This document shows positions 1 through 64,000 of a stretch of 64,000 bases of DNA, in pieces. Under the pieces are notes generated by a model. It was not told the DNA's origin, made no database searches, and saw only the letters and a list, made by a program, of their open reading frames with translations. The position numbers and the translations under genes are program-made. Location: NCBI GenBank assembly GCA_904378045.1, contig CAJFHC010000001.1, forward strand, positions 105,906-169,905, written 5' to 3'. Origin of the DNA: Candidatus Metalachnospira gallinarum. Lineage in GTDB: Bacteria; Bacillota; Clostridia; Lachnospirales; Anaerotignaceae. Each line of letters starts with the position of its first letter. The first letter of the stretch is position 1.

Positions 1-522
1 GCAAAGTTTTTCAATGGTGCCGTTGGACAGACATTTTTCCCAGAAAAGCGGTATAACGGAAAAATTCTTTTCCATATCAGTCTCCATAGGCGATGATACG
101 CCGACAACACGAAAAGCGTCTTTTTTCTCGATTCTGTAATTCATCTCATACACTCCTTTGACCGTTATTTTAAATACGAGCGGAGGATAGGACTTCAGGA
201 CAGTGCCGCACGATCTGGCGTCAGACGGAGCCACGCCGTGAACGCTTTTAAAGGCGCGGTTGAAAGCCGTAGGCGATGAATAGCCATATTTAACGGCCAC
301 ATCTATTATTTTTTCACCGCCTATAATGTCCGCGGCCGCCAGGGACATTTTTCTTCTGCGCACATATTCAGAAAGCGGTATTCCCGAGATATACGAAAAC
401 ATTCTTTGAAAATGATATAGGGAACAGCAGGCTCTTTGAGCCGCCAGAGAATAATCAATATCGCTGGAAAGGTTTTCCTCTATATATTTTACGGCGTCGT
501 TAAGTCTTTCTATCCAATCCAT
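1..522 (-). CDS. AraC-family transcriptional regulator, C-terminus cut by window edge
   Basis: I translated this gene from the reverse strand; 174 codons are visible and the reading frame is still open at base 1. The first ~110 residues form an AraC/XylS-type double helix-turn-helix: an early YHFQRMF motif after the first helix-turn-helix, then a SSPTAFNRAFK motif in the second, both hallmarks of the family. A short linker then enters what looks like a GyrI-like effector-binding domain (MNYRIEKK, then VVGVSSP), as in MarA/Rob-type regulators with a C-terminal ligand domain. The ATG is preceded by GTGGAG. It is divergent from the spoVA operon, and nothing suggests that it controls it. Confidence 0.85.
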   Translation of the reverse strand, partial: MDWIERLNDAVKYIEENLSSDIDYSLAAQRACCSLYHFQRMFSYISGIPLSEYVRRRKMSLAAADIIGGEKIIDVAVKYGYSSPTAFNRAFKSVHGVAPSDARSCGTVLKSYPPLVFKITVKGVYEMNYRIEKKDAFRVVGVSSPMETDMEKNFSVIPLFWEKCLSNGTIEKLC

Positions 523-633
523 ACTATCAGCTCCACGATCAAAGTATAAACTGCGGAATTTTATTTTTCCTCTCTTTTGATGCCCTAAAAAGAGCGGATA
601 AATCAAATATTATTATACCATGGTAAACAGTCC

Positions 634-663
634 GTATAATACTTTTTTTATCTGCGCATACTT
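634..663 (+). promoter_or_regulatory. Candidate sigma-G/sigma-F promoter of the spoVA operon
   Basis: A GTATA box (634-638) and a CATACTT box (657-663) are separated by exactly 18 bases. This matches the forespore sigma-G pattern (GMATR, 18 bases, CATNMTA) with small deviations. spoVA is transcribed by sigma-G in Bacillus. Transcription would start only just upstream of the ribosome site at 671-679, giving a very short leader. Confidence 0.45.
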
Positions 664-683
664 TTTGTGCGGGAGGTGGCGAA

Positions 684-1304
684 GTGGAAATATTTATTAA
701 GCCGCTGAAAAAGGCGTCCCTGACTCATAAAAGCTGCGTCCGTCTAAAAGACGCCGCGGAAGTATACGTTGCCGGCGGAGATCAGGCCAAGGTCGAAAAT
801 ATAACAATGCTCAATATTGACGCCGACAGAAACGGCAGATATATTATTTCGGCTCTGGATATGGTAAAAAAGACGGCAAAATTATGCCCGGAAGCAGGCA
901 TACAATGCATGGGAGAAACGGAGACGCTGATAGTCCACAAGGCGAAGAAAGAAAAATACAACAGGATTTTGGACATTATCAAGACGGGCTTTGTATGCGT
1001 CGTTCTTTTCGGCGGAGCCATGACAGCCATAATGAGTTTCCACTCCGACGCCCAGATGCCGGCCGTTTTCCAGAATATGTACCGTATTTTTTTCGGCATC
1101 GAGGCGACAAAGCCATATATAATTTATATTCCCTACAGCATTGGACTGGCTGTCGGAATAATAGTTTTCTTCAACCATTTTGGCTTGAAAAAGATAACCG
1201 AGGATCCCACGCCCATAGAAGTTGAAATGACGACATACGAAAAGGAGTCCGACGAAAGCGTGATAGACCGTCTTGAAAAGGAGAAAAACAATGGAAGCAG
1301 TTAA
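684..1304 (+). CDS. spoVAA: Stage V sporulation protein AA
   Basis: This 206-residue protein has the SpoVAA layout: a soluble N-terminal domain of ~95 residues followed by two membrane segments (roughly 97-117 and 144-163) and a charged tail. SpoVAA belongs to the SpoVA complex in the inner membrane of the forespore, which moves dipicolinic acid into the developing spore and out at germination. The start is a GTG with GGGAGGTGG just upstream. It is the first gene of spoVAA-AB-AC-AD-AE, and its 3' end overlaps spoVAB by 14 bases. The assignment rests on the N-terminal domain, topology and the unmistakable downstream partners. Confidence 0.88.
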   Translation: MEIFIKPLKKASLTHKSCVRLKDAAEVYVAGGDQAKVENITMLNIDADRNGRYIISALDMVKKTAKLCPEAGIQCMGETETLIVHKAKKEKYNRILDIIKTGFVCVVLFGGAMTAIMSFHSDAQMPAVFQNMYRIFFGIEATKPYIIYIPYSIGLAVGIIVFFNHFGLKKITEDPTPIEVEMTTYEKESDESVIDRLEKEKNNGSS

Positions 1305-1725
1305 GTACGCCGCGCTTATAATTTTCGGGCTTGGTTCAGGGGTAGTCGTTTCGGCCGGAGTATTCTCGCTTATAGCAACGGTGGCTCTCATACCGAGAAT
1401 GGCGGAGAAAACAAATACAGAAAACCGTATAATGCTTTACGAGGAAGCAATAACCCTCGGGGGAATAGCCGGAACGCTGGCCATGTATGTCAATTTTCAA
1501 ATTCCTGTCGGGCACATTATAGCCGCCTTGTTCAGCCTGTGTATCGGCATTTTTTTCGGCGAGCTGGCGGTGTCCATCGCCGAGGTGCTGAATGTATTTC
1601 CGATATTCGTAAAACGGCTTAAGCTAAGACGATGCGTAAGCGCCATTGTCGTTGCGTTCGCCCTTGGAAAAGCGGCCGGATCGCTTATGTATTTCCTTAT
1701 AAAGGGATTTTATTCAATGATATAG
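1291..1725 (+). CDS. spoVAB: Stage V sporulation protein AB
   Basis: A 144-residue, almost wholly hydrophobic protein with about four membrane segments, of the size of Bacillus SpoVAB (about 140 residues). It is an integral part of the SpoVA dipicolinate-uptake complex; its separate biochemical role is not defined. I start it at the ATG at 1291, which has AAAAGGAG at the correct spacing, rather than at an in-frame ATG 18 bases upstream. The gene overlaps the end of spoVAA, suggesting translational coupling. spoVAC follows after 10 bases, with an AGGAGG-type ribosome site in between. Confidence 0.88.
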   Translation: MEAVKYAALIIFGLGSGVVVSAGVFSLIATVALIPRMAEKTNTENRIMLYEEAITLGGIAGTLAMYVNFQIPVGHIIAALFSLCIGIFFGELAVSIAEVLNVFPIFVKRLKLRRCVSAIVVAFALGKAAGSLMYFLIKGFYSMI

Positions 1726-1735
1726 GAGGAATGAC

Positions 1736-2200
1736 ATGGATTCTTCAAAAGAATTTGAACGCCGCAGAGAATACAGCGAAATGGTGAAAAAAGCCTCGCC
1801 GCCCAGCGCGCTTCTTTCCGACTGTGTGAGAGCGTTTGTCTCGGGAGGTTTTATATGCTCCATCGGGCAGATCCTAAGAAATTTTTTCCTGTCGAAGGGT
1901 TTTTCAGCGGACGAGGCGGGACTTTGCGTGTCTCTAATACTTATTGCCGCCGCCGTGCTTTTGACTGGATTCGGCCTTTTCGGAAAAATAGGAAAATTCT
2001 GCGGGGCGGGAACGGTAGTGCCGATAACGGGATTCGCTAATTCCGTGGCGTCTCCGGCGATAGAGTTCAAAAAAGAGGGATGGGTGTTCGGCCTTGGTGC
2101 AAAAATGTTCCAGGTTGCCGGCCCTGTCATAGTTTACGGAACCATAACATCAGTCGCGGTTGGAATAGTATATTATATAATCGGGTCAATAGTTGGGTAA
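1736..2200 (+). CDS. spoVAC: Stage V sporulation protein AC
   Basis: This 154-residue protein has a charged N-terminus (about 30 residues) and then SpoVAC-type membrane segments. The signature GGFICSIGQ lies in the first segment, and GAGTVVPITGF lies between later segments. SpoVAC forms a membrane pore, shown in Bacillus to behave as a mechanosensitive channel, that passes Ca-dipicolinate. It shares clear internal similarity with SpoVAE downstream (GGLICVLGQ and GATVPLTGF there), reflecting ancient duplication. It follows spoVAB by 10 bases with AGGAGGAATGAC upstream of the ATG. Confidence 0.95.
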   Translation: MDSSKEFERRREYSEMVKKASPPSALLSDCVRAFVSGGFICSIGQILRNFFLSKGFSADEAGLCVSLILIAAAVLLTGFGLFGKIGKFCGAGTVVPITGFANSVASPAIEFKKEGWVFGLGAKMFQVAGPVIVYGTITSVAVGIVYYIIGSIVG

Positions 2201-2254
2201 AATGGTCAAAAGCCGTCTAAATAATGAAGATTAAACATAAAAGGATGAATGTAT

Positions 2255-3283
2255 ATGTGTAAAAGACTGGGAAGGCACACGGTAAAGCTGGAAAAGCCGG
2301 TATATATAACGGCTGCGGCTTCCACCGCGGGAAAGAAGGAGGGGGAAGGCCCCCTTGCGGGAATGTTTGATATTGTTCTCGACGATGATCTCTGGGGAGA
2401 ACAATCTTGGGAAAAGGCTGAAAGCAAACTTGTAAGGGAAACATTCTCTCTGGTCATAAAAAAGGCGGGAAAAGAGCCGCGGGATATAGATCTATGCGTT
2501 TCCGGAGATCTTCTTGACCAGGTCAGCGCTTCCACATTCGGTCTTCGGGACATCGGGGTGCCGTATCTCGGTATATACGGGGCATGCTCGACCATGGGCG
2601 AGGCAATGGGACTTGCGTCAATGCTCATTGACGGAGGATTCGCGGAAAATATAGCCGCCGGAGCGTCCAGCCATTTCTGCGCGGCTGAAAAGCAGTATCG
2701 GGCGCCGCTGGGAATGGGAAACCAGAGACCTCCGACGACAACTTGGACGGTGACCGGAGACGGAGCCGTAATGCTCAGCAAAAACGGCAAAAAGGACGAT
2801 CCAGTAATAACGGAGGTGCTTACCGGCGAAATAACAGACCTTGGAGTAAAGGACACGAATAATATGGGGGCGGCGATGGCTCCGGCTGCGGCGGAGCTTA
2901 TGAAAGCCTATTTTGATGAAACCGGAAGAGACCCGGATTATTTTGACCTTATAGCAACGGGAGACCTTGGATATGTGGGACGCAGGCTCGCTGCTGAGCT
3001 TTTAGAAAAAGGAGGCTGTAAGATAGGCGAAAACTATACTGACTGCGGGATAGAAATATTTGACAGAGACAGCCAGGACACCCATTGCGGCGGAAGCGGA
3101 TGCGCCTGCTCGGCACTGGTTTTTACGGCTAAATTCTACAGAATGCTTAAAAGAGGGGAGATAAAAAGGATGCTTTTTATGCCTACTGGGGCTTTGCTCA
3201 GTACAACGACAAGCCAGCAGGGAGAGAGCATACCGTCCATCGCCCATGGGATAGTCATAGAAAGCGGGTGCGGAAAGAGATGA
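2255..3283 (+). CDS. spoVAD: Stage V sporulation protein AD
   Basis: SpoVAD, 342 residues against 338 in Bacillus, is a thiolase-fold protein that binds dipicolinic acid on the membrane surface and delivers it to the SpoVAC/SpoVAE channel. Recognisable segments are the N-terminal VYITAAAS, the GIYGACSTMGEAM loop (residues ~110-122), the TTTWTVTGDGAV region and the C-terminal GALLSTTTSQQGESIPSIAH. The ATG at 2255 lies nine bases after AAGGA; an in-frame ATG at 2249 is too close to that site. The stop codon overlaps the ATG of spoVAE (ATGA). Confidence 0.95.
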   Translation: MCKRLGRHTVKLEKPVYITAAASTAGKKEGEGPLAGMFDIVLDDDLWGEQSWEKAESKLVRETFSLVIKKAGKEPRDIDLCVSGDLLDQVSASTFGLRDIGVPYLGIYGACSTMGEAMGLASMLIDGGFAENIAAGASSHFCAAEKQYRAPLGMGNQRPPTTTWTVTGDGAVMLSKNGKKDDPVITEVLTGEITDLGVKDTNNMGAAMAPAAAELMKAYFDETGRDPDYFDLIATGDLGYVGRRLAAELLEKGGCKIGENYTDCGIEIFDRDSQDTHCGGSGCACSALVFTAKFYRMLKRGEIKRMLFMPTGALLSTTTSQQGESIPSIAHGIVIESGCGKR

Positions 3284-3645
3284 GTTTGTTTGACAATATT
3301 TTAAACGCCTTTTGGGTCGGCGGGCTTATATGCGTGCTCGGACAGATACTTATAGACAAAACAAAGCTGATGCCCGGAAGGATACTTGTTATATATGTAT
3401 GCGCCGGATGTATTCTCGGAGCGGTTGGTATTTATGGGATTTTGGTTGACTTCGCCGGAGCAGGGGCTACGGTGCCGCTGACCGGTTTCGGATATAATCT
3501 CGCGAAGGGAGTAATGGAGGAAATAGACAGCACGGGATTCCTCGGCATATTCACCGGAGGATTGAAATCGGCCGCCGGAGGAATAGCCGGAGCGGTGCTT
3601 TTTTCATGGCTTGCGGCCTGTGTATTTGAGCCTAAGGGAAAATAA
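3280..3645 (+). CDS. spoVAE: Stage V sporulation protein AE (SpoVAEB type)
   Basis: A 121-residue membrane protein with three or four hydrophobic segments, carrying GGLICVLGQ and GATVPLTGFGYNLAKGV, the SpoVAEB signature. It is the second membrane channel component of the dipicolinate transporter and is related to SpoVAC. The ATG at 3280 overlaps the spoVAD stop as ATGA; a GTG at 3268 would add four residues and cannot be excluded. No spoVAEA or spoVAF follows; the operon ends at a hairpin at 3665-3697. Confidence 0.92.
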   Translation: MSLFDNILNAFWVGGLICVLGQILIDKTKLMPGRILVIYVCAGCILGAVGIYGILVDFAGAGATVPLTGFGYNLAKGVMEEIDSTGFLGIFTGGLKSAAGGIAGAVLFSWLAACVFEPKGK

Positions 3646-3664
3646 AAAACTGTGATTTCAGCGA

Positions 3665-3697
3665 AAAAAGTCTGAACCATTGGGATTCAGACTTTTT
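3665..3697. terminator. Bidirectional Rho-independent terminator between spoVAE and yajC
   Basis: A 12-bp perfect stem (AAAAAGTCTGAA pairing with TTCAGACTTTTT) with a 9-base loop. It has an A-run on its left and a T-run on its right, so it can stop transcripts from both converging operons. Confidence 0.85.
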
Positions 3698-3717
3698 ATA
3701 TACAAAATTATTTGCTA

Positions 3718-4230
3718 TTATTTTGCTTCTTCAGCCTTTTTTTCTTCAGCCTTAGCTTCCTCAGCCTTGGGAGCGGGCTCGGCAGCTTTCTTTTTGCGTC
3801 CGAAAAGGCCTTTCTTTTCTTCTTCGGGTTCGGGCTCTTCCTTGTTTGAAAGGTTGGGCTCTTTCACCATCGCGATTTCGCTTTTGATAACGGGAACTCT
3901 TACGCCTTTATTCATACCGAACTCAACGATGAAACACTCAGCCGTAACGTCTACGACTCTGCCATACATACCGGTGTTGCAGAGAACAGAATCTCCGGGT
4001 TTGATTTTTGTTCTCATCTCTTCCATCTGTCTCTGTCTTTTTTTCTGAGGCCTGATGGACATAAAGTACATTGCCGCAAAGATAACGATGATATAAATAA
4101 ATATCCATGACATGGAAAGTCCGCCGCCTGCCGCCGCCTGTGTCGTCGTTTCAGCCGCAGCTCCTGCAGAGGCTGCCGCTTCGCCTGAGCCGATAACGGT
4201 GTTTACGCTGTTAAGAAAAGTTTCAAACAT
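3718..4230 (-). CDS. yajC: Preprotein translocase auxiliary subunit YajC, with long charged tail
   Basis: YajC associates with SecDF at the Sec translocon. The 170-residue product has a Ser/Ala/Gly/Thr-rich N-terminus, one membrane segment at about residues 40-60 (ending in FMSIRPQKKRQ, the family hallmark), and the soluble domain with KPGDSVLCNTGMYGRV. The last ~45 residues are a low-complexity Glu/Lys/Ala tail that is longer than in typical YajC (about 90-110 residues in all). It lies 116 bases downstream of tgt on the same strand, the usual tgt-yajC order; secD and secF are not in the window. Confidence 0.93.
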   Translation of the reverse strand: MFETFLNSVNTVIGSGEAAASAGAAAETTTQAAAGGGLSMSWIFIYIIVIFAAMYFMSIRPQKKRQRQMEEMRTKIKPGDSVLCNTGMYGRVVDVTAECFIVEFGMNKGVRVPVIKSEIAMVKEPNLSNKEEPEPEEEKKGLFGRKKKAAEPAPKAEEAKAEEKKAEEAK

Positions 4231-4346
4231 TTTTTTCGCTCCTTTAAAAATTAAACTGATTTCGGATGTTCGCCGAAAAACCTAGGTACAATTATATTAG
4301 AATTGCCCTGCTTAGTCAAGTTAATAGCCGTTTTCTAATGACAAAT

Positions 4347-5483
4347 TTATTTGCCGCCGTTTTGTTTAAATCCTTCGAGCTTGGCTTTTTTGTAACTTTC
4401 AAACCTGTCCTCGTCAAGGGCGAGCCTTATTTCCTCCATCATTGTGTTGAAGAAATAAAGGTTATGCATTACGCAAAGCCTCATGGCGAGCATCTCTTTG
4501 GCTTTAAAAAGATGCCGGATATATGCCTTGGAGTACCTTCTGCATACAGGACAGTCGCACGTTTCGTCGATGGGCGTATCGTCCAGCTCATATTTGGCGT
4601 TAAGAAGATTCAGCTTGCCCGAATTGGTATATACATGGGCATGGCGGCCGTTTCTTGCCGGAAGCACGCAGTCAAAGAAATCAACGCCTCTTTCCACGGC
4701 CTCAAGAATATTTTCCGGCGTGCCGACTCCCATAAGATAGGTTGGCTTATTCTGCGGAAGATAGGGCACAACCTCGTCAAGTATGTGATACATTTCCTCA
4801 TGGGTCTCTCCGACGGCAAGACCGCCGATGGCGTAGCCGTCCAGATCAAGCTCGGAAATGCGCTTTGCGTGCTCTATCCTTATATCGTCATAGACAGCGC
4901 CCTGATTAATTCCAAAGAGCATCTGTTTTTTATTTATCGTATCGTCAAGGGAATTGAGCCTGTCAAGCTCAGCCTTGCATCTGTAGAGCCATCTCGTAGT
5001 CCTTTCCACGGAATTTTGAACGTAGCTCCTGTCTGCAAGAGCCGGGGAACATTCGTCAAAGGCCATGGCTATGGTTGAAGCGAGGTTCGACTGTATGCGC
5101 ATACTCTCCTCCGGGCCGATGAACAGCTTTCTTCCGTCTATATGGGAATTGAAGTAAACGCCTTCCTCCTTTATTTTTCTGAGAGAAGCAAGGGAAAAGA
5201 CCTGAAATCCGCCGCTGTCGGTAAGTATGGGCTTGTCCCATACCATAAACTTGTGCAGTCCTCCGAGTTTTTTAACTACCTCGTCGCCGGGGCGAAGATG
5301 AAGATGATAGGTGTTGGAAAGCTCGACCTGGCATTTCAGCCTTTCAAGATCCTCCGTGGAAACGGCTCCCTTTATGGCCGCCAAAGTGCCGACATTCATA
5401 AATACCGGCGTCTGTATGATTCCATGGGGCGTATGGAACTCTCCGCGCTTGGCGCATCCGCTTGTTTTAAGTAATTTATACAT
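4347..5483 (-). CDS. tgt: tRNA-guanine transglycosylase
   Basis: This enzyme swaps guanine-34 for a queuosine precursor in GUN-anticodon tRNAs. The 378-residue length is typical. The general acid/base aspartate is D89 in TDSGGFQVFS, and the nucleophile is D271 in FFDCVLPARNGRH. The zinc site is C309, C311, C314 and H340. The substrate loop reads GGLAVGE (residues ~220-226). It is first in a reverse-strand tgt-yajC operon, with a short divergent spacer from the THUMP methyltransferase gene. Confidence 0.96.
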   Translation of the reverse strand: MYKLLKTSGCAKRGEFHTPHGIIQTPVFMNVGTLAAIKGAVSTEDLERLKCQVELSNTYHLHLRPGDEVVKKLGGLHKFMVWDKPILTDSGGFQVFSLASLRKIKEEGVYFNSHIDGRKLFIGPEESMRIQSNLASTIAMAFDECSPALADRSYVQNSVERTTRWLYRCKAELDRLNSLDDTINKKQMLFGINQGAVYDDIRIEHAKRISELDLDGYAIGGLAVGETHEEMYHILDEVVPYLPQNKPTYLMGVGTPENILEAVERGVDFFDCVLPARNGRHAHVYTNSGKLNLLNAKYELDDTPIDETCDCPVCRRYSKAYIRHLFKAKEMLAMRLCVMHNLYFFNTMMEEIRLALDEDRFESYKKAKLEGFKQNGGK

Positions 5484-5650
5484 ATATTCGTCTCCGTCTT
5501 TGATTTTTCTGATTTTTTCACATTTTTATATTTTACATTCAAAATATTATATTTTCAAGGCACGAAAGAGATTTTTGTGGTATACTTAACATCAGGTAAG
5601 TTTTAAATAGAATTTTGAGTTCCGAACAGTATGATTTTAAGGAGAAAAAT

Positions 5651-6787
5651 ATGATCGATTTTATCGCTACTTCGACCTTCGGCCTTGAGGCCTGTGTTAA
5701 AAGAGAGATAACAAAACTTGGATTTGAGAACATAAAAACATTTGACGGGCGAGTGGAGTTTACCGGTGACGAAAGCGCCATACCCAAAGCGAATCTGTGG
5801 CTCAGATGCGCCGGAAGAGTCTATATAAAAATGGGAGAATTCAAAGCCCTTTCGTTTGAGGATCTTTTTCAGGGGACAAGGGCGCTTCCATGGGGAGACT
5901 GGATACCCGTTGACGGAAAATTCACGGTAGTCGGAAAGAGCGTAAAAAGCACTCTTCATTCCGTGCCCGACTGCCAGGCCATAGTAAAGAAGGCTATTGT
6001 TGAGAAACTGAAAGAAAAATATGACGTGGACTGGTTTGACGAGACCGGGGCGGAATATACGGTTCAGGTCGCGCTGCTCAAGGATATGGCGACGCTTACC
6101 ATTGACACCAGCGGATCGGGACTGCACAAAAGGGGCTACAGAGCCAACGCGCTTGACGCTCCGCTCAAGGAAACGCTTGCGGCGGCCATGGTGGAGCTGA
6201 GTTATTGGAACAGGGACAGGGTGCTTTTGGATCCGTTCTGCGGCTCGGGAACAATACCTATAGAAGCGGCGCTTATGGCCAGAAATATAGCTCCCGGACT
6301 CAACAGGCATTTTGCCTCCGAAAAATGGGAAAGAGTGCCGGAAAAACTGTGGAAAGAGGAAAGGCGCAGATGCTACGAGGCCATAGACTATGACTGTATG
6401 CCCAAAATTTACGGAAGTGACGTTGACCCGGCGGCCATTGAGCTGGCAAAGGCAAATGCCGAGCTGGCAGGTGTTGACGACTGCATAACATTTGAGGTCA
6501 AGCCCGTGAAAGAGCTTGAGCTTTACGGCGATTACGGATGTCTTATAACGAATCCGCCCTACGGAGAGCGTTTGGGAGAGGTCAAGGAAGTTGAGAATAT
6601 GTACCGTTCCCTCGGAGGAACTATGAATACGAACAAAACGTGGTCGACATACGTTATAACGTCCATGGAATATTTTGAAAAGCTGTTCGGAAGAAAGGCC
6701 GACGCAAAGAGAAAGCTGTTCAATGGAAGGATCAAAATAGACTACTATCAGTTTTACGGACCGAGACCGCCCAAAATATCCGAATAA
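5651..6787 (+). CDS. THUMP-domain SAM-dependent RNA (guanine-N2) methyltransferase, RlmL/YpsC type
   Basis: A 378-residue protein with an N-terminal THUMP RNA-binding region (about residues 45-155) and a Rossmann methyltransferase domain. The SAM-binding motif is DPFCGSGT (194-201) and the catalytic loop is NPPYGERL (301-308), which defines N2-guanine and N6-adenine RNA methyltransferases. By analogy with YpsC and the N-terminal half of RlmL it probably modifies 23S rRNA; the exact base is not known. The ATG at 5651 follows AAGGAG with ideal spacing. An extended -10 promoter (TGGTATACT, 5578-5586) lies upstream. Confidence 0.9.
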   Translation: MIDFIATSTFGLEACVKREITKLGFENIKTFDGRVEFTGDESAIPKANLWLRCAGRVYIKMGEFKALSFEDLFQGTRALPWGDWIPVDGKFTVVGKSVKSTLHSVPDCQAIVKKAIVEKLKEKYDVDWFDETGAEYTVQVALLKDMATLTIDTSGSGLHKRGYRANALDAPLKETLAAAMVELSYWNRDRVLLDPFCGSGTIPIEAALMARNIAPGLNRHFASEKWERVPEKLWKEERRRCYEAIDYDCMPKIYGSDVDPAAIELAKANAELAGVDDCITFEVKPVKELELYGDYGCLITNPPYGERLGEVKEVENMYRSLGGTMNTNKTWSTYVITSMEYFEKLFGRKADAKRKLFNGRIKIDYYQFYGPRPPKISE

Positions 6788-6798
6788 TTATCAAAAAC

Positions 6799-6840
6799 GC
6801 CCGGAAGAAGGCATATAAGCCTGAATACCGGGCATTGATT
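6799..6840 (+). terminator. Weak hairpin after the THUMP methyltransferase gene
   Basis: GCCCGG (6799-6804) pairs with CCGGGC (6828-6833), with an inner AGGC/GCCT pairing, followed only by an interrupted T-rich stretch. It lies between two convergent genes. Confidence 0.45.
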
Positions 6841-7716
6841 TTATTTATATATGTTTTCAACGGTTTCTTTTGTATACTCGATGAATTTTTTGACCGTATC
6901 CGTGGCGTATTTATGCGACTGTATCGCTATGCCAAGCTCACGGTAGATTTTCGGCCTTGTCTCCATTATTTTTATATTGTCGTCCCTGTCCTTGAGAAGA
7001 AGCTCGGAAAGTATGCTCATGCCAAGTCCGCGCTCGACCATGGAAAGTATTACGACGTAATTCATATGAGAATTGCTTATGTCTGGGGAAATTTCATATT
7101 TTTTGAATACCCTGAGTATGTCCTTATTAAGTCCATAGGATGGCATAAGGAATTTTTTGCCGTTGAAGTCCGTCAGAGGAAATGATTTATTAGTGTGTCT
7201 GTCATCCGGAGGCATGATGGCAAGAAGAGGATCTTTTCTTAAAGGTATCCACTCGGTGCGGTACTCGTCCTGCCTGCTTAAAAAACCGATGTCAACGGTT
7301 CCGTCCATTACCCAGCCGTATATTTCGTCGGCCCCTCCGTCCTTTATCTCAAAGGTAACGTCCGGATAATCGGTGTTGAACTTTTTTACGGCGTCGCTGA
7401 GCCAGTGCATTATGATACTTGTGTATGAGCCTATCCTTATGACGGAATCCTTCATGGTGTTAACTCGTTTTATCTCAACGTCAAGGGCCGTATTGGCCTC
7501 GACGAGTTTTTGTATGTAAGGCAGTATCCTGCTGCAATTAGGAGTTGGCTTTACGCCGTGATGACCTCTGATAAGAAGCTGGAAGCCGAATTCCTGCTCA
7601 AGGCTGTTCATCATATGAGTAAGACCGGACTGCGTGCAGCCAAGAACGTCTGCCGCCTTTGTGAAGCTCCCGAGATTAATAGAGGCAAGAAGCGCTTCGT
7701 ATTTCTTTGTATCCAT
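6841..7716 (-). CDS. LysR-family transcriptional regulator
   Basis: A 291-residue LysR-type regulator: an N-terminal winged helix-turn-helix (residues ~14-60, GSFTKAADVLGCTQSGLT) and a two-lobed effector-binding domain from about residue 90 (VIRIGSYTS, then the FLMPSYGLNKD region). Members usually act as tetramers and respond to a small molecule; the ligand is not predictable here. I begin at the ATG at 7716, seven bases after GAAAGGA; another ATG at 7722 sits too close to that site. No neighbouring enzyme gene is divergent enough to name a target, but an inverted repeat lies 67 bases upstream. Confidence 0.9.
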   Translation of the reverse strand: MDTKKYEALLASINLGSFTKAADVLGCTQSGLTHMMNSLEQEFGFQLLIRGHHGVKPTPNCSRILPYIQKLVEANTALDVEIKRVNTMKDSVIRIGSYTSIIMHWLSDAVKKFNTDYPDVTFEIKDGGADEIYGWVMDGTVDIGFLSRQDEYRTEWIPLRKDPLLAIMPPDDRHTNKSFPLTDFNGKKFLMPSYGLNKDILRVFKKYEISPDISNSHMNYVVILSMVERGLGMSILSELLLKDRDDNIKIMETRPKIYRELGIAIQSHKYATDTVKKFIEYTKETVENIYK

Positions 7717-7782
7717 AGGCATTTCCTTTCAAATAAAATATGATGATCGTTCATATATGTATTAAATTATATAACATTTAAG

Positions 7783-7809
7783 CACTGAAATCAATGTTAA
7801 AGTTCAGTG
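7783..7809. promoter_or_regulatory. Inverted repeat upstream of the LysR gene, possible operator
   Basis: CACTGAA (7783-7789) and TTCAGTG (7803-7809) form a perfect 7-base dyad with a 13-base spacer, in the AT-rich region between two divergent genes. LysR-type proteins commonly autoregulate through such dyads. Confidence 0.4.
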
Positions 7810-7922
7810 TAAAATTTTAATGAGAGACAATGATTTTTATTATAAATACCCATACTATGGCTTATGGCACGTAGAAGAGTCGTTTATTTTTGGCAATAAT
7901 AAAGCGGGGAGCATTTTATAGA

Positions 7923-7951
7923 TTGAATTATTCTCCAAAAAGCGTTATCAT
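7923..7951 (+). promoter_or_regulatory. Candidate sigma-A promoter for the 123-residue hypothetical gene
   Basis: TTGAAT (7923-7928), a 17-base spacer and TATCAT (7946-7951), 40 bases before the GTG start of the next gene. Confidence 0.4.
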
Positions 7952-7991
7952 TTTTTATATAGAATAAAAAACGGCAAAGGAGGCGGAAGCC

Positions 7992-8363
7992 GTGTATAAA
8001 ACAACAGTTACAGAGGACAGACGGGAAATATTCACTGTCTTAAAGGCTTTCCTGGCCGGGCAGTACGACGCGAAAAGACTTTTGTATTCCCACGTTTCAT
8101 ATAAAAATATAGAGGGATCAAGATATAACGTCACCGATTATGAGGATGAGCTTTCATTTACACGCTCCGGAAGGATATGGCTTGTGAGAAGGACGGAAAA
8201 CTTTAACAGCGACTTTGAGAAGGAATCCATGGAAAACATAAAACGCAGAATATCCCAGGGCTGTATAAAGGCCGACGATTATATAAAGGAGCTCTGCGAG
8301 TTTCCTATCAACGGAGAACTTACAATAGTAAGAGAGATCGATCCAAACAGGCAGCAGAGGTGA
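7992..8363 (+). CDS. Hypothetical protein, 123 residues
   Basis: I do not recognise the family. The product is soluble and charged, with no signal peptide or membrane segment, and a mixed alpha/beta pattern. It starts at a GTG with a strong AAAGGAGG eight bases upstream and ends inside a Rho-independent terminator, so it appears to be a monocistronic gene with its own promoter. That context supports real expression. A possible role in binding nucleic acid is not supported by any motif I can see. Confidence 0.7.
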   Translation: MYKTTVTEDRREIFTVLKAFLAGQYDAKRLLYSHVSYKNIEGSRYNVTDYEDELSFTRSGRIWLVRRTENFNSDFEKESMENIKRRISQGCIKADDYIKELCEFPINGELTIVREIDPNRQQR

Positions 8364-8380
8364 TTGGCCGCCTGTTTTTC
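8345..8380 (+). terminator. Rho-independent terminator overlapping the stop codon of the hypothetical gene
   Basis: AAACAGGC (8345-8352) pairs with GCCTGTTT (8370-8377), followed by further T residues. The TGA stop (8361-8363) lies in the loop. Confidence 0.75.
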
Positions 8381-8420
8381 TTTTTATGCAGGATGCCTGC
8401 ATAAATTTTGCATAATCTCA

Positions 8421-8448
8421 TTGCAAAGAGGGAAAAATCTGATATAAT
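8421..8448 (+). promoter_or_regulatory. Sigma-A promoter of the asp23-nusB cluster
   Basis: TTGCAA (8421-8426), a 16-base spacer and a perfect TATAAT (8443-8448), about 70 bases before the asp23-like ATG. Confidence 0.65.
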
Positions 8449-8517
8449 AATATAAGATATACATGTAACGTGTGGAACTTTGGTGTGAAAATATTATGAT
8501 AATGGAGGAAGATAGAT

Positions 8518-8916
8518 ATGGCAGAAATTAAAGAAGCAAACGGACAGATTCAGATTTCGGAAGAGGTAATAGCTATAATCGCCGGAACGGCAGCCGCTGA
8601 GACAGAAGGCATCGCGCTTGCCACGGCTCCGGTAAACGCCGTAAAGGGATTTTTCGGAAAGAAAAGCCAGTCCAAGGGCGTAAAAGTAACGGTTGAGGAA
8701 TCAAACGCTCTTATCGAGGTAGAGATTTCCGTTAAATTCGGCATAAACATCAAGAAGGTCTGCGAAGAAGTGCAGGCAAAGGTTAAAAACGCCGTAGAGA
8801 CAATGACAGGCCTTACGGTTTCAGGTGTCAACGTCATCGTTTCGGATGTATGGGCAGAGAAGGAAAAACAGGTTCCCGCAGCCGAAGAGATGGATGAGGA
8901 GACAAAAGCAGAGTAA
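8518..8916 (+). CDS. Asp23/Gls24 family envelope-stress protein (YqhY-like)
   Basis: The 132-residue product carries the Asp23 family core: an IAGTAAAETEGIA segment near residue 22 and the V-x-I-S-V-K-F-G-I-N-I region near residue 80. It ends in an acidic tail. In Bacillus the paralogue YqhY is encoded immediately upstream of nusB, as here, and influences acetyl-CoA carboxylase activity and lipid homeostasis. Other members attach to the membrane through a partner protein. A hairpin with a T-run separates it from nusB, so downstream genes may be transcribed at a reduced level from this promoter. Confidence 0.88.
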   Translation: MAEIKEANGQIQISEEVIAIIAGTAAAETEGIALATAPVNAVKGFFGKKSQSKGVKVTVEESNALIEVEISVKFGINIKKVCEEVQAKVKNAVETMTGLTVSGVNVIVSDVWAEKEKQVPAAEEMDEETKAE

Positions 8917-8934
8917 TTTCTTTAGAGTAAATAT

Positions 8935-8960
8935 GGCTGTCGTTATTTGGCAGCCTTTTT
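8935..8960 (+). terminator. Terminator or attenuator between asp23-like gene and nusB
   Basis: GGCTGTC pairs with GGCAGCC through one G-U pair over a 7-base loop, directly followed by TTTTT. Since nusB starts only 22 bases later, this probably acts as a partial terminator. Confidence 0.7.
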
Positions 8961-8981
8961 ATATGTTGGGAGGATAAAGCG

Positions 8982-9398
8982 ATGGGACGCAGAAACGCCA
9001 GAAAACTCGCATTTTATTTATTGTTTCAGTACGACTTTGTCAGGGACGGAAACTATGACGAGGTCAGAGACACTTTTCTTACGCTGGCCGATGACGAGAT
9101 CACGGAAAACGACAGGGAATACATATTATCAAAGACCGGCGGCGTTATGGACCATCTTGAGGAGATCGACCGTACAATAGGCGACTACGCAAGGGGATGG
9201 ACCGTTGAAAGAATGTCAAAGGTCGACAAGGCTATATTGAGACTTGCCGTGTATGAGATAAAGTTTTCGCCCGACGTTCCTGACGGAGTCGCTATAAACG
9301 AGGCGGTTGAGCTTGCGAAAGTATACAGCTCCGACGAGGCTCCGGCGTTCATTAACGGAATACTCGGAAAGGTAGCCGGAAGTGGGGCAGATGCTTGA
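8982..9398 (+). CDS. nusB: Transcription antitermination protein NusB
   Basis: NusB binds BoxA RNA with NusE (ribosomal protein S10) to prevent early termination in rRNA operons. The 138-residue all-helical protein begins GRRNARKLAFYLLFQYDF and contains the family motif VDKAILRLAVYEI (residues ~82-94) and VAINEAVELAK (~105-115). GGGAGG precedes the ATG. The 3' end overlaps xseA by eight bases. In Bacillus folD lies between nusB and xseA; it is absent here. Confidence 0.95.
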   Translation: MGRRNARKLAFYLLFQYDFVRDGNYDEVRDTFLTLADDEITENDREYILSKTGGVMDHLEEIDRTIGDYARGWTVERMSKVDKAILRLAVYEIKFSPDVPDGVAINEAVELAKVYSSDEAPAFINGILGKVAGSGADA

Positions 9399-10599
9399 GC
9401 CTAAAGTATATTCCGTCTCAAGGGTGAGCGGGTATATTAAGACCATGCTTGAGAGCGACTATGTTTTAAGCAGCATTTGGGTCGCAGGAGAAATATCGAA
9501 TTTTAAAAGGCATGGAAGCGGTAACTTGTTTTTTTCTCTCAAGGACAGCGACAGCGTGATTCGCTGCGTTATGTTTAAGGGAGACGCCGCTGCGCTTCCG
9601 TTTATGCCTGAAAACGGAATGTCGGTGATAATATGCGGATATGTGACGGTCTATGAGAGAAGCGGGGAATATCAGATAGTCGTCCAGCTTATGAAACCCG
9701 ACGGCGTTGGGGCGCTTACAATAGCTTTTGAACAGCTGAAGGAAAAGCTGGCCTCGGAGGGACTTTTCGACAGCGATTTCAAAAGAGAGATAAACCGCAG
9801 GCCGTCCAATATCGCCGTTGTCACATCACCCACGGGGGCGGCGGTAAGGGATATAATAAAAATAGCCGGACAGAGAAACAGTTCCGTGTCAATAACGGTG
9901 ATACCGGCGCTGGTGCAGGGCGATATGGCCGCCGAATCCATTGTTGAGGGCATAAGGCTTGCAAACAGGCTGAAAAAAGCGGATACGATCATCGTCGGAC
10001 GAGGCGGAGGAAGCATAGAGGATCTTTGGGCGTTTAATGACGAGAGGGTGGCAAGGGCCATATTTTCGTCAGAAATACCGGTGATTTCAGCCGTTGGGCA
10101 TGAAACAGACTTTACCATAGCAGATTTTGTCGCGGATCTTAGGGCGTCTACTCCGTCAAACGCCGCGGAACTGGCTGTGGCTGACATAAACGAGGATAAA
10201 AGACGAGCCGAAACGCTTATTATAAAACTTGAGAAATATGCCGGCATCGCATTAAAAAACAGCGGAGACAGGCTTAAGAGAGCGTTGGAAAGCCCGGCGT
10301 TCGCTTATCCGCTTGATAATATCAGTGACAAGGAAGAAACTGTCAAAGCCCTGATGTCACGGCTTAAAAGAGAGACGGAAATATCCGTGCGAAATACCGA
10401 AAACTGTGTCGCGGAAAAAGTAACCGCGCTGGAGGCGCTTTCTCCGCTTAAAGTGCTGGCAAGAGGATATTCTTATACGGAAAACGCGAACGGAAATGTC
10501 GTTACGTCCGTAGATGACGTACAAAATGGCGGCAGTATTTTTGTGACGCTTAAAGACGGAAGAATATCGGCGTCTGTCGAGGATAAGGTGATGTTTTAA
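9391..10599 (+). CDS. xseA: Exodeoxyribonuclease VII large subunit
   Basis: XseA is the catalytic subunit of the single-strand-specific exonuclease VII, which trims DNA to short oligonucleotides. The 402-residue protein has an N-terminal OB-fold (residues 1-100, with SSIWVAGEISNFKRH), the catalytic domain with VVTSPTGAAVRD (~140-151) and VGRGGGSIEDLW (~200-211), then a long coiled-coil arm that binds XseB, and a short C-terminal domain. The ATG at 9391 overlaps the nusB stop. Its own stop shares one base with the xseB ATG (TAATG). Confidence 0.96.
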   Translation: MLEPKVYSVSRVSGYIKTMLESDYVLSSIWVAGEISNFKRHGSGNLFFSLKDSDSVIRCVMFKGDAAALPFMPENGMSVIICGYVTVYERSGEYQIVVQLMKPDGVGALTIAFEQLKEKLASEGLFDSDFKREINRRPSNIAVVTSPTGAAVRDIIKIAGQRNSSVSITVIPALVQGDMAAESIVEGIRLANRLKKADTIIVGRGGGSIEDLWAFNDERVARAIFSSEIPVISAVGHETDFTIADFVADLRASTPSNAAELAVADINEDKRRAETLIIKLEKYAGIALKNSGDRLKRALESPAFAYPLDNISDKEETVKALMSRLKRETEISVRNTENCVAEKVTALEALSPLKVLARGYSYTENANGNVVTSVDDVQNGGSIFVTLKDGRISASVEDKVMF

Positions 10600-10838
10600 T
10601 GGCTAAAAAAACAAAGAGCTTTGAGGAAGCGCTCTCAAGACTTGAGGAAATAGTGGACGCTATGGAGGAAGGAGAGCTTTCTCTTGACGAAACGGTTAAA
10701 CTCTATAAAGAAGGCGTGGAAATGGCATCCGTATGTTCGGAGAAGCTTTCCGGCGCCAGACAGCAGATAAGCCTGCTTTCCGTCGGGCTTGACGGGAGCA
10801 TGGAGGAAAAGCCCTTTGAGATTAAGGAGGAAGAATGA
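10599..10838 (+). CDS. xseB: Exodeoxyribonuclease VII small subunit
   Basis: A 79-residue helical protein with the XseB signature FEEALSRLEEIVDAMEEGELSL followed by KLYKEG. Several copies wrap around the XseA arm. It is translationally coupled with xseA (1-base overlap) and with ispA (overlap at the ATGA). Confidence 0.95.
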   Translation: MAKKTKSFEEALSRLEEIVDAMEEGELSLDETVKLYKEGVEMASVCSEKLSGARQQISLLSVGLDGSMEEKPFEIKEEE

Positions 10839-11722
10839 TGGATTTTAAGGAAGAACTTAACGCAAAGGTAAAAATTGTGGACGAGTATATGGAAAAATTC
10901 CTCCCGCCGGCAGAAAAGTATCCGAGCGTTATATTTGAAGCTATGAGATACAGTGTCTTTGCCGGAGGAAAAAGGCTTAGACCGATAATGGTGATGGAAG
11001 CATGCAAAGCATTTGGCGGCGACGTGGAAAAAGCAATGCCGTTTGCCTGCGCCATTGAGATGATACATACATATTCTCTCATACATGACGACCTTCCCGC
11101 TTTGGACAACGATGATTACAGAAGGGGAAGGCTGACCAGCCATAAAGTATTCGGAGAGAACATGGCTATTCTTGCTGGAGACGCCCTGCTGCATCACGCC
11201 TTTGAGACGATGGCCGAAGCCTGCGTAAAGGAAAACGATCTCAAATATACAAGGGCGATGCTTGCCATAGCGCGTGGAGCCGGAGTAAACGGGATGGTTG
11301 CCGGACAGGTAGTCGACGTTATAAGCGAGGGAAAACAGATAGACAAGGATACCCTTGACTATATACATAAAAATAAAACCGCGGCTATGATAATCGGCGC
11401 GCTTAAGGCCGGAGCGGAGATAGGCGGAGCCGGCGAGGAAGAAATCAAAAAGATTGAGAGAGCCGGCGAGCTTATAGGCGTGGCGTTCCAGATACAGGAC
11501 GATATACTGGACGTTACGAGCACCCTTGAGGAGCTTGGCAAACCGATTAACAGCGATGAGAAAAACCATAAGGTGACATACGCTACCATGTACGGGGTTG
11601 AAGGAGCGTCAAAGATAGTTGAGGATATGTCCAACGAAGCTCTTGATATACTCAACGGAATGGGAGAAAGAATGTCATTCCTCTCAAGGCTTACGGAATA
11701 TTTGATAAAAAGAAAGAACTGA
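10835..11722 (+). CDS. ispA: Polyprenyl synthetase (farnesyl/geranyl diphosphate synthase)
   Basis: This prenyltransferase condenses isopentenyl diphosphate with allylic diphosphates. The 295-residue protein has the first aspartate-rich motif DDLPALD (D85, D86, D91) and the second DDILD (222-226). Two extra residues between the aspartates of the first motif are typical of bacterial type II farnesyl diphosphate synthases. AAGGAGG lies upstream; ATGs at 10835 and 10838 are both usable. It is coupled to xseB and precedes dxs, joining supply and use of isoprenoid precursors for quinones and undecaprenyl phosphate. Confidence 0.94.
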   Translation: MMDFKEELNAKVKIVDEYMEKFLPPAEKYPSVIFEAMRYSVFAGGKRLRPIMVMEACKAFGGDVEKAMPFACAIEMIHTYSLIHDDLPALDNDDYRRGRLTSHKVFGENMAILAGDALLHHAFETMAEACVKENDLKYTRAMLAIARGAGVNGMVAGQVVDVISEGKQIDKDTLDYIHKNKTAAMIIGALKAGAEIGGAGEEEIKKIERAGELIGVAFQIQDDILDVTSTLEELGKPINSDEKNHKVTYATMYGVEGASKIVEDMSNEALDILNGMGERMSFLSRLTEYLIKRKN

Positions 11723-11745
11723 AATACTGGAAAGGTGTAATTTTT

Positions 11746-13626
11746 GTGAAAAGACTGCTCGACTCGGTCAAAGGCCCCGAGGATATCAGGAAATTTAATA
11801 TAAACCAGCTTAACAGGCTTGCCGTTGAGCTGAGAGCCTTCCTGTTGGAAAAGGTATCGGAGACGGGAGGGCATCTCGCCTCAAATCTGGGAATAGTCGA
11901 GCTTACCATAGCTTTGCTTTACTGTCTTGACCTTCCGAAGGACAAAATAGTATGGGATGTGGGACATCAGGCGTATGTCCATAAAATACTCACGGGAAGG
12001 AAGGACAGATTCGACAGCCTTAGACAGCTCGACGGCATATCGGGATTTCCAAAGCCAAGCGAAAGCGACTGCGATTCATTTACGGCGGGACACAGTTCCA
12101 CGTCCATATCAATAGCTCTCGGCTTTGCTTATGCCAGAGATCTGCTCGGAGGGAACGAGAAAATAGCAGCGGTCATAGGCGACGGCTCCATGACGGGAGG
12201 GGTTGCCTATGAGGCGCTGAACAATGCCGGAAGGTACAACAAAAATTTTATAGTTATACTAAACGATAACCAGATGTCGATTTCCGACAACGTCGGAGCT
12301 CTCAGCCGCCACCTTAACGAAATAAGGACCGACACGAAATATCTTGAGGCAAAGGATGACGTTAAGAAATTCCTCAACAGCCTGCCGGCCGGAGCGCCCA
12401 TGGTGGACACGATAAAAAGGACGAAAAAAAGAATTAAATATATGTTTGTCCAGGGAGTTATTTTCGAGGAACTTGGATTCAAATATGTGGGACCGGTGGA
12501 CGGCCATAATATAGAAGAGCTGATATCTACAATAAACAGGGTAAAGAACATAAACGGACCGGTGCTTGTCCATGTAAGGACAAAAAAAGGAAAGGGCTAT
12601 AAATATGCGGAGAACAATCCGGCGGAATATCACGGAGTGTCTCCGTTTGATATAAAAACCGGAAAGCCGTCAAGCAAGTCTGCTCTGCCGAGCTATTCAT
12701 CGGTTTTTGGAAAGGCGTTGGAAAAGCTTGCCGAAAAGGACAGAAAGATAATCGCCGTCAGCGCGGCTATGTGCAGCAGCACGGGACTTGCGGGCTTTTC
12801 AAAAAGATTTCCGGAACGTTTTTTTGACGTAGGCATAGCCGAACAGCATGCCGTATCGTTTTCCGCGGCGTTCGCGAAATCAGGATTCAAGCCTGTTTTC
12901 GCCGTATACTCTACATTTTTGCAGAGGGCCTATGACGAGATCATGCAGGATGTCTGCCTTCAGGGACTGCACGTCGTCTTTGGCATAGACAGGGCTGGAA
13001 TAGTCGGAAGCGACGGAGAGACTCATCAGGGAATATATGACATATCCTATTTGAGCCATATGCCCAATATGACGGTTATGCTGCCCAAAAACAGGACGGA
13101 ACTTGAAAAAATGCTTGAATTTGCCCTGAACGGTATGTCGTCGCCCGTGGCTATAAGATACCCAAGGGGAGAGGCCTCTCTCAGATATGCCGATATATGC
13201 CCCGATATAGAGTACGGAAAGGCTGAGATATTGAAAGACGGCTGCAAAATAGCGATACTTTCAGCGGGAAGCATGCTTGAGCAGACCGATGAGGCCGTAA
13301 AGCTGCTGGAAAACGACGGATATTCCCCCATGCTTGTCAATCTCAGGTTTGCCAAGCCGCTGGACAGGGAAATGATAAATATAGTCTGTGAAAAATGCGG
13401 ATATATATTTACCGTTGAGGACAATGTGCTTGAGGGCGGCGTCGGAAGCACCGTGCTAGAGACGGCAAACGAGCTTGGATTGCTTGATAAAGTTAAAATA
13501 TGTCCCATTGCTTTTCCGGACAGGTTTATAGAACATGGAACAAGAAACGAGCTTTATGACAGATACGGATTGAGCGGATTAAAAATATACGGCCGCATAA
13601 AGGAACGGGTTGAAAACAATGGCTGA
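11746..13626 (+). CDS. dxs: 1-deoxy-D-xylulose-5-phosphate synthase
   Basis: The first enzyme of the methylerythritol phosphate pathway joins pyruvate and glyceraldehyde 3-phosphate using thiamine diphosphate. The 626 residues contain the GDGSMTGG thiamine-binding motif (145-152) with NN nearby, the GHSS loop (~115-118), and a transketolase-type pyrimidine domain with DVGIAEQHAV. It starts at GTG behind GGAAAGGTG. The 3' end overlaps tlyA slightly. Full length and intact. Confidence 0.96.
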   Translation: MKRLLDSVKGPEDIRKFNINQLNRLAVELRAFLLEKVSETGGHLASNLGIVELTIALLYCLDLPKDKIVWDVGHQAYVHKILTGRKDRFDSLRQLDGISGFPKPSESDCDSFTAGHSSTSISIALGFAYARDLLGGNEKIAAVIGDGSMTGGVAYEALNNAGRYNKNFIVILNDNQMSISDNVGALSRHLNEIRTDTKYLEAKDDVKKFLNSLPAGAPMVDTIKRTKKRIKYMFVQGVIFEELGFKYVGPVDGHNIEELISTINRVKNINGPVLVHVRTKKGKGYKYAENNPAEYHGVSPFDIKTGKPSSKSALPSYSSVFGKALEKLAEKDRKIIAVSAAMCSSTGLAGFSKRFPERFFDVGIAEQHAVSFSAAFAKSGFKPVFAVYSTFLQRAYDEIMQDVCLQGLHVVFGIDRAGIVGSDGETHQGIYDISYLSHMPNMTVMLPKNRTELEKMLEFALNGMSSPVAIRYPRGEASLRYADICPDIEYGKAEILKDGCKIAILSAGSMLEQTDEAVKLLENDGYSPMLVNLRFAKPLDREMINIVCEKCGYIFTVEDNVLEGGVGSTVLETANELGLLDKVKICPIAFPDRFIEHGTRNELYDRYGLSGLKIYGRIKERVENNG

Positions 13627-14428
13627 AAAGGAAAGACTTGACGTTTTAATGGTGAGCAGAGGGCTTGCCTCATCAAGGGAACTGGCGAAGTCCTATATTA
13701 TGGCGGGAAATGTATACGTTGACGGCAATAAAGAGGATAAGGCCGGAACAAAATTTGATATTGATTCCAAAATCGAGCTCAGAGGGGCTGAAATGCCCTA
13801 TGTGAGCAGAGGAGGATATAAGCTGGAAAAGGCGATGGAAGTCTTTCCGGTGAGCATAGAGGGAAAAATATGTATGGATATAGGAGCGTCTACCGGCGGA
13901 TTTACGGACTGCATGCTGCAAAACGGAGCAGTTAAGGTATACGCCATAGACGTCGGATACGGGCAGCTCGCATGGAAGCTCAGAAACGATGAGAGGGTAG
14001 TCTGTCTTGAAAAAACCAACGTAAGATACATAACGGAGGAGCAGGTTCCCGACAGACCGGAATTCGCGTCGGTCGACGTGTCTTTTATCTCTCTGACAAA
14101 GGTCATTCCCCCGGCTCTTGAGGTCATGGCCGAAAACGCTCAGATGGTATGCCTTATAAAGCCCCAGTTTGAGGCCGGAAGGGAAAAGGTCGGAAAAAAG
14201 GGCGTGGTGAGAGAGAAGTCCACCCATCTTGAGGTGATTTTAAAAATAATGGATTTTGCCTTTGACAACGGGCTAAATATTATAGGAATAGATTTTTCGC
14301 CCATAAGAGGCCCTGAGGGCAATATAGAGTATCTGATAATGCTGGACAGGCTGAATACCGGATTCACAAGGGAAGAGGCCTGCGCTAAGGCAAAAGAGAT
14401 CGCGGAAAGATCCCACGAGCTGCTATAA
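13619..14428 (+). CDS. TlyA-family rRNA 2'-O-methyltransferase (hemolysin A / YqxC)
   Basis: A 269-residue protein with an N-terminal S4 RNA-binding domain (residues 4-60, ERLDVLMVSRGLASSRELAKS) and an FtsJ-like methyltransferase domain containing DIGASTGGFTDCMLQNGA (~84-101) and the catalytic-type KPQFE segment. Related TlyA proteins methylate ribose in 16S and 23S rRNA. I use the ATG at 13619, which matches the family's N-terminus. A TTG at 13610 has a better-spaced AAGGA and would add three residues. It belongs to the ispA-dxs-tlyA-nadK-argR-recN string found in many Firmicutes. Confidence 0.92.
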   Translation: MAEKERLDVLMVSRGLASSRELAKSYIMAGNVYVDGNKEDKAGTKFDIDSKIELRGAEMPYVSRGGYKLEKAMEVFPVSIEGKICMDIGASTGGFTDCMLQNGAVKVYAIDVGYGQLAWKLRNDERVVCLEKTNVRYITEEQVPDRPEFASVDVSFISLTKVIPPALEVMAENAQMVCLIKPQFEAGREKVGKKGVVREKSTHLEVILKIMDFAFDNGLNIIGIDFSPIRGPEGNIEYLIMLDRLNTGFTREEACAKAKEIAERSHELL

Positions 14429-14440
14429 GGTGGTGTTTAT

Positions 14441-15301
14441 ATGAAAACGGTAGGAATAGTGCCTAATTACGGTAAGGAAACGGCCATGCAGATGGTCGCC
14501 GGACTGGCGGAATTTTTAAAAGGCAAGGAATGCAGGCCGGTGGTGACATACAAAACGGCTGAGATGCTTGGCTTAAACGAGCTTGGAGTGACAAAATACG
14601 AGCTCTATTCAAAATCGGACTTTATAATAGTTCTCGGAGGAGACGGAACCCTGCTTGACACGGGGCGAAAGGCGGCCAAATTCGGAACGCCGCTTCTTGG
14701 GATAAATATGGGCACTATGGGCTTTCTTGCCGCGGCTGACGGAGCCGACGCCAATGAGACCATCGAGAAGGTGCTCAATGGAGAATATAAAATAGAAAAG
14801 AGACTTATGCTGGAGTCTGAGATAATTTCGGAGACTGACAGCCCCAAACAGTACAGAGCGATAAACGACGTATGTATCACAAGGGGCGTATTTACAAAAA
14901 TAACGGAATACAAAATTTACGTCAATGACGAATATCTTGCCACATTCAGGGCGGACGGCATAATCGTCTCAACGCCGACGGGCTCAACGGCGTACAATCT
15001 TTCGGCGGGCGGCCCGGTGCTCAAGCCGGACATAGAGTGTATGGTTATCACTCCCATATGCCCGCACTCGCTCCATTCGAGGAGCATAGTCGTTTCGGCC
15101 GACGATACCGTAAGGATAGAGGCCAGCTTTGGCTCCAACGGAGACATAATAATGTCGATGGACGGGCAGACCAGCGTAATACTCAATAACGGGGACATCA
15201 TAAACGTGAGGAAATCCGCTAACAGCATCAATATAATAAAGACAAACAACAGGAGCTTTTATGAGATATTGAGGAAAAAACTTATATCAAAGGGGGAATA
15301 A
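14441..15301 (+). CDS. nadK: NAD kinase
   Basis: NAD kinase makes NADP. The 286-residue protein has the family motifs GGDGTLLDTGRK (from residue 66), INMGTMGFLA (~88-97), NDVCI (~129) and the second conserved region STPTGSTAYNLSAGGP (~177-192). The gene lies between tlyA and argR with a GGTGGTG-type ribosome site 12 bases after the tlyA stop. Bacillus lacks nadK at this spot, but clostridia often have it. Confidence 0.95.
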   Translation: MKTVGIVPNYGKETAMQMVAGLAEFLKGKECRPVVTYKTAEMLGLNELGVTKYELYSKSDFIIVLGGDGTLLDTGRKAAKFGTPLLGINMGTMGFLAAADGADANETIEKVLNGEYKIEKRLMLESEIISETDSPKQYRAINDVCITRGVFTKITEYKIYVNDEYLATFRADGIIVSTPTGSTAYNLSAGGPVLKPDIECMVITPICPHSLHSRSIVVSADDTVRIEASFGSNGDIIMSMDGQTSVILNNGDIINVRKSANSINIIKTNNRSFYEILRKKLISKGE

Positions 15302-15304
15302 CCG

Positions 15305-15757
15305 TTGAAAGTATCAAGGCACGCCAAGATATTGGAACTTATAGAGAAATATGATATCGAAACACAGGACGAGCTTGCCATGAGGCTCAGGGAAGAGGGC
15401 TTTGACGTTACTCAGGCCACAGTGTCCAGAGATATAAGGGAAATGAGGCTCACGAAGATCTCCGTCGAGAAGGGCAAGCAGAAATACGCAGTTATGGCCA
15501 ACAACGACAACGAGATATCCGACAGGCTCATAAGAGTATTTAAAGAAGCCGTCATAAAGATGGATTATGCGGGAAATATGGTCGTTATAAAAACCCTTGA
15601 GGGAATGGGAATGGCCGTTGGAGTCGCCCTTGACAATATGCAAAACAGCGAGATACTTGGAACAATAGCCGGAGATGATACGGTGTTCTGCGTCATAAGG
15701 GGAAACCATCAGGCCGCCGAGCTTATTGAAAGACTTTATAGAATAATACATAGCTGA
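15305..15757 (+). CDS. argR: Arginine repressor ArgR/AhrC
   Basis: ArgR is a hexameric arginine-sensing repressor of arginine biosynthesis. The 150-residue protein has the N-terminal winged helix (EKYDIETQDELAMRLREEG, then TQATVSRDIREMRL, residues ~38-51) and the C-terminal hexamerisation domain with the GTIAGDDTVFCV arginine-binding segment. It starts at TTG, three bases after nadK, behind a strong AAAGGGGG. TTG starts are not unusual for this gene. Confidence 0.95.
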   Translation: MKVSRHAKILELIEKYDIETQDELAMRLREEGFDVTQATVSRDIREMRLTKISVEKGKQKYAVMANNDNEISDRLIRVFKEAVIKMDYAGNMVVIKTLEGMGMAVGVALDNMQNSEILGTIAGDDTVFCVIRGNHQAAELIERLYRIIHS

Positions 15758-15773
15758 TTGGGGGCGCGTATCT

Positions 15774-17471
15774 GTGCTTGAATACATGAATATAAAAAAC
15801 GTGGCGCTCATTGACGAGTCGGAGGTCGTATTCGGCAAGGGGCTCAACGTCCTCACGGGCGAGACAGGAGCCGGAAAATCCCTCATAATAGACGCCCTTG
15901 GCTTTTCCCTCGGAGGCAGAGCAAGCAGGGAAATGATAAGAAGGGGAGAAGAGCAGGCCTCCGTGGAATCCGTTTTTTCCATTGAAGACAAGAAGCTGGA
16001 AAAAATACTGGACGATATGGGAATCGACCATGGCGAGGATAATACCATCGTCATAAGAAGGATACTTCATGCCAACGGCAAAAGCGTCTGCAAGGTCAAC
16101 GGCACAACGGTAACGGTAGGGCAGCTTAAGGAACTTTCTTCCTGCCTCGTGGATTTTCACGGACAGCATGAGCATCAGTCTCTTCTTGACCCTAAAAAAC
16201 ATATAGAGCTTCTGGATAGATTTTGCGGTACGGAACTTGGAGCCGAGAAGGCGAAACTTGCCGAATTTCTGAAAAAATATAAGGCTACTATGAAGGAAAT
16301 GAAGGCAATAGCCGGAAATGAGGCTGAAAGGGAAAGAAGGACGGAGATACTTTCCTACCAGATAAGCGAGCTTGAGGCCGCCGACATTAAGCCGGGCGAG
16401 GAGGATCAGCTGACGGAAAGGAAAAAGATACTGCAAAACGGCGAGAAAATGAGGGAAATGGCGGGAAAATGCATTAATATCCTTTATAACGGAGTAAACG
16501 GGCTCCCGGCCGCCGATATGGTCACGGAGGCCGCGGACACGCTTAAACAGCTCAGCGACATCGACATATCGGTAAAATTAGTGTATGAAATAGTCAATTC
16601 AGCTTCGATCCAGCTCAGTGAGGCTGAAAGAGAGCTGAAACGCTATTTTGACGGGCTTGAGACCGGCGAGGACGAAATAGAGCAGATAGACGAAAGGCTT
16701 AATATTATCTACGCTTTTAAGAAGAAATATATATGTTCATCGGATCTTCTTGCGGATAAGCTGGAGAAGCTCAGAAGCGAGTACGATATGCTTATGCATT
16801 CAAGGGAACGCCTTGAAAATCTCGAAAACGAGAGAAAAGAACTTTTCAAAAACATGGTCGCCGTATGTCGGGTTATGACGGACATTAGGAAGAAGAAGGC
16901 TGAGGAAATCGAGGCTGACATAGAAAAGAACCTCCATGAGCTTGAAATGGAAAAGGCAAGATTTAAAATCAGGATAGACCAGAAAAATCAGCTTGGCCTT
17001 GAAGGATGGGACGACGTGGAATTTATGTTTACCGCCAATGAGGGCGAGGAACTCATGCCTCTGGCAAAAATAGGCTCAGGCGGAGAGCTTTCCAGAGTAA
17101 TGCTGGCGCTCAAGGTCGTTTTTGGAAATCTGGACGTGATAGGCACGTTCGTATTTGACGAGATAGACGCGGGAATAAGCGGAAGAACGGCGCAGAAGGT
17201 TGCGGAAAAAATGCACAGAGTGGCAAGAACAAAGCAGATACTTTGCATTACCCATCTGCCGCAGATAGCCGCTATGGCCGACAAACACTTTATGATAGAG
17301 AAAATGAGCGTAAAGGGAAGAACGAAGTCTGTAATCAAACCGCTGAGAAGGAACGAAACGGTAAAGGATATAGCCAGGCTGATGGCAGGAACGGAAATAA
17401 CGGAGATGTCCGTAAACGCCGCTCAGGAAATGAAAGACCTTGCCGGCAAATATAAAAACGAGAACAGATAA
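15774..17471 (+). CDS. recN: DNA repair protein RecN
   Basis: RecN is an SMC-like ATPase that acts early at double-strand breaks. The 565 residues comprise an ATPase head with Walker A GETGAGKS (residues ~29-36), a long antiparallel coiled coil, and the C-terminal head with the SGGELSRVMLALK signature and Walker B FDEIDAGISG. The GTG start at 15774 gives the standard N-terminus (MLEYMNIKNVALID). It closes the cluster with a strong terminator 20 bases downstream. spoIVB and spo0A, which follow recN in Bacillus, are not here. Confidence 0.95.
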   Translation: MLEYMNIKNVALIDESEVVFGKGLNVLTGETGAGKSLIIDALGFSLGGRASREMIRRGEEQASVESVFSIEDKKLEKILDDMGIDHGEDNTIVIRRILHANGKSVCKVNGTTVTVGQLKELSSCLVDFHGQHEHQSLLDPKKHIELLDRFCGTELGAEKAKLAEFLKKYKATMKEMKAIAGNEAERERRTEILSYQISELEAADIKPGEEDQLTERKKILQNGEKMREMAGKCINILYNGVNGLPAADMVTEAADTLKQLSDIDISVKLVYEIVNSASIQLSEAERELKRYFDGLETGEDEIEQIDERLNIIYAFKKKYICSSDLLADKLEKLRSEYDMLMHSRERLENLENERKELFKNMVAVCRVMTDIRKKKAEEIEADIEKNLHELEMEKARFKIRIDQKNQLGLEGWDDVEFMFTANEGEELMPLAKIGSGGELSRVMLALKVVFGNLDVIGTFVFDEIDAGISGRTAQKVAEKMHRVARTKQILCITHLPQIAAMADKHFMIEKMSVKGRTKSVIKPLRRNETVKDIARLMAGTEITEMSVNAAQEMKDLAGKYKNENR

Positions 17472-17490
17472 TAAAAAACATAAAAACATA

Positions 17491-17535
17491 AACGGCGGCG
17501 GTCCTTAAAGCTATGGCAGGACTGCCGCCGTTGTT
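17491..17535. terminator. Strong bidirectional terminator after recN
   Basis: A 15-bp GC-rich stem (17491-17505 with 17518-17532, one G-U pair) between convergent genes, flanked by an A-rich left side and a T-rich right side. Confidence 0.85.
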
Positions 17536-18002
17536 TATTCTTCGTCATTTTTATATTTATTTTTTTCCTCGGCGACCATTGAATACTCACTTGGTTCGCG
17601 GGGGAATGTCTGTGAAATAAGATCGCCCTCCGTGGAATACTCGGATATGACTATACCAGCCTGGTCATAATCAATAAGATTTTCCTGAATATCAAGGAAT
17701 GATTCGGATTTGCGGCACAGAGCGACAAGGCTTTCGTGATTAAGTCTTGCAGCGCTTGAAAGAAGCCGAACAAGGAGTCCGTCCTCAGGCGTCCTGTCGT
17801 CCGTTATACCGATTATATAATCAGGCGAAACTTTTAAAATACCGGAAATAACAGCGAAATCATAAAAACTTATTTTTTCCGTAGACTTATATACATCTAA
17901 TATTTTAGTCATTTTTGATACATTACTGTCAATCCCGTTAGCTCCGACGTATTCTGTAATAAGAGTCTCAAGGCGGGAAATAATTGTCTTTTTGGCAGAC
18001 AT
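17535..18002 (-). CDS. Hypothetical protein with Xre/Cro-like segment
   Basis: The 155-residue product is not a clear member of a known family. Residues ~47-70 (YDFAVISGILKVSPDYIIGITDD) resemble the recognition helix and LGVSPDYLLGLTDD tail of Xre-type regulators. The N-terminal part of the usual five-helix domain is only weakly matched, and the rest is acidic. It may be a divergent DNA-binding protein. It is divergent from iscS, whose promoter carries a direct repeat, so control of that operon is possible but unproven. Confidence 0.6.
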   Translation of the reverse strand: MSAKKTIISRLETLITEYVGANGIDSNVSKMTKILDVYKSTEKISFYDFAVISGILKVSPDYIIGITDDRTPEDGLLVRLLSSAARLNHESLVALCRKSESFLDIQENLIDYDQAGIVISEYSTEGDLISQTFPREPSEYSMVAEEKNKYKNDEE

Positions 18003-18105
18003 AGTATCACTCTCCCTTTTGTGGTTATTATATCATAAAATATTTATGCGAAACAACAAAGTATTTGAAAAATGTCGAATAAAATTCAAAATATTACATA
18101 CTGAT

Positions 18106-18117
18106 TTAGTATGAATT
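18106..18117. repeat. First copy of 12-bp direct repeat flanking the iscS promoter
   Basis: TTAGTATGAATT occurs here and again at 18168-18179, 62 bases apart (about six DNA turns), on either side of the iscS -35/-10 boxes. It may be an operator half-site pair. Confidence 0.5.
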
Positions 18118-18121
18118 TGTA

Positions 18122-18150
18122 TTGACATTTTTATATGCAAATGATATATT
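18122..18150 (+). promoter_or_regulatory. Sigma-A promoter of iscS-iscU-mnmA
   Basis: A perfect TTGACA (18122-18127), a 17-base spacer and TATATT (18145-18150). The 12-bp repeat lies immediately upstream and just downstream of it. Confidence 0.8.
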
Positions 18151-18167
18151 ATTTATAACATAGTAAA

Positions 18168-18179
18168 TTAGTATGAATT
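18168..18179. repeat. Second copy of 12-bp direct repeat flanking the iscS promoter
   Basis: Identical to 18106-18117. This copy lies 17 bases beyond the -10 box, in the transcribed leader, where a bound protein would block RNA polymerase. Confidence 0.5.
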
Positions 18180-18207
18180 AAAAGATCAGTCAGACAGGAG
18201 AATATAT

Positions 18208-19377
18208 ATGAATGAGATAATTTATTTTGACAACGCGGCGACAACGCCGATAAGACCGGAGGTCTATGACGCCATAAGGCCGTACATCGAAAGCTGCTAC
18301 GGAAACCCGTCAAGCGTCTACAAGCTCGCCAGGGAAAGCAAAAAAGCCGTAGACCTTGCCAGAAAGCAGGTAGCCGACGCCATTAACGCCGACAGTGGTG
18401 AGATATTTTTTACAGGCTGTGGCTCGGAAAGCGATAACTGGGCCATAAAGGGAGTGGCTCTGGCGCTGAAGGACAAGGGAAAGCATATAATAACAACAAA
18501 TATAGAGCACCATGCCATACTCCATACCTGTGAGTTCCTTGAGGAAAACGGCTATGAGGTGACATATATTCCGGTCGATGAATATGGAATGGTAAGCGCC
18601 GATGACATAAAGAAAGCAATAAGACCTGACACTATACTTGTAAGCGTAATGACGGCCAATAACGAGATAGGAACCATAGAGCCTATAAAGGAGATCGGAG
18701 CTGTATGCAGGGAAAAAGGAGTATATTTCCATACAGATGCGGTTCAGGCCGTTGGGCACATAAAAATAGACGTGAAGGAAATGAATATAGACCTTCTTTC
18801 CCTCTCAGGGCATAAAATCGGCGCGCCGAAGGGTATTGGAGCGCTTTATATAAAAAAGGGAGTAAAGATAAAAAATCTTATACATGGAGGACAGCAGGAA
18901 AAGGGAAAAAGAGCGGGCACTGAAAATGTAATAGGGATTGCGGCGCTTGGAAAAGCCATTGAGCTGGCAGTTAGCGAAATGGAGGACACAACGGAAAGGT
19001 TAAAATATCTGAGAGATAAGATAATAAACGGGGTCCTGAAAAATATAGAGTATTCAAGGCTCAACGGCCACCCGGAAGAGAGGCTTCCCGGAAACGTGAA
19101 TATATCATTCGAGTTCATTGAGGGAGAGTCTATGCTCCTTATGCTTGACGCTAAGGGTATATGCGCCTCAAGCGGGTCGGCTTGTACGTCTGGCTCCCTC
19201 GACCCTTCCCATGTGCTCCTTGCCATAGGCCTGCCGCATGAAAAGGCTCACGGATCGCTTAGGATATCCCTCGGATATCAAAATACAGAAGAGGAAGTTG
19301 ATAAACTGCTTGAAGTATTGCCGCCGATAGTACAGAGACTTAGAGAAATGTCACCATTGTATGAAATGAAAAAATAA
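18208..19377 (+). CDS. iscS: Cysteine desulfurase, IscS/NifS type
   Basis: A pyridoxal-phosphate enzyme that takes sulfur from cysteine for Fe-S clusters and tRNA thiolation. The 389 residues contain the cofactor lysine K203 in [10 protein letters not shown] and the persulfide-carrying C326 in the [15 protein letters not shown] loop, a NifS/IscS (group I) loop. H101 (IEHHA) is also in place. It heads iscS-iscU-mnmA: acceptor scaffold and thiolase partner follow directly. An IscR-type repressor gene, common upstream of this operon in clostridia, is absent from the window. Confidence 0.95.
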
Positions 19378-19396
19378 AATAACGGAGGAAGAAAAA

Positions 19397-19834
19397 ATGG
19401 AATACAGCGAGAAAGTTATGGATCATTTTATGAATCCCAGAAACGTAGGAGAGATAGAGGATGCCAGCGGAGTTGGAACCGTTGGAAACGCTAAATGCGG
19501 AGATATAATGAAAGTATATCTTAAGATAGAAAACGGAATTATTGAGGACGCCAAATTTAAGACCTTTGGCTGCGGCGCGGCGGTAGCAACCAGCAGTATG
19601 GCTACTGAACTTGTTAAGGGAAAAACTATACAGGAGGCTTTGGAAATAACAAATAAAGCCGTTATGGAAGCACTTGACGGACTGCCCCCTGTTAAGGTAC
19701 ACTGTTCATGTCTTGCGGAGGAGGCGCTTCATGCCGCTCTGTGGGACTATGCTCAGAAAAACGGAGTTGTTATTGAGGGCTTAAAAAAGCCGGTAAATGA
19801 TATTGAAGAACTCCATAACATGGAAGAAGAATAA
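19397..19834 (+). CDS. iscU: Fe-S cluster assembly scaffold, IscU/NifU-N type
   Basis: The 145-residue scaffold receives sulfur from IscS and builds [2Fe-2S] clusters. The three ligand cysteines are C34 (NAKCGD), C59 (FGCGAA) and C103 in the VHCSC motif, with C105 as an extra. It starts YSEKVMDHFMNPRNVG, the family N-terminus. About 25 residues follow the core domain. GGAGGAAG upstream gives strong translation. It is 19 bases downstream of iscS and seven bases before mnmA. Confidence 0.93.
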   Translation: MEYSEKVMDHFMNPRNVGEIEDASGVGTVGNAKCGDIMKVYLKIENGIIEDAKFKTFGCGAAVATSSMATELVKGKTIQEALEITNKAVMEALDGLPPVKVHCSCLAEEALHAALWDYAQKNGVVIEGLKKPVNDIEELHNMEEE

Positions 19835-19840
19835 TGTGTT

Positions 19841-20911
19841 ATGAACGGTGAAAATAAACAAAAAGTTATTGTAGGAATGTCCGGCGGGGTTGACAGCTCT
19901 GTCGCGGCGTTCCTTCTCAAGGAAAAAGGGTATGAAGTCATAGGCATGACCATGAGAACGTGGGAAAATGCCTGCGAAAAGATGACTGATGATGAAAATC
20001 AGGCAGTCAACGATGCCGCAAGGGTGGCGGAAAAACTTGGCATACCGCATTATGTCGTGGACTTTAGAAAAGAATTTGAGGATAGGGTCATAAAGTATTT
20101 TGTGAGCGAGTATAAGTCAGGGAGGACACCAAATCCCTGTATAGTTTGCAATAGATACGTTAAATGGGAAGCGTTGCTTAAATATGCTGAAAGTCTTGGA
20201 GCAAACCTTATAGCTACAGGACACTACGCTCTTATAGACAAATATCCTAAGACCGGAAGATATACAGTGAGAAACGCGGTAACGGCTGAGAAGGATCAGA
20301 CATACGCGCTATGCAGGCTTACCCAGAGACAGCTTAAGTCCACCCTTATGCCTGTTGGAGAGTACACAAAAGACCAGGTAAGGAAGATAGCGGAAGAGAT
20401 TGATATGGAGATATCATCCAAACCCGATAGTCAGGATATATGCTTTATCCCGGACGGCAACTACGCTTCTTTTATAAAAGAATATGACGGAACGGAATTC
20501 AAACCCGGTGATTTTGTGGATATGGACGGACATATTATAGGGAAGCATAAGGGAATTATAAATTATACGGTCGGACAGAGGAAAGGTCTTGGAATATCAG
20601 CGGGAAAGCATGTCTATGTCCATCATATTGACAGGGAAAACAACAGGGTAGTGATCTGTGGAAATGATGAGCTTTTCAGCAGAGAGGTAAAAGCCGATAA
20701 TATAAATTTTATGGCCATAGATGGAATCAGCGGAGAATTGAGAGCCGAGGCCAAGATAAGATATGCCCACAAAAAGGCGCCATGCACAGTAAGAATGGAA
20801 AACGGCATAATAAAGTGTGTCTTTGATGAGCCCCAAAGGGCGGCTACATCAGGGCAATCGCTTGTCGTATATGACGGAGAGTATGTGCTCTGCGGCGGAA
20901 CTATTATATAA
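19841..20911 (+). CDS. mnmA: tRNA-specific 2-thiouridylase MnmA
   Basis: MnmA makes 2-thiouridine at the wobble position of Lys, Glu and Gln tRNAs using sulfur from the desulfurase. The 356-residue protein has the PP-loop SGGVDSS (14-20), the catalytic cysteine C103 in PNPCIVCN and the partner C201 in DSQDICFIPDG, plus the tRNA-binding NYTVGQRKGLGI segment. It is encoded right behind its sulfur donor; in many clostridia the same desulfurase serves MnmA directly. The ribosome site is poor, so coupling with iscU is likely. Confidence 0.95.
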   Translation: MNGENKQKVIVGMSGGVDSSVAAFLLKEKGYEVIGMTMRTWENACEKMTDDENQAVNDAARVAEKLGIPHYVVDFRKEFEDRVIKYFVSEYKSGRTPNPCIVCNRYVKWEALLKYAESLGANLIATGHYALIDKYPKTGRYTVRNAVTAEKDQTYALCRLTQRQLKSTLMPVGEYTKDQVRKIAEEIDMEISSKPDSQDICFIPDGNYASFIKEYDGTEFKPGDFVDMDGHIIGKHKGIINYTVGQRKGLGISAGKHVYVHHIDRENNRVVICGNDELFSREVKADNINFMAIDGISGELRAEAKIRYAHKKAPCTVRMENGIIKCVFDEPQRAATSGQSLVVYDGEYVLCGGTII

Positions 20912-20920
20912 TAAACTACA

Positions 20921-20956
20921 GCCCGGCGTGAAATTGCGCGGCGGGCATTTTGTTTT
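20921..20956 (+). terminator. Probable terminator after mnmA
   Basis: GCCCG (20921-20925) pairs with CGGGC (20942-20946) over a GC-rich interior, followed by ATTTTGTTTT. Confidence 0.55.
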
Positions 20957-20968
20957 GGGGAGAAGAAA

Positions 20969-21610
20969 ATGAAAGCTGTTATATTTGACATGGATGGGGT
21001 GCTGGTGGACAGCCAGCCTTATCATTTTAAGGCTGACATAGAAACTATGTCAGAATACGGGGTTGTGAAGGATCAGAAATTTTATGAGAAATTCGCTGGA
21101 ACGCTTACTTCCGACAGGATGAGAATTTTAAAGGACCTGTTCAAGCTTGACATTCCGGTTGAGGAAATGGTTAAAAAAAGAGAAGACATGATACTTGAAA
21201 TAATGGCCAGAGAAGATATTAAACCAGTATCCGGCATACCGGAATTTTTAAAATCTATAAAAAACAGGGGATTAAAAACAGCCGTGGCTTCTTCCTCTGG
21301 CTATGATTTGATAGGTCTTATACTTTCCAGACTGGGAATATCAGAATATTTTGACTCAATTACATCCGGAAACGACGTAAAAAGAGGAAAGCCTGATCCT
21401 GACGTATTTCTTCTGGCCGCTGAGAGAATCGGAGTAAACCCAAGAGACTGTTTTGTGGTTGAGGACTCGGAAAACGGAGTACGCGCAGCCAAGGCCGCAG
21501 GTATGACGGCCCTTGGGTATGTGAATCCGACAAGCGGAAATCAGTGCCTTGATATGGCGGATGCTGTGACCGATGATTTCAGGAAAGTGGATATAAACGA
21601 TTTCATGTAA
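20969..21610 (+). CDS. HAD-family phosphatase, beta-phosphoglucomutase-like
   Basis: A 213-residue HAD hydrolase with all four motifs: nucleophile region DMDGVLVDS (residues 7-15), S/T motif ASSSG (~109-113), lysine in RGKPDPDVF (~138-146), and acidic VVEDSENGV (~162-170). A helical cap follows motif I. It is closest to the phosphoglycolate phosphatase/beta-phosphoglucomutase branch; the substrate cannot be read from sequence. A small Cys-rich membrane protein is encoded 19 bases downstream and may be co-transcribed. Confidence 0.87.
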   Translation: MKAVIFDMDGVLVDSQPYHFKADIETMSEYGVVKDQKFYEKFAGTLTSDRMRILKDLFKLDIPVEEMVKKREDMILEIMAREDIKPVSGIPEFLKSIKNRGLKTAVASSSGYDLIGLILSRLGISEYFDSITSGNDVKRGKPDPDVFLLAAERIGVNPRDCFVVEDSENGVRAAKAAGMTALGYVNPTSGNQCLDMADAVTDDFRKVDINDFM

Positions 21611-21629
21611 TATTTTTGGAGGGATAGAA

Positions 21630-21791
21630 ATGAAGGCTGTTATAATCGTTCTTGTTATAGTCGTATTGTTTTTAGGCTGGGTGCATATGAGAAAGCTCAA
21701 AAATGACAGGATAAGGAGAGAAAGCGGATGCGACGGAGGATGTTCTGCCTGCGCCGCAAGAAACCTGTGCGACAGTGATGAGAAAAAGTGA
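21630..21791 (+). CDS. Small Cys-rich membrane protein (53 residues), FeoB-associated-like
   Basis: A short gene with a strong GGAGGG ribosome site. The product has one N-terminal membrane helix (residues ~3-19), a basic cytoplasmic stretch (RKLKND then RIRR), and a cluster of four cysteines in C-x3-C-x2-C-x5-C (residues 34-47). This resembles the small FeoB-associated Cys-rich membrane proteins, which have a single helix and a Cys cluster thought to bind metal or handle redox chemistry. No feoB is nearby, so the name is by resemblance only. Confidence 0.68.
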   Translation: MKAVIIVLVIVVLFLGWVHMRKLKNDRIRRESGCDGGCSACAARNLCDSDEKK

Positions 21792-21872
21792 GAAAACAAC
21801 AGATAAATTAAGATAATAATTATAAACTCATAAAATAGCTCGAAAATAAAATAATATAACCGAAAATAAGAT

Positions 21873-21901
21873 TTGCATATATCTACCTTCATAAGTAATA
21901 T
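21873..21901 (+). promoter_or_regulatory. Promoter of groESL
   Basis: TTGCAT (21873-21878), a 17-base spacer and TAATAT (21896-21901), ending 11 bases before the CIRCE operator. Confidence 0.6.
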
Positions 21902-21912
21902 ATAGCTAATGA

Positions 21913-21939
21913 TTAGCACTCGTATATGTTGAGTGCTAA
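21913..21939. promoter_or_regulatory. CIRCE operator for HrcA
   Basis: TTAGCACTC, nine bases, GAGTGCTAA: a perfect match to the CIRCE consensus bound by the heat-shock repressor HrcA. It sits around the expected transcription start of groESL. hrcA itself is not in this window. Confidence 0.97.
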
Positions 21940-21976
21940 CAACAAAAACTTTGATTCGTATAAGGAGGAAATAAAT

Positions 21977-22264
21977 ATGAAACTTGTACCACTTGGAGAT
22001 AAAGTAGTTATTAAACAGCTTGAAGCTGAGGAAAAAACAAAATCAGGAATCGTCCTTCCTTCACAGTCTAAGGAAAAGCCCCAGATGGCAGTTGTAATCG
22101 CCGCAGGCCCCGGAGGAATGGTTGATGGAAATAAAGTAGAGATGGCCGTTAAAGCGGGAGATAAGATCATATATTCGAAATACAGCGGAACGGAAGTAGA
22201 GTGCGATGGAGAAAAGCTCCTCGTCGTTAGACAGAATGATATACTTGCTATCGTAGAAGACTAA
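21977..22264 (+). CDS. groES: Co-chaperonin GroES
   Basis: The 95-residue lid subunit of the chaperonin begins [14 protein letters not shown] and contains the mobile loop (residues ~15-30, ending [14 protein letters not shown]) that contacts GroEL. I use the ATG at 21977 with AAGGAGGA upstream, not an in-frame ATG 51 bases earlier that would overlap the CIRCE site. It is controlled by CIRCE/HrcA and followed by groEL after 30 bases. Confidence 0.97.
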
Positions 22265-22273
22265 CTTATATAA

Positions 22274-24424
<2,151 letters not shown>

Positions 24425-24449
24425 AACGGTAAAAAATATCATAAAATAT

Positions 24450-24503
24450 AAGGCGGTCAGCCAACGTGTTTTATAAACACAAAAGCTGATCGCCTTTTTT
24501 TAT
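24450..24503. terminator. Bidirectional terminator before the 2-hydroxyacid dehydrogenase gene end
   Basis: AAGGCGGTCAGC (24450-24461) pairs with GCTGATCGCCTT (24485-24496), with an inner GTG/CAC pairing and a T-run after it. The right-hand side reaches the stop codon of the reverse-strand gene. Confidence 0.8.
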
Positions 24504-25468
24504 TTTTTGAATTTTGAGAAATCTATTAAATTTTTTATCGGCATTCCAGCAGAATAATTTTTAAGATTTTCAGCACATATATGATAGATGGAATCAGATA
24601 TTTCTTTGGAGTGTCCAAAGCTCTTTCCTGATATGTGAGGAGTTATAATTACATTTTCTATTTCCCACAGAGAACTGTCGGGAGGAAGGGGCTCCGGATC
24701 GGTGACATCAAGAACAGCGCCTTTGAGATGTCCGCTCTTTAAGACATCGACCAGATCCTCCTGAACGACGAGAGAGCCTCGTCCGACGTTAACGAATATG
24801 GCGTCTTTTTTCATAAGCATAAATTTGCTTTTGTCAAAAAGATGATATGTATAGTCTGAATTCGGTATACAGCAGACGACCGCGTCGGCAATGGGAAGCT
24901 GGCTGTCCAGCTCGGCAAGGGAATGAATCTCACTGAAAAACGGAGGTATCTCGTTTACTTTTCTTCTTATGCCGACGGTAACCGTATCAAAGACAGAGAG
25001 ACGTCTCGCTACGGAACTTCCGATGTTTCCGGCGCCGACAATGAGCACGCGCCTCCCGGTCAGAGATGTTTCAACGCCCATATCCTGCCAGAGATTCTTT
25101 TTCTGATTATCCCTGTAAAGATAAAACTTATGATATATGTTTAAAATGGCTCCGATGACATATTGCGATATGACTCCGCCGAAAGCTCCGGAAGCGTTGG
25201 CAAGCATAACATGACGGGGAAATCCTTCCGCCCTTGTGTACTGGTCTGTTCCGGCCATGGTCATCTGTATAAGTTTAAGATTGGGCGCGTCAGCTATCAT
25301 TGATATTTCCGGTTCGCCGATTATTATTTCCGCTTTGTCAATCTCTTCTTTGAGCTTGTCCTTATCCGTTTCCTTGCCGGCAAAATAAAAACTGAAACAG
25401 CTTCCGGCGGAACGGAGAAAATCCTTATCGTCATCCGTGCAGGGCGACATAACAAGTACGTTTATCAT
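24500..25468 (-). CDS. D-isomer-specific 2-hydroxyacid dehydrogenase family protein
   Basis: A 322-residue NAD(P)-dependent oxidoreductase. The nucleotide-binding motif is VGAGNIGSSVARR (~145-157). The catalytic set is Arg in VNVGRGSLV, Glu in DVTDPEPLP, and His in ITPHISG. Such enzymes reduce 2-oxoacids to D-2-hydroxyacids or the reverse; the substrate is not evident. The N-terminal catalytic half is rather divergent. I start at ATG 25468 because AAGGAGG precedes it; an in-frame ATG 18 bases upstream has no such site. It stands alone. Confidence 0.9.
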   Translation of the reverse strand: MINVLVMSPCTDDDKDFLRSAGSCFSFYFAGKETDKDKLKEEIDKAEIIIGEPEISMIADAPNLKLIQMTMAGTDQYTRAEGFPRHVMLANASGAFGGVISQYVIGAILNIYHKFYLYRDNQKKNLWQDMGVETSLTGRRVLIVGAGNIGSSVARRLSVFDTVTVGIRRKVNEIPPFFSEIHSLAELDSQLPIADAVVCCIPNSDYTYHLFDKSKFMLMKKDAIFVNVGRGSLVVQEDLVDVLKSGHLKGAVLDVTDPEPLPPDSSLWEIENVIITPHISGKSFGHSKEISDSIYHICAENLKNYSAGMPIKNLIDFSKFKK

Positions 25469-25638
25469 CTTAATCCTCCTTGTCATCTTGTTTATGATTC
25501 CGATGATTTAATGGTAATGTTTGAAAAGGATAAAGTCAAGTTTGTTTTTTAATGTATAATTTTAAAACAGTGTTTGCTATAGATTATGATTTATGATAAA
25601 ATAATAAAGCAGATTATTTGTCGAAAGGAAGTTTTATT

Positions 25639-25833
25639 ATGGCTTGGAATCCCGAATATACAAAGGAGTTTAACGCTCTTATGAAAAAATGGGATGATGA
25701 GATACAGGAAGAACTCAAGAAAAAGGCGCCCACAAGAGGAATAGCGGCGGGAAGCAAAGGAAAAACGGATATTATAAATGAAAGATACAGAACCCTGCTT
25801 GCCGAGCTTAAACAAAAATACGGGATGGCCTGA
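25639..25833 (+). CDS. Small conserved-looking hypothetical protein, 64 residues
   Basis: A charged, helical, cytoplasmic 64-residue protein rich in Lys and Glu (KKWDDEIQEELKKK near the middle). I do not recognise a family. GAAAGGAAG lies upstream of the ATG and the gene sits 24 bases before an acetyltransferase gene, probably as an operon. A TTG 21 bases upstream lies before the ribosome site and is not used. Confidence 0.7.
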   Translation: MAWNPEYTKEFNALMKKWDDEIQEELKKKAPTRGIAAGSKGKTDIINERYRTLLAELKQKYGMA

Positions 25834-25857
25834 TTTTCAGGAAAGGAGTTGAGATAT

Positions 25858-26970
25858 ATGGCTGAACAGAGAATGTGTACGATGGAGGACAAGCCGTATC
25901 TGAGAGCTCTTTGGCAGGGATGCTTCGGCGACTCGGACAGCTTTTTGGATTTTTTCTTTGAAAAAAGATTTTTCCCTGAGTATACAGTCTGCACCATTGA
26001 GGACAATAAACTCGTTAACGCTATGTATTCCCTTCCTGTAAATATGAGAATAAGAGAAGCTATAGTCCCCGCGGCCATGCTTGCGGGATTTTCCACTGAT
26101 CCGGATTACAGGGGCAGGGGATACATGTCCGACGCGTTCAGGCTGCTGGTGAAAAACCTCGCTCAAAGCGGCATACTTGTCGGCCCGCATACTCCCGTGA
26201 AGCATGACAGCTATTTCAGGCTTGGCAACTTCTCGGCTACTAACTCAAGAGTTATTTCCGGAACGGCGGATAAGCCAAAGATCATGCCAAACGGCGTCAG
26301 CTTTGGAAGAATGTCCGAATCCGGAAAGCTGTATCCTGTGTATATGAGATTTTCCGAAAGATATTCCGGAATACTGGCCCGCTCCATTTATGATTTCAGG
26401 CTTAAAATGCTTGACCTGCTTTCCGACGGCGGAGAGTTCATACTTGTTGACCGCGGCGGAGAAATAAAGGGATACGCCCTGTACTTTAACGGAGTGGATG
26501 GACTTACGGCCGTTGAGACAGTATATGACGATGAGGAGACCGCCCGAACCCTTATAGAGGCGCTTGCCTTTATAGCGGACAATAAGCCGATAAAGATCAA
26601 ACTGCCGCCTGACTGTGAGGCGGAACTTGCGGGATGCTCCTCAAAGATAATGCCCCACGGGGTTGCCGCTCCGGTAAACATCGTTAAGCTGATGGGCATT
26701 ATTTTCACAAACGAAAAGGCTGTCGTAAAGCTGAACGATGATATAAGCGAAGTCAATAACGGAGTGTTCAGAATGGACGGAAGCGCGGCCGGCACAGATG
26801 AATTTGATTTTGAGATAAACGCCGGAAGACTGATGCAGTTTGCCGAGGGCTACAGTTCTCTGGCCGAGCTTGAGGCAGAGGGAAATATAATCGTGAGAAA
26901 TGCCGAAGCCGTTAAGGAACTTGACATAAAATATCCAAAATGTAAATGTTTTATATGTGACGAATATTGA
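25858..26970 (+). CDS. GNAT-family acetyltransferase, Eis-like
   Basis: A 370-residue protein whose N-terminal ~150 residues form a GNAT domain, with the acetyl-CoA loop RGRGYM at 85-90 after STDPDY. The length, the second GNAT-like half and the C-terminal ~100 residues (sterol-carrier-like, FEINAGRLMQFAEGYSSLAEL) match the Eis/YitI layout, a family that acetylates amine groups. The ribosome site AAAGGAG fits the ATG at 25858. A cysteine pair occurs at the extreme C-terminus (KCKCFICDEY), which is unusual for the family. Confidence 0.85.
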   Translation: MAEQRMCTMEDKPYLRALWQGCFGDSDSFLDFFFEKRFFPEYTVCTIEDNKLVNAMYSLPVNMRIREAIVPAAMLAGFSTDPDYRGRGYMSDAFRLLVKNLAQSGILVGPHTPVKHDSYFRLGNFSATNSRVISGTADKPKIMPNGVSFGRMSESGKLYPVYMRFSERYSGILARSIYDFRLKMLDLLSDGGEFILVDRGGEIKGYALYFNGVDGLTAVETVYDDEETARTLIEALAFIADNKPIKIKLPPDCEAELAGCSSKIMPHGVAAPVNIVKLMGIIFTNEKAVVKLNDDISEVNNGVFRMDGSAAGTDEFDFEINAGRLMQFAEGYSSLAELEAEGNIIVRNAEAVKELDIKYPKCKCFICDEY

Positions 26971-27000
26971 TCGGACTTTCAACAAAATATTTTACGGCAT

Positions 27001-27041
27001 AAAGAGCGATATTTGGACAGAATATGGCTCTTTTGTTTTGT
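27001..27041 (+). terminator. Terminator after the Eis-like gene
   Basis: AAAGAGC (27001-27007) pairs with GCTCTTT (27027-27033), extended by an inner ATATT/AATAT pairing, followed by TGTTTTGTTT. Confidence 0.65.
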
Positions 27042-27081
27042 TTGATGTTCTTGCAGAACAAAAATTACCGCGGAGCCGGGA

Positions 27082-29037
27082 GTGAGAAATTTGGAAGGAA
27101 AAATAACGGAAAACAGCATAGTCAGCTTTGCGTGGGGGAGGTTTAAAAACAACTTTCCGACCATACTTTTCTATACGATAATATTCTTTTTGATATTGAT
27201 GATATTCGGCGTAAAATATTCGCTGGTGGCCTCTACGGCGACGCTTCTTTTTGAGGTAAGGTTCAGAAAAAGCATAAAGCCAACGGAGCTTGTAAGGATG
27301 ATTTTTATATCCCTTGTGCTTTGTCTGCTTGCCTACGCCGCCACGCAGAACGCCGTAATGAGCATACTGCTTAACTTTACCGTTCCGTTCCTTCTCGTTT
27401 TCCTCCAAAGCAGTCAGTTTGTTCCTAAGGGACATTTCGGTTACGCCATGACATTCGCCTTTCTTGAGCTTATACCGCTTACCCAGGAACAGTTTAAGAT
27501 ACAATTTGTTGTCGTGGCTTTTTCATCCGTCATCGCCGCTCTGGCGCTTCTGCTTTACGGAAGGTTTTTCAGCGTAAAGACCGATGGACGGAAATTAGTG
27601 AATGACTCGCTCGTAAAGCTTGCCGAAATACTTGATAAACTTGCGGCCGGAGATAACGAGAAAAAGATCACGTCACAGCTCTATGAGATGGAACAGGCGT
27701 TCCAGAAACTTGCCTACGAAAGCAATCATTACCTTTATATGCCTGACAGGAACAAGCATTTTTATAATATGTTCGCCCTTCTTATACAGAGAGCGATGTA
27801 TCTTGTTACGGACGGAGCTTGGAGCGCGGAAAAGAGCAACGAAGAAAATGTAAAAGCGGTTAAAATGCTCGCTTATTTTACAAGAAAGTGCGCCGACGCC
27901 AATGACAGCGCTAAAAGGGAAAAACTTAAAAAAGAGGCAAACGGACTTTTTCTCAGCTGCTCACTGCCGGATGGAAGGGTAAAAATATTTTACAGAAGCT
28001 ATCTGTATATATCAGCTATGCTTTTGAGAATAGCCGATTCCGGGGACGACTGGAAAGAAAGAATGTCCTACAGGATACCGTGGAAGACAGTATTTGAAAG
28101 CCTCCCGAACAGGCTTTCAACGGACAGCTTTGAGATAAGGTTCGCCATAAGGCTCGCCGTAGTAATGTCCATAAGTTTTACCGTGAGTCTGCTTTGGGAC
28201 TTTGAGCATACATACTGGTTCCCTCTGCACGCTTTTCTGCTCGTGCAGCCAAGCTATGAGGAAAGCGCTCACAGAATGGTCACAAGACCGATAGGAACGA
28301 TAATAGGCTGTCTGCTTGTGCATCTGATATATCCGCTTCTTCCCGGAATGACGGGAATATTTGTTTTCTCGGTGCTTATGGTCGCAATAATGTACTGCTG
28401 TACTCCGGGAACATGGGTACAGCCCATATTTGCCACAGCGTCTGCCGTTACAATGGCCCTGCTTACCGTTGAGGAATCAGCGGCCGTGCAGCTCAGGATA
28501 TTCTATCTATTTATGGCCGTCGCCCTTGTAATGGTCGTAAATAAATTCTGTTTCCCGAGCAAAAAAGAGGGGCAGTTCAGAAGGAACATCAAAATACTTC
28601 TCGGGCTTCAAAGGCATTATTGGGGAGTTGTTCAAAAAAGCCTCAGAGGAGAAACAAAGCCCGAGATTTCCGGAGAGATACTCGCCTATTTCCATATGAT
28701 TTATAATGAAGCGGCAACGTATTTGAAATCCGTGCCGGAAAGCGAAAGAAAGGAGTATTCCGAAACGATGAATACCCTCTGGAATATGTTTTCAGAGGTG
28801 GAGCAGGTTATATGCCTTGTCCAGTCGGGGGAGGTGCCTCCGGATGAATACGGCTCACTGTATTATATTTCCGAGCTTTTGATGGACAGGATAGACAAGA
28901 TCAACAGCGAATGGCAGGAGGTTGACAGCATAGAGCTGACATTTAAAAGCGAGACAAAATATGTCATAGACGGGTACCTCAATAATTTGGAAAGACTTTA
29001 TAATGATAAAAAGCTGGCGCAGATCATAGGCGTATGA
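27082..29037 (+). CDS. FUSC-family membrane protein (aromatic acid exporter-like)
   Basis: The 651-residue protein has the two-module FUSC/YccC architecture. A cluster of about six membrane helices (~25-165) is followed by a ~180-residue cytoplasmic domain, a second helix cluster (~350-490, with FPLHAFLLVQPSYEES and RPIGTIIGCLL), and a helical C-terminal tail. The R-P-I-G-T-x-x-G motif is typical of the family, which includes efflux proteins for aromatic acids. The GTG at 27082 is the longest start; a TTG at 27091 would fit GGGAG slightly better. Function and substrate are unknown. Confidence 0.85.
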   Translation: MRNLEGKITENSIVSFAWGRFKNNFPTILFYTIIFFLILMIFGVKYSLVASTATLLFEVRFRKSIKPTELVRMIFISLVLCLLAYAATQNAVMSILLNFTVPFLLVFLQSSQFVPKGHFGYAMTFAFLELIPLTQEQFKIQFVVVAFSSVIAALALLLYGRFFSVKTDGRKLVNDSLVKLAEILDKLAAGDNEKKITSQLYEMEQAFQKLAYESNHYLYMPDRNKHFYNMFALLIQRAMYLVTDGAWSAEKSNEENVKAVKMLAYFTRKCADANDSAKREKLKKEANGLFLSCSLPDGRVKIFYRSYLYISAMLLRIADSGDDWKERMSYRIPWKTVFESLPNRLSTDSFEIRFAIRLAVVMSISFTVSLLWDFEHTYWFPLHAFLLVQPSYEESAHRMVTRPIGTIIGCLLVHLIYPLLPGMTGIFVFSVLMVAIMYCCTPGTWVQPIFATASAVTMALLTVEESAAVQLRIFYLFMAVALVMVVNKFCFPSKKEGQFRRNIKILLGLQRHYWGVVQKSLRGETKPEISGEILAYFHMIYNEAATYLKSVPESERKEYSETMNTLWNMFSEVEQVICLVQSGEVPPDEYGSLYYISELLMDRIDKINSEWQEVDSIELTFKSETKYVIDGYLNNLERLYNDKKLAQIIGV

Positions 29038-29172
29038 TGGTAAAAAGGCGGGAAAAAGGAAAAACTTTTTCCTGCCTCTGCCAAAACGGATATAAAATAT
29101 GCTCAAATAATGTCGTAATACGCATATCGATTTATATACAATGCTTTTTATTTCCAATATGTAAAACCTTTG

Positions 29173-29202
29173 TTGACAAAGACAACGGCATAGTGTTAAA
29201 AT
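29173..29202 (+). promoter_or_regulatory. Sigma-A promoter of carAB
   Basis: A perfect TTGACA (29173-29178) and TAAAAT (29197-29202) separated by 18 bases. Transcription from it would produce a leader of nearly 190 bases before carA. Confidence 0.7.
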
Positions 29203-29236
29203 GTCAAACGGTATAAAAATTCGGGAGGTCAAAGCA

Positions 29237-29341
29237 ATGGGAAATACAGGCTTTACAAATGTATATCACTCAGCGGAGAACACGGAATTTTTATTTCATT
29301 TTTACTGTTTTTTAAATACAAATCATTTTTCTTACCGGTGA
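29237..29341 (+). CDS. Putative leader peptide of carAB, 34 residues
   Basis: A small reading frame begins at ATG 29237, eight bases after a strong GGGAGG, and ends at a TGA (29339-29341) inside the left arm of the carA terminator. Its second half is encoded by T-rich tracts (FLFHFYCF stretch). The peptide itself is unlikely to have a function. The arrangement mirrors the E. coli pyrBI leader, where translation coupled to slow transcription through U-rich RNA when UTP is low prevents the terminator from forming. Confidence 0.5.
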   Translation: MGNTGFTNVYHSAENTEFLFHFYCFLNTNHFSYR

Positions 29342-29377
29342 AACGGAATTTTTATTTCCGTTGATACCGGCTTTTTT
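29335..29377 (+). terminator. Attenuator terminator upstream of carA
   Basis: CCGGT (29335-29339) pairs with ACCGG (29366-29370) and AACGGAA (29342-29348) with TTCCGTT (29356-29362), over a 7-base loop, followed by TTTTTT (29372-29377). A 16-base direct copy of the left-arm region (29282-29297 equals 29343-29358) could pair alternatively with the right arm. The carA ATG is 22 bases further on. Confidence 0.75.
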
Positions 29378-29398
29378 ATTATAGAAAGGATTAGGCTT

Positions 29399-30496
29399 AT
29401 GAAGAACGATTTTAACAGAAAAATAGTCCTTGAAGACGGAAGCGAATACTTCGGCTACGGTTTCGGCTACCATACGGACAGGGTATGTGAGATTGTTTTC
29501 AACACATCCATGGTAGGTTATCAGGAGATCGTTTCCGACCCGTCTTATACCTATCAGATGGTCGTTATGACCTATCCTCTTATCGGAAATTACGGTATCA
29601 CCGATGAGGACTTCGAGACAAGGGTTCCTACCATCGGAGGTCTTGTAGTAAGGGAATACAACGACCTGCCAAGCAATTTCCGCTATACGAAAACTCTCTC
29701 GGAAATACTTGAGGAGAACAAAATTCCCGGAATCTGGGGAGTAGATACAAGAAAGATCACAAGAAGCATAAGAGATTTGGGAAGCAGAAAGGTATTCATA
29801 ACGGATATTACGACTCCCAAGGAAGAAGCCATGAAAATCATTGCCGAAACCGAGGTTCCCAAAGACGCGGTTTCAAAGGTAAGCTGCAAAAAAAGATGGT
29901 ATTCCAGAACGTCCAACCATAAGTACAATGTCGTTGCCGTTGACTGCGGCATAAAGCTCAACATAGTAAGAAGCCTTAACGCGAGGGGCTGCAACGTAAT
30001 AGTAGTGCCTTGGGACTCCACGGCCGAGGAAATAGAGATGCACGAGCCCGACGGAATATTCCTGTCCAACGGCCCCGGAAACCCTGAGGACGTTATGCAC
30101 GTCGTTGAGCTTGTAAAAACGCTCAGAGGCAAATACCCCATCTTTGGCATATGTCTTGGACACCAGCTTATAAGCCTTGCCTACGGCGCGAAAACATATA
30201 AGCTCAAATTCGGCCACAGAGGCGGAAACCATCCCGTAAAAAATCTTGAGACCGGCAAAATAGAGATAACGAGCCAGAACCACAGCTACGCCGTAGATAT
30301 GGACTCGCTTAAAAATACGGATCTTACGGCTACGCATATAAATCTGCTTGACAATACGATAGAAGGCGTGGAGTGCAAAGCGGACAGGATTTTCAGCGTT
30401 CAGTACCATCCCGAGAGCGCTCCCGGACCTCAGGACAGCGCCTATCTGTTTGACAAATTTATAAATATTATGAAGGAGAGTAAGGAAAATGCCTAA
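29399..30496 (+). CDS. carA: Carbamoyl-phosphate synthase small subunit
   Basis: CarA is the glutaminase subunit, giving ammonia to CarB for carbamoyl phosphate (arginine and pyrimidines). Of the 365 residues, the C-terminal class I glutamine amidotransferase has the triad C252 (FGICLGHQ), H337 and E339 (QYHPES). The N-terminal domain contains the family segment [12 protein letters not shown]. The gene overlaps carB by eight bases. Control by the upstream attenuator is likely; ArgR control is possible since argR is in the same region. Confidence 0.97.
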
Positions 30497-33400
30497 AAGA
30501 ACGGATATTAAAAAAATACTTGTTATAGGATCCGGCCCCATCGTTATAGGTCAGGCCGCGGAATTTGACTATGCCGGAACACAGGCCTGCCTTGCTCTTA
30601 AAGAAGAAGGATATGAGGTCATCCTTGCCAACTCAAACCCGGCAACAATAATGACGGACACGACCATCGCCGACAAGGTGTATATGGAGCCGCTTACGCC
30701 GGAATATCTCGCTAAAATAATAAGAATGGAACGCCCCGACGCCCTTGTGCCCGGAATCGGAGGACAGACCGGCCTTAACCTTGCTATGGAGCTTTCAAAA
30801 AACGGCGTGCTTGACGAATGCGGCGTTGAGATGCTCGGAACGAGCAGGGAAAGTATAGAGAGAGCCGAGGATAGGGAGCTTTTCAAGGAGCTTTGCATAT
30901 CTCTCGGAGAGCCCGTTCTTCAATCGGAAATAGCCACATCCATAGAGCATGGTCTTGAGGTTGCCGAAAAGATCGGATATCCCGTCGTTCTCCGTCCCGC
31001 CTTTACCCTCGGAGGAACAGGCGGCGGATTCGCCGACAATGAGGAAGAATTCAGGGAAATTATGAAAAACGCTCTTCAGCTTTCTCCCGTCCATCAGGTA
31101 CTCGTTGAAAAGAGCATAAAAGGATATAAGGAAATAGAGTACGAAGTAATGCGTGACGCAAATGACACGGCCATTACTATATGTAATATGGAAAACGTGG
31201 ATCCCGTCGGAATACATACGGGAGACTCCATAGTTGTCGCTCCAAGCCAGACGCTTACAAATAAGGAATACCACCTTCTCAGGGACAGTGCCCTCAGAAT
31301 AATAAGGGAACTTAAGATCGAAGGCGGATGCAACGTACAGTTTGCCCTTGACCCCGAGTCGTTCAGATACTACCTTATCGAGGTAAATCCCAGGGTGTCC
31401 CGTTCGTCGGCTCTTGCGTCCAAGGCCAGCGGATACCCCATAGCCAGGGTTTCGGCAAAGATAGCCGTTGGAATGCACCTCGACGAGATACAGATAGCGA
31501 ATACTCCCGCCAGCTTTGAGCCTGCTCTGGATTATGTCGTAACAAAAATGCCAAGATTCCCCTTCGATAAGTTTGCCACGGCTTCAAACAAGCTCAGCAC
31601 ACAGATGAAGGCCACCGGAGAAGTAATGAGCATAGGCAGAACCATAGAGGAGAGCCTTCTGAAAGCTGTCCGCTCTCTTGAAACCGGCGTATGCCACCTC
31701 TATATGCCTAAGTTTGACAATATGTCCAAGGAAGAACTGCTGAAATATATCGCCATCGGAACGGATGACAGGATTTTCGCCATCGCTAAACTTATGAGAG
31801 ACGGCATAGACCCCGGAATGATCTGCAACGCTACCCAGATAGATATGCTTTTCCTTGAGAAGATAAAAAATATCGTTGATTTTGAGAGCGTTGTCGCGGA
31901 AAACAGAGGAGACGCAGATGTGCTTTTCAAAGCAAAGAAAATGGGCTTCTCCGATAAATATATTGGAATCCTCTGGGGAATGAGCGATACGGAAATTTAT
32001 AATATCAGAAAAGAAAACGGAATTTTCCCCGTTTACAAAATGATAGACACATGCGCCTCGGAGTTTGACAGCTACATCCCTTATTTCTACTCCACCTATG
32101 AGGAGGAAAATGAGTCCGTTGTAAGCGAGAAGAAAAAAATCGTCGTACTCGGATCGGGCCCCATAAGGATTGGACAGGGCGTTGAGTTTGACTATTCAAC
32201 GGTACACGCCGTAAAGACAATAAAGGCAAACGGATATGAAGCAATAATAATAAACAACAATCCTGAGACCGTGTCAACGGACTATACGACCAGCGACAAA
32301 CTCTATTTTGAGCCGCTTACTCCGGAGGACGTTATGAACGTCATCGAGCTTGAGAAGCCCATCGGAGTTATCGCCAGCCTCGGCGGACAGACGGCCATCA
32401 ACCTTGCCGAGCCGCTGAGAGAAAGAGGAGTAAAAATAATCGGAACGGACAGCGAGGCCATAGAAAGAGCCGAAAACAGGGACGCCTTTGAAAAGGTAAT
32501 GACCGAGCTCAACATACCTCAGCCCAAGGGAGTTGCCGTAACAAGCCTTGAGGCCGGATTTAAGGCAGCCGAGGAGATCGGCTATCCTGTCCTTGTTCGC
32601 CCCAGCTATGTGCTTGGAGGCCGTGCTATGCAGATCGTTGCCAAGGAAGAGGATTTGAGGGAATATCTTAAGACTGCCGTTGAGGTAAACGAGGATCAGC
32701 CCGTGCTTGTTGACAAATATATTGTCGGCAAGGAGCTTGAGGTCGACGCTATATGCGACGGAACGGACGTATTCATCCCCGGAATAATGGAGCTCGTTGA
32801 GAGAACCGGTATCCATTCCGGAGACAGTATAAGCGTGTATCCTACATTCAGCGTTTCTCAGAAGGCTAAGGATAAAATAATCGAGTATACAAAGAAGCTC
32901 GGTCTTGGCATAGGTATCGTAGGACTTTACAATATCCAGTTCATTGTTGACAAAAACGAGGACGTATATGTTATCGAGGTAAATCCCCGCTCATCAAGAA
33001 CGGTTCCCTTCCTTTCAAAGGCTACCGGATATTTCCTTGCTGATATAGCTACGCTGGTTATCCTTGGAGTAAGCCTTAAGGAACAGGGATATACGCAGCT
33101 TTACGCCGATGAGAAGGATACATGGTATGTAAAGGCTCCCGCGTTCTCATTCTCAAAGATCAGCGGACTTGACGCCTACCTTTCTCCTGAGATGAAGTCA
33201 ACCGGAGAGGCCATAGGATATGACAGCAAGCTTACGAGGGCTATGTACAAGGCGCTTCAGGCTTCTGGAATCGCCCTTACCGACCACGGAACCGTGCTTG
33301 TAACCGTTGCTGATGAGGACAAGGCCGAGACATTCCCCCTTGTAAAGAGATTTTATAAGCTGGGATTCAATATCGTCGCTACGGAAATGACCGCGGACTA

Positions 33401-33671
33401 CCTTAAGGAGAGAGGAATCAAGACAAGGGTCTACGGAAAGATATGCGAGGGCAATGACGATATACTCCGTGATATAAGAAGCGGAAAAATAAATTATGTA
33501 ATAAACACAAGAGCGATAATGTCCGGAAAACATTATGAAGACGGATATATAATAAGAAGGTGCGCGGTTGAGAACAACGCCACCATGTTCACCTCCCTTG
33601 ATACCGTAAGGATGCTCCTTGAGGTGCTTGAGGAAATGACCATTGGAATTTCAACAATAGACGGAAAGTAA
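30489..33671 (+). CDS. carB: Carbamoyl-phosphate synthase large subunit
   Basis: At 1060 residues this is the full two-fold repeated synthetase. Each half has an ATP-grasp domain (first: [21 protein letters not shown]-type N-terminus at residues ~10-30; second: [18 protein letters not shown] near ~555), the first making carboxyphosphate and carbamate and the second phosphorylating carbamate. The C-terminal ~140 residues form the MGS-like allosteric domain that typically senses UMP or ornithine. It ends with a strong terminator. Confidence 0.97.
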
Positions 33672-33676
33672 AATAT

Positions 33677-33721
33677 ACGGCGGAGAATTTTGAGAACGGC
33701 CTCATTTTTCTCCGCCGTTTT
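33677..33721 (+). terminator. Rho-independent terminator of carAB
   Basis: ACGGCGGAGAA (33677-33687) pairs with TTCTCCGCCGT (33708-33718), followed by a short T-run. Confidence 0.8.
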
Positions 33722-33765
33722 ATGTTTACTTTACATTGACGGGGTTTTAAGAAGTATGTCCGTAT

Positions 33766-33773
33766 GCTATAAT
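33766..33773 (+). promoter_or_regulatory. Extended -10 promoter of the tyrosine phosphatase gene
   Basis: GCTATAAT preceded by T, giving the TGCTATAAT extended -10 form at 33765-33773. No good -35 box at the normal distance. Confidence 0.5.
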
Positions 33774-33807
33774 AATAAAGTAAACAAACTGCTGAGAGGT
33801 ATTTGAT

Positions 33808-34533
33808 ATGGACATAAAAAGGTACAGATTCGCAAATATATTAAATTTCAGGGACTTGGGCGGCGTGTGCGGGCTTGACGGCAAGGCGGTGCGGTGGAGA
33901 GCTCTTTTCAGAAGCGATAAGCTCACGGGAGCGACGGATGACGAATGGAGAGTAATGGAGAAAGCCGGAATAAGGACGATACTCGATCTGCGCTCCGATG
34001 AGGAAACGGAACTTAATCCCGACGGGTGTCCTGACGATTTTACATATATTCATTTTCCTCTTGTGGAGGAAAACCTTTCGTTCAGCAATATTTCAAGCCC
34101 CGCCATGCAGGCGTTCGCCAGAAGCCTCGGCGAGGGATACCGAAACATCGTGCTTAAAAACGGGGAGAATCTTGCAGCCGCTATGGATATGATAGCGGAT
34201 CATATTGAGGACGGCGGAGTTGTGTTCCATTGCACTTCAGGAAAAGACAGGACGGGAGTCGTGGCGTCGGCCATTTACAGCATACTTGGAGTTTCAACGG
34301 AGGATATTGCCGCCGATTATCAGATAAGCTATACATTTAACAGGAAAACATCGGATAAGTTTATGGATGAGCACCCTCAATACAGGCAGTACAGAAAGAT
34401 GGTAATGTCGGACGCGGAAAATATTTATGAGCTGCTGAGGCTTTATGACGAGATTGATCTTGAGAATTATCTCATCTCAAAGGGCGCCGAGGCTGAAAAA
34501 CTGAAAAAGTTAAAGGGTTATATGCTTGTTTGA
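33808..34533 (+). CDS. Tyrosine-protein phosphatase (LipA/IphP type)
   Basis: A 241-residue dual-specificity-like phosphatase. The P-loop is HCTSGKDRTG, with catalytic C142 and R148; the lysine and aspartate following the glycine (KDR) are characteristic of the bacterial/IphP-type family that can also hydrolyse phosphoinositides. The N-terminus (NFRDLGG, residues 13-19) and the LDLRSDEE motif (~58-66) are also typical. No signal peptide, so cytoplasmic. It is monocistronic, with its own promoter. Confidence 0.9.
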   Translation: MDIKRYRFANILNFRDLGGVCGLDGKAVRWRALFRSDKLTGATDDEWRVMEKAGIRTILDLRSDEETELNPDGCPDDFTYIHFPLVEENLSFSNISSPAMQAFARSLGEGYRNIVLKNGENLAAAMDMIADHIEDGGVVFHCTSGKDRTGVVASAIYSILGVSTEDIAADYQISYTFNRKTSDKFMDEHPQYRQYRKMVMSDAENIYELLRLYDEIDLENYLISKGAEAEKLKKLKGYMLV

Positions 34534-34675
34534 TATATTTACGCCGACAAAGCAAAAAGTTTTGTCTAATATTTTTATATTATGCTTTATATGTAATACA
34601 AACTAAAAAAAGTATATATTATTATAGATGAAATTTTAGCCGCTTAAGGCAAATGGCCAAAAATGGAAAATGGTG

Positions 34676-34704
34676 TTGACATAGGGAGTTTGAATGAGTA
34701 AAAT
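34676..34704 (+). promoter_or_regulatory. Strong sigma-A promoter with no gene downstream
   Basis: A perfect TTGACA (34676-34681), 17 bases and TAAAAT (34699-34704). A strong terminator begins 23 bases further on, so it would make only an RNA of about 50-60 bases. Confidence 0.65.
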
Positions 34705-34709
34705 ACAGC

Positions 34710-34766
34710 TATAAACAATTTGCAATGGCGCAGATCGGAAGACCGGTTTGCGCCTTTTTGTTTATA
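34710..34766 (+). ncRNA. Possible tiny structured RNA, about 55 bases
   Basis: The transcript expected from the promoter at 34676-34704 is almost one hairpin. TATAAACAA (34710-34718) pairs with TTGTTTATA (34758-34766), enclosing a 12-bp hairpin with an AAGA loop (34727-34754) and T-run. No reading frame with a ribosome site lies inside. It could be a small regulatory RNA or a decayed gene start. I recognise no known RNA family. Confidence 0.35.
34727..34759 (+). terminator. Strong Rho-independent terminator in the 34.5-35.1 kb intergenic region
   Basis: GGCGCAGATCGG (34727-34738) pairs with CCGGTTTGCGCC (34743-34754) with two G-U pairs, followed by TTTTT (34755-34759). Confidence 0.8.
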
Positions 34767-34806
34767 GACACCAGGAGATGACAGAAATATTCAGACGCAA
34801 AAACAG

Positions 34807-34884
34807 ACATCGGAAAATAACATCAGGAAATGGCATCGGGAAACGACAGCAAGAAATGACAGGAAGAGATAACATCAGGAGATG
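34807..34884. repeat. Six degenerate tandem copies of a 13-bp repeat
   Basis: Six consecutive 13-mers based on ACATCAGGAAATG run from 34807 to 34884 (starting at 34807, 34820, 34833, 34846, 34859 and 34872), each differing at a few positions. The period is not a multiple of three and there is no reading frame. The rest of this 560-base intergenic region holds the tiny promoter-terminator unit, a 7-7-7 palindrome (34959-34979), and the aroF terminator. Confidence 0.7.
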
Positions 34885-35011
34885 ACAGCATTTAGGACGA
34901 CACAATATTTTACGCAAATACCGGACAATAGGAAACAGACATCGGGGATAACCGTTTTTTGAAACATAATGCGTTTCAAATCGGTCAAGGCATAATTTAT
35001 GTTACCACGCT

Positions 35012-35060
35012 GAAAAAGCTGCCGCAAAAAGGGATCAAATCCCTGAATGGGCAGCTTTTC
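35012..35060 (-). terminator. Terminator of the DAHP synthase gene
   Basis: GAAAAGCTGCC on the reverse strand (35060-35050) pairs with GGCAGCTTTTTC (35023-35012), enclosing a small AGGGAT/ATCCCT hairpin, and ends in a T-run on that strand. Confidence 0.75.
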
Positions 35061-35095
35061 GCGAATATTTGATTAAAAATCAGCTTAAAAGAATA

Positions 35096-36124
35096 TCAGC
35101 ATTTTTCAGCGATATAATGGATGAGTTTTTCCGTATCGGCCCATCCGAGGCAGGCGTCCGTAATGGATTTTCCGTAAATATGGTCCTCAATCTTGCAGTT
35201 GCCTTCCTCTATATAGCTTTCAACCATAACGCCTTTAACGACATTATGCAGGTCTTTGTTCTGCGTCCTGTTGTGGAGTATTTCGGCGACGATCCTGGGC
35301 TGCTCATAGAATTTTTTGCCCGAATTGGAATGGTTGGCGTCACATATAACGCAGGGATAGGAGAGCTTCCTGTCGATATATTCCTGGGTAAGCGACATAA
35401 GATCCTCATAATGATAGTTGGCATGAGCCGTTCCATGCTTATCCACAGATCCTCTGATTATAGCGTGGGCATAGGGATTTCCGCTTGTGCTGACCTCGTG
35501 ATCCCTGTAGAGGAACGTATGCTCATGATGAGCGGCGTGGATGGAGTTAAGCATAACGGAAAAGTCGCCGCTGGTAGGGTTTTTCATACCAACGGGCTGA
35601 TCGATGCCGCTGGCGACAAGGCGGTGCTGCTGATTTTCCACAGAGCGGGCGCCTATTGTTATGTATCCGAGCATATCATCGACATAAACAAGGTTTTCCG
35701 GATAGAGCATTTCATCGGCGGCGGTAAGATGCGACTCGGAAAGAGCCCTTATATGCATTTTGCGCAGGGCGAGTATTCCGGCATATATATTGGTCGCTTT
35801 TTCCGGATCAGGCTGATGGAGCATACCCTTATATCCGTCACCGGTCGTTCTTGGCTTGTTAGTATATATTCTTGGGATAATAAAGACTTTATCCTTGACC
35901 TCTTCGTTGACTTTGGCAAGACGGGATATGTAGTCGCATACGGCGTCCTCGTCGCTTGCCGAACAGGGGCCGATCACAACGATAAATTTATCGACCTTTC
36001 CGGAAATGATGTCCTTGAGTTCGGCGTCTCTTTTAGCCTTCACTCCAACAAGATGACGGGGAAAAGGCACTATATCCCTCACTTCTTCCGGTGTTGGAAT
36101 GTTTTGCTCGTTTATGAAACTCAT
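35096..36124 (-). CDS. 3-deoxy-7-phosphoheptulonate synthase (DAHP synthase, type I-alpha)
   Basis: This enzyme joins phosphoenolpyruvate and erythrose 4-phosphate, the first step to aromatic amino acids. The 342-residue protein belongs to the E. coli AroFGH type: IGPCSASD (~52-59), PRTTGDGYKG (~90-99), GARSVENQQHR (~158-168) and the metal-site segment CDANHSNSGK (~260-269). AAAGGAGC precedes the ATG. It is a single-gene unit. In the AroFGH group activity is usually inhibited by one aromatic amino acid; which one cannot be told here. Confidence 0.95.
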   Translation of the reverse strand: MSFINEQNIPTPEEVRDIVPFPRHLVGVKAKRDAELKDIISGKVDKFIVVIGPCSASDEDAVCDYISRLAKVNEEVKDKVFIIPRIYTNKPRTTGDGYKGMLHQPDPEKATNIYAGILALRKMHIRALSESHLTAADEMLYPENLVYVDDMLGYITIGARSVENQQHRLVASGIDQPVGMKNPTSGDFSVMLNSIHAAHHEHTFLYRDHEVSTSGNPYAHAIIRGSVDKHGTAHANYHYEDLMSLTQEYIDRKLSYPCVICDANHSNSGKKFYEQPRIVAEILHNRTQNKDLHNVVKGVMVESYIEEGNCKIEDHIYGKSITDACLGWADTEKLIHYIAEKC

Positions 36125-36336
36125 ATAAGTTCTGCTCCTTTCCGCTTTTATATTTTAGACCGTTTTATGCGGCCGTAGTGGATAAAATAAATTTATGAGT
36201 TATATTCTACAATAAAATTTATATATATGCAAGAGCGGAGAGCTTTGAGGCCGAAAAAAATGAAAGACGCCAAATGGGGGTCAAAAACGCTATAATACTT
36301 GAATGTGGCGTTGAACCATAGTATACTAATATAGAT

Positions 36337-36364
36337 TTGATTTTGATTGATTCAATATTATATA
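36337..36364 (+). promoter_or_regulatory. Candidate promoter of trpS
   Basis: TTGATT (36337-36342), 16 bases and TATATA (36359-36364), just upstream of the ribosome site. No T-box leader is seen in the 250 bases before trpS. Confidence 0.45.
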
Positions 36365-36382
36365 CGAAAAGAGGAATTTATA

Positions 36383-37387
36383 ATGGCTGACGAAAAAAAG
36401 ACCATATTCAGCGGTATGCAGCCTTCGGGCTATGTTACCCTTGGAAATTACCTTGGAGCTCTCAGAAACTGGACGAAGCTCCAGGACGAGTATAACTGCC
36501 TTTATTGCATAGTCGATATGCATGCCATAACCGTAAGGCAGGATCCGGTAAAACTGAGACAGCAGGCAAGGACACTGCTTATGCAGTACATCGCCGCCGG
36601 ACTTGATCCTGAGAAAAACATAATCTATTATCAGTCCCATGTTCCCCAGCATGCCGAGCTTTCATGGGTATTAAACTGCTTCACATATATGGGTGAGCTC
36701 AACAGAATGACGCAGTTCAAGGAAAAGTCCCAGACACATGCCGACAACATCAACGCCGGACTTTTCACATATCCGGTGCTTATGGCGGCTGACATACTTC
36801 TTTACCAGACGGATCTTGTGCCCGTAGGCGAGGATCAGAGACAGCATCTTGAGATCACAAGGAATATAGCGACGCGTTTCAACGGAATATATGGAGACGT
36901 GTTCAAAATACCCGAGGCGTATATCGGCAAAGTAGGAGCAAGGGTCATGGCGCTTCAGGATCCCACAAAGAAAATGTCTAAATCCGATGAGAACAAGAAC
37001 AATTCCATAGCTCTTCTTGACGAACCGTCCGTAATAATGAGCAAGATCAAAAAGGCTGTCACGGACTCCGACAACGAGATAAGATACGGCGAGGACAAGC
37101 CCGGAGTAAGCAACCTTCTCAATATTTACTGCGCCGTTACGGATAAGACGATCGCTGAGGCTGAGAGAGAATTTGCCTCAAGCAATTACGGACAGTTTAA
37201 GACTGCCGTGGGAGAGGCGGTCGTGGCCAGCCTTGAGCCCATACAGCAGAAGGTAAGGGAACTTGAGAAAAATAAAGATTACATTGACGGAATCATAAAG
37301 ACAAATGCCGAAAGAGCGCAGGCGATAGCGAGAAAGACTCTTTCAAAGGTACACAGGAAGGTCGGTTTCCCCGACAGAATAAGATAA
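36383..37387 (+). CDS. trpS: Tryptophanyl-tRNA synthetase
   Basis: A class I aminoacyl-tRNA synthetase charging tRNA-Trp. The 334-residue length is normal. The HIGH-equivalent region is PSGYVTLGNYLGA (14-26) and the KMSKS motif is at residues 197-201. I use the ATG at 36383 with AGAGGA upstream; an earlier in-frame ATG (36347) overlaps the promoter. A strong terminator follows. Confidence 0.96.
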   Translation: MADEKKTIFSGMQPSGYVTLGNYLGALRNWTKLQDEYNCLYCIVDMHAITVRQDPVKLRQQARTLLMQYIAAGLDPEKNIIYYQSHVPQHAELSWVLNCFTYMGELNRMTQFKEKSQTHADNINAGLFTYPVLMAADILLYQTDLVPVGEDQRQHLEITRNIATRFNGIYGDVFKIPEAYIGKVGARVMALQDPTKKMSKSDENKNNSIALLDEPSVIMSKIKKAVTDSDNEIRYGEDKPGVSNLLNIYCAVTDKTIAEAEREFASSNYGQFKTAVGEAVVASLEPIQQKVRELEKNKDYIDGIIKTNAERAQAIARKTLSKVHRKVGFPDRIR

Positions 37388-37399
37388 ACGGATGATTTT

Positions 37400-37442
37400 C
37401 GGCCGGAATATACGTTTTTGCGCATGTCCGGCCGTATTTTTT
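37400..37442 (+). terminator. Rho-independent terminator of trpS
   Basis: CGGCCGGA (37400-37407) pairs with TCCGGCCG (37427-37434), followed by TATTTTTTT. Confidence 0.85.
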
Positions 37443-37456
37443 TGCGTGGTGACACT

Positions 37457-37897
37457 ATGGAGATAATGGAAGTAAGAGAAAATAAAAAGAAATATATGGA
37501 TCTTCTCCTTCTTGCCGATGAGGACGAAAAAATGATAGACAGGTATATCGAAAGGGGAAGCATGTACGTTTTGGATGACAACGGAATCAAGGCCGAGTGT
37601 GTCGTTACAGACGAGGACGGCGTTCTTGAGATAAAAAATATTGCCGTAGCGCCGGAGTATCAGAAAATGGGCTACGGCAGGAGACTTATCGAATTTGTGG
37701 AGAGCAAATATAAAGGCGGGTATACGGTTCTGCGTGCCGGCACGGGAGACAGTCCTTTGACGGTGCCTTTTTATGAAAGGCTCGGATTTAAAAGAGCGTA
37801 TGTGATAAAAAACTTTTTTGCCGACAATTACGAAAGGCCGATAATCGAGGCCGGAGTAAGGCTAACGGATATGATCTGTCTTGAAAAAAGCATATGA
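37457..37897 (+). CDS. GNAT-family N-acetyltransferase
   Basis: A 146-residue single-domain GNAT protein. Core motif A is IKNIAVAPEYQKMGYGRRLIEF (residues 59-80), with the acetyl-CoA loop Q-K-M-G-Y-G; motif B follows (FYERLGFKRAY). Substrate unknown. The ATG at 37457 has only a weak GGTGA upstream and lies close to the trpS terminator. Confidence 0.85.
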   Translation: MEIMEVRENKKKYMDLLLLADEDEKMIDRYIERGSMYVLDDNGIKAECVVTDEDGVLEIKNIAVAPEYQKMGYGRRLIEFVESKYKGGYTVLRAGTGDSPLTVPFYERLGFKRAYVIKNFFADNYERPIIEAGVRLTDMICLEKSI

Positions 37898-37903
37898 TAA
37901 AAC

Positions 37904-37938
37904 AGCTCCGGAAAAATATATTTCCGGAGCTATGCTTT
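37904..37938. terminator. Bidirectional terminator between convergent genes
   Basis: AGCTCCGGAAA (37904-37914) pairs perfectly with TTTCCGGAGCT (37921-37931), with an A-rich left flank and T-rich right flank. Confidence 0.85.
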
Positions 37939-39101
37939 TATTCACCCGAGCGCGCCGCGTTTTTTATATCGTCGGTTCCGGGGAGAATGACCTTAAAAAG
38001 GTTCTTTTTCACTAAATTGATATATTTGACCTTAAGGCCGAAGGCTTCAAAGCTGTCGTTGAGAGTTCTTATGCCGATGGGGCTGTTGAGGAACCGTTCC
38101 CGCCTGTCGGTAAGAAGGAGCCTTTGATAGAGCCAGCTGTTCCTTCGAGGAGGGTATATGTCGTTTTCCATATTGATTGGGCCGTCGGTGTTCCATATTG
38201 CTCCGGGATTGGTTATTTCTATACTCTTGTGGCGGATAATAACGACGGTCTCCCTTGTGGAATCCCAGTAATCCCTGTGTACTGCGGCGTTATAAAGGGC
38301 TTCGTATATGGCGTTGACGGGATAATTTTTGAGCTGAGCCTTTTCCGATATAAATTTTTCCACATTGTCCAGCATTGTCGGTATGTTTCCCTCAAACAGG
38401 CTGGTCTTTCCGTTAAACTCAACCCTTATTCCGGTGGAAGGCAGAAACCTCTGGGGATTTTTTCCGAAAATAAGCATACCGCCGGCGGTAGGGACAAATT
38501 CCTTGGTCTCATTAAGATAGGTTATAAAGCCCATACTTTCGAGTATTATAAGATCGGAGTTCTTTTCCTTTTTAAATTGTCTGAGAAGATACCTGTCAAG
38601 CATATTTTTATCAAGATCGTCTATGCAGGCATGCTGTATGGGAGTTGTTTCATAACATACAAGGCCGCTGTCCTGAAGCATGGAAGCGATCTCGTATTTC
38701 CTCGCTATATCCGTTGTGGAGCCTCGCCTTATATAAAACGTGCCTGTCTGAAGTATCTGGTGGGGACGCTGCTCGCTCTTGAATATGGTCAGAACTATGA
38801 CGGTCTTTCCGTAATAGTCTATCTCCTCGTATCTTAACGGTACAGGCGGGTCGCATCTTGTGCTGACTATCTGGAAAATCGTTTCCTCGGAAGGATGCTT
38901 TCCGACCCCGACGACCTCCCTTGTTTTGTCGGTTACGCCGAATATAAGATATCCTCTGCCGCCCTTTGAATTGGCAATGGCGGAAATATCCTTTACAAAT
39001 TCTTTCTTTTTTGTTTCCGTATCAAGGCAAAGCTCCTGTTTGTAATCAAGTTTTTCGCCTTCTCCGGCGCGAAGAAGTTCTTCCAGCTTTTGAATTGTCA
39101 T
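37938..39101 (-). CDS. AlbA_2/Schlafen-type ATP-binding regulator
   Basis: The 387-residue protein has an N-terminal AlbA_2 (Schlafen-fold) domain (residues ~10-130, with EGEKLDYKQEL, GGRGYLIFGV and FYIRRGSTT) and, further on, a GHKL-like ATPase segment (EALYNAAVHRDY near ~270, then EITNPG). These proteins are annotated as transcriptional regulators or nucleic-acid-binding ATPases and often act in stress or defence contexts; the role here is unclear. The C-terminal helix-turn-helix often present is missing. GGAGG fits the ATG at 39101. No defence genes adjoin. Confidence 0.85.
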   Translation of the reverse strand: MTIQKLEELLRAGEGEKLDYKQELCLDTETKKKEFVKDISAIANSKGGRGYLIFGVTDKTREVVGVGKHPSEETIFQIVSTRCDPPVPLRYEEIDYYGKTVIVLTIFKSEQRPHQILQTGTFYIRRGSTTDIARKYEIASMLQDSGLVCYETTPIQHACIDDLDKNMLDRYLLRQFKKEKNSDLIILESMGFITYLNETKEFVPTAGGMLIFGKNPQRFLPSTGIRVEFNGKTSLFEGNIPTMLDNVEKFISEKAQLKNYPVNAIYEALYNAAVHRDYWDSTRETVVIIRHKSIEITNPGAIWNTDGPINMENDIYPPRRNSWLYQRLLLTDRRERFLNSPIGIRTLNDSFEAFGLKVKYINLVKKNLFKVILPGTDDIKNAARSGE

Positions 39102-39275
39102 AGCACTTTCCTCCAAAAAGAATACCGCGCGGTGTTGTAACGATATGACATTTTATTTATGTATATTCTGCCAATACTCTGAAAATTATATAAAACAACA
39201 GTTATCAACCTGATTATAACAGCTTTTTTAGTCGTATTTCAATATAATTTACCGGCGATAACGGGAATAAAAATG

Positions 39276-39304
39276 TTGACAAGCCTATGCAACCTTTGTA
39301 TAAT
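39276..39304 (+). promoter_or_regulatory. Sigma-A promoter of the SH3-NlpC/P60 gene
   Basis: Perfect TTGACA (39276-39281), 17-base spacer, perfect TATAAT (39299-39304): one of the strongest promoters in the window. Confidence 0.85.
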
Positions 39305-39344
39305 AAAAACGTAACATATTTGTAATATATTCGGAGGATGTAAT

Positions 39345-40436
39345 ATGAGTTTAAATAAAACGCTTGTAAGATCGGCGCTCCTTGGATGCGTTATGGCGAT
39401 GGGAGTATCATCAACAGCTTTTGCTTATACAATGGGAATGCTTAATGACAATAAGGTCAATTTAAGAGAGAGCAGCTCTACATCATCAAATGTTGTCGGC
39501 AAGCTCAGCGAGGGCGACTATGTAACGGTGCTCGGCAAAGAGGGCGAATGGTACAATGTTTCCTGCGACACGCAAAACAGCGCGTACATACACAGCGATT
39601 ATGTTGACATAGTTGAAACGGACGCGTATATTACCGACGACGATATAAAACTCCGTGAGGAGCCTGATGATTCATCAGAGATAATAGAAATACTCAACGA
39701 GTTTGATGAAATATCTGTTTTTTCAAGATCGGGCAACTGGTACTATGCCGAATTTAACGGCGAAAAGGGATATGTTTTCGGCGATTATATCGTTGGAGAT
39801 TTTCTTGACGACCTTGAAAACACAGAGGACGAAGAATCAAAGTATGCCGTTATAATCGCGGAGACTGGACTCAATCTCAGGGTGGAGCCTTCGCTCGAGG
39901 CTGAGGTAATCGACATACTTCCCCTTGGCTCAACGGCCGATGTTTTGGAGGAAGAGGAAGAATGGGTGCTTGTGGTCGCTCCCGACGGAACGGAAGGATA
40001 TGTTAATTCGGAATATATCAATGTAAGAACAGGCGCTAAGGATGAGATAAAAGACGGACTTGGCAAGGATATTATAGAGTACGCGGAGCAGTTCCTCGGA
40101 ACGCCTTACGAGTGGGGTGGAACCGATCTTGAAGGCGGGGTTGACTGCTCAGGCTTCGTGTACGCCGTTTATGCCGACTTTGGCATAGCCCTCAACAGGT
40201 CGTCCGCGTCAATGGAAAGCGCTGACGGAGTATTTATAGAGAAAGCCGAGCTCTCGGCCGGAGACCTTGTTTTCTTTGATAATGACGGCGACGGCGGTAT
40301 CGACCATGTGGGCATATATACCCATGACGGATATTACATACATTCATCATCCGGAAAGACAACGGGAGTTATAATAAGCAGTCTTTATGATTCCTATAGT
40401 ATGAAAACATATGCCAGCGCAAAGAGAGTGCTGTAA
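39345..40436 (+). CDS. Secreted SH3-domain NlpC/P60 peptidoglycan hydrolase
   Basis: A 363-residue exported endopeptidase. It has a signal peptide (1-27, cleaved after SSTAFA), three bacterial SH3 domains (~30-90, 93-155, 165-230, each beginning with a V/I-N/K-L-R-x-x-P/S pattern), and an NlpC/P60 domain from ~240. The catalytic triad is C268 (DCSGF), H321 (DHVGIY) and H333 (YIHSS). It should cleave stem peptides in the cell wall, for growth or sporulation remodelling. A strong promoter and own terminator mark it as a monocistronic, well-expressed gene. Confidence 0.94.
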   Translation: MSLNKTLVRSALLGCVMAMGVSSTAFAYTMGMLNDNKVNLRESSSTSSNVVGKLSEGDYVTVLGKEGEWYNVSCDTQNSAYIHSDYVDIVETDAYITDDDIKLREEPDDSSEIIEILNEFDEISVFSRSGNWYYAEFNGEKGYVFGDYIVGDFLDDLENTEDEESKYAVIIAETGLNLRVEPSLEAEVIDILPLGSTADVLEEEEEWVLVVAPDGTEGYVNSEYINVRTGAKDEIKDGLGKDIIEYAEQFLGTPYEWGGTDLEGGVDCSGFVYAVYADFGIALNRSSASMESADGVFIEKAELSAGDLVFFDNDGDGGIDHVGIYTHDGYYIHSSSGKTTGVIISSLYDSYSMKTYASAKRVL

Positions 40437-40453
40437 AAGCCAATTCAAACACA

Positions 40454-40481
40454 GGGACTTCCTTTTGGAAGCCCTTTTTTG
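40454..40481 (+). terminator. Rho-independent terminator of the NlpC/P60 gene
   Basis: GGGACTTCC pairs with GGAAGCCC around a TTTT loop, with a mismatch, followed by TTTTTT. Confidence 0.75.
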
Positions 40482-40636
40482 TATTGTCTGCACATTCTGG
40501 GGCTGACAGTTTTGGAAGCTATCAGATTGATTTTCTATAATCAAAAAGACAAATAACTGTAAAATCAATTAAATATAAAATGGAATTTTGCCTGTGCTAT
40601 AAATTAGTTATAAAGATTAACTGTTGTATACTTTTC

Positions 40637-40665
40637 TTGCCAAAATCAGCAAAATGCTATATAAT
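40637..40665 (+). promoter_or_regulatory. Promoter of the GGDEF-VTC-CotH gene train
   Basis: TTGCCA (40637-40642), 17 bases and a perfect TATAAT (40660-40665). The leader to the first ATG is about 190 bases. The rest of the 430-base region between 40436 and 40863 is AT-rich and holds no gene. Confidence 0.6.
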
Positions 40666-40758
40666 AATATATATTTTATGTTTTTAAAGATGAAATTTGT
40701 TTATTAAAATCCTACAAAAGTTTTATTTAAAATTTTGATTGAAATAATTATAAAAAGT

Positions 40759-40807
40759 GGTAAATCAACCTCCGGAGCGTAGCTATTTGCCGCTTTGTCC
40801 GGAGGTT
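40759..40807 (+). promoter_or_regulatory. Structured leader element, potential pseudoknot
   Basis: Two helices interleave: GGTAAAT (40759-40765) with ATTTGCC (40785-40791), and AACCTCCGGA (40767-40776) with TCCGGAGGTT (40798-40807). The order a-b-a'-b' permits an H-type pseudoknot or two exclusive folds. It has no T-run, so it is not a plain terminator. It ends about 55 bases before the ATG of the GGDEF gene. It does not fit the c-di-GMP-I riboswitch consensus I know. Confidence 0.45.
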
Positions 40808-40862
40808 TCGCCATATTTGGCATTTATAATGACGGAATAACGTTTGACGGGGGTGATCTGTT

Positions 40863-42194
40863 ATGGAAGAAAAAAATAATATTTTTGCGGCGGCTGACAG
40901 CGGGGAATATCTCGCGAAAGCGCTGAACGGAAAATTTTATTCGATCCTGCGTGTCGATCCGCAAAAAAACAGAGTCCTTGTGCTCCATAGCCGTGATTAT
41001 CCGCAGGCCGTCAACACGGAAATGGACTGGAACGCTTATATGTCGCGCTATGGAGCCATTCTTACCGCTGAAGGGCAGGAAAGACTGCGTAAAAGACTTT
41101 CGAGCGAGGCGCTTTTGTCGGAAGCTAAAAACGGTGAGGTCAATTTTTACATAGACATCTCGTATTTAAAGGAAAACCAGACAAACTGGCTTACGGTCTC
41201 GGTTCTGCTTGAGAAAAACACGGACGGGGCATGGTTTGCCAATATGTTCATATGGAAGAGCAATTCCGAGCACCTGATGCGCAGTATTATTGACATGTAT
41301 GTCTATGAAACCTGCGATTATTTTATATATCTGGATGTGCGCAACAACAGTTTTGTTATGTTTAACGGCAATCCTCTTGAAACCTCAAGAATAGCCGAAG
41401 TCAGCGATGACTATGAAAAAGCAGCGGCTGAATACGCCGAGAATTTTGTCGTCGAAGAGGACAAAGAGATGGTCGTGCGCAAAATGAGCCTGAAATATAT
41501 TATAAAACAGCTTGAAAATAACAAAGTATATTCCTTTACGACCGGAGTTATAGATCCGGTGCGAGGGTATACGAGAAAACAGCTTACTTACCGATATTAT
41601 GACCGTCAGGCTGGAAAGGTGCTCCTTTGCAGGAATGACGTTACGGAAATATATCTTGAGGAAAGGGCGAGACAGAGAGAACTTGAGGCCGCAAGACTGA
41701 AAGCCGACACCGACCCGCTGACAGGACTGTTCAACTACGGCGGCATGAGCAGAAGGGTGGACGACCTCCTTCTTAAAAAAGAAAAATTATCAGCCATGCT
41801 TGTTTTGGATCTTGACAATTTTAAACAGGTCAACGACTCCCTCGGGCATCAGGAAGGAGATCACCTGCTTTGGAAGGTGGCTCAGGCGCTCCAGCTGCAG
41901 AATCACGGAACATACCTTTGTGGAAGGGTCGGAGGAGACGAGTTTGTTGTCTTCCTCTACGGCATAGACGATAAAAAGCAGGCCGAGGAGACAGCTTACC
42001 ATATATGCGAGACGGTCAAAAGCCTTACTTTGCCCGAGAACCTGTCCGGATTGGTCTCCTGCAGCATTGGCGGAGCATTTGCCCCGGAGGAGGGAACTGA
42101 CTACCGGGAGCTGTTTAAGTCCGCAGACCGCCGTACATATCAGGCTAAACGGCTGGGCAAAAACAGATTCCTTATGGAGGATATGGACGAATGA
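40863..42194 (+). CDS. Soluble GGDEF diguanylate cyclase with PAS-like sensory region
   Basis: The 443-residue protein lacks membrane segments. Residues ~15-270 form two probable PAS-like alpha/beta domains, followed by a short helix (EERARQRELEAARLKADTDPLTGLFN) that leads into a GGDEF domain with an intact GGDEF at residues 357-361. It should make c-di-GMP from GTP. The inhibitory RxxD site is not present before the motif (TYLC at that place), so product inhibition may be weak. It is first in the train and overlaps the VTC gene (ATGA), tying c-di-GMP synthesis to that system. Confidence 0.9.
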   Translation: MEEKNNIFAAADSGEYLAKALNGKFYSILRVDPQKNRVLVLHSRDYPQAVNTEMDWNAYMSRYGAILTAEGQERLRKRLSSEALLSEAKNGEVNFYIDISYLKENQTNWLTVSVLLEKNTDGAWFANMFIWKSNSEHLMRSIIDMYVYETCDYFIYLDVRNNSFVMFNGNPLETSRIAEVSDDYEKAAAEYAENFVVEEDKEMVVRKMSLKYIIKQLENNKVYSFTTGVIDPVRGYTRKQLTYRYYDRQAGKVLLCRNDVTEIYLEERARQRELEAARLKADTDPLTGLFNYGGMSRRVDDLLLKKEKLSAMLVLDLDNFKQVNDSLGHQEGDHLLWKVAQALQLQNHGTYLCGRVGGDEFVVFLYGIDDKKQAEETAYHICETVKSLTLPENLSGLVSCSIGGAFAPEEGTDYRELFKSADRRTYQAKRLGKNRFLMEDMDE

Positions 42195-42886
42195 ATGATG
42201 TTTTGCGAGAGGAAAAAAAGTTTGCCATAAACGCCGTTGACGGCGTTGTGCTGAAAAGCCGTTTGGGACAGGTTATGCATGGCGATATACATAACGGCTT
42301 GCAGGGATATACGATACGGTCTCTTTACTTTGATACTCCCGATGACAGCGATTTTAACGATAAGGTTGACGGGCTGGAGATAAGAAGAAAAATCCGTCTG
42401 CGTATTTATGATCCTAAAAGTGATTTTGCCATGCTCGAGATGAAGCAGAAGCAGGGGCCGTATCAGCGTAAGCGTTCTCTCAGATTAAGCAGGGAGGACG
42501 CGGAAAAGCTATGCCGCGGCGATTACAGGCCGCTTCTTGGGTACACGGACCCCTTCGCCGCAGAAGTCTACGCCATTATGCACTGGAAATGCTACAGGCC
42601 AAAGACAATTGTGGAATATCTGCGGCAGGCATATGTGGCAAAGGAAAACCATATACGGGTGACCATAGACAGCAGGATAAGGGCTACGGAAGCTAATTTT
42701 TACCTGTTTTTAGAAAATCTTCCGATGTACCCGGTGCTTGATCCTTATAAAATGGTGCTTGAGGTAAAATTCAACGGCTTTATGCTGAGCTATATAAAGG
42801 ACGCGCTGAACTGCGTAAAGCGTTCGGAACTGTCCGTAAGTAAATATTGTCTTGCCCGGAGCGTTTCGCTTGGAAGCCAGGGCTAA
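42191..42886 (+). CDS. VTC-domain protein (polyphosphate polymerase-like)
   Basis: A 231-residue protein of the VTC family in the triphosphate-tunnel superfamily. Visible are EEKKFAI (residues 7-13, tunnel start), SLYFDTPDDSDF (~44-55), IRRKIRLRIY (~64-73), and alternating basic/acidic strands (MLEMKQKQGPYQRKR), with late VLEVKFNG. The yeast counterpart makes polyphosphate from ATP; bacterial members have not been clearly defined and could bind another polyanion. It is translationally coupled to the GGDEF gene and followed by DUF4956, a frequent partner. Confidence 0.88.
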   Translation: MNDVLREEKKFAINAVDGVVLKSRLGQVMHGDIHNGLQGYTIRSLYFDTPDDSDFNDKVDGLEIRRKIRLRIYDPKSDFAMLEMKQKQGPYQRKRSLRLSREDAEKLCRGDYRPLLGYTDPFAAEVYAIMHWKCYRPKTIVEYLRQAYVAKENHIRVTIDSRIRATEANFYLFLENLPMYPVLDPYKMVLEVKFNGFMLSYIKDALNCVKRSELSVSKYCLARSVSLGSQG

Positions 42887-42913
42887 TAAAAATATAGAAG
42901 GAGAAAACTGAGG

Positions 42914-43603
42914 ATGAGAGAATATCTGTATCAATTACTGGAAACAACGGGCGGAGATCTATCCGGCGAGGTCATTGTTCTTAGGCTTGCCGTTTCGGTA
43001 ATAATAGCCGCGTTCATATTTCTGTCTTACCGGCTGTCGCACAGCGGAAGTGTCTACAGCGCAAAATTCAATGTGTCTTTGGCGGCGCTTACGATAATCA
43101 CGACAACGGTTATGATCGTTATAGGAAACAACATAGCGTTATCCCTTGGTATGGTCGGCGCCCTTTCCATCGTGCGTTTCCGTACCGCGATAAAGGATTC
43201 GAGGGATACGGTATATATTTTCTGGGCTATCGTTGTCGGCATTTGCTGCGGAGCGGGAGACTATATTACGGCTTCAATGGGAAGCGCATTTGTGTTTATA
43301 GTCCTGCTTTTGTTTGGACGAATAAGAAACGACAACAGGGCGCTTCTCATACTTCGTACGGCAAGAATAAACGAGTCAAAGGTAGAGTCTCTTATCTTCA
43401 ATTACTATAACAGAAAAGCCATACTCAGGGCGAAAAACACCACCGGCGACAGCGTTGAGTACATATACGAGCTTAACGGCAAATATCTGCGCAAGCCGGT
43501 AAGCGAAAAGAGTATGGAAAAGAGCATTACGGACGCCGTATATGAGATCGGCGGAATAGAATATTTTAATATCGTAGTGCAAAACGATGAGATCAGCGGC
43601 TGA
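42914..43603 (+). CDS. DUF4956 membrane protein
   Basis: This 229-residue protein has about four membrane helices in its first 140 residues (roughly 20-41, 52-75, 77-90 and 99-137), including the conserved SLGMVGALSIVRFRTAIKD segment between them. A soluble C-terminal domain of ~85 residues follows. DUF4956 has no assigned function; it very often neighbours VTC-domain and CotH genes. I infer that it forms the membrane part of a VTC-linked complex. Confidence 0.88.
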   Translation: MREYLYQLLETTGGDLSGEVIVLRLAVSVIIAAFIFLSYRLSHSGSVYSAKFNVSLAALTIITTTVMIVIGNNIALSLGMVGALSIVRFRTAIKDSRDTVYIFWAIVVGICCGAGDYITASMGSAFVFIVLLLFGRIRNDNRALLILRTARINESKVESLIFNYYNRKAILRAKNTTGDSVEYIYELNGKYLRKPVSEKSMEKSITDAVYEIGGIEYFNIVVQNDEISG

Positions 43604-43701
43604 CGGCCGTAAAACCGCGGTTATAAAAGCAAGCGGAAATCTAACGTGTAAATCAAACGGATAAATTGGCGAAATATCGCCGGAAAGGAGGCTGCGGAGG
43701 C

Positions 43702-45180
43702 TTGAAATATAAATTAATCGGCATAGTCATGGCCTTAATTATGTTTTTCTGCGCCCTTGCGGCCGCCGCATTTGAAGCCGGGGAAGGCCCGCACAGGGTT
43801 CATCAGCATTTGACGGCAAGACAGCCTTACGCTGTCTGCGACTGTGACGGAACGGAGCTTTGCACCCATCTCCCTCTGGTGGTCATAAATACCAACGGGC
43901 AGGAAATACCGGGAGAAGTGACTAAAAACTACGATAAATACGGTGAAACAATATATACAACGGCGGACGACGGACGATCCGTCATAGACGTGGATATTTC
44001 CATAATAGACAATCAGAGCAGGAACAACCATCCCTCCGATGAGCCGGAAGTGGAGACCATATCGGAGCTGAGACTGAGGGGACACAGCTCAAGGACTTTT
44101 GACAAGCAGTCATATCTTTTGAATTTCGTGGACGAGGAAGGCAACGGCAGGGATCTTCCGGTAATGGGAATGTCCGCCCACAGCGACTGGGTGCTTTACG
44201 GCCCAAGCCTTGACAAAACGCTGGTGCGCAACTATATGTGGTACAATATTGCCGGAGAGATAATGGAATGGGCTCCAAACGTGCGTTACTGCGAGGTCAT
44301 ACTGAACGGGGAATATCAGGGACTCTATCTTATGATGGAGACCATAACAAACGGCGATGACTGCCGCCTTGACCTTACTGACGTTGCTTACGGAACGGCT
44401 GTCACAGGCTATCTGCTCCGCGAGGACAGAAGCGTGGAGACTGATGTTGACGGCATCAGAGACGTATACTCATATATTGAAAGAATGCTGACCATCGCCA
44501 CCGATATAGAAATACGTTATCCCAAAAAGCCGAACCTGAGCGAGGAGCTGAGAAAAGCCATAGAACAGGATTTCGCCGCCTTTGAAAAGACGCTGTATTC
44601 CTATGACTATGACACCAAGGATTACGGATACTGGCATTACATAGACGAGCAGAACTTTGTTGACTATTATCTTATAAATGAATTTACGCTGAATGTCGAT
44701 GCAGGATATTATTCCACATATATCTACAAGGATATGAGCGGAAAATACAAGCTGGCGGTATGGGATTTCAATAATGCCTGTGATAACTATATAGAAAACG
44801 AAACGGGATATGATGTAACAGGTATGAGCGGAAGGCCACTGTTTTTTATGCTCTGTAAATCCGACAGGTTTACGGATATGATTCTGGAGCGTTATGAGGA
44901 GCTTAGAAAAACCGTATTCAGCGATGAATATCTTTTGAATTATATAGACGAGACTCTTGAGTACCTCGGGCCGGCCGTTGAACGCAACAATGAGAGATGG
45001 AAAGAAGTTATGACCGAATGGGAGCCTCTTGAGCCGGTATCGCGAAACCTTCACAGCCACGAGGAGGCGGTGGAGCAGCTTAAGGACTGGCTGGTCAACA
45101 GGGGCGAATGGCTGGATGAAAACTTCCATGCCGTAAAGCAGTTCAGCCATGACTCAAGAAACAAGAGGTACAATCATTAA
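43702..45180 (+). CDS. CotH-family kinase-like surface protein
   Basis: A 492-residue protein with an N-terminal membrane anchor or signal peptide (KLIGIVMALIMFFCALAAAAF), then a CotH domain (~80-470). Recognisable parts are LRGHSSRTFDKQSY (the nucleotide-binding region), WVLYGPSLDKTLVRNY, YCEVILNGEYQGLYLMMETI and the metal-binding KLAVWDFNNACDN. CotH proteins are atypical protein kinases that in Bacillus phosphorylate spore-coat proteins. Here it should act outside the membrane. I choose TTG 43702, ten bases after AAAGGAGG; an upstream TTG (43666) would add 12 basic residues. An extracellular ATP source is not evident, so the substrate remains open. Confidence 0.88.
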   Translation: MKYKLIGIVMALIMFFCALAAAAFEAGEGPHRVHQHLTARQPYAVCDCDGTELCTHLPLVVINTNGQEIPGEVTKNYDKYGETIYTTADDGRSVIDVDISIIDNQSRNNHPSDEPEVETISELRLRGHSSRTFDKQSYLLNFVDEEGNGRDLPVMGMSAHSDWVLYGPSLDKTLVRNYMWYNIAGEIMEWAPNVRYCEVILNGEYQGLYLMMETITNGDDCRLDLTDVAYGTAVTGYLLREDRSVETDVDGIRDVYSYIERMLTIATDIEIRYPKKPNLSEELRKAIEQDFAAFEKTLYSYDYDTKDYGYWHYIDEQNFVDYYLINEFTLNVDAGYYSTYIYKDMSGKYKLAVWDFNNACDNYIENETGYDVTGMSGRPLFFMLCKSDRFTDMILERYEELRKTVFSDEYLLNYIDETLEYLGPAVERNNERWKEVMTEWEPLEPVSRNLHSHEEAVEQLKDWLVNRGEWLDENFHAVKQFSHDSRNKRYNH

Positions 45181-47452
45181 GCGCGGGGAGGAGATGATCA
45201 TCGTTCTTGGATTCTCCTGCCTGTACGCCTATTATTATCTCGGCGTGTATGTCGATTTTGATCCCAATGCTCCTGTGACTACTTTTATGAAAGCCGATGA
45301 GGATACCATTTATATGGAGCGTGACGGCGTATATGAGCCGTTCGAGATACGAGGGGTCGATCTTGGCATTGCCATACCGGGAGAATGGGCGACGGATTTC
45401 GCCATTGACGAGGAGACATATCTCAGATGGTTCCAGATGATATCCGATCTTGGAGCCAATACGATCCGAGTTTATACCATACTGCATGATGATTTTTACA
45501 ACGCATTTTACAAATACAATACGCAAAGGGAAGCAGACGGCGAGGAGCCGCTCTGGCTCATACATGGAGTCTGGGTCGACGACTACTCCCACAACTCCCA
45601 CAAGGACATATATGATGAGGGACTTCTGCCGGAAATGATCGAGGACTGCAAGACCATCATAGATATTATTCATGGCCAGAGGTTCCATCTGGGCAGGGAC
45701 GGCGACGGTTCCGGCTTTTACCGCAACGATGTGTCAAAATGGGTAATAGGATATATTCTTGGCGTAGAGTGGGAGCCGAGCCTTGTGACCTATACGGATC
45801 AGAACAATCCGGATAAGACAGAATATGTCGGAAAATATATGAGAACAACCGACGACGCCACGCCGTTTGAGACGGCCCTGGCTCAGCTTGGCGACGCGGT
45901 TATAGAATATGAGACTACGCGCTATAAGGAGCAGAGACTTGTGGCCTTCTCTAACTGGCCTGCAACCGATCCGTTCAAATACTCCGTTGTCACCACAGTC
46001 TACAGAAAGAAGAGCACGGCGGTAAACGTGGAGCATATACAGCCCACGGAAGAGTTTATATCCGGATATTTCGCTTCGTACCATGTTTATCCCTATTATC
46101 CGGATTATCTGGAAACGGAGCATCAAGCGGAGCAGTATACAAGGGACGACCTCAGGAAGATCTATACGACTAATGTCCTCGCGACATACGAGCACAGGAT
46201 AGACCTTATGGACGCCGTAGATATAAACGATTATCTGACGGACGCGGATTATTATGACTCACAGGGAAGATTCAACACATACAGAGCGTACCTTAACGCC
46301 ATAAATGAATTCCATAATATTCCGGTAGTCATATCGAAGTACGGAGTAACCACGGGAAGGGGACGCGCCCAGAAGGACGAGAATACCGGCCGTGACCAGG
46401 GCTATGTGACCGAACAGGAACACGGGCAGTATCTTATAGAATGTTATGAGGACATCATGGATTCCGGATGCGCCGGAAGCCTTATATTCTCTTGGCAGGA
46501 CGAGTGGTTCAAGCGTACTTGGAACACCATGCACTCCGTTGACCTTGACAATACGCCCTACTGGAGCGACTATCAGACCAACGAGCAGTTCTTTGGGCTT
46601 CTGACCTTTGACCCGGGCGAGGAGGAAAGCGTCTGCTATGTGGACGGCGACGCCTCGGAATGGACGGAGGACGACATTGTTTTGGAATACGAAAACGGAA
46701 GTCTTTCAATGAAATACGATGAGAAGTTTATATATTTCTATGTCCGCGGCGATGACTATGACCCGGAGAGCGACAAGCTGTATATACCGATCGATATTAC
46801 GCCGAAGTCGGGAAGCACATATTGCCAGAACTATGACATTACATTTGAGAGACCCTGCGACTTTGTCATAAGCATTGACGGAAGAAACAACAGCCGAATA
46901 GTCGTTCAGGAGAGGTATGAGGCGCTGAAGTCGACCTACTGGGAAAACTATTATCTGGAAGATCCATACATATATCCGCCGGAAAAGAACAGTCCGCAGT
47001 TCGTGACCATTGATCTGGCAATGAAGGTCGAGAATATCGTTCCCAAGTCAGACGACGTCAACGAGCCTGTGGGAGAAAAATACGAAACGGGCATTTTAAG
47101 ATACGGGAACGCCAATCCGAAAGCGTATAACTTTGACTCCCTCGCCGACTTTATGTTTACGGACGACGGCGTGGAAATAAGAGTACCGTACGAGCTTCTC
47201 AATTTCTTCAATCCATCGGAAATGATGATACATGACGATTACTATGAGTGCTACGGTATAGAAGGCCTTCATATAGACAGCATGTATGTCGGCTTCGCCT
47301 ACGGGGAATATGGGGACGAAAGAATAGATATGACACCCTTCGAGCTTGAAGGCTGGGGAAAGACGGTAACGTATCACGAAAGACTTAAGAGATCTTATTA
47401 TATTTTGCGGGATTACTGGGCAGAGCTTGACGAGAATTCTGGTAAGTCCTGA
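45149..47452 (+). CDS. Membrane-anchored glycoside hydrolase-like TIM-barrel protein
   Basis: The 767-residue protein has a basic N-terminus and one membrane helix (~16-33), then a TIM barrel resembling GH2/GH5 enzymes: EIRGVDLGIAIPGEW, GANTIRVYTI, a possible acid/base E207 (ILGVEWEP) and SLIFSWQDEWFKRTWN near ~450. Where this fold would usually have the nucleophile Glu, here reads ISKYG with K397, so hydrolysis may be lost. The C-terminal ~270 residues are beta-rich. It may bind or modify a surface glycan. The start is uncertain: ATG 45149 overlaps cotH; ATG 45194 has a GGAGG that lies too close. Confidence 0.75.
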   Translation: MTQETRGTIIKRGEEMIIVLGFSCLYAYYYLGVYVDFDPNAPVTTFMKADEDTIYMERDGVYEPFEIRGVDLGIAIPGEWATDFAIDEETYLRWFQMISDLGANTIRVYTILHDDFYNAFYKYNTQREADGEEPLWLIHGVWVDDYSHNSHKDIYDEGLLPEMIEDCKTIIDIIHGQRFHLGRDGDGSGFYRNDVSKWVIGYILGVEWEPSLVTYTDQNNPDKTEYVGKYMRTTDDATPFETALAQLGDAVIEYETTRYKEQRLVAFSNWPATDPFKYSVVTTVYRKKSTAVNVEHIQPTEEFISGYFASYHVYPYYPDYLETEHQAEQYTRDDLRKIYTTNVLATYEHRIDLMDAVDINDYLTDADYYDSQGRFNTYRAYLNAINEFHNIPVVISKYGVTTGRGRAQKDENTGRDQGYVTEQEHGQYLIECYEDIMDSGCAGSLIFSWQDEWFKRTWNTMHSVDLDNTPYWSDYQTNEQFFGLLTFDPGEEESVCYVDGDASEWTEDDIVLEYENGSLSMKYDEKFIYFYVRGDDYDPESDKLYIPIDITPKSGSTYCQNYDITFERPCDFVISIDGRNNSRIVVQERYEALKSTYWENYYLEDPYIYPPEKNSPQFVTIDLAMKVENIVPKSDDVNEPVGEKYETGILRYGNANPKAYNFDSLADFMFTDDGVEIRVPYELLNFFNPSEMMIHDDYYECYGIEGLHIDSMYVGFAYGEYGDERIDMTPFELEGWGKTVTYHERLKRSYYILRDYWAELDENSGKS

Positions 47453-47470
47453 TGAAAGGGGATGCGCTTT

Positions 47471-48660
47471 GTGGGCGCGGAAGTACTGATATACGGATAC
47501 GGACTTGTCTGTTTGAGTATGCTGGTGTTCAATGTGATTTACGGACTTCACCTGCGCTCGGACGATAAGCGACTTAAAAAAAGAATAGACGATATTTTCA
47601 ATCAGGTGGAAAAGCAGATAGAAAACATCCATGAAGGAAAGCCGCTTCAGAACGGACACAGCAAATGGATGAGGAAAAAGCTGTCCAAAGTCAATTATTT
47701 GATAGCGTTTGATCATTTCCTTGACGAGCATAACAGTGACGACGAGGATTTTCAAAAATATTTGCAGAACCTTCAGCCCGTATTTTTTTGTATCTCACCA
47801 CAGTATATTGGAAACGTGAGGCGGCGCAGGCGGCGTATTACTGCTATTTTCTGGCCAGGCACAGACTCAACAATAGCGCCGGAACGGATCAGGTGCAAAA
47901 GGTAGTACTGTCATATCTTAAAAAGGATAATCTTTACTGCCGGATAAACGCCTTCAAAGCCCTCTGTATTTTCGGAAGCCCGGACGTTCTGACCGAGGCC
48001 CTTACGGAGATCGGAAAAGAGTCGGGAGCCCAGCTTCATGAGAAAATAATAACTGAGGCGCTTATGACTTACAAGGGAGACGCCGGAGAGCTCATAGAGA
48101 GATTTTGGGCTAAATTCGACCAGTTCCCGATACATATACAAAGAGCCATACTCGATTATATTCGCTTTAAGAGCGGAAATTATCATGAGCGTATGGAGGA
48201 AATACTCCGTGACACCGACAGAAACAAGGAATTAAGATTTTCGGCCATAAGATATTTTGGAAAGTATCCCGATCCGGCCGTTCAAGATATACTGCTTGAT
48301 TTTGTTAAAAACAGAGATCCGGTACAATGGGAATACGCCGCCATAAGCGCGTCGTCTCTTGCCGGATATCCCGGCGAAAAGACGGTTGAAGCCCTGCTTG
48401 ACGCCATGCACAGTCCAAACTGGTACATACGTTATAACGCCTCGGCAAGTCTTGAGGGACTTGGCCTTTCGTATGAGGGAATGCTGCGCATACTGGCCGG
48501 AGACGACCGCTACGCGAGGGAAATGCTAAGCTACAGGATGGAGTCAAAACGGCTTGAGAATCAGGAAAGAGAAGTCGTGAAGCCGGTCGAAACACGGGAA
48601 GAAAAGGCAGCGGATAACGCTGACGCTCCGGATAACGGAAAGGCGGCGGTTGGTATATGA
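47471..48660 (+). CDS. HEAT-repeat membrane protein, reading frame broken at a T-run
   Basis: Two adjoining frames form one protein. The first (from 47471) has an N-terminal membrane helix (~4-22) and a helical linker up to LQNLQPVF. After a run of seven T (47783-47789) the sense continues in the -1 frame as FLYLTTVYWKRE and runs as HEAT-like helical repeats (~150-370) with a charged C-terminal tail. Eight Ts would restore a single frame. It is either a decayed allele, a sequencing error or programmed slippage. Neighbours on both sides are intact. HEAT repeats suggest a protein-binding scaffold for the glycosyltransferase, whose ATG overlaps its stop. Confidence 0.75.
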
Positions 48661-50060
48661 GAGATTTTATACAGGGATTTCTGCTTTGCGTGGAGTTCTT
48701 TTTCGTATTGTATCTGATAGGATATTCCAGCTTCCTGTTTCTTTCGGTGGCTGTGGGGTCATCGGATCTTTATGCTTCAAAAAGACGAAATCTTTTGAAA
48801 AACGAGCTTGGAAACGACTACTATGTGCCGGTGTCGGTCATCGTCCCCGCGCATAACGAGGGAGTGACCATTGAGGCTACGGTACGTTCTCTTCTTGCCC
48901 TTGATTACAAGTTGTACGAGATAATAGTCGTTGACGACGGTTCCGCGGACGACACGTCGCAGGTCGTGATAGACGCCTTTGATATGCGGCGCATTGACCG
49001 GCCTATCCAGAGACGGGTGCCATGCCAGCCGGATGAGGAAGTATATGAGACAAGGGCGTGGAAGGTGCCGATAACCCTTGTGCGCAAGAAGAACGGAGGA
49101 AAGGCCGATGCTCTCAATATGGGAATCAATGTCTCTAATTATCCGTACATCCTGTGTATGGACGCGGATTCCGTGCTTCAGTACGATTCGCTTGAGAAAA
49201 TAGTAAGGCCGGTGCTTGAGGATCACAGGGTTGTGGCTGTCGGCGGTACGGTAAGGCCATGCAACGGCGCGGAGATAGAAAACGGCAAAGTCGTGCGCTA
49301 CAGGATGCCCAATAAACTTCTTGCCTGTATGCAGGTGCTTGAATACGACAGGTCGTTCCTGGCGTCAAGGATATTGTTTGATAAATTCAACGGAAACATA
49401 ATTATTTCCGGAGCCTTTGGCCTGTTTTTAAAGAGCGTGGTCATAGCGGCCGGAGGATATGACAGCTCAACAATGGGCGAGGATATGGAACTTGTCGTAA
49501 AGCTCCATGTCTTTTGCAGGGAAAACGACCGTGATTACAGGATCCGGTATGTTACCGACGCGATCTGCTGGACACAGGTCCCGGAAAAGCTGTCGGATCT
49601 TATAAAGCAGAGAAGAAGATGGCACATAGGTCTTTTCCAGAGTATGATGAGATACAGAAACATACTTGCCAATCCGAAATACGGTGCGGTCAGCTTTATT
49701 TCATATTTCTATTTCCTGATTTATGAGCTGTTTTCGCCCTATATCGAGGTCTTTGGAGTATTTGTCACACTGCTTGCCTTTGCCGTTGACCTTATAAACG
49801 TCCCGTTTATGATACTGTTTTTCGCGATATATGTGGTGTATTCGGCGCTTTTGTCTCTGACGGCTTTTTTCGCCCGTATACATACAATCGACCTGAAGCT
49901 CTATCCTTCGGACGCGGCTAAGGCCATACTGCTTTGCATTGTTGAGGTTTCATGCGTGAGATTTATTTTGGCATGGGTAAGGATGACGGCTTTAATAGGA
50001 TACCATAAGAAGAAAAATACCTGGGGCAAAATTGAGCGCCAGAGGATAAATATAAAATAA
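48657..50060 (+). CDS. Processive family 2 glycosyltransferase
   Basis: A 467-residue membrane enzyme of the BcsA/PgaC type. The N-terminal helix (~8-33) is followed by a GT-A domain: VIVPAHNE (61-68), VVDDGSADD (91-99), catalytic DAD (169-171), GED (274-276) and the QRRRW motif (318-322) that holds the growing chain. Three or four C-terminal membrane helices follow (~340-440). This architecture fits synthesis and extrusion of a beta-linked polysaccharide. No PilZ domain is present, so any c-di-GMP control must act through another protein. Confidence 0.92.
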   Translation: MRDFIQGFLLCVEFFFVLYLIGYSSFLFLSVAVGSSDLYASKRRNLLKNELGNDYYVPVSVIVPAHNEGVTIEATVRSLLALDYKLYEIIVVDDGSADDTSQVVIDAFDMRRIDRPIQRRVPCQPDEEVYETRAWKVPITLVRKKNGGKADALNMGINVSNYPYILCMDADSVLQYDSLEKIVRPVLEDHRVVAVGGTVRPCNGAEIENGKVVRYRMPNKLLACMQVLEYDRSFLASRILFDKFNGNIIISGAFGLFLKSVVIAAGGYDSSTMGEDMELVVKLHVFCRENDRDYRIRYVTDAICWTQVPEKLSDLIKQRRRWHIGLFQSMMRYRNILANPKYGAVSFISYFYFLIYELFSPYIEVFGVFVTLLAFAVDLINVPFMILFFAIYVVYSALLSLTAFFARIHTIDLKLYPSDAAKAILLCIVEVSCVRFILAWVRMTALIGYHKKKNTWGKIERQRINIK

Positions 50061-50080
50061 ACTGACAGGGAGGCGGCGTA

Positions 50081-50572
50081 ATGAGACTGGAAGAAATAAA
50101 AAAAGGTTTTTGGGGTTATAAAAAGGACGATGTGTTCCAGTATATCACTGAGCTTGAGGACAATCTTTCGGAAAAGCTCCGTGAAAAGGACGCACAGGCG
50201 GAGCAGGCCGATAAGCAGGCGCAGAAACGTATTCAGACGCTTGAGGACGAGAACCGCGCGTTAAAAAGCGAGCTTGAGAAGCTGAGAACACAGCAGGATC
50301 AGATATCTATGGCCATATTGGACGCCCGTGCCAGCGCTGACGCGATGAAGGAAGTAAGCAGATCCATGGAGGAAGCGGCAAGGGGCGAGGTAAAAAAGAC
50401 GCTGGAAAACGAGCTTTCAAGGATAGCCGATTACAAGGAAAAGGTAAACGGGCTTAAGGAACTGATAGTAAGGACTTTAAAGGAATTTGAGGAGAAAACG
50501 GAAGAACTGGAAAAGCAGGCCGACGAAGTAAAAAACGCTTCGCCTGAAGGCAATCTGTCTCTTTTTCAATAA
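50081..50572 (+). CDS. DivIVA-like coiled-coil protein
   Basis: The 163-residue protein begins with a DivIVA-type membrane-curvature segment (KKGFWGYKKDDVFQYI, residues 7-22), then a long coiled coil (~23-85 and 90-150). It is a small, acidic-tailed version. DivIVA relatives gather partners at cell poles and septa. Coupled in this train, it may place the glycosyltransferase complex at a site on the envelope. No second DivIVA domain is evident. Confidence 0.78.
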   Translation: MRLEEIKKGFWGYKKDDVFQYITELEDNLSEKLREKDAQAEQADKQAQKRIQTLEDENRALKSELEKLRTQQDQISMAILDARASADAMKEVSRSMEEAARGEVKKTLENELSRIADYKEKVNGLKELIVRTLKEFEEKTEELEKQADEVKNASPEGNLSLFQ

Positions 50573-50586
50573 GAAATGAGGGGTAT

Positions 50587-52416
50587 ATGTTGAGCAAAGA
50601 CGGATCAATGATCTATGTCGGCGGAAATCCGGATCTTTACCCGCTTGAATACTACGACACACACAGCGGCTCCTATGAGGGAGCAATAACCGAGTTTCTT
50701 GATGGCTTTGCCGCCGAATACGGCTATGAGCTGCAGTATCTTAAACCGGGAGAGACTGATAACAGGAGGCAGTATGCCAGAAACCGCCAGGTGGACATTA
50801 TTTCCGGGTGTGATGAAGGCGATGAATTTCCGAATATAGCCGACGAGCCTCTGACGCTTTTTGATACCGGCAGCGACGGAGAGGAATATTCCATTATGTT
50901 TACCGATATAGCGCCGGCCAAGCTCCGTTCCGATCTCAGCGAGTACGCGTCTGGATATACCCAGGAGGAGTGGACAGGCCTTATCGTGGAATCCTCGGAG
51001 GTTGCCGCCGCAAGTGAAGAAACGGATTATCTGCCCTTTGTGACGGCCGGACTGGCGGCTTTGGCAGCTGCCGTGCTGACTGTTGTTTTCCTCCGGATCC
51101 ATGGGCGGAAAAAACAAATATCGCTTAACCGATACAGGGATCCCGTAACCGGGCTTTCAACAGAAAAGAATCTTGAGGAAGCGTTTTCCCATCTTAAAAT
51201 GGATCAGAGCAGGGACGAATACCATCTTATATGCTTCCATCTGAATCTTGACCGCATCGGATATCTGTATGGACAGGCGAGAGCCAGAGTATTGTACATA
51301 CATTGTATTGAAGCCGTAAAAAGCGCCGCCGGCAGAGCAGACCTCATCGTGAGCACGGAGGCGTCAGACATTCTTGTCTTAAAGCGTCTCCAAAGCAGGG
51401 AAAAGGCCAGAGAATGGGCTGATTCGGTGCTTAAGAAAATATATGAATTTTCGGCTGTTGGAATGAAACTTGACCATTGCGACGTGACTGCCGGAGTTTT
51501 TTCTCTGGAATCGGGATATCAGGAGTTTGATCAGGCATTGTTCCACGTCCACCAGTGCGCCGTTAAAGCGTCAATAACAGGCGAGGAGTGCCGATTGTGC
51601 AGTACGGAAAAATGCTTCGGATGCCAGGAAAGGTGGCAGCTTTTATACGACTTTGAAAAAGGGCTGGAAAGAAAAGAGTTTCAGCTGTATCTCCAGTTTT
51701 TTGTTGACGCCAACAGCTTTAAGGTCGTCGGAGGAGAGGCGCTTTCCCGTTGGAAACATCCAAGGCTGGGACTTTTGACTCCGGACAGATATGTGCCGCT
51801 GCTGGAGGACGACGGAAGAATAGGAGAACTGGATTTCTACGGTCTTGAAAAGACTTGCGAGTTCCTTGAAAAACTCGACAAACATGGAATAAAAGACTTT
51901 TTTATTTCTTGCAATTTCGCGAGAAAAACATTTTCGTCTCCGAATTTTGTTAGGAGATTTATAGAAATAATAGAAAAATATACGTTTACAAGGAAACTGC
52001 TTATTCTTGAAGTAACCGAGAGCCAATGGATGGACAGGGATGAAGCCGGTCATATGCTTGACAATATTTTAGAGATCCATAAACATGGCTCAAGAGTAAT
52101 ATTTGACGACTTTGGAATGGGATTTTCTTCGTTCCACGATCTTCAGGACTATCCTATGGACGGATTGAAGCTCGATAAGGAACTTGTTGATAATATGTGG
52201 ACAGAACAGGGTAAAATAATTATGAGCGCTCTTGTTGAGACAGGCCACCGTATGGGGCTTACGATTTTAGCAGAGGGCGTTGAAAAGGACAGCCAGATAG
52301 AAACACTGCGGAGCATAAACTGCGACGTATTGCAGGGATTCAGGTTTTATGTGCCTCTTCCGGCATATGAAGCGGAAAAGCGCATACTTGAGGAATTGGA
52401 GAAAAGAGAAAACTAA
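50587..52416 (+). CDS. EAL phosphodiesterase with substrate-binding-like N-terminus and degenerate GGDEF
   Basis: A 609-residue protein. Residues ~8-135 look like part of a periplasmic solute-binding (SBP_bac_3) domain; a membrane helix spans ~149-168; residues ~180-330 are a GGDEF fold lacking the motif (STEAS in its place); and ~345-600 are EAL. The EAL motif is at 384-386. Also present are the SCNFARKTF asparagine, EVTES, FDDFG, KLDKEL and AEGVE, so c-di-GMP hydrolysis is likely. No signal peptide precedes the binding domain, which is odd for an outward-facing sensor; an N-terminal segment may have been lost or a start be missed. Confidence 0.85.
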   Translation: MLSKDGSMIYVGGNPDLYPLEYYDTHSGSYEGAITEFLDGFAAEYGYELQYLKPGETDNRRQYARNRQVDIISGCDEGDEFPNIADEPLTLFDTGSDGEEYSIMFTDIAPAKLRSDLSEYASGYTQEEWTGLIVESSEVAAASEETDYLPFVTAGLAALAAAVLTVVFLRIHGRKKQISLNRYRDPVTGLSTEKNLEEAFSHLKMDQSRDEYHLICFHLNLDRIGYLYGQARARVLYIHCIEAVKSAAGRADLIVSTEASDILVLKRLQSREKAREWADSVLKKIYEFSAVGMKLDHCDVTAGVFSLESGYQEFDQALFHVHQCAVKASITGEECRLCSTEKCFGCQERWQLLYDFEKGLERKEFQLYLQFFVDANSFKVVGGEALSRWKHPRLGLLTPDRYVPLLEDDGRIGELDFYGLEKTCEFLEKLDKHGIKDFFISCNFARKTFSSPNFVRRFIEIIEKYTFTRKLLILEVTESQWMDRDEAGHMLDNILEIHKHGSRVIFDDFGMGFSSFHDLQDYPMDGLKLDKELVDNMWTEQGKIIMSALVETGHRMGLTILAEGVEKDSQIETLRSINCDVLQGFRFYVPLPAYEAEKRILEELEKREN

Positions 52417-52446
52417 ATTTTACGGCCACGAAAGGAAGGCGGAAGT

Positions 52447-53535
52447 ATGGCGTTTGACAGCAAGGAAAAAATGGACAGGGGAACGATTTTGATAGTTGAT
52501 GACGATGACATAAACCTGGCCATACTGGAAAATATTTTTATGCCATATTACAATGTAATAACAGCTGGAAACGGATTGGAAGGACTTGAGAAAATAATGG
52601 CGGATCCCGAGAGGCTATGCGCTGTTTTGCTCGATGTTGTCATGCCGGAAATGAACGGCATGGAGGTTCTGAAGCGGCTTCATACGAACGAGCTGCTGAG
52701 ACAGCTTCCGGTGTTTCTCATAACGGCGGAAGCAAGCGATGATCTGCTTGAGAAGGCATACAGCCTCGGCGTTATGGACGTTATAGGAAAACCGATAATC
52801 CCTTACGTTGTGCTACGCCGAGTCCAGTCCGTAATAGAGCTGTTCCGCGCCAGAAAAAGGCTCAGCTCAAAGGTAAAGGATCAGCAGGCCAGACTGCTTG
52901 AGCAGGCTCAGCAGATCATACAGCTCAATCAGGGAATGATAGAGGCTCTGGCCACTGCCATAGAGTTCAGAAGCGAAGAGTCAGGAGGACATGTCCGCAG
53001 AATACATGATATTACGAAACATATTTTGTCGGAAACCGAATTCGGAAAGGGACTCAATGACCGTGAAATCCAGGAAATAGCTCTCGCGTCCATACTCCAC
53101 GACGTCGGAAAAATAGCTGTTCCCGACGCCATACTAAATAAGCCCGGAAAACTCACAAAGGAAGAGTTTGAAATAATGAAGACCCATACCGTTCAGGGAG
53201 CGGCGCTGCTCAATAAGATACCGCAGCTGAAAAGTCAGGACGCCTATATATACGCGACGGATATTGCCCGTCACCACCATGAAAGATGGGACGGAAGGGG
53301 ATATCCTGACGGACTCAGGGGTTCGGAAATATCCCCGTGGGCGCAGGTCGTTTCTCTTGCCGACGTATATGACGCCCTGAGCTGTAAAAGGGTGTATAAA
53401 GACGCGTTTCCAAGAGAAAAGGTGCTTGATATGATAAGAAACGGCGAATGCGGCGTATTCAATCCAAAACTGCTGGATTGCTTTTTCTCCGTTGAGGACG
53501 AACTTTCCAAACTTTACAGAAAGGATGAATTATAA
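52447..53535 (+). CDS. Response regulator with HD-GYP c-di-GMP phosphodiesterase
   Basis: A 362-residue protein. REC domain (~12-130): acidic VDDDD, phospho-acceptor D63 (LLDVVMPEMNG), Thr/Ala and K115 (GKPI). A linker coiled coil (~130-165) leads to HD-GYP (~165-345): H218-D219 (LHDVGK) and RGYPDGL (284-290), plus the HHH cluster near 276-278, complete for metal binding. It should hydrolyse c-di-GMP on phosphorylation. It is followed by Hpt (one-base overlap) and a hybrid kinase, its probable phosphate source. Confidence 0.93.
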   Translation: MAFDSKEKMDRGTILIVDDDDINLAILENIFMPYYNVITAGNGLEGLEKIMADPERLCAVLLDVVMPEMNGMEVLKRLHTNELLRQLPVFLITAEASDDLLEKAYSLGVMDVIGKPIIPYVVLRRVQSVIELFRARKRLSSKVKDQQARLLEQAQQIIQLNQGMIEALATAIEFRSEESGGHVRRIHDITKHILSETEFGKGLNDREIQEIALASILHDVGKIAVPDAILNKPGKLTKEEFEIMKTHTVQGAALLNKIPQLKSQDAYIYATDIARHHHERWDGRGYPDGLRGSEISPWAQVVSLADVYDALSCKRVYKDAFPREKVLDMIRNGECGVFNPKLLDCFFSVEDELSKLYRKDEL

Positions 53536-53903
53536 TGGATCCTAATAGAAGAATAAGACTTGAGTCGGCCGGAATGGATGTTGACGATGCGCTGAAGAGA
53601 GTGATGGGAAGCGAAGCGCTTCTGGAAAAACTTCTGACAAGATTTCTCGCAGATAAAAACTATCCCGAACTTCTGGAAGGACTCGGAGAAAGGGACAGAG
53701 TAAAGGCTTTCACAGCTTCGCATACGTTAAAGGGAATATGCGGAAATCTGTCAATGACCGAACTTTACGGACTTTTTTCCGAACAGGTGGAGGCGCTCAG
53801 AAGCGAAGACTTTGACAAGGCCGACGGGCTTATGGAAAAGATATCCCCGGCCTTTGAGAATATTACCGCCGCCATAGGAGGAAGCGTTGATGAAGAAAAA
53901 TAA
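53535..53903 (+). CDS. Stand-alone histidine phosphotransfer (Hpt) protein
   Basis: A 122-residue four-helix-bundle protein with the phospho-accepting H63 in the ASHTLKGICGN motif. Hpt proteins carry phosphate between receiver domains. It lies between a REC-HD-GYP gene (1-base overlap) and a hybrid kinase gene (14-base overlap), which provides both receivers of a four-step relay. Confidence 0.88.
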   Translation: MDPNRRIRLESAGMDVDDALKRVMGSEALLEKLLTRFLADKNYPELLEGLGERDRVKAFTASHTLKGICGNLSMTELYGLFSEQVEALRSEDFDKADGLMEKISPAFENITAAIGGSVDEEK

Positions 53904-56424
53904 CGGAAGCGGTATAAATTTCAGACTGCTTCTTAAATATATGAAGCTGCCGCTGTGCGTTTTCATAATTCTTGCTGTGCTCGCGGCTTCGGGAATACTT
54001 ATGATACGGTCTGAGCTGCTCAACAACGCCTATGAAACCGGGACGGCTCTTGCCGCGAGCTGCGCCGCCGAGGAAGAAGGAAACCTTAACGTGTATGAGA
54101 CACTGCTTTCCTTCGGTACGGCTTCAATAGAGAGCAGGCTTGATAATAATGAAAGCATTGGGAGCGTAGCCGATTTCGCTACGATGTATTTTGAAAGGCT
54201 TGACACCGTGCTTGGAGAAGGGCTTGTGGATCCTTATATGGTGATGGACGGAAAAATAATTGCCGCCAATCCTTGGAAGGGAGATTCGACCTATGACTAT
54301 GAAAATACGCCATGGTTTTCTCAGGCGTTAGAAGCTGACGGCGACGTTATATTTACCCACGTCTATACCGACGCGATATACGGCAGACCGGTGATAACCG
54401 CCGCTCAGAGCTGCGGAAACGGCAGGGCGGTAATGGCGTTTGACATACTTCCTCAGCGCCTTATATTTGACACGGCCAAATTGAGGAATGACGAGTCATT
54501 TTTCCTCTGTGACAGTTCCGGAACCATTATATATATGGAAACGGATTTGAAACTGTCCGGAGCGGAGATACAGGACTATCTGACGGGAATTGTAGGAAAA
54601 ATACAAAGCGGGGAAATGGATGATAATTCGGTCATAAGGGATCTGGACGGAAGCCGCCGCGGCGTATACTACGCAAGAATGGATAACGGATGGTATTCGA
54701 TAATCACCATACCGTACAGAAATATACTTGGCAACCTCCTAGGAGTGACTCTGGCGCTCATGCTTATGTTTGCCGTGTCCTTTATCGCTATGATGGCTTT
54801 TACATGGAAAGAAGTTCGTCTTAACGAGGGTATAAGAAGAGCAAACGAGACGTCGCAGGTGCTTGGAAATACATACTATGCCCTTTACAGGGTCGACTAT
54901 GAAAGAGAGACCTACGAGATGATAAAGGGCTCAGAATATGTCCGAAGCCGCATACCCGTCTCCGGCTCCTATGACAGGCTGTTAACAACGGCGGGAGAGG
55001 TTATAGAGGCCGAGGCTTTCAAGGATTTTACGGAGAGCTTTTCCTGCGATAATATCCGTGAGCTTGTAAACCGCAAGGTCAGGGACTTTGGAGGAGAGTT
55101 TTTAAGGCTTTTCGGAGACGAGTACCGCTGGGTAAGCGTAAGGATATTGTTTGACTCGGCTCTTGCCCCTGAGGAGGTCGTTCTCTGTTTCCGAGAGGTG
55201 GAGCAGGAAAAACAGAGACAGCTTCAGGAAAGAAAACTTCTTGAGGAATCGCTTAAGCTCGCGAGGCAGAACGAGGAATCAAAGCAGGCGTTTTTCCGAA
55301 ATATGTCCCATGATATGAGAACTCCTCTGAATGCCATGCTTGGTTATAGTGAGCTTGCCGTCAAAAAAATAGACGACAGGGAAAAAATACGGGATTACCT
55401 GACAAAGATAGACACATCGGGCAGATATTTGCTTGGCCTGATAAACGATATACTCGACATGGCCCGCATGGAGCAGGGACAGGTTCAGCTTGAAAACAAA
55501 CGGTTTGATCTGAGAGAGTGCCTTGAGGAATGTGTTTCCCCGTTCCGTATGCAGGCCGAAAGAAGCGGAAAGACGCTTGCAGAGGAACTTAAAGCCGATA
55601 ATACGGTGCTGATGGGCGATTCATTCCGCATACAGCAGGTGCTCAATAACCTGCTTTCCAACGCCTTTAAATTTACCCCCGAGGGCGGGACGATATCTCT
55701 TCTTGTTCATCAGCTTGACGGAGGAGACTACGCCAAATATGAGTTTATCGTCTCCGATACGGGAATAGGAATGTCAAAGGATTTTTTAAAACGTATTTTC
55801 GAGCCCTACGCGAGAGAAATGCGTTTCAGCGACAGGCAGGCTTCCGGCACCGGACTTGGTATGTCCATAACTAAAAATCTGATATCGCAGATGGGCGGAG
55901 AGATAAATGTGGAGAGCGAGCCGGGAAAGGGAAGCCGGTTTACCGTCATACTTCCGCTTACTACCGTGGACGAGCCGGCGGAAACAAAGCCCGAAAATAA
56001 AGAAAGCGACGCAAAGAGGGACAATCCGGATAAAAAAGCGGACGGACTGCGTATTCTGCTTGCCGAGGACAACGAGATAAATATGGAAATTACAACGGAG
56101 ATACTCAAGTCCCAAGGCTATATTGTTACTCAGGCGTGGGACGGACAGGAAGCCGTTGAGACGTTTAGCAGCTCAAAGCCTTTTGAGTTTGACGCCGTGC
56201 TTATGGATATGCAGATGCCGAGGATGGACGGATGCGAAGCGGCGAAAACGATAAGAGCGATGCGGCGCGAAGACGCCGGAAAGGTGCCGATCATCGCCGT
56301 AACCGCCAATGCCTTTGCCGAAGATATTTCCGCGACAACGGCGGCAGGAATGAACGCGCATATATCCAAGCCCATAGATCTTGACGCTCTTAAGCAGACC
56401 CTTGAGCGTCTTATAAAGCGATGA
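53890..56424 (+). CDS. Hybrid sensor histidine kinase with Cache-like sensor and receiver
   Basis: The 844 residues run: membrane helix ~19-39; extracytoplasmic Cache-like domain ~40-280 (YDYENTPWFSQAL, YGRPVITAA); second helix ~281-303; a PAS-like region ~310-440; HisKA with H474 (MSHDMRTPLN); HATPase ~585-695 (NLLSNAFKFTPEGG, DTGIGMS, GTGLGMSI); and a C-terminal REC with D773 (LMDMQMPRMDG). The ATG at 53890 follows GGAGGAAGCG. It probably starts a phosphorelay through its own receiver to the Hpt and the HD-GYP regulator. Confidence 0.93.
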   Translation: MKKNNGSGINFRLLLKYMKLPLCVFIILAVLAASGILMIRSELLNNAYETGTALAASCAAEEEGNLNVYETLLSFGTASIESRLDNNESIGSVADFATMYFERLDTVLGEGLVDPYMVMDGKIIAANPWKGDSTYDYENTPWFSQALEADGDVIFTHVYTDAIYGRPVITAAQSCGNGRAVMAFDILPQRLIFDTAKLRNDESFFLCDSSGTIIYMETDLKLSGAEIQDYLTGIVGKIQSGEMDDNSVIRDLDGSRRGVYYARMDNGWYSIITIPYRNILGNLLGVTLALMLMFAVSFIAMMAFTWKEVRLNEGIRRANETSQVLGNTYYALYRVDYERETYEMIKGSEYVRSRIPVSGSYDRLLTTAGEVIEAEAFKDFTESFSCDNIRELVNRKVRDFGGEFLRLFGDEYRWVSVRILFDSALAPEEVVLCFREVEQEKQRQLQERKLLEESLKLARQNEESKQAFFRNMSHDMRTPLNAMLGYSELAVKKIDDREKIRDYLTKIDTSGRYLLGLINDILDMARMEQGQVQLENKRFDLRECLEECVSPFRMQAERSGKTLAEELKADNTVLMGDSFRIQQVLNNLLSNAFKFTPEGGTISLLVHQLDGGDYAKYEFIVSDTGIGMSKDFLKRIFEPYAREMRFSDRQASGTGLGMSITKNLISQMGGEINVESEPGKGSRFTVILPLTTVDEPAETKPENKESDAKRDNPDKKADGLRILLAEDNEINMEITTEILKSQGYIVTQAWDGQEAVETFSSSKPFEFDAVLMDMQMPRMDGCEAAKTIRAMRREDAGKVPIIAVTANAFAEDISATTAAGMNAHISKPIDLDALKQTLERLIKR

Positions 56425-56567
56425 TAACAAAAAAATGAAAAAAATGCAAAAAAAGTAGTGAAAAACATAAAAATTTGAGTAAAATATAATTATATCAGAA
56501 TAAAATGCCTATAAACTATAAATGCCGCTAACATAAACCAATATTGAAAAACTAAGGAAGTTTTAGT

Positions 56568-59500
56568 ATGGGAAGAAGAAAACGCGCAATATCCGACGAA
56601 GACAGCTACCAAAATAAAATAGAGGAACTTAGACAGCGGGCTGCGAAGGACGCTTTGTCCGGACTGCTTAACAGGGCTACGGCCGAAGAGCTTATAAAGA
56701 AACGCATACGGAATATGTCTGAAAAGGAGACGTGCGCTCTTTTCATTGTGGATCTGGACGATTTCAAACGCGTAAACGATACCCTTGGTCATCAGGCTGG
56801 GGATCAGGCCATTCGGCAGTCTGCCAGGATATTGTCCGGGCTTTTTCACGCCAATGATATAGTCGGACGTCTTGGCGGGGATGAGTTTGTTATATTTATT
56901 AGCGGCATGATAACTGACAAGTTTGTCAGGGAAAAGGCGGCGGAAATATGTGAAAGCGTGCAAATCGCTTTGGGCGATCAAAACGCTGTCAGTCTTACGG
57001 CCAGCGTAGGCGTGTATTTAGCCGGCAAAGGCCAGGAATTTGAAGGGCTTTACCAGTCGGCCGATCTGGCGCTTTATAAAGCGAAAAAGGCCGGAAAACA
57101 CAGGTTCTGCATAAAGGATCATGAAAGCTATAAGGAAGAAAAAGACAAAGAATTTCGTCCGATAAACACTATCCCGCTCAACGGACTGCTGGAAAATATG
57201 GAGAGCGGAGTCGCCCTTGTTGAAATGGGGACGAGACCGCAGATCATATATGTAAGTCCGAGCTTCTGCCGTATTGTTGGAGCGGCGGACGGCGGTTATC
57301 CGCTTCCTATGCCGCTGGACAAGTTTGTTCATCCGGATGATATGGCGGGTTTGGAACAGGAGCTTGAAGCCGGAGCGGAAAGCGGCAAAAGCGTGGAAAA
57401 TATCGATCGTGTCGCCGCCTTTGGAAGCGACAGATGGCTTTGGTGGCACATTAGGGCGATAAGGGTTGAATATGATAATCCACACCCCGTTATGCTTATT
57501 ACCGCTACTGATATTTCCGAATTTAAAGAATCCGAGATACGTCTGGAGGAGATGAATCAAAGACTTCAGACCGCCTTTGAGCAGACGTCAAAGCGTCTTT
57601 GGGACGTGGATCTTCAGACAAGGATTTTCAGAGCATATACAAGGGACGGAAAATACCATGTGCTTGGAGAGGAAAGGGAGTATTTCCCCGAGCATTTGAT
57701 AGACGGAGGATGGATACATCCAAATTCCGTCTCAAGATTCAAGGAGTTTGCCGCCGAACTTCTTAACGGCCGCGCCCAGGGTTATGGCAATTTCGCCATA
57801 AGGAATAAAGATACTGGCTTTTACAGCTGGGTGACCATATCATACAGGATGCTGTTTGATGATGTCGGTCATGCCGTGAGGGCGGTCGGCGTATTGGACG
57901 AGCTTTCACAGAACTTTTACAGCAACGAAAAAACCGGCTCTCTAAGATTTCCCATGCCGGAGAGCCTTCTGGCCGATCTTATCGTGCGCATGAGAGCGAA
58001 CCTTGATATGGACACGGTCGAATCGCTGTGGATAGAAGGCTCTGATCTCAGCAGTCAGGTGCAGAAGACCAGATGCTCTCAGATAATGCAGATGGAGAGG
58101 GAAAAGATTTTCAACAAGTCCGACTTGGAAGAACTTGCGGACTTCTTTGACCGCGAGAGACTGCTTAATCTTTATGAAAGCGGAAGACGCTGGCTGTCCT
58201 ACGAGTACAGAAGGGTGGACAGCGTTGGAAATATAAGATGGGTAAGGCACATAATCTATATTTGCGAAGATCCGGAGTCAAAGCAGATATATATTTATGT
58301 TTACCTCATACGGCTTGATACACAATATAAATTTGAGATATCCTTCGCGGATGAGATACAGTTTGATCAGTCCAGTCATCTGCTTGAAAAGGAAAGCATA
58401 CGCCTTATATCAGAAAAAGCGTTTTCCGAGAACCAAAGCGGAAACCGTGCGGTAGCCGTTTTTCAGATAAACGGACTTTCAAATCAGATGTTTGGAGCAG
58501 GATTTGACGCCGAGCTTATGTATAGGGAGACTGCGACAGCGCTGTCGCTTGTGCTTGGCGGAAGCTGCTTTTTCGGACGATACAGCGCGAACCAGATTAT
58601 TATTGTATTCCCGTCCGTTATCGGCAAGGAAGAACTTAGAAGAAGGCTTGAAGAATCCGTTTCATATCTCCGCAGGATCGAGCTTGGAGACGTCCCGTTT
58701 GACAGCCTGAGATTCATTGTCGGAATATCGCTGTCGCCGTCGGTTGAGGCCAATTATGTGAAAATGCTTTATCAGGCATTGGAGGTATGCGAATTCTGGT
58801 GGAACGCGCCGACGGATATTACGGCGTTTGCCGAGGAATCCGATGAATTTACGATCGCGCAGACGCAGACGAAAGAAGACGACGATGAAGTATGCGTCCA
58901 TTCATCGGAAATGGACAGGCCCCTGTCAGAGAGCGAGAAAGACGTGGCGCTTGAATGTGTGTCAACAATGCTCAACGCTAAATCCCTCGACGCGTCGCTG
59001 ATGGGAGTTTTAAGAAGCATAGGAACATATTATCAGGCGGACAGGGTATACACTCTTATACTGGTCGAGAACCAACATTCCGTTGTAATGAGTTTTGAAT
59101 GGACGGGACCGAATAAACGAAGCATACAGCAGGCGGTATCGGGTATGAGACTTGACAGGTTCCCCATATTGAAAAGATGCATAGAAGAAAGGGCTCCGAT
59201 ATTTTTGACAAGGAAGCTCAACGAAACGGCCGGCATAGGCATTTCCGGGGAAGAATGGCATTTTACAGTATTCCCGCTTATTTACGGCCAGGACGTGGGA
59301 GGGTTCCTCTGCATTGAAAACGCGAGAAAACATCCTGCCGACGCGGCTTTGTTCAGCAAGCTGATACCGCATATGCTCCGTGAAAGACAGAGATTCAAGG
59401 ACGGTGAAAAGGCGGCCAGCACGGCCGATCAGCTTATGGGTCTGCCGGATCTGAGAGCCTATATGGAAGCCGTATATACTCTTAATTCAAACCGTTTCAG

Positions 59501-60659
59501 TTCGCTTGGAGTAATATGCCTTGACATCCCCGATATGGCGACAATAAACAGCCGAAACGGATTTGAGTACGGCAGCAAGCAGCTTTGGTATGTTGTCACA
59601 ACTCTCAGCGATTTGTTTGATCCATCTCTGCTGTTCAGAACGTGGGATTCGGAGTTTATAGTTTTTCTTCCGAATACGACAAGAGAGGTATTTTTGGGAA
59701 GATGCGGACGTCTGCGCTCGATACTTCAGCGAAGATATCCTAAGCAGGTGAGGATAGGATATACTTGGTCCGACGGAAAATTTATCGGTAAAAATCTTGT
59801 TGACGAGGCAAAGGCGCTGATGCGCTCGGAAAAAACGAATCTCAACGACGGCATTACCATAGATTCCATCGGAATAAACGATTTCAGGACTATCTCCGAG
59901 GCCGTTGACGCTGGAAAGTTTATGCTGTACTATCAGCCGAAAATAGACATGCGCACCGGAAAAATGTGCGGCGCCGAAGCCCTTGTAAGGGGTTCCGGCG
60001 AGGACGGAGCCGTAATAAGCCCGGCGGAGTTTATCGAGATACTTGAAAACAACGGTATGATAAGGGATCTGGACAATTTTGTCCTTGACGGCGCCCTGAC
60101 GCAGATGGAAAAATGGAAGAACGACGGTTACGGCGTTGTGCCGGTGTCAGTCAATCTTTCGAGGGTCACGCTGGTTCACCCGTCAACGCTTGCGTCGGTG
60201 CTGGCCGTGCAGAGCCGGTATCCGGAACTGCCGTCGGACGCGCTGGAGCTTGAGATAACTGAAAGAGGCGGAATCGAAACATCGGAGTTCAGAAAAATAG
60301 TCGAAAAGTTCCGCTCCTGCGGGCTGCATGTAAGTCTTGACGACTTTGGCTCACAGTATGCCAACCTTCCGATATTTACGAACGTAAAGTTTGACACGGT
60401 TAAGCTTGACCGAAGTCTTATAACGGATCTTGCCACGAATCCGATAAATCATATGGTAGTGCGCGACCTTATCCAGATATGCCACACCTATGGGATAACC
60501 TGCGTGGCCGAAGGCGTGGAAACGGAGGAGCAAAGGGACGCGCTGCTTAATATGGGATGCAGCTACGCTCAGGGTTACTATTACGGCAGACCTATGCCGG
60601 CGAAAGAATTTGAAGAAAAATACTTGAGAGAAAAAACGGGATCAAACCGGAGAATATGA
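56568..60659 (+). CDS. GGDEF-PAS-PAS-GGDEF*-GAF-GGDEF*-EAL multidomain c-di-GMP enzyme
   Basis: A very large soluble protein of 1363 residues. Domain 1 is a good GGDEF (GGDEF at 103-107; no RxxD inhibitory site, HAND at that place). Then come two PAS-like domains (~215-330, ~330-450), another PAS-like region (~500-590), a degenerate GGDEF (~620-760, YSANQ in place of the motif), a GAF (~800-940), a second degenerate GGDEF (~960-1090, WDSEF) and a complete EAL (~1110-1350; EAL at ~1136-1138, SVNLSR, LEITER, LDDFG, KLDRS, AEGVE, QGYYYG). Synthesis and hydrolysis may both be possible. The GGDEF being N-terminal, far from the EAL, is uncommon. Upstream is a 144-base AT-rich gap. Confidence 0.9.
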   Translation: MGRRKRAISDEDSYQNKIEELRQRAAKDALSGLLNRATAEELIKKRIRNMSEKETCALFIVDLDDFKRVNDTLGHQAGDQAIRQSARILSGLFHANDIVGRLGGDEFVIFISGMITDKFVREKAAEICESVQIALGDQNAVSLTASVGVYLAGKGQEFEGLYQSADLALYKAKKAGKHRFCIKDHESYKEEKDKEFRPINTIPLNGLLENMESGVALVEMGTRPQIIYVSPSFCRIVGAADGGYPLPMPLDKFVHPDDMAGLEQELEAGAESGKSVENIDRVAAFGSDRWLWWHIRAIRVEYDNPHPVMLITATDISEFKESEIRLEEMNQRLQTAFEQTSKRLWDVDLQTRIFRAYTRDGKYHVLGEEREYFPEHLIDGGWIHPNSVSRFKEFAAELLNGRAQGYGNFAIRNKDTGFYSWVTISYRMLFDDVGHAVRAVGVLDELSQNFYSNEKTGSLRFPMPESLLADLIVRMRANLDMDTVESLWIEGSDLSSQVQKTRCSQIMQMEREKIFNKSDLEELADFFDRERLLNLYESGRRWLSYEYRRVDSVGNIRWVRHIIYICEDPESKQIYIYVYLIRLDTQYKFEISFADEIQFDQSSHLLEKESIRLISEKAFSENQSGNRAVAVFQINGLSNQMFGAGFDAELMYRETATALSLVLGGSCFFGRYSANQIIIVFPSVIGKEELRRRLEESVSYLRRIELGDVPFDSLRFIVGISLSPSVEANYVKMLYQALEVCEFWWNAPTDITAFAEESDEFTIAQTQTKEDDDEVCVHSSEMDRPLSESEKDVALECVSTMLNAKSLDASLMGVLRSIGTYYQADRVYTLILVENQHSVVMSFEWTGPNKRSIQQAVSGMRLDRFPILKRCIEERAPIFLTRKLNETAGIGISGEEWHFTVFPLIYGQDVGGFLCIENARKHPADAALFSKLIPHMLRERQRFKDGEKAASTADQLMGLPDLRAYMEAVYTLNSNRFSSLGVICLDIPDMATINSRNGFEYGSKQLWYVVTTLSDLFDPSLLFRTWDSEFIVFLPNTTREVFLGRCGRLRSILQRRYPKQVRIGYTWSDGKFIGKNLVDEAKALMRSEKTNLNDGITIDSIGINDFRTISEAVDAGKFMLYYQPKIDMRTGKMCGAEALVRGSGEDGAVISPAEFIEILENNGMIRDLDNFVLDGALTQMEKWKNDGYGVVPVSVNLSRVTLVHPSTLASVLAVQSRYPELPSDALELEITERGGIETSEFRKIVEKFRSCGLHVSLDDFGSQYANLPIFTNVKFDTVKLDRSLITDLATNPINHMVVRDLIQICHTYGITCVAEGVETEEQRDALLNMGCSYAQGYYYGRPMPAKEFEEKYLREKTGSNRRI

Positions 60660-60671
60660 GGGGGACTGAAT

Positions 60672-63251
60672 ATGAGCAAAACAGATGAAAAAAATGAAGC
60701 GCCGAAAAACATGGCCGCTAACCAGACGCCGCTTGTGATCGGCATTGGAGCTTCCGCCGGAGGACTTGAGGCGCTTCAGCAGTTTTTTGGATATATGCCG
60801 TCAAACAGCGGACTCAGCTTTGTGGTGATCCAGCATCTTTCGCCGGATTACAAAAGCCTTATGGCGGATATATTAAGCAAGCACACGGAGATGAACGTAT
60901 ATCAGGCCGAAAACGGAATGATAGTCGAGCCTGATACCGTATATCTCATACCTCCGAAAAAATATATGACAATAAAAAACAATCAGCTCATACTGTCCGA
61001 TTACGCTCCGGGAACGCTCAACCACCCCATTGATATATTCTTTTCATCACTGGCCGAGGAGCGCAAGGAACATTCCATTGTCGTCGTGCTTTCGGGAACA
61101 GGCTCCGACGGAACAAACGGCGTAAAGGTCGTGAAAGAGCACGGAGGACTTGTTATCGCTCAGGCTCCGGAGAGCGCCAAATTTGACGGAATGCCAAGAA
61201 GCGTCATCAATACTGGGCTGGCCGATTTCGTGCTTTCTCCCGAGGAGATCGCCGAGGAGATACTCAATTTCTCCAATACGCCGGTACTGCTTAAATCTCC
61301 CAAGAGCGACGGCCTTTTCTCGGACGAGGAGGTAATATTCTCGGAGGAAGAAACGCTTTCGCATATTTATACTATTTTGAAAAACGCGAGCGGCATTGAT
61401 TTTACATATTATAAGCGTTCGACGATACTCAGGCGCATCGAGAGAAGGATGCTCGTCACCCATACGGCTACGCTTAACGATTTCGCGAGACTGCTGGGCG
61501 ACAGCGCGGAAGAAGTGAATATACTCGTGAAGGAAATACTTATCGGAGTAACAAACTTTTTCAGGGATCCCGCGTTTTTTGAAAAGCTGAAATACAACGC
61601 CATATATAAGATAGTCGAGAGGGCAAACGAGAACGAGCCCATAAGGGTATGGAGCGCAGGATGCTCCACCGGCGAGGAGGCGTATTCCATCGCCATATTG
61701 TTCCGTGAGGTAATGGAGGAGCTTAACGTAAAAAGAGACGTAAAGATATTTGCCACCGATGTGGACAGCCGAGCCATAGAACAGGCCGGAAAGGGCGTAT
61801 TTTCGGAAAATATAATCGATGACGTAACGCCCGACCGTCTGGCTAAGTTTTTCCTTAAACTGAACGATCAGTATCAGATTTCCAAGGATATACGCCGTAT
61901 GATCGTTTTCGCTACGCATAATATGTTCTCCGACCCTCCGTTTGGAAAACTTGACCTTATATGCTGCCGTAACGTAATGATATATTTCCAGCCGGTGCTT
62001 CGCCGCGGACTTTTCGCCATATTCCATACGGCGCTCAAGAACAACGGATATCTTTTCCTTGGCAAGAGTGAGACGGCAGGCGAGTATGTCAGCCTGTTCA
62101 AGCCGGTATGCAGCGCCGAGAAAATTTATCTGCACAAGGTAGAGGGCAAGGTGGAGGACCTTACGCCTCCCACGTTTACAATACCGAACATACAGGCAAT
62201 CTCACCCAGAAGCATAAGAGCGGGCGCGAGCCAGAACGACGACAGTGTTGCCGAGGGCCTTTACACCAAGTTCCTTGAGAGATTTTTGCCGGCGTCGGTT
62301 ATAATAAACGATGAGGATACGGTACTGCACTTCTTTGGAAATTATAAGGACTATCTGACCATAGCTCCCGGAAAGGCTACGCTTAATTTCTTCAGCATGC
62401 TTAATAAGGATCTGAGCCTTGTTGCCGCTACAGCCTTAAGCCGCTGCCGCGCTGAAAAATCGGCGGTAACATATACCGACATAGCCGTTGACGTTCCGTC
62501 GGGAAGAAAGGTCATTGATATGACGATACAGCCCGTCTCGGGCGTGTCCGGAGAAGAAAGCAATATGTACGCGGTGCTTTTCCTGGAGAATAAGTCAAAG
62601 GCGGACGGCGGAATAACGGAAAAATATGACCTTGACGCCACGGCCGCAAGACGTATCGCCGACCTTGAAAGAGAGTTTCAGGTTTCCCAGAGCGACCTGA
62701 GAGCGACCATCCAGAGACTTGAAACCGTAAACGGAGAGCTTCAGGCTGCCAACGAGGAACTGCTTACTGCCAACGAGGAGCTTCAGAGCTCAACAGAGGA
62801 GCTTCAGTCCGTTAACGAGGAGCTTTATACGGTAAATACGGAGCATCAGCTTAAACTTGACGAGCTGACGATGATGACAAACGATATGTCGAACTTCCTT
62901 TCATCGACAATGATAGGTATACTGTTCGTTGACAGCAACCTGAATATAAGAAAATTTACGGAATATGTCGGCCGTGAGTTCCAGCTTATGGAGCATGACG
63001 TTGGACGTCCGATACAGATATTCGCGCACAGTTTCCCCGATGAGGCGATAGAAAATGACTGCCGCACCGTTTTAAAGAACCTTATATCGATTGACCGTGA
63101 GGTAACGGCGATGAACGGACGCTGCTATACCCTCCGTATAGCTCCATACCGTACAACGGAAAACAGCATAAGGGGACTTGTAATAACCATAATCGACAGC
63201 CTTGGAACATCCAAGGGAAAAAATAATGAAAACACGACGGAGCTTGCCTGA
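60672..63251 (+). CDS. CheB-CheR fusion with coiled coil and PAS (orphan receptor-methylation type)
   Basis: The 859-residue protein starts with a CheB methylesterase (S28 in GASAGG, H55 in IQHLSPDY, D146 in GTGSDGTNG), then CheR methyltransferase (~230-490; FFRDPAFF, AGCSTGEEAYS, CCRNVMIYF), a PAS-like region (~530-640), a coiled coil (~665-735, repeating EELQ heptads) and a C-terminal PAS (~740-840). No receiver precedes CheB. Such fusions exist without classic chemotaxis genes and are poorly understood. It is 12 bases after the GGDEF/EAL gene and closes the train. Confidence 0.92.
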   Translation: MSKTDEKNEAPKNMAANQTPLVIGIGASAGGLEALQQFFGYMPSNSGLSFVVIQHLSPDYKSLMADILSKHTEMNVYQAENGMIVEPDTVYLIPPKKYMTIKNNQLILSDYAPGTLNHPIDIFFSSLAEERKEHSIVVVLSGTGSDGTNGVKVVKEHGGLVIAQAPESAKFDGMPRSVINTGLADFVLSPEEIAEEILNFSNTPVLLKSPKSDGLFSDEEVIFSEEETLSHIYTILKNASGIDFTYYKRSTILRRIERRMLVTHTATLNDFARLLGDSAEEVNILVKEILIGVTNFFRDPAFFEKLKYNAIYKIVERANENEPIRVWSAGCSTGEEAYSIAILFREVMEELNVKRDVKIFATDVDSRAIEQAGKGVFSENIIDDVTPDRLAKFFLKLNDQYQISKDIRRMIVFATHNMFSDPPFGKLDLICCRNVMIYFQPVLRRGLFAIFHTALKNNGYLFLGKSETAGEYVSLFKPVCSAEKIYLHKVEGKVEDLTPPTFTIPNIQAISPRSIRAGASQNDDSVAEGLYTKFLERFLPASVIINDEDTVLHFFGNYKDYLTIAPGKATLNFFSMLNKDLSLVAATALSRCRAEKSAVTYTDIAVDVPSGRKVIDMTIQPVSGVSGEESNMYAVLFLENKSKADGGITEKYDLDATAARRIADLEREFQVSQSDLRATIQRLETVNGELQAANEELLTANEELQSSTEELQSVNEELYTVNTEHQLKLDELTMMTNDMSNFLSSTMIGILFVDSNLNIRKFTEYVGREFQLMEHDVGRPIQIFAHSFPDEAIENDCRTVLKNLISIDREVTAMNGRCYTLRIAPYRTTENSIRGLVITIIDSLGTSKGKNNENTTELA

Positions 63252-63503
63252 GCGATGCTTAAAACCCGCCGTGCATGTAAAAAAATAATCCATTGTGAGC
63301 GAGAGGGTAGAGGTCAGTACTTTGGCTTACAGCCAAAGCCGCCTCCGGCGTCCGGATATCTTTCCGGTACTTGGGAACGAAGGGACTCCTGAGTTTATTC
63401 CGCAGGCGGAATTCATTTCCGCCAAGGAAAATCCCGTATTTCTGCGCCCTGACAAAGTTCAGGGCTTTCCGCAGAAATAGGGATTTATTACCTTAATTTA
63501 AAC

Positions 63504-63531
63504 TCGAAAAAGTCCTATGGGACTTTTTCGA
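63504..63531. terminator. Perfect hairpin near right end, terminator-like
   Basis: TCGAAAAAGTCC (63504-63515) and GGACTTTTTCGA (63520-63531) pair perfectly over a TATG loop, with the A/T run inside the stem. Confidence 0.55.
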
Positions 63532-63534
63532 CAC

Positions 63535-63575
63535 GCTAAAAAAATCCGTACCATATTTGGTACGGATTTTTTAGC
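63535..63575. terminator. Bidirectional terminator between CheBR gene and right-hand GGDEF gene
   Basis: GCTAAAAAAATCCGTACC (63535-63552) pairs with GGTACGGATTTTTTAGC (63559-63575) with one bulged A. It offers a T-run in both orientations and ends 18 bases before the reverse-strand stop codon. Confidence 0.8.
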
Positions 63576-63592
63576 TGTATTAAGTAAAAAAA

Positions 63593-64000
63593 TTATAGCT
63601 TCGTTAAAAAGAACCTTCCTTTGCCTTCGGCTTTGGCTCTGTAAAGAGCCTTATCCGTTTTGGCGTAAAGATAACCGAACGATACTCCGTTTGCTCCAAT
63701 CCTGCATCCGCCTATGCTGCATCCGGAACTAACGTCAATGCCGTGCCAAGTTATTTTTGATATGGAGCTTATAAGGCTGTCAGCCTTTTCCTTCAAATAG
63801 CTTTCGTCAACGGGATTGAGCAAAACGGCAAACTCATCGCCGCCGATACGGCTGACGCCTATGGCGTCGGGAAAGGCGGCCTCAACGCTTAGAGCTGTCT
63901 CCTTAAGAACAAAATCTCCGCAGGGATGGCCGTAAAGATCGTTAACCGACTTGAAGTTATCAAGATCGGCGATAAGAAGCACAACGCCTTCCCTCTGCAA
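63593..64000 (-). CDS. GGDEF domain protein, N-terminus cut by window edge
   Basis: The last 135 or so residues of a GGDEF-domain protein read leftward from the right edge. The visible domain has LLIADLDNFKSVNDLYGHPCGD, an intact GGDEF (RIGGDEFAV) and the C-terminal YLYAKTDKALYRAKAEGKGRF. No RxxD inhibitory site precedes the motif. It should be a diguanylate cyclase; its sensor part lies outside the window. It is convergent with the CheB-CheR gene. Confidence 0.92.
   Translation of the reverse strand: MQREGVVLLIADLDNFKSVNDLYGHPCGDFVLKETALSVEAAFPDAIGVSRIGGDEFAVLLNPVDESYLKEKADSLISSISKITWHGIDVSSGCSIGGCRIGANGVSFGYLYAKTDKALYRAKAEGKGRFFLTKL

Follow-up and report, generated by a model that had tools for sequence, protein, structure and literature searches.

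PyrR is the usual regulator of pyr genes in Gram-positive bacteria, and carAB provides the first step in the synthesis of pyrimidines and arginine. In Escherichia coli, it was demonstrated that the ribosome represses a terminator located near a stop codon, most steeply at pyrBI (PMC4824070). Firmicutes are regarded as uncoupled, terminators close to stop codons being considered the mark of this condition (PMC10953045), and since RNA polymerase is considered to run ahead of the ribosomes in these bacteria, a control that needs the ribosome to keep pace is unexpected there. Leader-ORF attenuators in which a translated short frame governs a terminator have been described in Firmicutes for vmlR (PMC9226507) and for hisS (PMC2965389), while an extended hairpin upstream of carA in the betaproteobacterium Polynucleobacter, the carA motif, was proposed as a possible riboswitch (PMC8632094). 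No description of a pyrBI-type attenuator in Clostridia was found in the open-access literature, and a carAB leader of this type is apparently undescribed so far in Firmicutes.

The DNA analyzed here, hereafter the window, is a stretch of 64,000 nucleotides from Candidatus Metalachnospira gallinarum, a member of the Anaerotignaceae, in which a candidate attenuator precedes carAB (Table 1). A first-pass annotation had listed a promoter, a ribosome site, a T-rich frame of 34 codons, a TGA in the left arm of a terminator and a T-run before carA, all of which were confirmed from the sequence. The product of the frame is MGNTGFTNVYHSAENTEFLFHFYCFLNTNHFSYR, and T makes up 56% of the 50 nt preceding the hairpin versus 27% of carA itself, whose start codon lies 21 nt downstream of the terminator T-run. 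The hairpin has a folding energy of -18 kcal/mol, which was reached by none of 200 shuffled sequences (z -4.1), and only 43 of 20,000 dinucleotide shuffles (~0.2%) yielded a frame that had 25 or more codons and a Shine-Dalgarno sequence and that overlapped a terminator. All six Phe codons of the frame are TTT and both Leu codons are TTA, the latter representing 3.3% of the Leu codons in the window's genes, so that the Phe/Leu choice of the leader has a p of ~4e-5 by codon usage. As a separate observation, base pairing is possible between the terminator T-run and the carA ribosome site (CUUUUUUAU and AUAGAAAGG; window 29371-29389), and is predicted in folds of both the window leader and the genus alignment.

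Table 1. Features of the carAB leader region, numbered from the first letter of the window.
Feature	Position	Strand	Basis
TTTATATACAATGCTTTTTAT, upstream of the carA promoter	29131..29151	+	Identical in three genus members (alignment)
Promoter, sigma-A type, TTGACA-18-TAAAAT	29173..29202	+	11/12 matches; kept in relatives
Shine-Dalgarno of the leader frame, GGGAGG	29223..29228	+	Read from sequence
Leader reading frame: ATG at 29237, 34 codons, TGA 29339-29341	29237..29341	+	Kept in relatives with 3-nt indels
U-rich tract in the latter half of the leader frame, where RNA polymerase is proposed to pause	29286..29333	+	Conserved in relatives
Intrinsic terminator (putative attenuator): hairpin 29335-29370 and T6 29372-29377	29335..29377	+	Fold energy; compensatory pairs
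carA, carbamoyl phosphate synthase small subunit, putatively controlled gene	29399..30496	+	ORF; homologues found
Presumed carB, carbamoyl phosphate synthase large subunit (identity from sequence knowledge); overlaps carA	30489..33671	+	ORF

The carA leader shares with E. coli pyrBI and its leader frame pyrL the elements of this type of attenuation, namely a short frame with a Shine-Dalgarno sequence that reaches and overlaps an intrinsic terminator placed before the gene, a U-rich tract within the frame shortly before the hairpin (GTTTTTCTTCCC in E. coli, ATTTTTCTTTCCC in the genus leaders), the lack of a competing antiterminator and an early pyrimidine gene as the target. The likeness of the two tracts is probably due to convergence. 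The systems differ in that carAB rather than pyrBI is controlled here, that the host is a Firmicute, that the UTP response is putative, and that the carA leader frame ends at or inside the left arm, whereas pyrL (44 codons) runs through the hairpin and ends 3 nt before pyrB. In the vmlR and hisS leaders a short frame also governs a terminator, but vmlR uses an antiterminator and antibiotic-stalled ribosomes, while the carA leader has no antiterminator, and hisS has a run of His codons, while the carA leader has no regulatory codon run. The Polynucleobacter motif is likewise a structured leader upstream of carA, although it was not proposed as a leader frame with a terminator.

We consider it rather probable that the carAB leader is a translation-coupled transcription attenuator working like that of pyrBI, and UTP sensing by it appears plausible. 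Transcription would start shortly upstream of the short frame, which ribosomes would translate, and RNA polymerase, most likely at low UTP, would slow down while crossing the U-rich latter half of the frame. The first ribosome would then catch up, and on arriving at the stop codon, in or next to the left arm, it would prevent the hairpin from folding, so that carAB would be transcribed. When UTP is plentiful, the polymerase would outpace the ribosome, the terminator would fold and carAB would be off. What the sequences show is the anatomy of the leader, its conservation and recurrence, and the absence of PyrR, whereas we infer that the frame is translated, that polymerase pauses, that UTP is the cue and in which sense the control runs.

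The genus comparison comprised all sequenced members, the window genome and three others, including the cultured Anaerotignum sp. MSJ-24, with one contig starting inside the leader. The leader was present in all four genomes, and the alignment revealed that the frame, the U-rich tract and the location of the stop in the left arm were all kept; the overlap of frame and hairpin, which the first-pass annotation had proposed to look for in related carAB leaders, was conserved in all three relatives. Frame length differs within the genus by 3-nt steps only, the frame remaining open, and the block AAATyATTTTTCTT(y)CCGG is retained across the leaders. The upper stem of the terminator has been rewritten, its pairing being retained through double (compensatory) changes. 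A 1-nt difference at the end of the frame shifts the stop of the window species to a TGA that still lies within the left arm. A 16-base copy of the left-arm region, earlier suggested as an alternative pairing partner, is indeed present in the window (29282-29297 and 29343-29358), but such a pairing with the right arm was rejected, being neither conserved nor needed: the copy is specific to the window species, upstream copies in the relatives do not exceed 6-7 nt, and their upstream-to-right-arm pairing involves other sequences or stays at the level of shuffled ones. In other genera of the family, carA was found in operons or behind other leaders, and a frame of the genus type was not found.

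Among 80 carA relatives drawn from one-genome-per-species data, 53 AT-rich Clostridia presented a second leader form before carA, which amounts to about 55 in all, from another order. This form has a Shine-Dalgarno sequence and a frame of typically 27 codons (consensus MKNYLKKxNxIxxSAVFLIVxLFSFxF), whose stop codon typically lies 0-2 nt before the left arm of ATAAGGA...TCCTTATTTTTTTT. When the order containing the leader-bearing genome G250 was sampled, the leader was found at all five carA genes of this type, most genomes of the order having no carA. Two further lineages, represented by L118 (G086) and L160 (G249; 42-codon frame), show the frame-over-terminator layout before carA with unrelated sequence and appear to be further independent cases. 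The locus L081 was left out of the count because its genome has PyrR and its frame, which also overlaps a terminator, is not U-rich. These leader counts overstate independence, since the sequences are related. The earlier description of this control as rare in Firmicutes was too narrow, because the layout precedes carA in dozens of Clostridia. A covariance model of the leader, run on eight genomes, gave one credible site per genome, at carA, and found no other genes under the element; an extra weak match, in L157, was an unrelated prepilin-like frame. The pyrBI-like architecture first noticed in the window is supported, being conserved in the genus and recurring in unrelated Clostridia without PyrR, and its occurrence in over 50 further Clostridia devoid of PyrR suggests a race between ribosome and RNA polymerase at carAB, as at E. 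coli pyrBI. In three other carA loci (L162, L164 and L178), sites such as TGCATTTTTATTCA, resembling arginine-repressor boxes, were observed between promoter and carA.

The coupling that such a race demands deserves consideration. In these genomes, ordinary genes too have terminators 0-10 nt away from their stop codons, as in uncoupled Firmicutes, and coupling would therefore have to be brought about locally by a pause in the tract; a programmed pause near the promoter could overcome the uncoupling. The U-richness could also reflect something besides UTP, such as NusG pausing at TTNTTT or a U-binding protein. In Bacillus subtilis, TTNTTT is a site of NusG-dependent polymerase pausing, and the vmlR leader makes use of a pause of this kind (PMC9226507). 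This favors a rival model, in which a translation-coupled attenuator would owe its pause to NusG and not to UTP and would report on growth state or translation capacity rather than on pyrimidines. Of 52 leaders, 50 have TT[ACG]TTT in the last 50 nt upstream of the hairpin, in many cases at a distance of 18-23 nt from it, but this frequency is somewhat above the 63-78% expected from shuffled tracts, and two leaders lack the motif. Moreover, a translation sensor would have no obvious tie to carAB alone, while the leader is located at carA only, and control by NusG pausing is considered unlikely.

The pattern of change within the leaders bears on what they would sense. In the second form, the ATG and the tract are separated by a multiple of 3 nt in all 43 scored leaders, and the frame is open in 29 of 29, versus 67% of sequences after column resampling, while along the frame U climbs from 24 to 43 to 65% and A drops from 59 to 36 to 15%. 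Changes are distributed about equally over codon positions (211/289/301 in the second form; 9/10/11 in another comparison), the terminator is the only well-supported consensus fold among the conserved leader pairings, and a conserved antiterminator, sought in leader alignments and folds, was not found. Because substitutions are even over codon positions and no antiterminator is conserved, selection acts on the open frame, the stop position and the U-rich tract, and not on the peptide. An arrest peptide was rejected, there being no excess of third-position changes. Neither a trp-type switch nor an arrest peptide nor arginine codons agree with this pattern, which fits pyrBI-type coupling.

It is quite improbable that the leader responds to charged tRNAs (Phe, Leu, Ile, Val or Arg) through ribosome-mediated attenuation at the codons of its frame. 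Phe, Leu, Ile and Val codons are abundant in it and the last codon of the window frame is Arg CGG, carAB also feeding arginine synthesis, but there is neither a conserved antiterminator nor a conserved run of end-product codons. Arginine sensing through the terminal CGG was discarded, as this codon is confined to the window species and a 1-nt difference gives other codons in all three relatives. Besides the evenness of changes over codon positions, the variable positions of codon 26 in the second form are the first two, the third being fixed. If a ribosome stalled within the tract, the hairpin would still be able to fold, which is the wrong direction for end-product control.

Comparison with the PyrR-dependent pyr attenuation of Bacillus, which also places a terminator in the leader of Firmicute pyrimidine genes, shows a genome without a PyrR gene and a leader in which no PyrR loop was detected with the consensus used. 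In the window genome (a 2.05-Mb assembly, 95.5% complete), PyrR was not found among the seven phosphoribosyltransferases, Hpt, Apt, Prs, PyrE, PurF, Upp and Xpt. Among 50 genomes with a carA locus, PyrR was present in seven, none of which had the U-rich leader frame, and the leader-frame genomes searched had no PyrR. The region 29150-29400 contained no PyrR loop at up to 3 mismatches from the consensus used, which also gave none in the L099 leader, from a PyrR-bearing genome. Rfam returned no match for the window leader, at gathering score or among weak hits; this absence is weak evidence, because Rfam also found nothing in the L099 leader. That leader (L099:3915-3975) and those of L100, L104 and L119, all from genomes with PyrR, are carA leaders with a strong terminator starting around GGGCAATGGCGTTC.

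The tract could alternatively be bound by a protein or small molecule, as by a PyrR-like factor or in a riboswitch, with the frame being incidental. Conservation of the tract at the nucleotide level regardless of codon position agrees with this, but the lack of a PyrR gene, of a PyrR loop under the consensus used and of an Rfam match, together with the terminator being the only conserved structure and with a frame that stays open through 3-nt indels at a fixed stop position, makes such binding a distant prospect. A constitutive partial terminator with a meaningless short frame is very improbable, since, common as terminators near stop codons are in these genomes, a frame of this kind has a chance of ~0.2% per leader and yet is kept in dozens of genomes.

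No leader of the carA type was found before the separate pyr operon of the genus, which counts against the pyrBI-type reading. We regard the question as evenly balanced whether UTP-sensing, ribosome-coupled attenuators arose several times in Clostridia and replaced PyrR at carAB, a programmed polymerase pause giving local coupling in a phylum seen as uncoupled. If true, gut Clostridia would contain a compact natural reporter that responds to UTP and to local coupling, pyrimidine control in PyrR-less genomes would be explained, and the pyrBI logic would have evolved convergently.

Two regions near these promoters merit mention. The promoter of the genus pyrC-K-D-F-E-B-I operon (L135:6470-6560, minus strand; L141-L144) has an initially transcribed region in common with carA, AAAATRTCnnnCGGTRTA, and in G001 (L142) a CTCCG/CGGAG pairing, not conserved, could mask the pyrC Shine-Dalgarno sequence as in E. 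coli pyrC. Upstream of carA, TTTATATACAATGCTTTTTAT was rejected as a regulon site, since its matches elsewhere in the genus genomes equaled those of the reversed-pattern control, with no enrichment. This element lies ~21 nt upstream of the carA -35 hexamer, amid otherwise diverged DNA, and is possibly an operator or UP element.
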